A DNA stretch of 25,510 nucleotides from a virus. Shown here in pieces: positions 1-25,510 of the stretch. The position numbers were made by a program, and so were the translations under genes. Each line of letters starts with the position of its first letter. Position 1 is the stretch's first letter. The stretch is taken from the IMG/VR virus record IMGVR_UViG_3300010379_000051, positions 1-25,510 of that record; one strand, written 5' to 3'. The notes beneath the pieces were generated by a model. That model saw only the letters and a list, made by a program, of their open reading frames with translations, was not told where the DNA came from and ran no database searches.

Positions 1-33
1 GAAGATGATGCTGGTGACACCAGCCTGGAGAGC
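1..33. repeat. near-direct repeat, copy 1 (copy 2 at 160-192)
   Basis: Bases 1-33 and 160-192 are identical except at two positions. After that the copies continue to match with a one-base gap (copy 1 lacks the G found at 196). The repeats lie inside two adjacent small genes and code for the same short segment ending in AGVTSI. This looks like tandem gene duplication rather than a mobile element. Confidence 0.6.
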
Positions 34-104
34 GCCTCCTGGTAGATGAGGCCAGCTCCGCCCTCGGCGACGATGGCGATGTCGTTGGGTCCGGGTGTCA
101 GCAT
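1..104 (-). CDS. small virion-like protein, partial (runs off the left edge), probably frameshifted
   Basis: An ATG at 104 follows the TGA of the upstream gene by one base and opens a frame reading MLTPGPNDIAIVAEGG... to the left edge. No product can be named. The last visible stretch matches the neighbouring gene at 106-504: bases 1-33 repeat bases 160-192 with two mismatches. Relative to that copy one base is missing between 36 and 37. If the base is restored the frame continues as GALQAGVTSIIF, parallel to GALPAGVTSITF in the neighbour. So this is probably a paralogue of the neighbour whose frame is broken by a one-base deletion or a sequencing error. The SD site is weak (a GGGG run about 10 bases upstream); translation may be coupled to the upstream stop. 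Confidence 0.4.
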   Translation of the reverse strand, partial: MLTPGPNDIAIVAEGGAGLIYQEALSRLVSPASS

Positions 105-105
105 G

Positions 106-504
106 TCAGTGCCCCAGCGCGCAGTAGGTAAGGTTGGCCGGGACCGTGCCGGGGTTCCGGAAGGTGATGCTGGTGACACCAGCCGGGAGAGCACCGTCCT
201 TGACGAGGATGGCGTTCATGGGCACCTCGTCGGCCGCGCCCATCTGCACGGTCAACGGTTGATCGGTCTTCGCGAACAGGTAGTCGAGCGCGACGGGAGC
301 GAGGTTCGCGACGTTCAACGTGAACGAGCCACCGCCGGGCAGGACCGTGGTGCTGCTGTAGACGTCGTCCTTCGAGCCGGACGCGAACGGCAGGCCGATG
401 GTGTTGTAATTCTCGTTGACGCGGGTGTTGAACGACTGGCCGGGCGCATCCTAGACGAGCTCCTGGAAAGCGATCGACAGCTGGACCTGCAGAACACGAG
501 CCAT
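106..504 (-). CDS. small virion-associated protein with an in-frame amber codon at position 18
   Basis: The gene starts at ATG 504 behind a strong SD (AAGGAGGA, six bases before ATG) and would code for 132 codons ending in TGA at 106-108. Codon 18 is TAG (453-451). Downstream of it the same frame stays clearly coding: DAPGQSFNTRVNENYNTIGL, then a Gly/Ser/Val-rich beta-type segment and an ending FRNPGTVPANLTYCALGH. The pattern of alternating polar and beta-branched residues resembles small jelly-roll-like phage structural proteins, but I cannot name a family. TAG is a normal terminator elsewhere here (gp25-like, tape measure, capsid, zinc protein and 128-aa membrane protein genes), so global TAG recoding is not supported. 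A CAG-to-TAG change, a sequence error, or suppression are the options. A paralogue follows at the left edge. Confidence 0.55.
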
Positions 505-514
505 GACTTCCTCC

Positions 515-970
515 TTAGACGGTCTCGGCCGTGACAGCCGGGATGTCGTTGATGGTGAGCTGGAAATCCGCCTTGCCCAGGAGGCCCATAAAGTGGGCCA
601 CCGCGAAGCGGCTGTTGATGATGCCGGGCTGGCCGTCGATGACGGCGTGGTCGGTGCCCAGGCCGATGCACCCGAGCAAGTCGCACTTGAGGCCCTTGCT
701 CTTGTCACCAGCCCAATTCGCGGGATGGATGAAGACGCCGACGCGGTCCTTCACGTCGAGGACCTCGTACGGGTTGTAACCGAAGAGCGAGAACAGGTGC
801 GGTGCCGGGCGCACCGAGCACACGTAGTCGCCAGCGGGGATGCACGACACGTCGGGCTGGTTGTTGGCTTCCTGAAGCTCGAGGGTCTGGAAGATGTGAC
901 CGTCGAAGGTCAGCCAGCCCTCGGTTCCGTTCGGCCCGGTCTTGGTCCTGTTGAGTATCACCTTCTGCAT
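515..970 (-). CDS. DUF5675-family protein, probable cell-wall-active lysis protein
   Basis: 151 residues. Visible family hallmarks: an N-terminal strand-rich start (VILNRTKTGPNGTEGWLTFDG), an IPAGDYVCSV motif around 44-53, then VFIHPANW with His82 and LLGCIGLGTD with Cys101. The order IPAGxY - IHxxN - GCIxLG is that of DUF5675 proteins, common in phages. The His and Cys layout recalls L,D-transpeptidase-type folds, which is a structural analogy and not a demonstrated activity. The gene begins two bases after the TAG of the single-span membrane protein gene and ends in TAA inside the SD of the next gene. Placement next to a candidate holin and downstream of the fibre suggests a role in host wall degradation or lysis (inference). 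No signal peptide is seen. Confidence 0.65.
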   Translation of the reverse strand: MQKVILNRTKTGPNGTEGWLTFDGHIFQTLELQEANNQPDVSCIPAGDYVCSVRPAPHLFSLFGYNPYEVLDVKDRVGVFIHPANWAGDKSKGLKCDLLGCIGLGTDHAVIDGQPGIINSRFAVAHFMGLLGKADFQLTINDIPAVTAETV

Positions 971-972
971 GA

Positions 973-1359
973 CTACTCCCTATTGCGGAGGTCCTGCTGG
1001 AGCCGCAGGTCGGCCATCGAGTTAGCGATGGCCTTCTGCGCGGCACGACGCTGAGCGTCCGGCAGGCTGTTGAGGATAGCGCGCTGGCTGACTTGTACTT
1101 CGACCAAGACCTTCGTCATCTTGTCGAGTTGCGCGCCGATGTGCTGGAGCTGCTGGACGTCGGCAATCGAGGGAGATGCCTGGACCAAACCGGGCCTGAC
1201 CATCTCGCGCCCCAACCAGCCTCCGCCAGTTATGAGCAGACCGAGGAAGATGGGCAGTTTGAACTGGCTGAGGAAACGGTCGAGCAAGAGCCTGACGCTT
1301 TTGCCGACGGCCGCATCTTCTGCCTCTTCCTGCTGGTGCTGGTCGTTCTCAGGAGCCAT
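973..1359 (-). CDS. single-span membrane protein, holin candidate
   Basis: 128 residues starting at ATG 1359 behind AAGAGGA. The first 20 residues are acidic and Gln-rich (MAPENDQHQQEEAEDAAVGK). One hydrophobic segment follows at about 35-50 (LPIFLGLLITGGGWLG), then a soluble helical tail rich in Gln, Leu and Arg that may form a coiled coil (about 68-128). Size and topology fit a one-span holin, antiholin or other phage membrane anchor, and the next gene is the DUF5675 protein, so a lysis cassette is plausible. No specific holin family is recognised. It ends in TAG two bases before the next ATG; readthrough would add only a few residues before TGA. Confidence 0.55.
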   Translation of the reverse strand: MAPENDQHQQEEAEDAAVGKSVRLLLDRFLSQFKLPIFLGLLITGGGWLGREMVRPGLVQASPSIADVQQLQHIGAQLDKMTKVLVEVQVSQRAILNSLPDAQRRAAQKAIANSMADLRLQQDLRNRE

Positions 1360-1373
1360 GACTTCCTCTTAGC

Positions 1374-4300
1374 TTAGTATGTGAAGTAGGAGCTGGTGGT
1401 GCCGCCGATGTTGGTGGTGCCCGACATCGTGACGCCTGGAGCATTGATGACCTGCCCGGCCGGGGCGCGCAGCGTGTTCAGGTCGAAATTCATGTAGTTG
1501 CCAGCAGGCCCGGTGAACATCGGGATGCCAGCACCAGCACCAGGGAGCACGTCGATGTAGTTGTTGACCACGATTGCCGTCGGGAATGACCCGCCGTTCG
1601 TCGAGAACGACCGGAAGATGCGCGGAGTGTATTCGGTCTCGATGCTGTTGTTGCTGAGGAAGAGCGTCATCGAGTGCGGCGTTGCAGAAGGTCCGAACAC
1701 CACAACGGCGTCTGATGTCGAAGAGCCATTGAAGGTGATTTGCGAATTGCGGATGGTCAGGTTCTTGACCACGTAATTCGGGTCAACGCTGCCAGGAGTA
1801 CACTGGATGGCGTACCCGCTCTGCTGTGACCGCGTCAGCGAGAGGTTGTGGAGCAGGAATCCCTGCCCGGTCAGGTTGATATTGCCGTACACCCGCGTGT
1901 TGGTGATAGGGAAGCCGCTGCCGAAGCCGCCAGCGCCACCGCCGGGCGTCCAGCCGTCGGTGTTGACGGTCATGGCGGCACTAAACGCGCAGCCGTCCAT
2001 CTCGAACCCGTTCAGGTCACACGTACCGAGCGTCGCACGGGAAATGGAGAAATACCCGGTCGAAGCCGACACGTTGATGAGCGAGAAGCCAATGGTGACG
2101 GTGCCATTCGTCTCGACTTGTACAGCGCCTTGAGATGCGACGTTCCGCATACTGGTGTTGCCCTGACTCCCGTCGAGGCAGTAAATGGTGATGTTGTTGA
2201 CGCTGATATCGGTGGCAGTAAAGGTCCAGGCCTGGGTGGCATTGCCCACAATCTTCGACAAGATGATATCGCCCGTAACCGTAGAGCCACGGAGCACGAG
2301 GTTGGCGCATCCGGTCGTGACGGAGCCGATGGTCGTGTTGAAGATGCTGATGGTGCCCAGGGAATCGACCGAGTTGTTGAAGCTGCCGACCGTGCATCCT
2401 TCGATGGTGATGCCACCGCTGACCGTACTGGAAAGCGACATGCTACCGATGTTGCTGCCCACGAACGTCGCTGTGGTTGTGACAGCAGCCATGCTCCACA
2501 GGCCCAGGGTGCACTTGTCAATGGCGAGCGACCCTGCTGGAGAAGCGCCAACGGCCACGATGATAGCTCCGATGTGGCTCGACGTAGCTGTCAACGGGCT
2601 AATGGCGTTGATGTTGATGGCACCGGGCATCACGCATCCGTCCAGGTTGAGAGTCGTGGACGAATTGACGACGATGGTGTTGAGCGAAGCACCCACGGCG
2701 TTAAAGGTGGCGCTCCCGACCGAACCGCCGAAAGTGATGTACTGCGCCATCTGGCCGTTGTTCATCGTAAAGGTGAACTGGTCGGTGACCGTCACGTTCT
2801 GTGAGAACGAGCAGCCATTCGCCACGATGGTACTCGGGCCGCCCGTGTTCGAGAACGACGCCGTGTAGAATTGGCAATTGTCGAATTCGAGGTAGGCACC
2901 GTTCACCGCGTAGCTCACCGCGTAGAGGTTGCTGTTCTTGGCGTAGGTGGCCAGATTGGTCCCGGCCAAATAAGTGAGTCCGCCGTTGAGGTTGCACCCG
3001 TTAATGAAGAGTGCTGCACCAACACCACCGACGGTGAGCAGGGCCGTGAAATTGCAATTGTTGAAGGCGATGCCCTGCGGCTGGATGTAGGCGACTTGTG
3101 CGGAGCCGATGACACAGTCATTGAACTCGAACTGGTCGGTGCCCACGGCGTTCGAGAGCTGCAATTGGCCGCCAGTAGCGGTGAGGTCAGATGAGAAGAC
3201 GCGGATGCGCGACGGCCCGGCTTGCCACGAGATTGCACCTCCTCCCTGCGACAGGCGGCAGTTGTAGAAGTCTCCGCCACCGACAATGGTGCCGACATTG
3301 CCGAAGTAGCAGTTGTAGAACAGGTATCCTTTGTCGCCTAGATTGCCGTTGCGGTCGAAGAGGCAATCGTGGAAAGTGGCGAACCCGTAAGTCGAGGACG
3401 CAAAGGAGACCCCGGTGACGAATTGGCAATCGCGCACCGTGAGGTTGACGTTGTTGATGACGTGGAGCGACGTGCCCGAAGGGCCGAACGTGCCGCTGCT
3501 GATGAGGCACCCGTCGATTTCGTTGTTAATGCCCGTGACCGTCACCGTCGGACCAGCACCGCTCTGGATGAGCAGGTTCTTGAGGACCGAGCCATTCTGG
3601 ATGGTGAACCCGGCCGACCCGGCCGGAAAGACGATAGAAGGCTGGGTGCCCGTGCCGTTCGAGACATCTGTACGGCCCTCGATGGTGAGGTTGTTGGGCA
3701 CGGTGAGCGCGGCCGCGAGGTTCCAAGTGCCGTTGACCACATAGATGCGGATGTTGCTTACAGCCAATCGCGGGTCGGCGATGGCGGCATTGTAGGCAGT
3801 CTGGAAGTCGGTGTGCGTGCAGTCAACGCCGATGATACCGCCAGAACGCACGATGTATTCGGCGGTCATGGGCGTGTTGAAGGTGCCGCCCACGGGTCGC
3901 AGGTCGGTGACTTGCAGGCCGGACCCGGTCAGCTGAACCTGCGCGATGGGCATGATGGTGTGGCCGGGCGCGGCCGTCGGGATGGCGACGTTCTCGGCCG
4001 TCATCTTGATGTCCACCGTCGGGTCGAAGAACTGCACACGCCGAGCTTGCTCGGCGTTGAGCACCGGGTCGGCGATGTACTGGTCGTTGCCGGGCACGGT
4101 GGTCGTGGCCTTCGCATTGGGATTAATAGGGCTGCCCAAGTACTCGCGCCGGAACACGTCGGCGTAGATGTAGCGGACATTGCCGATGGTGCCGATGGTG
4201 AAGCCACTGATGCCGTTGCCTGGAACGCCGCTGTTCAGGTCGGGCAGCAGGTCGCATCGGCGGTTGGCGATGCGTGCGCGTCCGGCCGCCACGATGACGT

Positions 4301-4568
4301 TGATGCCGCTGACCGTGACCAGCCACGAATTGCGGGTGATGCCGTCACCGAAGACGTCGCCCAGCAAGATGCCGGGGCGCATCAGGTCACGGGTCAGCTC
4401 GAGCCGCTCGTAGAGCTGCAGGTCCTGGAGCTCGTTGATTTCAGCATCAACAGCAGGCTTGCCCTCACGGATGATGACGGTCTCGTAATTCTTGAGGATG
4501 TTGGCTGGCCACGTGTCACGGCTGATGGTCGCTTCCGTGCCAGTCGTGAGTGCCAATTCGCTTATCAT
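1374..4568 (-). CDS. beta-helix tail fibre or tailspike protein
   Basis: 1064 residues, the largest gene in the window. The N-terminal ~230 residues hold an attachment region: NYETVIIREGKPAVDAEINE (about 28-47) resembles the 'aELNElQ' signature of DUF4815-type phage fibre heads, and VTDLRPVGGTFN closes that part. From about residue 245 to near the end the chain is made of short repeating turns such as IDGCLI, VRDCQF, FHDCLF, FNDCVI, FNNCNF and LDGCVM, the Asn/Cys/Phe ladder pattern of right-handed parallel beta-helices. That is the usual fold of receptor-binding tailspikes, some of which cut surface polysaccharides; no catalytic site can be assigned. ATG 4568 has a GTGAGGA site and overlaps no gene; the preceding stop TGA forms part of the SD. 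It lies directly after the baseplate genes, as expected for a fibre. Confidence 0.8.
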   Translation of the reverse strand: MISELALTTGTEATISRDTWPANILKNYETVIIREGKPAVDAEINELQDLQLYERLELTRDLMRPGILLGDVFGDGITRNSWLVTVSGINVIVAAGRARIANRRCDLLPDLNSGVPGNGISGFTIGTIGNVRYIYADVFRREYLGSPINPNAKATTTVPGNDQYIADPVLNAEQARRVQFFDPTVDIKMTAENVAIPTAAPGHTIMPIAQVQLTGSGLQVTDLRPVGGTFNTPMTAEYIVRSGGIIGVDCTHTDFQTAYNAAIADPRLAVSNIRIYVVNGTWNLAAALTVPNNLTIEGRTDVSNGTGTQPSIVFPAGSAGFTIQNGSVLKNLLIQSGAGPTVTVTGINNEIDGCLISSGTFGPSGTSLHVINNVNLTVRDCQFVTGVSFASSTYGFATFHDCLFDRNGNLGDKGYLFYNCYFGNVGTIVGGGDFYNCRLSQGGGAISWQAGPSRIRVFSSDLTATGGQLQLSNAVGTDQFEFNDCVIGSAQVAYIQPQGIAFNNCNFTALLTVGGVGAALFINGCNLNGGLTYLAGTNLATYAKNSNLYAVSYAVNGAYLEFDNCQFYTASFSNTGGPSTIVANGCSFSQNVTVTDQFTFTMNNGQMAQYITFGGSVGSATFNAVGASLNTIVVNSSTTLNLDGCVMPGAININAISPLTATSSHIGAIIVAVGASPAGSLAIDKCTLGLWSMAAVTTTATFVGSNIGSMSLSSTVSGGITIEGCTVGSFNNSVDSLGTISIFNTTIGSVTTGCANLVLRGSTVTGDIILSKIVGNATQAWTFTATDISVNNITIYCLDGSQGNTSMRNVASQGAVQVETNGTVTIGFSLINVSASTGYFSISRATLGTCDLNGFEMDGCAFSAAMTVNTDGWTPGGGAGGFGSGFPITNTRVYGNINLTGQGFLLHNLSLTRSQQSGYAIQCTPGSVDPNYVVKNLTIRNSQITFNGSSTSDAVVVFGPSATPHSMTLFLSNNSIETEYTPRIFRSFSTNGGSFPTAIVVNNYIDVLPGAGAGIPMFTGPAGNYMNFDLNTLRAPAGQVINAPGVTMSGTTNIGGTTSSYFTY

Positions 4569-4575
4569 CTTGTCC

Positions 4576-5589
4576 TCACATTTCTTGGATGTAGTAGCCT
4601 ACGGCCAGGGGCTTGCCAGCTTTCTTGTGGATGGCCGAGATGGTCTGGTACGTCCCGGCAATGGGCGTGTTCGTTGCGTCGAGCAGGCAGACCTCGGTGA
4701 TTTCGGCCGCGCCCGGAAGGTCGGCCGAGCGCACGATGCCGATGGCGCGCTTGAGGTTGGTCGAGTACGAGACCACGTGCTTGTTCGGGTCGAGGCTGTC
4801 CACGTACACAGGGACGGTCGCCACGGGCGCGACGCAGCCAGGACCAGCGCCAGACCCGGTGCCGACCTGCAGATATGCGAGGTTGGCGTCCCAGCCGACT
4901 GGCTCCGTCGGTTGCGTCAGCATCCAGCAGAAACCGACGATGTTGTGGTACGGCTTCATCATCTGAGCGGCGTACTCGATGATGGCCGTGTCGCGGGTGT
5001 AGCCCGTAATCTCCGGGAAAATCTGGAAGCCCGTTGGCAGGTAGCCGATACCCTTGAGCGTGTCGATATCAATCCAGACCGAGTGCAGGCCCTCATTCCA
5101 CGAATGGGTGGCGCTGTTCCACACCAGCGCGTTGTTGACGACGCTGGCTCCAGCAAACGATGAAGCGTAGAGCCACAGCTCGAAAATCTTGCATTCGCTG
5201 ACCAGCGAATAATCGATGACGAGCTGCCTTATGTTGTTCTTGGTTGTCGGCATGAAGCGACGGCCGAGGATGTCCACGCCGTAGATGATGCGGTGGAGCA
5301 TGTTGCGCCAGATTGTGATGTTCTGGGCCACGGTGATATCGCCGCGCACGCTTTCTTGGAGCATGTCGCCCCACCGCGCCTGCAGGTTGTCGGGGCGGTT
5401 GATAGTGGACAAGCGCAGGTCATCGTGCACACCATCCACGGCGTCCTGGAAATTGCCATGCTCTTTGGCGATGGCATCCAGCAACGCGTAGATGAGCGTC
5501 AGCGGGTCGTTCTTGTCCCACACAGCGTCGTTGCCGAGCTGTGCGAACATCGACTTGCGCTTTTGCGCTATGGTCGCGACTGTGGGCAT
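4576..5589 (-). CDS. baseplate or tail protein in the gpI position
   Basis: 337 residues from ATG 5589, which overlaps the TAA of the gpJ-like gene (TAATG); an in-frame TTG three codons earlier is inside that gene and lacks its own SD. The N-terminal half is helical (LTLIYALLDAIAKEHGNFQDAVDGVHDDL, in two blocks), with GYLPTGFQIFPEITGYTRDT in the middle. In Mu, P2 and PBSX-type tails the gene after gpJ codes for the gpI/XkdT-neighbour wedge protein that links baseplate and fibres. Position, and an N-terminal region that counts out partner contacts, fit that role, but sequence similarity to a named family is not evident to me. It is followed seven bases later by the fibre gene. Confidence 0.6.
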   Translation of the reverse strand: MPTVATIAQKRKSMFAQLGNDAVWDKNDPLTLIYALLDAIAKEHGNFQDAVDGVHDDLRLSTINRPDNLQARWGDMLQESVRGDITVAQNITIWRNMLHRIIYGVDILGRRFMPTTKNNIRQLVIDYSLVSECKIFELWLYASSFAGASVVNNALVWNSATHSWNEGLHSVWIDIDTLKGIGYLPTGFQIFPEITGYTRDTAIIEYAAQMMKPYHNIVGFCWMLTQPTEPVGWDANLAYLQVGTGSGAGPGCVAPVATVPVYVDSLDPNKHVVSYSTNLKRAIGIVRSADLPGAAEITEVCLLDATNTPIAGTYQTISAIHKKAGKPLAVGYYIQEM

Positions 5590-7019
5590 TACAGCCAAGT
5601 GACCGAATTGAGGTTGAAGTAGGTGTTCTTCTGCACGGACAACGTCGCCAGCGACGAGGGAGTGCCCGTGGGGTAGATGGCGGTGGCCGTGTTGAAGCCG
5701 AGGACGACCTTGAGGCCATTCACGTTGGCTTCGGCCATCTGGCGCAGGGCCTCGGTGACGTAGAGGGTGCCGCCAAGCGGCAGACCGTCAACGTAGGCCT
5801 GTAGGACGGCGAGCATAGCCGCCTGGGCGGCCGCGACCGAAATGCCCGGAGCGTAGAACGGCTGGATGCGAGCGTCCACGTTCTGAATGATGCCCTCTTT
5901 GATGAGCACGTCGGCCGTGATGGGGCGGTAAGCCTCAATCAGGGCGCGCAGGTCGCCCACGGTCTTGTCGGCAAGGAAGGTGACCTGGAAATTGTGGCCG
6001 TTGCGTGCCGGGGCGTTCGTAAAGCTGATGTAGTCCTGCGCACGGTCGGACCCGCCAAAGATGGTTGTGTCTTTAACGAGCGTGTAATCAACGCCGGGCG
6101 TGAGCACCGTCATCGTGTCGAGGTCCAAGACCTGCGTGATGCTGTCCACGGGCTGGCTGCGCTGGGTCGGGAAATCAGGCGGGTCGTACACACCGGGCGA
6201 GAACACGTAAGGATTCGGGTTGTTGAAGGTGAAGGTCTCGCTGAAGCTGGTCGGGTTGAGGTTGCCCTTGAAGTAGATGTCCACTTTGCCACCGACGCCG
6301 GAGTCGCGGGTCATGAGCGGCTCGCCGGGGCCAACAACCGACACCGACGTCACGATGGCGGTCGTGTTGTTGAGCAGGACTGACTTGTAGCTGTTCTCGG
6401 TTCCAGCGTTGGTGCCCTTCAGGATGAGCGCCACACGGGCGCGCAGCGTCGTGTCGGTCTCGATATCTTGACCACCGCTCATTGCGGCGATGTTGTTGAC
6501 TTGGTCGATGTTCGGGACGTTGCTCGTGTTGACCTGAATCTGCCCGGCCAGCACGTTGCCGGACGACCCGGCCACGACGGCCACGACGGGCACATCCACG
6601 TAAAGCGCTCCGGCCGGAATGGACGCCGGAGCCGGGTTCGAGACCGCGATTGCGTCGTAGGCCGTGTATTGTGGGGTCGTGGACCACACGGACCCGGCTG
6701 GGACCGGAACGCCGCCAGCGGGGGCTGGTGTCAGCCGCGACAGACGCACGTAGCCCGTGGCGAATGTGGCTGGGATGCGCGTGAGGTTGAAATCCTGGGC
6801 GATGAGGTCGAGGTCTTGACCGACCGCTTGCTGGATGAAGCTGGCCTGTTGAACCAGCTCGAGCTGGTAGTAATTCTTGTCGAACTCCATCGCGTTCGAC
6901 TCGAGGATGGTACGGATGACCGAGCCTTCGTTGTAGTCGGTCAGCAGGCTCGTGTTGGCCTGCATGTAAGTCATCAGCCGTTGAGCGATGACGCTGAAAG
7001 TGTCCACTACAAGGCTCAT
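5589..7019 (-). CDS. baseplate wedge protein, gpJ-like (Baseplate_J family)
   Basis: 476 residues. The N-terminus (SVIRTILESNAMEFDKNYYQ, then QAVGQDLDLIAQDFNLTR at about 66-83) is the typical start of Baseplate_J proteins. It is followed by a beta domain with VPVPAGSVWSTTPQYTAYDA and the strongly typical GSSGNVLAGQI plus INN/VNNIAAMSGGQDIETDTT-type block (about 150-195). The C-terminal third (ISVAAAQAAMLAVLQAYVDG LPLGG, given here in two parts) is also typical. These proteins form the baseplate wedge ring in contractile tails. The gene follows the gp25-like gene by two bases, the usual neighbour. It ends in TAA overlapping the next ATG. Confidence 0.88.
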   Translation of the reverse strand: MSLVVDTFSVIAQRLMTYMQANTSLLTDYNEGSVIRTILESNAMEFDKNYYQLELVQQASFIQQAVGQDLDLIAQDFNLTRIPATFATGYVRLSRLTPAPAGGVPVPAGSVWSTTPQYTAYDAIAVSNPAPASIPAGALYVDVPVVAVVAGSSGNVLAGQIQVNTSNVPNIDQVNNIAAMSGGQDIETDTTLRARVALILKGTNAGTENSYKSVLLNNTTAIVTSVSVVGPGEPLMTRDSGVGGKVDIYFKGNLNPTSFSETFTFNNPNPYVFSPGVYDPPDFPTQRSQPVDSITQVLDLDTMTVLTPGVDYTLVKDTTIFGGSDRAQDYISFTNAPARNGHNFQVTFLADKTVGDLRALIEAYRPITADVLIKEGIIQNVDARIQPFYAPGISVAAAQAAMLAVLQAYVDGLPLGGTLYVTEALRQMAEANVNGLKVVLGFNTATAIYPTGTPSSLATLSVQKNTYFNLNSVTWL

Positions 7020-7021
7020 GG

Positions 7022-7441
7022 CTACTTCAAGAAGGATGGGAAGATGAAGTTGACTGGTGTGTCTTGGTTCACCAGCATCACCGTCACCAGCAGGTCGAAG
7101 GCATTGTTGGCCGTGTCCTGCAGCTTCACCTGGGTCACCTTCTGGATGCGCGGCTCACGGTTGAGCGACTGCACCACGTACTTGAAGGCAAGCGCCTTGG
7201 CCTGGGCCATGCCCAGACCGAGGAGGCCGTTGATGTTGGCACCGTACTGGCGGTGCATGGGGAGGTCGCCCGGAACCGACTGTAGGCGGTTCAGCAGGGC
7301 TTGCTGGAGATTCGAGCGGCCGCCAATGGTCGCGAAATCCACCAGCCCGTCGCGAGTAGCCACAGCCAAGTCGCCGTTCTTCAGGGTGAGGTCCACCCCG
7401 AAGAGCTGCTGGTCGGTCGGCTGAATGGCTGTCACGGGCAT
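7022..7441 (-). CDS. gp25/gpW-like baseplate wedge protein
   Basis: 139 residues from ATG 7441, chosen because GGAGGAA sits seven bases upstream; an in-frame GTG four codons earlier overlaps that SD. The core NLQQALLNRLQSVPGDLPMH followed by RQYGANINGLLG (about 44-75) is the GPW/gp25 signature: a helix, then the 'Ge.p.hP.yG' turn and a second helix. Gp25-like proteins sit at the inner baseplate and nucleate sheath assembly. Length is usual for the family. It is flanked by the spike gene upstream and gpJ-like gene downstream, the standard order. It ends in TAG, with an in-frame TGA two codons later. Confidence 0.88.
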   Translation of the reverse strand: MPVTAIQPTDQQLFGVDLTLKNGDLAVATRDGLVDFATIGGRSNLQQALLNRLQSVPGDLPMHRQYGANINGLLGLGMAQAKALAFKYVVQSLNREPRIQKVTQVKLQDTANNAFDLLVTVMLVNQDTPVNFIFPSFLK

Positions 7442-7484
7442 ACTTTCCTCCACCTTCCAGTACCACCTGCAAACAGAGGTACAT

Positions 7485-8201
7485 TCACTGCTTCAGGGCC
7501 GCAATCTTAAGTTGAAGGGCAGTCAGGTTGGTCAGCAGGGTTGGGTTCATCGACCCGCTCGGGTAAAGCGCCAGCGACGGGGCGGCCGTGATGAAGTCCT
7601 GGATGGTGTCGTTAAGGATGTTGAGCAGGTCATCTCCGGCCGTGTTCTTAATGGCGAATTGTCCGGACGCGTTCATGTCGAACGTGCCCTGGCCGTTGGT
7701 GATGTTCACGTCGCCGCCGTTGGCGAGGGTCGCCGTCACCTTGTCGTTCTTGAGCGTGATGTCTCCGCCGGACCCGATGGTCGCCGAAGCGCCGTCTTTC
7801 GAGGTGAGCTTGACATTGCCGTCCACGTCAAGCAGGACGATAGCGCCGGATTGGTGCGTCAGCTTCCACTCGCCATTGTTGAATGGCGGAGCGACGTCTT
7901 CTGGTCCGTGTAGGCGGCCTACCACGTAGCCATCGCTGATGCGGCCGCCTTGGAACACTACCAGCACCTCATCGCCAATTTGCGGCATCGATGTGACGCC
8001 GAAGCCGTTGCCTGCATAAGACTCGACGATGCGGAGCGGACCGACGATGATGCCCTCATCGTAGAAGAGTTGGGCCTTTACGGTGTAGGTGTCTGGGTCG
8101 ATGGAGGTGACGATGGCTGGTTCTGGATGCGCGACTTGCTGCGACATCACCTCCGTCACAATCTCCTGAATCATCGAGTAGATATCGCCTTCTTTGCCCA
8201 T
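7485..8201 (-). CDS. baseplate spike protein, gpV/gp45-like
   Basis: 238 residues. The N-terminal half contains an OB-fold with the family hallmark MPQIGDEVLVVFQGGRISDG followed by YVVGRL (about 72-97), as in gpV of P2 and gp45 of Mu. Residues about 115-185 are short repeating strands (VKLTSKDGASATIGSGGD, ITLKNDKVTATLANGGD, VNITNGQGTF) that would build the triple-stranded beta-prism of the puncturing spike. The last ~45 residues are helical. No HxH metal-binding tip and no lysozyme domain are visible, so it appears to be a simple spike. It follows the hub gene with a seven-base gap; its own SD is weak, so translation may be coupled. Confidence 0.85.
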   Translation of the reverse strand: MGKEGDIYSMIQEIVTEVMSQQVAHPEPAIVTSIDPDTYTVKAQLFYDEGIIVGPLRIVESYAGNGFGVTSMPQIGDEVLVVFQGGRISDGYVVGRLHGPEDVAPPFNNGEWKLTHQSGAIVLLDVDGNVKLTSKDGASATIGSGGDITLKNDKVTATLANGGDVNITNGQGTFDMNASGQFAIKNTAGDDLLNILNDTIQDFITAAPSLALYPSGSMNPTLLTNLTALQLKIAALKQ

Positions 8202-8208
8202 GGCCTGC

Positions 8209-9738
8209 TCAGTTGGTCTGGAGGGTGCTTTCCTTGACCTGCGCGTCAGTCAACGGACTCGACGGTTTCTTGATTACCGTGTTCTGTGAGCTGATGGTGG
8301 TCTCGCCAAGGGCCTTCGCCATCTCCGGCGATCGCGAGCTCAGCGACATGTCGATGCGATAGCCGTTGGCTTTGTTGAAGGAATGCCCGGCCTTCTCGAT
8401 ATAGAAGATGCCGTTGTACCTCCGGCTTTGCGGCTGGTCGAAGCCAGTAACGGTCGAACCGCCGACAGCCTCGACGCCGTAGATAACGATGCCACGGTCC
8501 TTCGTCATCTTCTCGATGGCATCGTTGCCGAGGTCGGCCGTGAAGACGATAGCCATGTCGCCCGTGTACACGAGGCGGCTGTATTCCTTCAGCTTCGCTT
8601 TAGCAAGCCACTTCATTTTGGTGACGTCGGTGCCAAGCACCTTGTCACGGTCCTTGAGGACGATTTCGCGAATGCCGAAGAGCGATTGGGCGTTGGTGAA
8701 CCCGTCCATCTCCTGTTGTGTCAGGTCTACACCGACCACGAGGTTGTCCGGTGCCGTCACCGTCGCGATGCCCTTCGTGATTTGACCGTTCTTCTTGAGG
8801 CGGGTCGTAATCTTGACGCGGGTGTGCAGGTACGTGGTCGAGATGCGGAACTTGTAATGCTCGACGTTCTCGCCGATTACGATCTGGACCATCGTGCTCG
8901 GGTCCTGGTTCGCGTTCATGCGAGGGCCGAAATGGAAGGTCTTCCCGTCATAGTAGGTGACAAACTCCCGGCCGTCGTACTCTGGGTCGTTCGTCGCCTC
9001 CAGGTAAGCGAGATGCTCGATGGCTGACCACGCCGTAGAACCACGGAAGAGCCAATCGTCGGCGTAACGGACCGTCTGCACCACAGGGTCCGTCTTCGTC
9101 TTGTTGATGATAGCAGAATCGGCGACCGAGACCTGTAGGTTGGCCTGCACTCGCCCTTGCATGGCGCTAGCTGCCTTCGGGGCGGTACGGATGGTCTTCT
9201 CATATTTGTGCTGCGTGGTAGACGCGGAGATGTTGGCCGCCAGCCCAAGCCCGTACTCGTCGATGATGTCCTGGACGATTGATGACGCGCTCAGGCCCTT
9301 GTACTGGTCGGTCAGCTTGGCATCGAGCAGCAGCGACGCGTAATTGCGGCCAGTCACCGCAATCTTCCAGCCCTCGCCCTTCGTGTAGGTAGGCTCGGCA
9401 TCCTCGATGAGTCCGACCATCAGGAGCGGGAGCTCTTCTTTGATGATGTTGTTGGGGTCCGTAGGAAAACCGATGCGAATCTCGATTTCCTGGAACGGCG
9501 TGAAGAAATCGGTGTACTTGCCGAGGTAGTTGCTGAACTCGAGCGTGAAATCGTCGGCACCTTGACCCATGGCCTGCGTGACTTTCACGCTCGACACGTC
9601 GTAGAGGTCTTGGGTCGAGACACGTTGAGATTGACGAAGGGCTTGGACCGTCTTCTTGGAGCCAGTCAACAGCACGTCCTGCAACGAGTACGTGTAGGTG
9701 TTGTAGGTGATGACGGCCACGGGCATCTGATTCGTCAC
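8209..9738 (-). CDS. baseplate hub protein, gpD/gp27-like
   Basis: 509 residues. Start is GTG 9738, preceded by TGAGG nine bases upstream; an ATG four codons later is the alternative. The sequence has the late-control-D type plan: an early beta domain ending in FTPFQEIEIRIGFPTD, a second with LLMVGLIEDAEPTYTKGEGW KIAVTGRNYA (two parts), the segment SASSIVQDIIDEYGLGLAAN that matches the 'i..i...yGL' helix, a long middle region with WLFRGSTAWSAIEHLAYLEA, and a C-terminal beta part with YNGIFYIEKAGHSFNKANGY. Such hubs form the trimeric ring that carries the spike. The tube-side neighbour is the LysM protein and the next gene is the spike, the expected context. Confidence 0.78.
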   Translation of the reverse strand: MTNQMPVAVITYNTYTYSLQDVLLTGSKKTVQALRQSQRVSTQDLYDVSSVKVTQAMGQGADDFTLEFSNYLGKYTDFFTPFQEIEIRIGFPTDPNNIIKEELPLLMVGLIEDAEPTYTKGEGWKIAVTGRNYASLLLDAKLTDQYKGLSASSIVQDIIDEYGLGLAANISASTTQHKYEKTIRTAPKAASAMQGRVQANLQVSVADSAIINKTKTDPVVQTVRYADDWLFRGSTAWSAIEHLAYLEATNDPEYDGREFVTYYDGKTFHFGPRMNANQDPSTMVQIVIGENVEHYKFRISTTYLHTRVKITTRLKKNGQITKGIATVTAPDNLVVGVDLTQQEMDGFTNAQSLFGIREIVLKDRDKVLGTDVTKMKWLAKAKLKEYSRLVYTGDMAIVFTADLGNDAIEKMTKDRGIVIYGVEAVGGSTVTGFDQPQSRRYNGIFYIEKAGHSFNKANGYRIDMSLSSRSPEMAKALGETTISSQNTVIKKPSSPLTDAQVKESTLQTN

Positions 9739-9745
9739 GGCCGCC

Positions 9746-10837
9746 TCAGCTTGGGATATTGAGGACTTGCCCGATGGTCAGGTTCGTCGGGTCTGGGAGG
9801 TTGTTGGCATAGGCGATAGGCCGCCACGATTCGCTGTCGCCGTAGTAGGCGTAAGCGATGTCCTCGATGCGGTCGCCCTCCTGTACCGTGTAAGTCGTAG
9901 GAGGAGGCGGCTGGAACTGCGGCAGGTTCTGCATGAATTGAAGCTGGGTCTGGACGTCGTGCAGGTCGATGATGATGCCCTGTCCGACACCAGCAATGGA
10001 GGCGATGTTGTTGCGCACCATCTCCACGGTGGTGATGTTGTAGGCGATTTGCTGCTGCAGCAGCTCCAGGTCTGACGCTGGGGTCGTGATGGCGGCTGCC
10101 TCGTTGGCTACTACCGTGTTGATGAGGTCGCCCGTCTGTGACAGCTGGTCGGTCAGGATGGCCGTAAGCCCGTTGAACGCCGTAATCGGCGTCATCAGGA
10201 TGTCCGTGACGGCGACGATTTCCTCGCCGATATCGGCAATGACCGCGTCGATGCTGTCGAAGAAGTCCTGGATGGTGCTGAGAATGGACCCGGCGGTGAC
10301 GTTGGAGAGCTGCGTGAGTGACGCTGCCGTCTGCGGAGCGCTGAAGCCGAGGTCCGGATAGAACTTGACCAGCTCGATGCTGTACTCGAAACGGTCTAGG
10401 TTGCCGCGAATCGACACCGGGGTGCTGTCGAACCGCTTTATCATCACGTCGTGCTGGATGTCCAAGTACTGGAGAATCCAGACTTTGCCGGACAGGCGCA
10501 TGTTGTCGAGTACGAGCACGTCATCAACGGCACGGCGCACGACCGCGCCGTTCTGGTCTACCACATCCTCGAAGATGCCCTTCCACGAGATGCGGAGCGG
10601 CTCCGCGCCGTTGGGCTGCAGGATAGAGCCTTCGGCTCCTGGGATGGGAATCTCCGCAATGCTGGAGACTCCCTTCATCTCTATCTTCTCCTCGGGCGGG
10701 ATGGTGAACTCGAACGACACCGGAGCGAGGAACGACACCGGGGCGTACTCGGTCAAATACACGACGTTGTCGCCCGGAAGGGCGACGGTCGGCACCTGGG
10801 CGACTGTTCCGGCGGTAAGGAAACTCGGGATTGCCAC
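9746..10837 (-). CDS. tail/baseplate protein with C-terminal LysM domain (XkdP-like position)
   Basis: 363 residues from GTG 10837, with AGAGGT upstream and the tape-measure TAG only two bases away. The first ~150 residues form a beta-rich domain typical of the tail protein between tape measure and hub in PBSX-like tails (FEFTIPPEEKIEMKGVSSIA, LRISWKGIFEDV, LEYL-type strands). The middle is helical with a membrane-like or coiled segment. The last ~50 residues are a LysM module: YTVQEGDRIEDIAYAYYGDS followed by WRPIAYANNLPDPTNLTIGQ and VLNIPS. LysM modules in baseplate proteins (T4 gp53, XkdP) bind partner proteins or peptidoglycan. The gene closes 7 bases before the hub start. Confidence 0.78.
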   Translation of the reverse strand: MAIPSFLTAGTVAQVPTVALPGDNVVYLTEYAPVSFLAPVSFEFTIPPEEKIEMKGVSSIAEIPIPGAEGSILQPNGAEPLRISWKGIFEDVVDQNGAVVRRAVDDVLVLDNMRLSGKVWILQYLDIQHDVMIKRFDSTPVSIRGNLDRFEYSIELVKFYPDLGFSAPQTAASLTQLSNVTAGSILSTIQDFFDSIDAVIADIGEEIVAVTDILMTPITAFNGLTAILTDQLSQTGDLINTVVANEAAAITTPASDLELLQQQIAYNITTVEMVRNNIASIAGVGQGIIIDLHDVQTQLQFMQNLPQFQPPPPTTYTVQEGDRIEDIAYAYYGDSESWRPIAYANNLPDPTNLTIGQVLNIPS

Positions 10838-10839
10838 GA

Positions 10840-12672
10840 CTACCTCTTGGGCTGGTTCGTGCCACCAGCAGCGCTTGTGCTACGGCCGCGCTTGAGCAGG
10901 TCGCGGAGCATCTTCTCCACGTCCTCGGCCTTGGTGTTCTTGTCCACGTTGAAGTGGACTTGGTCGATGTGGACGCCAGCACTCTGAATCTGTTGCACCA
11001 GCTCCTTGAAGACCTCGCGCTGTGTGGCCGTAGCATTCGTCTCAACGCGTACAGATGCGTATGCAGACTTCTTGGCTCCGGCGTCGGTTGTGAGTCCTGC
11101 AAGTGCACCACCAGCCTGGGTCAGGCCATTAAGTGAACGCGCTTCGGTGTTGAGGCCGCTGGCCGTATGCCCGGTGGTGGCGAGGTCCATCATCGACGCG
11201 CCGAGGTCTGTCGTAGCATCGGCGAGCTTCCGCATCCATGGCACGGAATCGATGAGCTTATTGAGGAGCAAGCCGATGCCGTATCCGGCTGCGGCCGCTC
11301 CGATAACCAGACCAGCAGGCCCGAGCAGCGGTGCCACTACCGCCCACAGGCTCTGCGCGTACATCATCGCCCCAAGTGCCCACGTCCTGAACAGCGGAGC
11401 CATACCAAGCGTCTTTAACGCTGCCGCCGTCAAGGCTACAGACTCGATAGCTTTACCGACGACGCCGATGCCCTGAGCCGTGGCCGTCCCTGCTACGATG
11501 ACTTCAGCAGGCACCTTGGCTACCAAACCGAGTGCTCCATTGAACGCCGGGAGCCACTTGTCGGCGACCTCCGCTCCGGCGTTCGCGAAGTGGTTCTTGA
11601 TGAGCTCGAGCCTGTACTTGGTGGTCTGTTCCATCTGCTCGGCTTGCGTAGCGGCAGTCCCGGCAGCGTTGCTGTAGGTTTCCCCAAGCTTGGTGATGTC
11701 GCCACCAGTCTGCTTGAAGAACTGCGCCATTGCCGCGCCACGAGGACCGAGGCGTTCCATTAAGAGCGCGGCCCGTGCTTGGTCCGAGTGCATCTTGTTG
11801 AAGTCGTTGCCCACGTCCTTCATGTAGGTCTTGTAATCGACGCCAGCCTTGGTGGCCTTCTGCATCGACATCATGAGACCCTGCATCGCGAGGCGGCCAG
11901 TCAAGCCAGCCTTCTCGAAACCGACCATCACGCCGCTGATTTCACCGAAATTCAGGCCAGCGGACTTGGCCATAGGGGCGATGCGCGCCATAGGGCCAAG
12001 GAGCGCATCAACGGTGATGTTGGCGTCGCCCGTGGCCTTTGCCACGGTGTCCATGACAGCAGGCATGCCCTTCGCCTCAATGCCGAAGGCCTTTGCGGCC
12101 TGCTCGACTTTGAGGTAAGTGCTCGTGAGGTCGGAATTCTTGGCGATGGCGAGGTCTTTGGCCGCGTTCATCACGGAGTTGGCGGTCTCGTTGTCCTCGC
12201 CCATCTTCAAGACCCGCGCACCAACCGACTGAATCTGCTCGGCATTGAACTTGCTGCCCTCGGCCATCTTGTACGACGCTTCGGTGAGCTCGTTGATGCT
12301 CTCCTTGCTTACTTGGCTAGCGAACCCGAGCGACGTCACCTGCTGTTCCATCTCCATGGCCGCTTCAGCGCCCTTAAAGATGGACGCACCGACCGCCACT
12401 CCGGCGACCGATGTTTCCTCTAGCTCGTGGACCAAATCGCCCACTTTGAAGGAATTCAGGGATTCGTAGCCTTCCTTAAGCTTACCAAAGAACCCGCCAC
12501 CTTCGGCGTCGTGCTCCGCTTTCTCGCTCGTGTCACCGAGCTCATGCATCTTGTCGTTGACGCCGGAGATAGCTTGAGCCAGAGCGTTGGCGGCCTCCTG
12601 CATACGGCCGACCGCCGACGAGAATTCGTCGCGTGCTTCAATTGGGATTACAACGCCTTCGCCTTCAGACAT
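10840..12672 (-). CDS. tail tape measure protein
   Basis: 610 residues, opening MSEGEGVVIPIEARDEFSSA, a common tape-measure start. The ATG overlaps the TAA of the frameshifted chaperone product (TAATG). Residues about 85-330 hold a TP901-type tape-measure core (GASIFKGAEAAMEMEQQVTS, then MAEGSKFNAEQIQSVGARVL, MPAVMDTVAKATGDANI and SAGLNFGEISGVMVGFEKAG, LTGRLAMQGLMMSMQKATKA). Hydrophobic stretches follow near 440-475 (LWAVVAPLLGPAGLVIGAAA), as usual for proteins that later reach the host membrane. With about 0.15 nm per residue the tail would be near 90 nm (inference). No peptidase domain is visible. It ends in TAG. Confidence 0.9.
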   Translation of the reverse strand: MSEGEGVVIPIEARDEFSSAVGRMQEAANALAQAISGVNDKMHELGDTSEKAEHDAEGGGFFGKLKEGYESLNSFKVGDLVHELEETSVAGVAVGASIFKGAEAAMEMEQQVTSLGFASQVSKESINELTEASYKMAEGSKFNAEQIQSVGARVLKMGEDNETANSVMNAAKDLAIAKNSDLTSTYLKVEQAAKAFGIEAKGMPAVMDTVAKATGDANITVDALLGPMARIAPMAKSAGLNFGEISGVMVGFEKAGLTGRLAMQGLMMSMQKATKAGVDYKTYMKDVGNDFNKMHSDQARAALLMERLGPRGAAMAQFFKQTGGDITKLGETYSNAAGTAATQAEQMEQTTKYRLELIKNHFANAGAEVADKWLPAFNGALGLVAKVPAEVIVAGTATAQGIGVVGKAIESVALTAAALKTLGMAPLFRTWALGAMMYAQSLWAVVAPLLGPAGLVIGAAAAGYGIGLLLNKLIDSVPWMRKLADATTDLGASMMDLATTGHTASGLNTEARSLNGLTQAGGALAGLTTDAGAKKSAYASVRVETNATATQREVFKELVQQIQSAGVHIDQVHFNVDKNTKAEDVEKMLRDLLKRGRSTSAAGGTNQPKR

Positions 12673-12875
12673 TACGTCAGGTCCTCGTAGGGCGACTTGA
12701 TGCTGCCCGTTCCATTACCTTCAACGCTGACCTTCAGCTTCTTCTGGCCCACCCTAACCGCGAGGACGTGCCACAAATAGCGCACGTCCTCGGGCATATC
12801 CAGAATCTCGTCGAGTGTGAACTGGCCAGGGAACTCGCCGACAATAGAAGCGATGTGCTCGGTCAGCGGTTCACG
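12672..12875 (-). CDS. tail assembly chaperone, -1 frameshift extension (gpGT-type)
   Basis: This frame has no start codon of its own. It runs from the slippery site in the upstream gene to a TAA that overlaps the tape-measure ATG. If ribosomes slip back one base on T TTT TTC (12881-12875), the next codons read REPLTEHIASIVGEFPGQF, TLDEILDMPEDVRYLWHVL, AVRVGQKKLKVSVEG and SIKSPYEDLT. The total is 67 added residues, giving a fusion of 197 residues. The order chaperone - frameshift - tape measure is conserved in long-tailed phages (lambda G/GT, P2 E/E'), where both products are needed at a fixed ratio to fold the tape measure. Confidence 0.88.
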   Translation of the reverse strand, partial: REPLTEHIASIVGEFPGQFTLDEILDMPEDVRYLWHVLAVRVGQKKLKVSVEGNGTGSIKSPYEDLT

Positions 12876-13264
12876 AAAAAAGCGTCGAGGTCCTTCTCGG
12901 TGACCGAGTAGCGTCCGGCCCGGTTGAAGCGGCTATAGACCTCGTGGAGCAGGTCCAGGTCTTCGTTGCTCAGGGCCGTCAGCTCGTCCATCTCGAATTG
13001 TCTGGCCACGATGGACATGGTCGCCGGGGCATCCTTGGGCGGCAGGATGGTGACGGTCTGCCGGATGCACTCCATGGTGAACATGTAGCCCTGCTTTGCC
13101 GTGTCGTAGAGCTTCTGCGCGATGAGCTGGTGCCGCCCGGTCGAGCGGACCATCTCGATGCGCTTTTCGCTCACCGGGAGGGTGAACACGAGCTTGCCCG
13201 TGGTCTTGGCCTCGGTGAGTGCCGCGACCAACGGTGAGACTTTCTGCTTCTCGTCGACTTCCAT
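12863..13264 (-). CDS. tail assembly chaperone, short form (gpG-type)
   Basis: 133 residues. ATG 13264 is preceded by AAGGGGAG at good spacing. The protein begins with an acidic-lysine stretch, has a beta segment GKLVFTLPVSEKRIEMVRST, and a helical second half FEMDELTALSNEDLDLLHEV YSRF (two parts). This matches the size and makeup of gpG-like chaperones that precede the tape measure. The gene ends at TGA 12863-12865, just 10 bases after the slippery heptamer, so most product is the short form. Upstream is the tail tube gene, separated by a 97-base gap that contains the branched structure and a hairpin over the SD. Confidence 0.82.
   Translation of the reverse strand: MEVDEKQKVSPLVAALTEAKTTGKLVFTLPVSEKRIEMVRSTGRHQLIAQKLYDTAKQGYMFTMECIRQTVTILPPKDAPATMSIVARQFEMDELTALSNEDLDLLHEVYSRFNRAGRYSVTEKDLDAFFVNR
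12875..12881 (-). promoter_or_regulatory. programmed -1 ribosomal frameshift site T TTT TTC
   Basis: The zero frame reads GAC GCT TTT TTC GTG, so the heptamer T TTT TTC has exactly the X XXY YYZ phase. Both tRNAs can re-pair on TTT TTT after a -1 shift. An SD-like AAGGA lies nine bases upstream (12895-12891), a spacing similar to the stimulatory SD of dnaX. The -1 frame stays open for 67 codons up to the tape-measure start. P2-like phages use a nearly identical T TTT TTG site at the same place. Confidence 0.9.
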
Positions 13265-13271
13265 GATGCTC

Positions 13272-13285
13272 CCCTTTCCGAAGGG
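13272..13285 (-). promoter_or_regulatory. small hairpin overlapping the chaperone SD
   Basis: On the minus strand CCCTT (13285-13281), a CGGA loop and AAGGG (13276-13272) form a perfect five-pair stem. The AAGGG arm is most of the SD (AAGGGGAG) of the chaperone gene starting at 13264. Folding would hide the site and lower initiation. The function is inference. Confidence 0.45.
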
Positions 13286-13299
13286 TGCCCGGTTTAGGT

Positions 13300-13354
13300 C
13301 CTAGGGCGGCTGAGCGCCGGACACGCTCCCTCTCGCGAGAGGTGCCGCCCTAGG
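13300..13354 (-). other. branched inverted-repeat structure (predicted three-way junction)
   Basis: Outer arms 13300-13310 and 13344-13354 are perfect 11-base inverted repeats (cctagggcggc and gccgccctagg). Inside are two further hairpins: gagcg 13312-13316 with cgctc 13324-13328, and the perfect 14-base palindrome cctctcgcgagagg at 13329-13342. Single unpaired bases separate the stems. In RNA this is a compact three-way junction in the gap between the tail tube stop (13362) and the chaperone start (13264). No U-run follows, so it is not a simple intrinsic terminator. It may set mRNA stability or processing after the highly expressed tube gene. Confidence 0.75.
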
Positions 13355-13361
13355 TCGTGGG

Positions 13362-13823
13362 TCAGGCCGTCGCGTTCGGCGAGGTCGTGGTGCCGGGGTC
13401 GTAGCCGCCGTCGGCCACGCACTCGAGCCTGACGTTCTTGATGTCGTCCGGGCCGCCCGTCGCCGTCTCAAAGTCGTGGATGAGCACGCCGAAGTAGGTC
13501 TCGCGGGTCACCGTGTCAGGCGACTTGGTCGTGATGATGACCGTGAAGCGGGGAGGCTTGATGTTCGTGGGCGACCCGGCCTTGAACACGCCATTGTTGC
13601 CCCAGATGAGCCGGACCAGCTCGACGTCAATCCAGCCCTTCTCGATGGACAGGTTGTAGGTCTTGCGCCCGTCCAGCGTCTTGGGGATTTCCTGCCCCAG
13701 CGGGTCGTACTGCTTCGTGTTGATTTTGTGCTTCTGCGTCACCTTCTCGAACTCGCCCACGTTCTGGCCCTTAAGGACCACGGTGACGTGCTTGCCAAGG
13801 GCCGGATCTTTCACAAAGGGCAT
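13362..13823 (-). CDS. tail tube protein (probable)
   Basis: 153 residues with a very strong SD (AAAGGAGGG) before ATG 13823, as expected for an abundant protein. The sequence is beta-rich: HVTVVLKGQNVGEFEKVTQK, TYNLSIEKGWIDVELVRLIW, PPRFTVIITTKSPDTVTRET and YFGVLIHDFETATGGPDDI, followed by VRLECVADGG. Size, strand content and the 'v.iehg' style central turn agree with inner tube proteins of contractile tails (XkdM-like). The position between sheath and chaperone/tape measure is the standard place. It is separated from the sheath by the HNH gene, which looks inserted. Family assignment relies mostly on context. Confidence 0.72.
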   Translation of the reverse strand: MPFVKDPALGKHVTVVLKGQNVGEFEKVTQKHKINTKQYDPLGQEIPKTLDGRKTYNLSIEKGWIDVELVRLIWGNNGVFKAGSPTNIKPPRFTVIITTKSPDTVTRETYFGVLIHDFETATGGPDDIKNVRLECVADGGYDPGTTTSPNATA

Positions 13824-13834
13824 GACACCCTCCT

Positions 13835-14218
13835 TTAGTGGCAGTACCCGCGAATACCACGGGTGTTATTGCATGTGTGGCAGAGTATCTCATACCCAGC
13901 CGGGAAATCATTCTTTTTGAGCCAGACGTAAAACCTGTAACCGGCCCTGTCTTTGCCCATGCCGATATCGTTGCGATGCTTGTTGCCACCACCACCGATA
14001 TGCTCAATCGACAGCATGTCAACGTCGTTGGTCTTCTCAGGACAGAGTGGGCAATTGCAATGCGGCACTCCGCCTGAATAGTGGGCAAAGACCTCGGTTT
14101 TCAACCTTGTAGCGTGTTCTTTCATCTGTGCTAATATCTTAATTCTGTCTCGTTTGTACACCTCTTTGCGGGCGTTTGGGTGGCGCTCTTTCCAACGCTT
14201 ATAAGAGGCCCGGCTCAT
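13835..14218 (-). CDS. HNH endonuclease, free-standing homing type
   Basis: 127 residues. The N-terminal ~45 residues are basic and helical (SRASYKRWKERHPNARKEVY). The catalytic part shows CNCPLCPEK (Cys56, Cys59), then LSIEHIGGGGNKHRND (Glu72-His73, His81) and the ending GYEILCHTCNNTRGIRGYCH (Cys113, Cys116, Asn117). The two Cys pairs would hold a zinc ion, and the EHI and CN segments form the beta-beta-alpha metal site. Such small HNH proteins nick or cut DNA and often sit between phage late genes as selfish elements. Base composition is visibly more AT-rich than in sheath and tube. The ATG overlaps the sheath TAA (TAATG), an insertion that leaves both neighbours intact. Confidence 0.82.
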   Translation of the reverse strand: MSRASYKRWKERHPNARKEVYKRDRIKILAQMKEHATRLKTEVFAHYSGGVPHCNCPLCPEKTNDVDMLSIEHIGGGGNKHRNDIGMGKDRAGYRFYVWLKKNDFPAGYEILCHTCNNTRGIRGYCH

Positions 14219-15165
14219 TACTGGTTGACGACGCTGGAATCGAAGCTTCCGGCGTCGTTGGGCTTTATCCTTATCACGATGAAGTCGGCCGCATAGGTGG
14301 GGAAGATGCCGATGTCCGCGTACAAGAACCCGGCCTCCTGGTCGGCCTGGGACGAGTACACCTTGACGTAGTACTGCTGGATGGCTCCCTGCGCGGCGAG
14401 GCTGTCCATGAAGGCGCTGATGCCCTGCTGCAGCGCGTGCTGGGTGTCGGCGTTGTTCGGGGCGCTGATGAGGTCCTGGTTGCCCTCGGTCACACCGCGC
14501 ACGATTTGGTCGAACAATCGGCGGATGTTGATTTGGGTGAACGGGAAGTCGGTGCCCGTGGTCACACCGTCGAGCAACCTGAAGCCCAGACGGCCCTTGT
14601 TGGTCGCCACGACCACGCCGCCCTGGATGAGGGTCGCGAGGTCGGCGTCGTTCACCGGGACCTCGAAGCCAAGGATGCCCGTGAGCAGCTGATTGCTGGG
14701 CGAGATGTACGGGTCGAGGGTAGCGATGCGCCCGGCCACGGCGGCCGCCGTGTAGGCCGACGGCACCTTCACGGTCAGGTTCTGCGCAGGGTCGTACACC
14801 TGCATGCCAGGGTAGCAGAGCACGGCGCGGTCGGCGCTCAGCGCGGCCGCACGGGTCAGCGTGGTCGAGACGCTGTCGCCCAACGCACCGCCGACGACCG
14901 CGATGCGGTCGCCCTTAGCGTTGGCCTGCACGACCATCGCGGTGTGGACGGCCGCGCTGCTCTGGCCAGCGGCCACGAGCAGGTTCACGTCCTGGTTCTC
15001 CAAGGCATAGAAACCAGTGGCCGTGGGCGCGGCGACGCCGATGTAGTCGGCATCGGTGGTGACCTGCCCGTTGGTGCCGCCGGACAGGACCGTCTGCGCC
15101 AGGATGGCAGGCAGGTTCGGCGACGCGCCATCCGTCACGACCAGCAGCGTGCTGTTGGCGTTCAT
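14218..15165 (-). CDS. tail sheath protein, C-terminal part (after frameshift)
   Basis: This frame carries the C-terminal 315 residues of the contractile tail sheath. It begins at an internal ATG (15165) with NANSTLLVVTDGASPNLPAI, which continues the domain left at SRYLPT in the other frame. The C-terminal sheath signature is clear: TQINIRRLFDQIVRGVTEGN, then LISAPNNADTQHALQQGISA FMDSLAAQGAI (two parts) and a final beta-strand segment. Sheath subunits polymerise around the tube and contract to drive injection. Whether this part is made separately is doubtful: there is no SD in front of 15165. Together with the N-terminal part the protein would be about 550 residues, a normal sheath length. 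Confidence 0.85.
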   Translation of the reverse strand: MNANSTLLVVTDGASPNLPAILAQTVLSGGTNGQVTTDADYIGVAAPTATGFYALENQDVNLLVAAGQSSAAVHTAMVVQANAKGDRIAVVGGALGDSVSTTLTRAAALSADRAVLCYPGMQVYDPAQNLTVKVPSAYTAAAVAGRIATLDPYISPSNQLLTGILGFEVPVNDADLATLIQGGVVVATNKGRLGFRLLDGVTTGTDFPFTQINIRRLFDQIVRGVTEGNQDLISAPNNADTQHALQQGISAFMDSLAAQGAIQQYYVKVYSSQADQEAGFLYADIGIFPTYAADFIVIRIKPNDAGSFDSSVVNQ

Positions 15166-15871
15166 AGGTCGGCAGGTAACGCGAGGTGCCGGGCGTCATG
15201 GTCAGGTTGTCCCAGGTCTCGCTCTTGCCGTCGCCCGTGACGAGCAGCTTGACCGTATTGGGCTGCGACCCGGCCGCGACCTGCACCGTGTAGCTGTTGC
15301 CGAAGGTGCCGGGCGTCGGCGCGGCGACGCTGGCCACGAGGGCCTGCTGGGTCACCGACACGCCGCCCAGATGATTGGCCGTAAAGATGGCGCTGATGGT
15401 GGTGGCCGTCACGGCGGTCAGCACGACGTCTTCGGGTCCGACGCCGCCGATGTGGACGGTCTGGCCGACGGTGAAGCCCTCGGTCAGCGGATTGCCCGTC
15501 ATGAGCACGGCCTGCGGAGCGACGTTGGCCGTCACGGCCGCAGCGGTCGTGTCGGTCACGAAGTCCAACAGGTTCAGCGTGGCGAGCTGGGCGTTACCGA
15601 CGCGGACGATGACCACCTGCTTCGCGCCCTGGTTCATGGCCTCGTACACGGCCCACATCCCGGTCAGGAAGTTGGGGTTCGATAGGTTGTCGGCGTCACC
15701 GAAGATGAGCGCGGCCTGCGACGGGTCGGACACGGCCGTCGGGGTCTGCAGCGGCCCACGGGCGAAGGTGCCAACGATGCCGATGATGCTCAGGGCATCG
15801 TCGGGGACCGGGGTGCCCGACGTGTTCTGGAGCACCTCGGGGTAGATGCCTGGGATGATGAAACTGGGCAT
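14915..15871 (-). CDS. tail sheath protein, N-terminal part (frame breaks near 15165)
   Basis: ATG 15871 has AAGGAGA upstream. The protein starts MPSFIIPGIYPEVLQNTSGT and IIGIVGTFARGPLQTPTAVS, the standard sheath N-terminus ('PGvY', 'ivG.a.rGP...P'). It stays coherent for about 235 residues to SRYLPT. After that this frame reads YERQQHAAGRDGWRVAEPAC, Arg/His/Pro-rich and not sheath-like, up to a stop at 14915. The true continuation is in the frame one base further (+1), at 15165. Removing the single T at the junction gives PTMNANSTLL with no other change. So either the sequence carries an indel error, or the gene is broken, or ribosomes shift here; there is no recognisable slippery motif. Confidence 0.85.
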   Translation of the reverse strand: MPSFIIPGIYPEVLQNTSGTPVPDDALSIIGIVGTFARGPLQTPTAVSDPSQAALIFGDADNLSNPNFLTGMWAVYEAMNQGAKQVVIVRVGNAQLATLNLLDFVTDTTAAAVTANVAPQAVLMTGNPLTEGFTVGQTVHIGGVGPEDVVLTAVTATTISAIFTANHLGGVSVTQQALVASVAAPTPGTFGNSYTVQVAAGSQPNTVKLLVTGDGKSETWDNLTMTPGTSRYLPTYERQQHAAGRDGWRVAEPACHPGADGPVRRHQRAGHHRCRLHRRRRAHGHWFLCLGEPGREPARGRWPEQRGRPHRDGRAGQR

Positions 15872-15881
15872 GACCTTCTCC

Positions 15882-16547
15882 TTATGCGGACGGCAAGCTT
15901 ACCAGCTGGCCGTTGTACTTTAAAGTGTACCGTGCAGACATGAGCATCGCTTCAGTTGTCTCCACGTAGTCTCGGACGCGGAGCTCCCACGTCATCACGA
16001 GCCTATAGATGCCTTGTTCCGTGTACTCTGGGTCTTGAGGCTCCCGGCTTTCCAGGAGCTTCAAGTAGATGTAGTCGCCTTTCAGCGTCTTGAGCCGTCC
16101 CGTACCACGTCCGGCCACGTTGAAGAGGTGCGAGAGTTGTGCCAGCATGAGGGTGCGCTCCATGTTGGAGCGCGTGTTCATCTCCGCCTGCATCAGGATT
16201 CTTGCGCGGTAGTATTCCTCCTTGGTCGTGACTTTCATCGTCAGCGGGTCTTGGTCTATCCACTTCTTCTTGATGTGGTAGTCGGGCTTTGGTGCGAACC
16301 CGATAGGCCAAAACGCCAGCGACGGCACGTGCTCCTTTATCCACTTGGGGTCCGGAGGCGCTGGCATCACGCGCCCGGCCTTTTCGGTCTGGTTGAAGAA
16401 CCCCTTCGACAGGATAGGCTTGCCGAGGTCGGTGACCGGAGGCGTCGGGTTGGACGGGTCCGTTACACCAATCTGGAAGCCGATACCTACGATGTTCTGC
16501 TCCATGAAGCCGACGATGGTGCGGAACGCGTCATCCAGGTCTATCAT
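15882..16547 (-). CDS. neck or tail-terminator protein, unassigned
   Basis: 221 residues; ATG overlaps the previous TGA (ATGA). It starts MIDLDDAFRTIVGFMEQNIV and has a middle part rich in Lys, Pro and Trp (KKKWIDQDPLTMKVTTKEEY) followed by a beta region. I recognise no family. Lying between the gpG-like completion protein and the sheath, and opening with a helix like that of tail terminator proteins ('iv..fl...i'), it most likely caps the tail or joins it to the neck. It may equally be a species-specific neck protein. Confidence 0.6.
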   Translation of the reverse strand: MIDLDDAFRTIVGFMEQNIVGIGFQIGVTDPSNPTPPVTDLGKPILSKGFFNQTEKAGRVMPAPPDPKWIKEHVPSLAFWPIGFAPKPDYHIKKKWIDQDPLTMKVTTKEEYYRARILMQAEMNTRSNMERTLMLAQLSHLFNVAGRGTGRLKTLKGDYIYLKLLESREPQDPEYTEQGIYRLVMTWELRVRDYVETTEAMLMSARYTLKYNGQLVSLPSA

Positions 16548-17032
16548 AACGGCCCACCACCCTCGCTATATTTGGCCTCTACCAGAGCTCGCACCAAGGC
16601 CTTTCTGATGCCCTTCTTCATGTCCTCGACTCCCATCCACACGATGGGCCGGACGAACGGACGGGCTGGAACGTTGCGCAGCGGGACTCCGTACTCCATC
16701 CATGCTGCTTTCGTGTCTGTTGCGCCTATCATCTTCTTGACGGGCGAGATGTCGAAGTATTGGATGGAAGCATAGATGTCGCCTTCCTCGAGGAGCGGCG
16801 TGTCGCCGTTCTTCTTCCTGGCGATGGTCTCTGGTTTCAATGGCTCCCAGGGACCGAAAGGACCGCGTGCGCCTTGGTACTCGCCCAGCTGGTCCTGCAT
16901 CTTTACTACCATCTCGGCACAAGCCGTGTTCATGTAGTCGCTCACCACCTCTTCGACTCGGCTTTCGCCTAGTTTGGCAATCCACTTCTGCCATTCGTTC
17001 AGGTTGATGAGGACGACTCGGAACTGGCTCAT
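16544..17032 (-). CDS. tail completion protein, Mu gpG/HK97 gp10-like
   Basis: 162 residues from ATG 17032, which overlaps the upstream TGA (ATGA); the open frame extends further upstream only as out-of-frame overlap with that gene. The pattern is typical of the phage virion morphogenesis family: helical N-terminus, GPWEPLKPETIARKKNGDTP LLEEGDIYASIQYF (about 82-116, two parts), then WMEYGVPLRNVPARPFVRPI (about 129-148) with the 'iPaRPF' motif. Members complete the tail end or neck before head joining. Neighbours are other neck genes, consistent with that role. Confidence 0.75.
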   Translation of the reverse strand: MSQFRVVLINLNEWQKWIAKLGESRVEEVVSDYMNTACAEMVVKMQDQLGEYQGARGPFGPWEPLKPETIARKKNGDTPLLEEGDIYASIQYFDISPVKKMIGATDTKAAWMEYGVPLRNVPARPFVRPIVWMGVEDMKKGIRKALVRALVEAKYSEGGGPL

Positions 17033-17502
17033 GTCTCTTGTACACCTCCCGGCGTCTGTTCCACCTTTCGGCGTGCAACGAAGGTTCGAGCGACCGTGAT
17101 GCTCGAGAAGTCCGTGCGCTTCACCTCGTACACGGTGTAGTCCCACGTGTTCGAGATTGACGTGCCGTCGTCGAGCAGCGAATCGGTAAGGAAGCGCATT
17201 TCATCGAAGTTGACGACCTGGATGTCCGGGTCCACCGTGACGAACAGGTCGCCTCGCTTAATCATGCCGAACTCGGTGGACGCCATCTCGGCATCCGACA
17301 AAGCCCGGACCTTCGCGAGGATGGTCTGCTCAACCGACGGGCGCTGTGGCTTGAGCGAGACTTCCTTCCACGTCTGGTCGATGTCGGCGTCAGCCGGGGC
17401 GCTGAACTTGCGGAGCACGATGAGGTGCTCTGAGCCGGACAACGTTCGGACCGCGTTGTTCGCTTTCACCATCCGAGCGGCGTGCACATCGGAGAGGTTC
17501 AT
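17029..17502 (-). CDS. probable neck/head-tail joining protein
   Basis: 157 residues. I chose ATG 17502, which overlaps the preceding TGA (ATGA); a GTG at 17517 is in frame but lacks an SD. The protein is mainly beta with an early helix (LSDVHAARMVKANNAVRTL) and shows FGMIKRGDLFVTVDPDIQV and WDYTVYEVKRTDFSSITVAR in the second half. Such small beta proteins between capsid and tail genes are usually head-tail stoppers or adaptors. No family signature is certain. Confidence 0.6.
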   Translation of the reverse strand: MNLSDVHAARMVKANNAVRTLSGSEHLIVLRKFSAPADADIDQTWKEVSLKPQRPSVEQTILAKVRALSDAEMASTEFGMIKRGDLFVTVDPDIQVVNFDEMRFLTDSLLDDGTSISNTWDYTVYEVKRTDFSSITVARTFVARRKVEQTPGGVQET

Positions 17503-18254
17503 CCGCGCATACCCCACGTGAGGGAGCCATAGGCCGCAGGCCCGATGTTCGGGTCAGGCGACGAGTGATACGGTAGCTTGATGGACGTGGTCTTGCGCGC
17601 CTTGCCCTGCAGGCGGTACCACAGCACCGAATCAGCGGCCGCGTCGAATGACGCCTCATCCTGCTGAATCTGCTCCAGCAGATTCTTGTGGACCTGCTGG
17701 AGTTGATGTGACTGCTCTTGGATGGAGTAGCTGTAGTAGAGGCCCTGTTCCGCGTCCAGGCTCTTGCGCAGGTGTACCATCGCCGCAAGGATGAGCAGCT
17801 CAAAGAGGTAGTCCGGAATTTGGTCCGGGTCCACTTCGAGCGGCAAGCGGGACTCCACCATGGTGATGGCGTGAGGTTGGCATGCCGCGAACACGTCCCA
17901 ATCGCTGAACACGCGCCACGTGAAGGACGCGTGCACCACGTCGGTATCGAGCAGGGCATTCGCGAAGGTGACCTGCCCGAAGCGGTTGATGCTCAAGGCG
18001 TCCGGCGTGTTTTCAAAGAGCGTAGCGCCATCGGCGGTCCAGCCGGACGGGAAAATCCGGCGGTTGACGTACACCACAACGGGCGCGGCCTTGGGGCCTA
18101 CGTTCCAGTCCTTGTACTTCGAAGCGTACACCAGCTTCTTGCCATCCACCGAGGTCAGCGGGATTTCCTTGACCTCAAGCCGCTGTAACCCACCGCACCT
18201 GCGGTGTACCGCAGGCACGAGGTCTTGGAGGGTGTACAGCGGCTTGGTTCCCAC
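17499..18254 (-). CDS. probable head completion/neck protein
   Basis: 251 residues from GTG 18254, three bases after the TAA of the preceding gene. The SD is poor, so translation is probably coupled. The N-terminal part is beta-rich (RLEVKEIPLTSVDGKKLVYA, VVVYVNRRIFPSGWTADGAT) and the second half helical (YLFELLILAAMVHLRKSLDA, YSIQEQSHQLQQVHKNLLEQ). A beta domain joined to helices, and its place between capsid and tail-completion genes, suggest a neck or adaptor role. I recognise no family. Confidence 0.6.
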   Translation of the reverse strand: MGTKPLYTLQDLVPAVHRRCGGLQRLEVKEIPLTSVDGKKLVYASKYKDWNVGPKAAPVVVYVNRRIFPSGWTADGATLFENTPDALSINRFGQVTFANALLDTDVVHASFTWRVFSDWDVFAACQPHAITMVESRLPLEVDPDQIPDYLFELLILAAMVHLRKSLDAEQGLYYSYSIQEQSHQLQQVHKNLLEQIQQDEASFDAAADSVLWYRLQGKARKTTSIKLPYHSSPDPNIGPAAYGSLTWGMRG

Positions 18255-18257
18255 GGC

Positions 18258-19031
18258 TTAGACCGCCGGAGGAGTCGTCTGGACCACCACGGGAGCCACG
18301 GGAGCGGCCACGGGAGCCACCGTGGCGGCGTTGGCGGCTGCCTGGGCGGCCAGGGCCGCGAACGGGTCCGGAGATACCACGGCGGCCGCAGGAGCGGTAT
18401 CCGTGGTGGCCGGGGCGGGTTCCGTGGTCGGCTCGGCGGCCGGGGTGCCGTCGCTGGGAGCGCCACCAGCAGCCAACCGGGCGGCTTCCTTGGCTTCAGC
18501 CTCGGCCTGGGTCTTCTGGGCCAGCTCCAGGTCGGCGGCCTCTTGGTCGGCCTTGGCCTTGACGGCAGCCGCGTCGGCGTCGTTCTTGGCCTTCAGGTCG
18601 GCGGCGGCCTTGGCGTCGGCGGCCAGCTTGGCGATGGCGGCCAGCTTCTCAGCGATGGCCTTGCCCACCTCGTTCTGCTGATCCTTGACCGCCTTTATCT
18701 TGGCGATGAGGTCGGCGGTCTCGCGCTTGTCGCCCGATTTCTCGATGCGCTCTTCGAAGCCGACGACTTGGTTGATGAGGCCCTGCAGACGAGCGTTCAG
18801 CTCGTCGATTTCCTTCTGCAGGCGTTGCGGCTCCGACAGCACGGTGCCCAGCTGGAAATAGTCGTCCAGGTCCAACACCTTGCCGGACAGGACGGCCGCC
18901 TTCAGCTTGCCGGGGCGGATGTGGGACCCGTGGCGCGAGTCGAGGTCTTTGACCTCGTGCGCGGTCCACGAACTATCGGAGGCAGGGTCTTCGAAGTGCC
19001 TTCCGTTGGCTTCCTTGAATCGCAGAGGCAT
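18258..19031 (-). CDS. Ala-rich coiled-coil protein of unknown function
   Basis: 257 residues. ATG 19031 is preceded by GGAGGAA at ideal spacing; an in-frame TTG five codons earlier overlaps that SD. The first ~70 residues are a folded-looking domain (MPLRFKEANGRHFEDPASDS, HIRPGKLKAAVLSGKVLDLD). Residues about 75-190 are a heptad-like Ala/Lys/Glu/Asp helix (LQKEIDELNARLQGLINQVV, then AEKLAAIAKLAADAKAAADL). The last ~60 residues are Pro/Ala/Thr-rich and probably disordered. It sits between the zinc protein and the neck genes. Candidates are a second scaffold-like or head fibre protein; nothing is diagnostic. Confidence 0.65.
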   Translation of the reverse strand: MPLRFKEANGRHFEDPASDSSWTAHEVKDLDSRHGSHIRPGKLKAAVLSGKVLDLDDYFQLGTVLSEPQRLQKEIDELNARLQGLINQVVGFEERIEKSGDKRETADLIAKIKAVKDQQNEVGKAIAEKLAAIAKLAADAKAAADLKAKNDADAAAVKAKADQEAADLELAQKTQAEAEAKEAARLAAGGAPSDGTPAAEPTTEPAPATTDTAPAAAVVSPDPFAALAAQAAANAATVAPVAAPVAPVVVQTTPPAV

Positions 19032-19052
19032 GACGCCTTCCTCCAAATCGGC

Positions 19053-19229
19053 CTATTCGCCCTGGTGTTCTAGGGTGATAGGCACGTTGCTGATTTCGTT
19101 GACCGAAGCGGTGACGATGGAAGTCCGCGACTCGCGCTCACACTTGTGACTGCAGAAACAGCCACCGTCGGTACGGATGCAATCCGGGCCGCAGGGCTTT
19201 TTGCAGACGTCGCAGACTTGCGTGGTCAT
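19053..19229 (-). CDS. small Cys-rich putative zinc-ribbon protein
   Basis: 58 residues from ATG 19229, with TGAGG nine bases upstream; that SD decides the start over an in-frame TTG four codons earlier. The N-terminal half holds seven cysteines: CDVCKKPCGPDC (6, 9, 13, 17) and CFCSHKC (24, 26, 30, plus His28). The spacing and the FCSHKC ending resemble TRASH/MYM-type zinc ribbons, which bind metal and often protein or nucleic acid. The C-terminal half is Thr/Val-rich and lacks motifs. It lies just after the capsid gene and behind a possible terminator, so it may be made at lower level. Ends in TAG. Confidence 0.6.
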   Translation of the reverse strand: MTTQVCDVCKKPCGPDCIRTDGGCFCSHKCERESRTSIVTASVNEISNVPITLEHQGE

Positions 19230-19239
19230 CGCTTGCCTC

Positions 19240-19267
19240 AAAAAGGTGCCAGTTTTCGACTACTGGC
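19240..19267 (-). terminator. possible intrinsic terminator downstream of the capsid gene
   Basis: On the minus strand GCCAGT (19267-19262), an eight-base loop and ACTGGC (19253-19248) form a perfect six-pair stem, followed after three bases by TTTTT (19244-19240). It lies 20 bases after the capsid TAG and just before the SD of the zinc-ribbon gene. The stem is short, so partial termination is more likely than full. Confidence 0.55.
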
Positions 19268-19286
19268 GAAGTCAATACGTTCAGAC

Positions 19287-20198
19287 CTAGAAGTTGTAGG
19301 CCTGGATTCGCAGCGCAGCGTTCGCGTTCCGGAAGAACGGGCACACGCGCTGGTACACCAGCCACTTCATCAGGCGACCGTCCAAGGTCGGCTGAACGGT
19401 CAACGGCTCGCGCTCCACGAGGCGGCCGAGCTCCACTGAGTCCATGACCCAGATGGAACCCGTATCCACGAGAGGCGACCAGATGACGTTCAGGCCCAGA
19501 GCGCTCTTGAGCACACCCGTCTCCTGCACTTCGCGGGTGCCGAAGTTGAGGTAGAACAGGAAGGCTTGCTGAGAGCTCAGGATGCCCAGCTGATAGGGGT
19601 TCATCAGCAGGGTATCGGGCTTGTAGGACTTCTGACGGAGGTAGCCCGAGACCTTCAGCAGGTCCGAAGCCGTCGGGTCAACGCCGCTCGGGAGCTGGTA
19701 CAGCCCCGTCGAGGCATTGAACGCCGGGTTCGGGCCAGGAGCAGGCACCCCGTTAGGGGCGATTGCTTGGTCGAAGAGCCGCAGGAACTCCAGGTCCTCC
19801 TTGACCGCCATCTCGCGCCCGGCATCGTTGAGGATGTCGGCGGCCGCGTCGAACTGAGCATCGAGCAGGTCAGCCATGTGGATTTCGGGATGGACTTCGA
19901 AATCGTAAGGCGTGACGATGACCCAGGGGTAGCGCACGATTTGGTCGATTTCCTCGCCGTAGCGGGGGATGACCAAGGCGCGCTGACGAGCTTTGCGCTG
20001 GTAACGGTAGGAAGGTCCATTGTCGAAGCGATCGATCTGGAACAGCTTACGTCCGAAGCTGTCTTCGATCATCGTCTCGGCGATGGGCAGGATCGCGGCC
20101 TGAGCCATGTGCTGAGCGAACTCAGTCTGGCTCATTTCCGCTTGCGCCATCATCAGAAGGTTGAACTTCTCCTGATTGCTTAGCACTTTATTGTTCAT
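19287..20198 (-). CDS. major capsid protein, HK97-fold (probable)
   Basis: 303 residues with the extended ribosome site GGAGGTGA before ATG 20198. The order of elements matches HK97-fold capsid proteins of the shorter type: an N-terminal helix (LLMMAQAEMSQTEFAQHMAQ), a beta segment (FQIDRFDNGPSYRYQRKARQ), an E-loop-like stretch, then the spine-helix and P-domain region (ADLLDAQFDAAADILNDAGR, EMAVKEDLEFLRLFDQAI). A second domain has YKPDTLLMNPYQLGILSSQQ and the closing FGTREVQETGVLKSALGLNV, MDSVELGRLVEREPLTVQP. Phage context is strong: protease, scaffold-like and decoration-like genes just upstream and neck genes downstream. Ends in TAG, with an in-frame TGA two codons further. Confidence 0.8.
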   Translation of the reverse strand: MNNKVLSNQEKFNLLMMAQAEMSQTEFAQHMAQAAILPIAETMIEDSFGRKLFQIDRFDNGPSYRYQRKARQRALVIPRYGEEIDQIVRYPWVIVTPYDFEVHPEIHMADLLDAQFDAAADILNDAGREMAVKEDLEFLRLFDQAIAPNGVPAPGPNPAFNASTGLYQLPSGVDPTASDLLKVSGYLRQKSYKPDTLLMNPYQLGILSSQQAFLFYLNFGTREVQETGVLKSALGLNVIWSPLVDTGSIWVMDSVELGRLVEREPLTVQPTLDGRLMKWLVYQRVCPFFRNANAALRIQAYNF

Positions 20199-20203
20199 GA
20201 TGT

Positions 20204-20226
20204 TTCACCTCCTCTCATTTGAGATT
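20204..20226 (-). promoter_or_regulatory. capsid-gene ribosome-binding leader, copy 3 (major capsid gene)
   Basis: The minus strand reads AATCTCAAATGAGAGG followed by AGGTGAA. TCTC and GAGA can pair around an AAAT loop, and GGAGGTGA right after is an eight-base match to the 16S anti-SD. The same leader stands before the decoration-like and scaffold-like genes. The loop differs (AAAT here, AAC there) while both stem arms are kept, which supports a real hairpin. Confidence 0.7.
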
Positions 20227-20263
20227 GGTTCAGGACGATTTCATCGCCCTAAGCAGCGCCTTG

Positions 20264-20770
20264 TTAGGCGTTGTACTGCACGACGGTCGTGTCGATTTCG
20301 GCCTCGATGGGAGCACCAGCGACGCCACCGTTCGACACGCGGCACAGACCGATGGTCGGGTCCGTGTTGCCGCCGGGCCGGGTGCGCAGCGAACCTGCGA
20401 CGGTGCCGACCACCAGCTCATCGCCAGCGGCCACCACTCCTTGCACGTTCACCACGTAGAAGCGGCCCTTCTTGTACACGCCGATGGGGTCACCCGCCTG
20501 CGGCTTGTAGCCGTACAAGCCCGTGGAGTTGACCACGGCCTCGTAGGCAGCGAAGCCAGCCGGACGGAACCCGTCATCCGCGACAGCGGGTTGCACGACG
20601 TTCGCGCCGTTGTAGCTCAGCAGGTCGCCGAGGGCAACGGGCGCGGTGATGGCAGAGCTCAGGACGTTCTGCGCCTCCGTGTGGAGGACGTAGATTTCCC
20701 GGAACTTGCTCACCGGACCGAAGCCGACGCCGATTTGGGGGCTGGGCTGTTGCACGTTTGCTTGAGTCAT
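20264..20770 (-). CDS. capsid decoration-like protein
   Basis: 168 residues from ATG 20770 behind the shared GGAGGTGA leader. After a short tail it is a string of beta segments: ITAPVALGDLLSYNGANVVQ, DPIGVYKKGRFYVVNVQGVV, AAGDELVVGTVAGSLRTRPG, PTIGLCRVSNGGVAGAPIEA, ending EIDTTVVQYNA. The repeating 'Gd.v....G...v....v.aGd.l' layout recalls DUF2190-type cement or decoration proteins, which often precede or follow the major capsid gene. High predicted expression (perfect SD) agrees with a stoichiometric capsid component. The gene's stop lies in a five-pair hairpin (20257-20270). Family assignment is by layout, not by exact motif. Confidence 0.65.
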   Translation of the reverse strand: MTQANVQQPSPQIGVGFGPVSKFREIYVLHTEAQNVLSSAITAPVALGDLLSYNGANVVQPAVADDGFRPAGFAAYEAVVNSTGLYGYKPQAGDPIGVYKKGRFYVVNVQGVVAAGDELVVGTVAGSLRTRPGGNTDPTIGLCRVSNGGVAGAPIEAEIDTTVVQYNA

Positions 20771-20775
20771 TGGAA

Positions 20776-20797
20776 TTCACCTCCTCTCGTTGAGATT
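20776..20797 (-). promoter_or_regulatory. capsid-gene ribosome-binding leader, copy 2 (decoration-like gene)
   Basis: The minus strand reads AATCTCAACGAGAGG followed by AGGTGAA: a TCTC/GAGA stem with AAC loop and the extended SD GGAGGTGA, five bases before ATG 20770. It is identical over its length to the copy before the scaffold-like gene. Confidence 0.7.
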
Positions 20798-20829
20798 TCA
20801 GGACTGACAGCAGCCCTTGAAAGTGATGC

Positions 20830-21696
20830 TTAGCGCCGGAACAGCCCGGTCAGGTCGGTCGCCTTCACGGCCGACGCGGTGGCGAGGTTGCCTCCGTTAG
20901 GAGCCTTGCCGCCCAGGACCACGACCTTCTTACCGTTCTTGCCGTCAGCAGCGGCCTTCTGGTCGAAGCTGACGGTGGCGCGAGCGATGGCGTCACGCGA
21001 GCCTGCGCCGTTGGCCGCTTGGGCCTTCGGTTCGGGCTTCGTGCTGGCGGTGGCCAGCTTGGACTCCGCTTCGGCCAGCTTGGCCTTGAGCGCCTCGATT
21101 TCGGCTTTCGCCGACGCCGTGGCAGTGCTCTCGGATTCGGCCTTCGCCTTAGCTTCGGCCTCCGCCTTCGCGGTGGCTTCAGCAGCCGCCTTAGCCTCAG
21201 CCTCGGCTTTCGCCTTGGCCTCAGCCTCGGCTTTCGCCGAACCTTCGCCATTGTCGAAGGCGGCCTTGTCCTCGGCGTCAGCCTTGGCTTTCGCCTCGGC
21301 CTCTTCCTTCTCTTTGGCTTCCTTCTCCATGGCCGCCTTGTCCTCAGCGGCCTTGTCCTCGGCCTCCGCAGCAGCGGTGGCCATGGCCTGCTTGTCGCCG
21401 TCGTCGTACATCTCAGCCTCGGCCTTCACGGCCGCCTTCTTGGCATCGATGAAGGACGCGTGGCAAGCGTCCACGTGCTCACGCGACGCGGACAGCTCGT
21501 CGGGGTCGACGGTGTCCTTGTGCATGTGCGAGTAGTGCTTGACTTCGGCTTCGGCGTAGGCCTGCTTGGCCTTGCTCAGGGCTTCGAGCGCCTTCTGGTG
21601 GGCTTCCTTCTTCGCCGAGGCATCGGCTTTCGCCATGCCCGACGCGGTCGCCAACCGGACGGTGCCAGTGCCCTTGTCTATCGCAACAGTTGTCAT
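20830..21696 (-). CDS. scaffold-like Ala/Lys/Glu coiled-coil protein
   Basis: 288 residues from ATG 21696; a GTG three codons earlier is inside the SD and is rejected. About residues 20-220 are a low-complexity charged helix (KKEAHQKALEALSKAKQAYA, AEAKAKAEAEAKAAAEATAK, then AKAEIEALKAKLAEAESKLA). The C-terminal ~70 residues change to a mixed segment rich in Gly/Ala (DAIARATVSFDQKAAADGKN, KKVVVLGGKAPNGGNLATA) ending DLTGLFRR. Long helical charged proteins between protease and capsid genes are usually scaffolds, and a distinct short C-terminus often binds the capsid protein. The repetitive codons also create long false frames on the other strand. Confidence 0.65.
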   Translation of the reverse strand: MTTVAIDKGTGTVRLATASGMAKADASAKKEAHQKALEALSKAKQAYAEAEVKHYSHMHKDTVDPDELSASREHVDACHASFIDAKKAAVKAEAEMYDDGDKQAMATAAAEAEDKAAEDKAAMEKEAKEKEEAEAKAKADAEDKAAFDNGEGSAKAEAEAKAKAEAEAKAAAEATAKAEAEAKAKAESESTATASAKAEIEALKAKLAEAESKLATASTKPEPKAQAANGAGSRDAIARATVSFDQKAAADGKNGKKVVVLGGKAPNGGNLATASAVKATDLTGLFRR

Positions 21697-21699
21697 GTG

Positions 21700-21722
21700 T
21701 TTCACCTCCTCTCGTTGAGATT
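21700..21722 (-). promoter_or_regulatory. capsid-gene ribosome-binding leader, copy 1 (scaffold-like gene)
   Basis: The minus strand reads AATCTCAACGAGAGG followed by AGGTGAAA, with a TCTC/GAGA stem and the SD GGAGGTGA, six bases before ATG 21696. The first bases overlap the stop region of the protease gene (TAA at 21721-21723). Confidence 0.7.
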
Positions 21723-22425
21723 ACTTCTTGCTCGGCAAGAAGCTGCCGGGAACTTCCACCTTAGAAGACCCAACGGCAATCACGGTGGACTTCGCATTGG
21801 CTTCAGCCCTGGCTCCGCCTTCGTGAGGAATGGCGTCGATATCCGCATCGACGTCGGCTGGAATGCGGGTGAGCGCACCGCCCTTGAAGTTGAGTCCGCG
21901 CAGCACGCGGCCCTCGTGGCCGACCACGCCGTGGGCGAACTTGACCTCCATCGACACCTTGGCGTATCCCAGGCGCGACCCACGGGCGACTTTGAACGCC
22001 ACGTCGGGGTAGAGGCCACGGTAGATGACGCCAGCGCACTTAATGAAGGGCTTCTCTCCGACAGGCGGGTTCTTGATGAGCACGCTGTCGTAGATGTCGC
22101 CGACGATGGCCGGGAAGCCGAAGTTGTGGTCGTAATCGATAGGCTCATCGATGGGAGTGCGCCACGCAGGCATCGTGCCCTTGCCCGGCTTCTCCACATC
22201 CTTCTCCATCTCTTCGAGGAGGAAGATGTCCTTGTTCGTGTTCCGGCCGACGTGGCAGAGCTTGAAGGCGAAGTACAGGAAGTCGTCTTCCTTGACCTCG
22301 CGCCCAATGGCCATCTTCATCTGCTCGCCCATGAACAGATGGTCCTTTTGGGCACCGTTGAGCGACGCAACCGCCATGTTGGTGTCGATGAGCGAAATCG
22401 GCGAGTAGATGCGCAGTGCTTCCAC
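21721..22425 (-). CDS. probable prohead maturation protease
   Basis: 234 residues. I chose GTG 22425, two bases after the TAA of the upstream gene and with AAGAG 11 bases before; an ATG 16 codons later (MAVASLNG) has no SD. The core has DYDHNFGFPAIVGDIYDSVL (His100), then FIKCAGVIYRGLYPDVAFKV and YAKVSMEVKF (Ser158), ending VLRGLNFKGGALTRIPADVD. The His - about 58 residues - Ser in a 'vSmE' strand, followed by 'l.gi.ftG.AL...PA', is the pattern of capsid proteases of the T4 gp21/HK97 clan. These enzymes trim scaffold and capsid protein in the prohead. Adjacent scaffold-like, decoration-like and capsid genes support this. The third catalytic residue is not certain from sequence. Confidence 0.68.
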   Translation of the reverse strand: MEALRIYSPISLIDTNMAVASLNGAQKDHLFMGEQMKMAIGREVKEDDFLYFAFKLCHVGRNTNKDIFLLEEMEKDVEKPGKGTMPAWRTPIDEPIDYDHNFGFPAIVGDIYDSVLIKNPPVGEKPFIKCAGVIYRGLYPDVAFKVARGSRLGYAKVSMEVKFAHGVVGHEGRVLRGLNFKGGALTRIPADVDADIDAIPHEGGARAEANAKSTVIAVGSSKVEVPGSFLPSKK

Positions 22426-22427
22426 GG

Positions 22428-23300
22428 TTAGTAGCTCTTGATGTAGATGGTGGCGATGGCCGTGAACGGCACGATTTGGCGGTTCACGGAGATGTAGTCG
22501 GTAGCCACGACGGCTGTGCCAACGACGGTCCGGCCGCTCACGGTCGTGATGCTGACCAATTGCCCGTTGAAGGCAGCGTACACGGCCGACATCGAGGCCG
22601 GAAGAGGCGTGATGGTCGGCGTAGCAGTCACGGTCGGCGTAATGGTAGAGGTCACCGTAATGCTTGGAGTGACCGTCTGCGTCACGGTACGTGTGGGCGT
22701 GGGCGTCACCGTGGGCGTCACCGTCTTCGTCGCCGTCTTCGTCGCCGTCTTCGTCACGGTGGCCGTCATGGTCGGAGTCCACGTCGGTGTGATGGTGACG
22801 GTGATGCTCGGCGTGGCCGTCTGCGTGGCCGTCTGCGAGAAGCTTAGGGTGACGGTAGGAGTGGCCGTGGTCGTGATGGTGTAACTCGGAGTTAAGGTCA
22901 CCGTAATACTCGGCGTCGCGGTGAAGGTGGGACTGACGCTGAAAGTAGGCGTCGGGGTGTCGAAGGCGTTGGTTGTGAATTGGACGGTCGGTCCGGTGTT
23001 GTCTTGGTCAGCGCCGTAGCAGATATAGCCGAAAGGCTGGATGCAGTACTGCGTGGCGGCCGTCAGCCCGGTCACAACGAGCTGGTGTATCTGGCCGCAT
23101 CCCTCGCTCGACACGAAAAGCGATGGGTTGGTGCAGGACGCGCCGGAAGCATAGCGCGCCGAGGCGAGCCGCTCAGGGACATCGGTGCGCCAGTTGAGGA
23201 TGATGCCAGTGGACGAGACGCTGTAGATCAGGTTCGTGATGGCGGCCGAGGCGGCCACAGGCATCAACAGCAGGAGGAACAAGAATCGCAGTAGTTTCAT
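22428..23300 (-). CDS. exported FN3-like protein with Thr/Pro linker and Sm-like C-terminal domain
   Basis: 290 residues from ATG 23300 with GAGGGAG upstream. Residues 1-19 (MKLLRFLFLLLLMPVAASA) are a classic Sec signal peptide with AxA cleavage site. Residues about 20-112 look like an FN3-type domain (IILNWRTDVPERLASARYAS, HQLVVTGLTAATQYCIQPFG) with four cysteines that could form disulfides outside the cell. About 114-230 is a Thr/Pro/Val linker (TATPSITVTLTPSYTITTTA and similar). The last ~55 residues, NGQLVSITTVSGRTVVGTAV, VATDYISVNRQIVPFTAIAT, resemble DUF2642/Sm-like folds ('G..V.i.T..G.v.G....v..DYi.....iPf.aI'). A signal peptide in a capsid operon is unusual. The product may be an exported or surface-displayed adhesin; the stop is two bases before the protease start. 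Confidence 0.7.
   Translation of the reverse strand: MKLLRFLFLLLLMPVAASAAITNLIYSVSSTGIILNWRTDVPERLASARYASGASCTNPSLFVSSEGCGQIHQLVVTGLTAATQYCIQPFGYICYGADQDNTGPTVQFTTNAFDTPTPTFSVSPTFTATPSITVTLTPSYTITTTATPTVTLSFSQTATQTATPSITVTITPTWTPTMTATVTKTATKTATKTVTPTVTPTPTRTVTQTVTPSITVTSTITPTVTATPTITPLPASMSAVYAAFNGQLVSITTVSGRTVVGTAVVATDYISVNRQIVPFTAIATIYIKSY
22600..22960. repeat. Thr/Pro-coding low-complexity repeat
   Basis: Imperfect units of about 6-18 bases built from gtcaccgt/gtcgccgt/gtgggcgt on the plus strand code for the Thr/Pro/Val linker of the exported FN3 gene. The repeats also open a false Asp/His/Gly-rich frame on the minus strand that would lengthen the protease. Confidence 0.75.
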
Positions 23301-23355
23301 GGCTCCCTCAGGTGTATCTTCGCATCAGGAAAGAAACAATGCAAACAGGTACGCT

Positions 23356-25510
23356 TTATTGCTGATTCATGATAACAGGGCCATCGCAGCTGTTGTAGAC
23401 GTTGATGACCACGGCGCAACACCCACATTCAGGAGTTGGTGTCATGGTTGGAGTGATATCAGGAATAGGGCTTGGCGTCGGGCTGGCTGTGGGCGTAGCT
23501 GTGGGCGTGGCTGTGGCTGTTGGTGAGGCCGTGGGTGAGGCCGTGGGCGTGGCTGTGGCTGTGGGTGAGGCCGTGGGCGTGGCCGTGGGGGTGGCCGTGG
23601 GGCTAGGGCTAGGGGTGGGGGTGGGGGTAGCGGTCGGCGTAGCCGTGGGCGTGGGTGTGGGCCCATTAAGCGCCAACGCTTGGAAGCTGTATTCGGCCCA
23701 GGCTGTAGCCGAGACGTTCTTGAGCTGGATGTGAACCGATGTATCCCCAGCCGTGTAGTTTTGGGAAATAGGGAAGTCGGAATCAAGCCAGGGGTAGGTC
23801 GTATTGTTCCCAGGCAGATACCACGTTCCCGCATCTTGCCCGTTGGCGGTGACCTCCACGGCCCGATTCGCGTTGGTCTGGTCGAAAGTGCCGCGCAGAA
23901 TCAGCCCGTTGTTGTTAATGGGAAGCGTCAAGTAAAAGTCGGATGTGCCGTTGCTGGTGTAACTCACTCCAGTGTTGCTCATGTAGTCCGAGCAAGTGTT
24001 ACTCACGTCCTCTAGGTAGCTGGCTGACAATGAGGCCGGGGCTCCTGACGTGATGTAATTGTGCACGGCCACGGATGCCGTGCTGGACAGATAAAGCGCG
24101 TCCACCTGCGTAATCATCGGCGTCGGCTGATTGTAGTACCACGCCATCGTGGTATAGGTGACGTTTGCCGCTGCCGTGCAGGTCGCCGCCGTCTGGATAT
24201 TCACCTGTATGTTGGACAGGTAGGGAACCTTGTCCACGATAAACATGCGGGTGAAGTTCACCGGAGCAGGGGCTCCAATGGGGAAGCTGCCGAGGTAGGA
24301 CGCGCCACTGAACGGGGCGCTGAACGGCCCCCACTGCCAGCCCCACTCGGAATTGCCATAATCCTCAGTGCCAGTGCCGTGAACAATGGGTGTGTTGGAG
24401 TTGTCCACATAGATGGCCTCGTCGCCCTCCTCGAAGGCGGAGGAGGCGGCCAGGCTGATGATGCTGCCCAGGTAGCTGCCAAATCCGCTGGCGGTGAGCA
24501 GATTAACGATAACCGGGCCACCAGTGATGGAGGTTGTTTTGAACTGACTGTTCAGGTATCCCACGCCAGAGAACGAGCCTGGATAGCTGGAATAGTTGAC
24601 GGTGTAGGTAATCCCGCTGACAGTGCTGCCGCCGGAGTTGTATAGCACCACGGTTGCGTGGCTGGCAAAAGGCATGGGCATGTAGTTGTAAAGATTGCCC
24701 GAGTTGTCGATACCGGCCATGAGCTGCTGCGGCTTTACCTGGATGGTGTAGAGTCCGCCAGCATTGAAGAAGAACGACAACGGTGCGTTCACCGCTGGCG
24801 TGGCGGAGCCGTCCCAGTAAATCTTGACATAGACGTTGTTGAGCGTGGTGTAGGTGGACGCTGGGATGCTCACCTTCATTGCCACTACCTGCTCTGGCCC
24901 CGCCATGTCAAAGATGGTGGTGCTGGCCGTAGCCGTTAGGCTCACGGTCCCGGTAGCCGTCAACTCACCTGCGTCAGCCTTGGGGTCATTGGGAATGTTG
25001 CTCAGCACAGCCCGAGCCGCGCTGGAATCCTCAGAGCCGGTCCACGAAGTGATTTGTGGTACGGTGACGTTGTTGTATTTGTGGATGCCGATGTTGTAGT
25101 AGTCATAGCACCCACCACTATTGTTATCGACAAGCTTGAAGGACTTCTTGAAGGGAATGGGCAAGTAGCTCACGCTTCCGCCGGTTTTTGCGTAGGCCGA
25201 TACTGCAATAGGGGCGGTGAAAGGCGCGTAGGCTCCACTCAGCCAAGTAGTCGTTGCCACCCCAGTTAGAACCGTCGCTACGCCGTCAACGTAGGCCGTG
25301 ATGGACGTACAGGTAGACGTTGCGCCGGTCTGCCAGAACCGGTACATGCAGCCGGGTCCAGTGACTTCGGCCATGACGGCCGGATAGCTGCCGCCCTGGT
25401 TGTAGAGCCAATTGTTGAAATCGTTGTTTCCGCCGGTCCTGTCGTAGCTGGAAAAACCAAGCTCCTGGGTCCACATTGCCTGATTGGGCAAGGTGTTGAG
25501 GCTGGTGAAC
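23356..25510 (-). CDS. DUF2961/GH172-type protein with Pro/Thr linker, 5' end outside the window
   Basis: About 718 residues are visible; the frame is open through the right edge, so the start (probably with a signal or attachment region) lies outside. A TTG at 25491 is in frame but sits within conserved sequence. Family hallmarks: [41 protein letters not shown] early on, and [20 protein letters not shown] in the middle, all characteristic of DUF2961, now glycoside hydrolase family 172 (fructan and arabinan-type glycosidases). A second jelly-roll-like beta region follows ([35 protein letters not shown]). After that comes a Pro/Thr/Ala/Ser linker (about 60 residues) and a short Cys-rich end, [20 protein letters not shown]. 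It probably acts on a cell-surface or environmental polysaccharide; whether it is virion-bound is not shown. Confidence 0.8.
23457..23665. repeat. Pro/Thr-coding low-complexity repeat
   Basis: Dozens of near-identical six-base units (gtgggc, gtggct, gtggcc, gtgagg) code for [10 protein letters not shown]-type linker of the DUF2961 gene. A second linker of different codon pattern lies in the neighbouring gene. Repeat length is likely to vary between strains and is prone to assembly collapse. Confidence 0.8.

Follow-up and report, generated by a model that had tools for sequence, protein, structure and literature searches.

A phage needs many tube subunits from its tail operon but only few copies of the chaperone and the tape-measure protein, which are encoded in the same operon. 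At the junction between the tube and chaperone genes, a GC-rich stem recurs in P2, 186, HK97, N15, TM4, D29, Bxb1, and others, as we found on examining well-known phages that were picked regardless of whether they carry hairpins there. The phage 186 record annotates this junction as 'tI; partial terminator of pJ transcript', and the HK97 and N15 records annotate putative terminators at it; strong stems are found there in P2, TM4, Bxb1, D29, and further actinophages, and some of the stems in these other phages contain G-U pairs. The junctions of lambda, Mu, D3112, and SfV are stemless, and all of these have gaps of at most 15 nt. For the Cluster O mycobacteriophages, Corndog among them, a terminator has been reported downstream of the major tail gene (PMC4351075). 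In Kampy, RNA-seq places the top late expression at genes 14–22, with gene 22 encoding the major tail subunit (PMC4626039), and we find a long GC stem directly after gene 22.

Intercistronic hairpins behind abundant transcripts are also known from bacteria. In E. coli, a stable hairpin without a U-tract lies immediately before the end of 26 of the 34 upstream operon segments found to be stabilised (PMC5927463). Here, we describe an element at the tube-chaperone junction of an uncultured virus that shares its location with these systems and has a branched form.

Results

The tail operon and its only non-coding gap

The window analysed here is the whole 25,510-base record of an uncultured virus, and it carries a head and contractile-tail operon on the minus strand, with genes for the major head protein (19287–20198), neck proteins, sheath, tube, chaperone, tape measure (10840–12672), and baseplate. 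The tube gene (13362–13823, minus strand, 153 aa) was assigned by its position between the sheath and the chaperone and tape measure genes. Its product gives a weak match to a PHROG family of unknown function and, because its predicted structure was unusable (pLDDT 31), the assignment rests on gene order. The tail assembly chaperone is recognizable from its position and from a terminal slippery TTTTTTC with an open −1 frame; its frame-0 product of 133 aa is encoded at 12863–13264 (minus), and the −1 extension of the gpG/gpGT type at approximately 12673–12862 (minus) has a homologous counterpart in a related virus. Since this extension accounts for the apparent gap at 12673–12862, the 97 nt at 13265–13361 between the tube and chaperone genes are the sole non-coding gap from tube to tape measure, in line with the first-pass annotation of the window, which took the element to fill the only long gap of the tail operon.

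The related virus, IMGVR_UViG_3300045051_000334 (L002/L037), shares the operon at protein identities of 31–86%; its tube protein is 81% identical and the neighbouring chaperone has fallen to 45%.

Several other features of the operon were noted in passing. The slippery sequence at the chaperone end, together with the conserved −1 extension, constitutes a programmed frameshift of the gpG/gpGT type (12673–12870, minus). The sheath is encoded in two overlapping frames at 14915–15165, where the relative has a single frame of 623 residues, and the split is either an assembly error or a real frameshift. A 127-residue reading frame at 13835–14218 (minus), in the interval between sheath and tube, is either an inserted gene or a chance frame; the relative has a gap of about 20 nt at this place, with no room for it. 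A terminator-like hairpin, GCCAGT...ACTGGC ACCTTTTT, follows the major head gene at 19240–19268 (minus), and with one compensatory pair change it is GCCAGC...GCTGGC ACCTTTTTT in the relative (L037); it is a second element behind the gene of an abundant protein.

A stable three-way junction behind the tube stop codon

The gap contains a 55-nt element at 13300–13354, identified on the minus strand by folding, by inverted-repeat and pattern searches, and by its copy in the relative. Read along the mRNA strand (13354–13300), it is built as P1 (11 bp)–A–P2 (5 bp, loop CGCG)–P3 (5 bp, loop UGUCCGG)–A–P1′, with the sequence CCTAGGGCGGC A CCTCT-CGCG-AGAGG GAGCG-TGTCCGG-CGCTC A GCCGCCCTAGG. The 5′ arm of P1 (CCTAGGGCGGC, 13344–13354) and its 3′ arm (GCCGCCCTAGG, 13300–13310) form a perfect 11-bp inverted repeat with a separation of 33 nt, enclosing the P2 hairpin (13329–13342) and the P3 hairpin (13312–13328), just as had been proposed from inspection of the letters. 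The accompanying claim that single bases space the stems holds for the two junctions with P1, each a single A, and fails for P2 and P3, which abut without a spacer. Seven nucleotides separate the tube stop codon from P1, and 35 nt separate P1 from the chaperone ATG.

Folding of the gene-sense RNA gave a minimum free energy of −39.6 kcal/mol for 66 nt (z = −4.4), which none of 200 shuffles equalled in stability, and the pairs of the element had probabilities of 0.84–1.0 when 60-nt flanks were included. The plus strand folds as well (−37.5 kcal/mol, z = −3.1), bearing out the expectation that the element would fold on either strand. A strict three-way pattern (P1 perfect and no shorter than 8 bp, around two hairpins with perfect stems of 5 bp or more, and junctions of at most 3 nt) had a single match in the window and none in 300 dinucleotide shuffles of it; in 461 kb of phage DNA, it matched only this element and the orthologous locus.

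The element did not match any Rfam family above the gathering threshold, and neither a tRNA nor a known Rfam RNA was found. A repeated element could be ruled out, there being one copy per genome: a covariance model derived from the copy in the window detected no other copy in the window or in the relative's genome apart from the reverse strand of the window element itself (27 bits). Coding within the element was likewise ruled out, as the reading frames differ and run into stops. Stimulation of readthrough or frameshifting by a structure 6–7 nt past a stop codon was considered and rejected, the extensions being just 3 or 11 residues long with no slippery site seen.

Compensatory changes in all three stems

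The same covariance model, made from the window copy alone, finds the relative's copy with 54.7 bits (E = 6e-10). That copy, CACGGGGCGGC A CCGGA-CGCG-TCCGG GTGAGG-TTTCCGG-CCTCAC A GCCGCCCCGTG ATTTTTAAACCGG, occupies the same tube-chaperone location, is followed by AUUUUU, and places the element 6–7 nt past the tube stop in both phages. All 21 pairs compared are kept: 13 are unchanged, 8 are changed on both sides, and none is broken. Three of the double changes fall in P1, three in P2 (of five pairs), and two in P3 (of five pairs), while slid registers used as a control gave at most one. If substitutions were independent and their number held constant, eight matching changes would have a probability of about 7e-10. 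Of the unpaired bases, 12 of 13 are identical, including the whole CGCG loop of P2 and six of the seven bases of the P3 loop, a proportion that is not significantly above that of the stem pairs (P = 0.11). Since the viral-contig and genome scans turned up a single relative, the evidence of covariation comes from a pair of sequences, albeit diverged ones. Protein scans of viral contigs (with the tube protein and a fragment of it, the head protein and a fragment of it, and the chaperone C-terminus) returned only this relative, protein scans of genomes (head protein and sheath C-terminus) added no other, and RNA-pattern scans of viral contigs yielded chance matches and the same relative.

As judged from these two diverged sequences, the structure is under selection, since its pairs are kept by double changes with none broken and its unpaired bases are near-identical in the relative; the arms are thus neither unconserved nor devoid of compensatory changes, either of which would have spoken against the proposed RNA. 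Template switching can change both arms of a palindrome together, so the stems might in principle have been kept perfect by template-switch repair rather than by functional selection. We regard such a functionless origin as very improbable: three stems, their lengths, the junction adenines, and the loops have all been retained while the chaperone fell to 45% identity, and no such element exists elsewhere in either genome.

A role at the level of DNA, as a cruciform, a symmetrical protein site, or a single-stranded DNA hairpin with an incidental RNA fold, would fit the folding of both strands and the fact that the counted pairs of both copies are all Watson-Crick, with no G-T (or, in RNA, G-U) pair. 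The conserved loops and the conserved position relative to transcription follow the mRNA, however, and therefore make such a role, which the first-pass annotation had allowed for as a protein site, less likely. Neither genome holds a second copy, and at the equivalent junction other phages carry stems with terminator annotations, in some cases containing G-U pairs. Altogether, a DNA-level element appears unlikely.

Comparison with other tube-chaperone junctions

Like 186 tI, which lies between genes I (tube) and H (chaperone), and the FII-E stem of P2, the window element lies in the tube-chaperone interval of a contractile-tail operon, on the coding strand, and is a GC-rich stem just past the tube stop without a long U-run. 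It differs in being a 55-nt three-way junction, where 186 and P2 have a single hairpin of 9–12 bp with a 3-nt loop. No sequence similarity was detected between them, and a search of the phage collection gave no DNA or tube-protein match, P2/186 stem homology included. The putative terminators of HK97 and N15 and the terminator of Corndog are alike in position and stem but are simple hairpins, that of Corndog being followed by TTTCT. A structured tube-chaperone boundary is therefore already known and the branched form is new, so that the earlier description of a 'novel phage RNA' applies to the form and not to the site or the kind of element.

Similar in layout are the actinophages D29, Bxb1, Bonanza, Chucky, Marav, and TM4, which combine a long GC stem with a gap of about 110 nt (97 nt in the window), stems that drift around a stable loop, and complementarity of that loop to downstream sites. 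Their stems are unbranched or nearly so, the loop pairing spans 7–11 bp as against 5–7 bp in the window and its relative, and no sequence homology could be shown.

Loop complementarity to downstream sites

In the window, the P3 loop could pair as a pseudoknot with CCGGGCA (site 1; 13286–13292, minus) over 7 bp including one G-U, a pairing reduced to 5 bp in the relative. Between this site and the chaperone gene, a putative hairpin P4, CCCTT-CGGA-AAGGG (13272–13285, minus), would cover the chaperone Shine-Dalgarno sequence; a similar hairpin is predicted in the relative, without covariation. The P4 loop CGGA, as site 2, is complementary to the UCCG stretch in the P3 loop (UCGGA, 5 bp in the window), and in the relative the loop UUUCCGG matches CCGGA (5 bp) and CGGAGA (6 bp) at the Shine-Dalgarno sequence.

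These pairings raise the alternative of a translational operator, in which the P3 loop would bind either CCGGGCA or the sequence next to the Shine-Dalgarno and repress the chaperone start, possibly under the control of a phage protein or of ribosomes finishing the tube gene. The P3 loop is conserved, both phages have complementary downstream sites and a Shine-Dalgarno within P4, and stem loops in actinophages pair in the same way, with one of the sites at the Shine-Dalgarno or start codon. The T4 gene 32 operator is likewise a phage mRNA structure that may form a pseudoknot ahead of a start site (PMC3014915); it differs in gene, fold, and position, and no ligand is known for the window element. 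Against an operator, the complementarity in the window and its relative is weak (P ≈ 0.06 and 0.15, the former for the window alone), P4 lacks covariation, no protein partner is known, and in Corynebacterium phage EmiRose the stem is present but its loop has no match of this kind. We therefore hold an operator to be a doubtful explanation for this locus.

The pattern is stronger in the actinophages. Apart from EmiRose, all 12 actinophages with long gaps have loop pairing of at least 7 bp at two downstream sites, whereas two-site pairing arises in 0–8% of shuffles per phage; the cluster A phages being related, these represent about four independent lineages. In D29, the loop UGGCGGGCCUU is complementary to the mid-gap GCCCGCCA and, with G-U pairs included, to the chaperone Shine-Dalgarno/start region AAGGUUCGCCA|UG. 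Matching changes of loop and sites distinguish the Mycobacterium, Rhodococcus, Streptomyces, and TM4 types: Rhodococcus phage Bonanza has the loop GGCGGACC with GGUCCGCC and GGUCUGCC, Streptomyces phages Chucky and Marav have GCGGACC with two copies of GGUCCGC, and the loop of TM4, though unrelated, has matching sites of its own. One loop with two sites is also the arrangement in Kampy and, when examined by eye, in UnionJack.

Gaps with a GC stem and two loop-paired sites lie at 2583–2698 in L067, 4502–4624 in L066, 61–176 in L079, 268–384 in L080, 314–436 in L082, and 706–817 in L062. Most of these actinophage gaps also have a conserved ACTTGACA...TGTC hairpin ahead of the GC stem. In Mycobacterium phage UnionJack (L078 106), the annotated GTG start of the chaperone falls inside the stem loop, and the real start is likely an ATG that follows GAAAGGTCTGCC some 60 nt further on.

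We found no paper on such loop-to-start-site pairing in the open-licence literature, and the design may be new. It is conceivable, if still speculative, that many tailed phages carry an undescribed class of cis-acting RNA regulator, built as a long stem or a three-way junction, whose loop toggles between a mid-gap site and the chaperone ribosome-binding site; the parallel to the window and its relative is drawn by analogy.

Discussion

On balance, we favor a cis-acting intercistronic attenuator or 3′-end barrier that permits high tube and low chaperone output as the probable function of the element. It is the simplest account because the gap sits at the boundary between abundant and scarce products and stems or terminators stand at this boundary elsewhere. 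The structure would form in the late tail-operon mRNA immediately 3′ of the tube stop codon, raising the level of the sheath-tube portion of the mRNA above that of the chaperone-tape measure portion. We infer from sequence comparison that it acts in RNA and lowers downstream expression, and likewise by which of two routes it may do so.

The window element has the stable GC-rich hairpin of an intrinsic terminator, without a U-tract directly 3′ of the stem (flank ACCUAAACC), and it is missing from the terminator-scan listing. A stable structure without a U-tract behind an upstream gene is also what characterizes the protective intercistronic hairpins of the puf and malEFG type, which stand behind the more abundant gene and whose effects were measured (PMC5927463), where ours are predicted. 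The window form would thus most likely block 3′–5′ exonucleases after downstream cleavage or Rho-type termination, and the element may in addition, or instead, be a partial terminator, as the U-run on the relative's copy suggests. The absence of a U-run, pointed out in the first-pass annotation, is true of the window copy and not of the relative's, and the two copies may therefore differ in the extent of termination.

Some observations sit less easily with an attenuator or barrier. The covariation comes from one relative, the window copy lacks a U-run, and the counted stems contain no G-U pair, which would fit a DNA-level role too; moreover, the identity of 12 of the 13 unpaired bases is more than would be required of a simple barrier or terminator, whose loops need not be conserved. 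The compensatory stems, the conserved loops, and the stems elsewhere support the broader reading offered at the outset, an RNA-level element behind a highly expressed gene; processing, protection, and attenuation cannot be told apart from sequence.

A maintained RNA structure at the tube-chaperone boundary, together with the recurrence of stems there in unrelated phages, would provide a simple and testable account of how the ratio of these proteins is set, and the element may represent a new RNA family. If the regulator class tentatively proposed above is real, it would switch chaperone translation in a manner coupled to transcript ending, and the window and its relative would represent a branched version of it.
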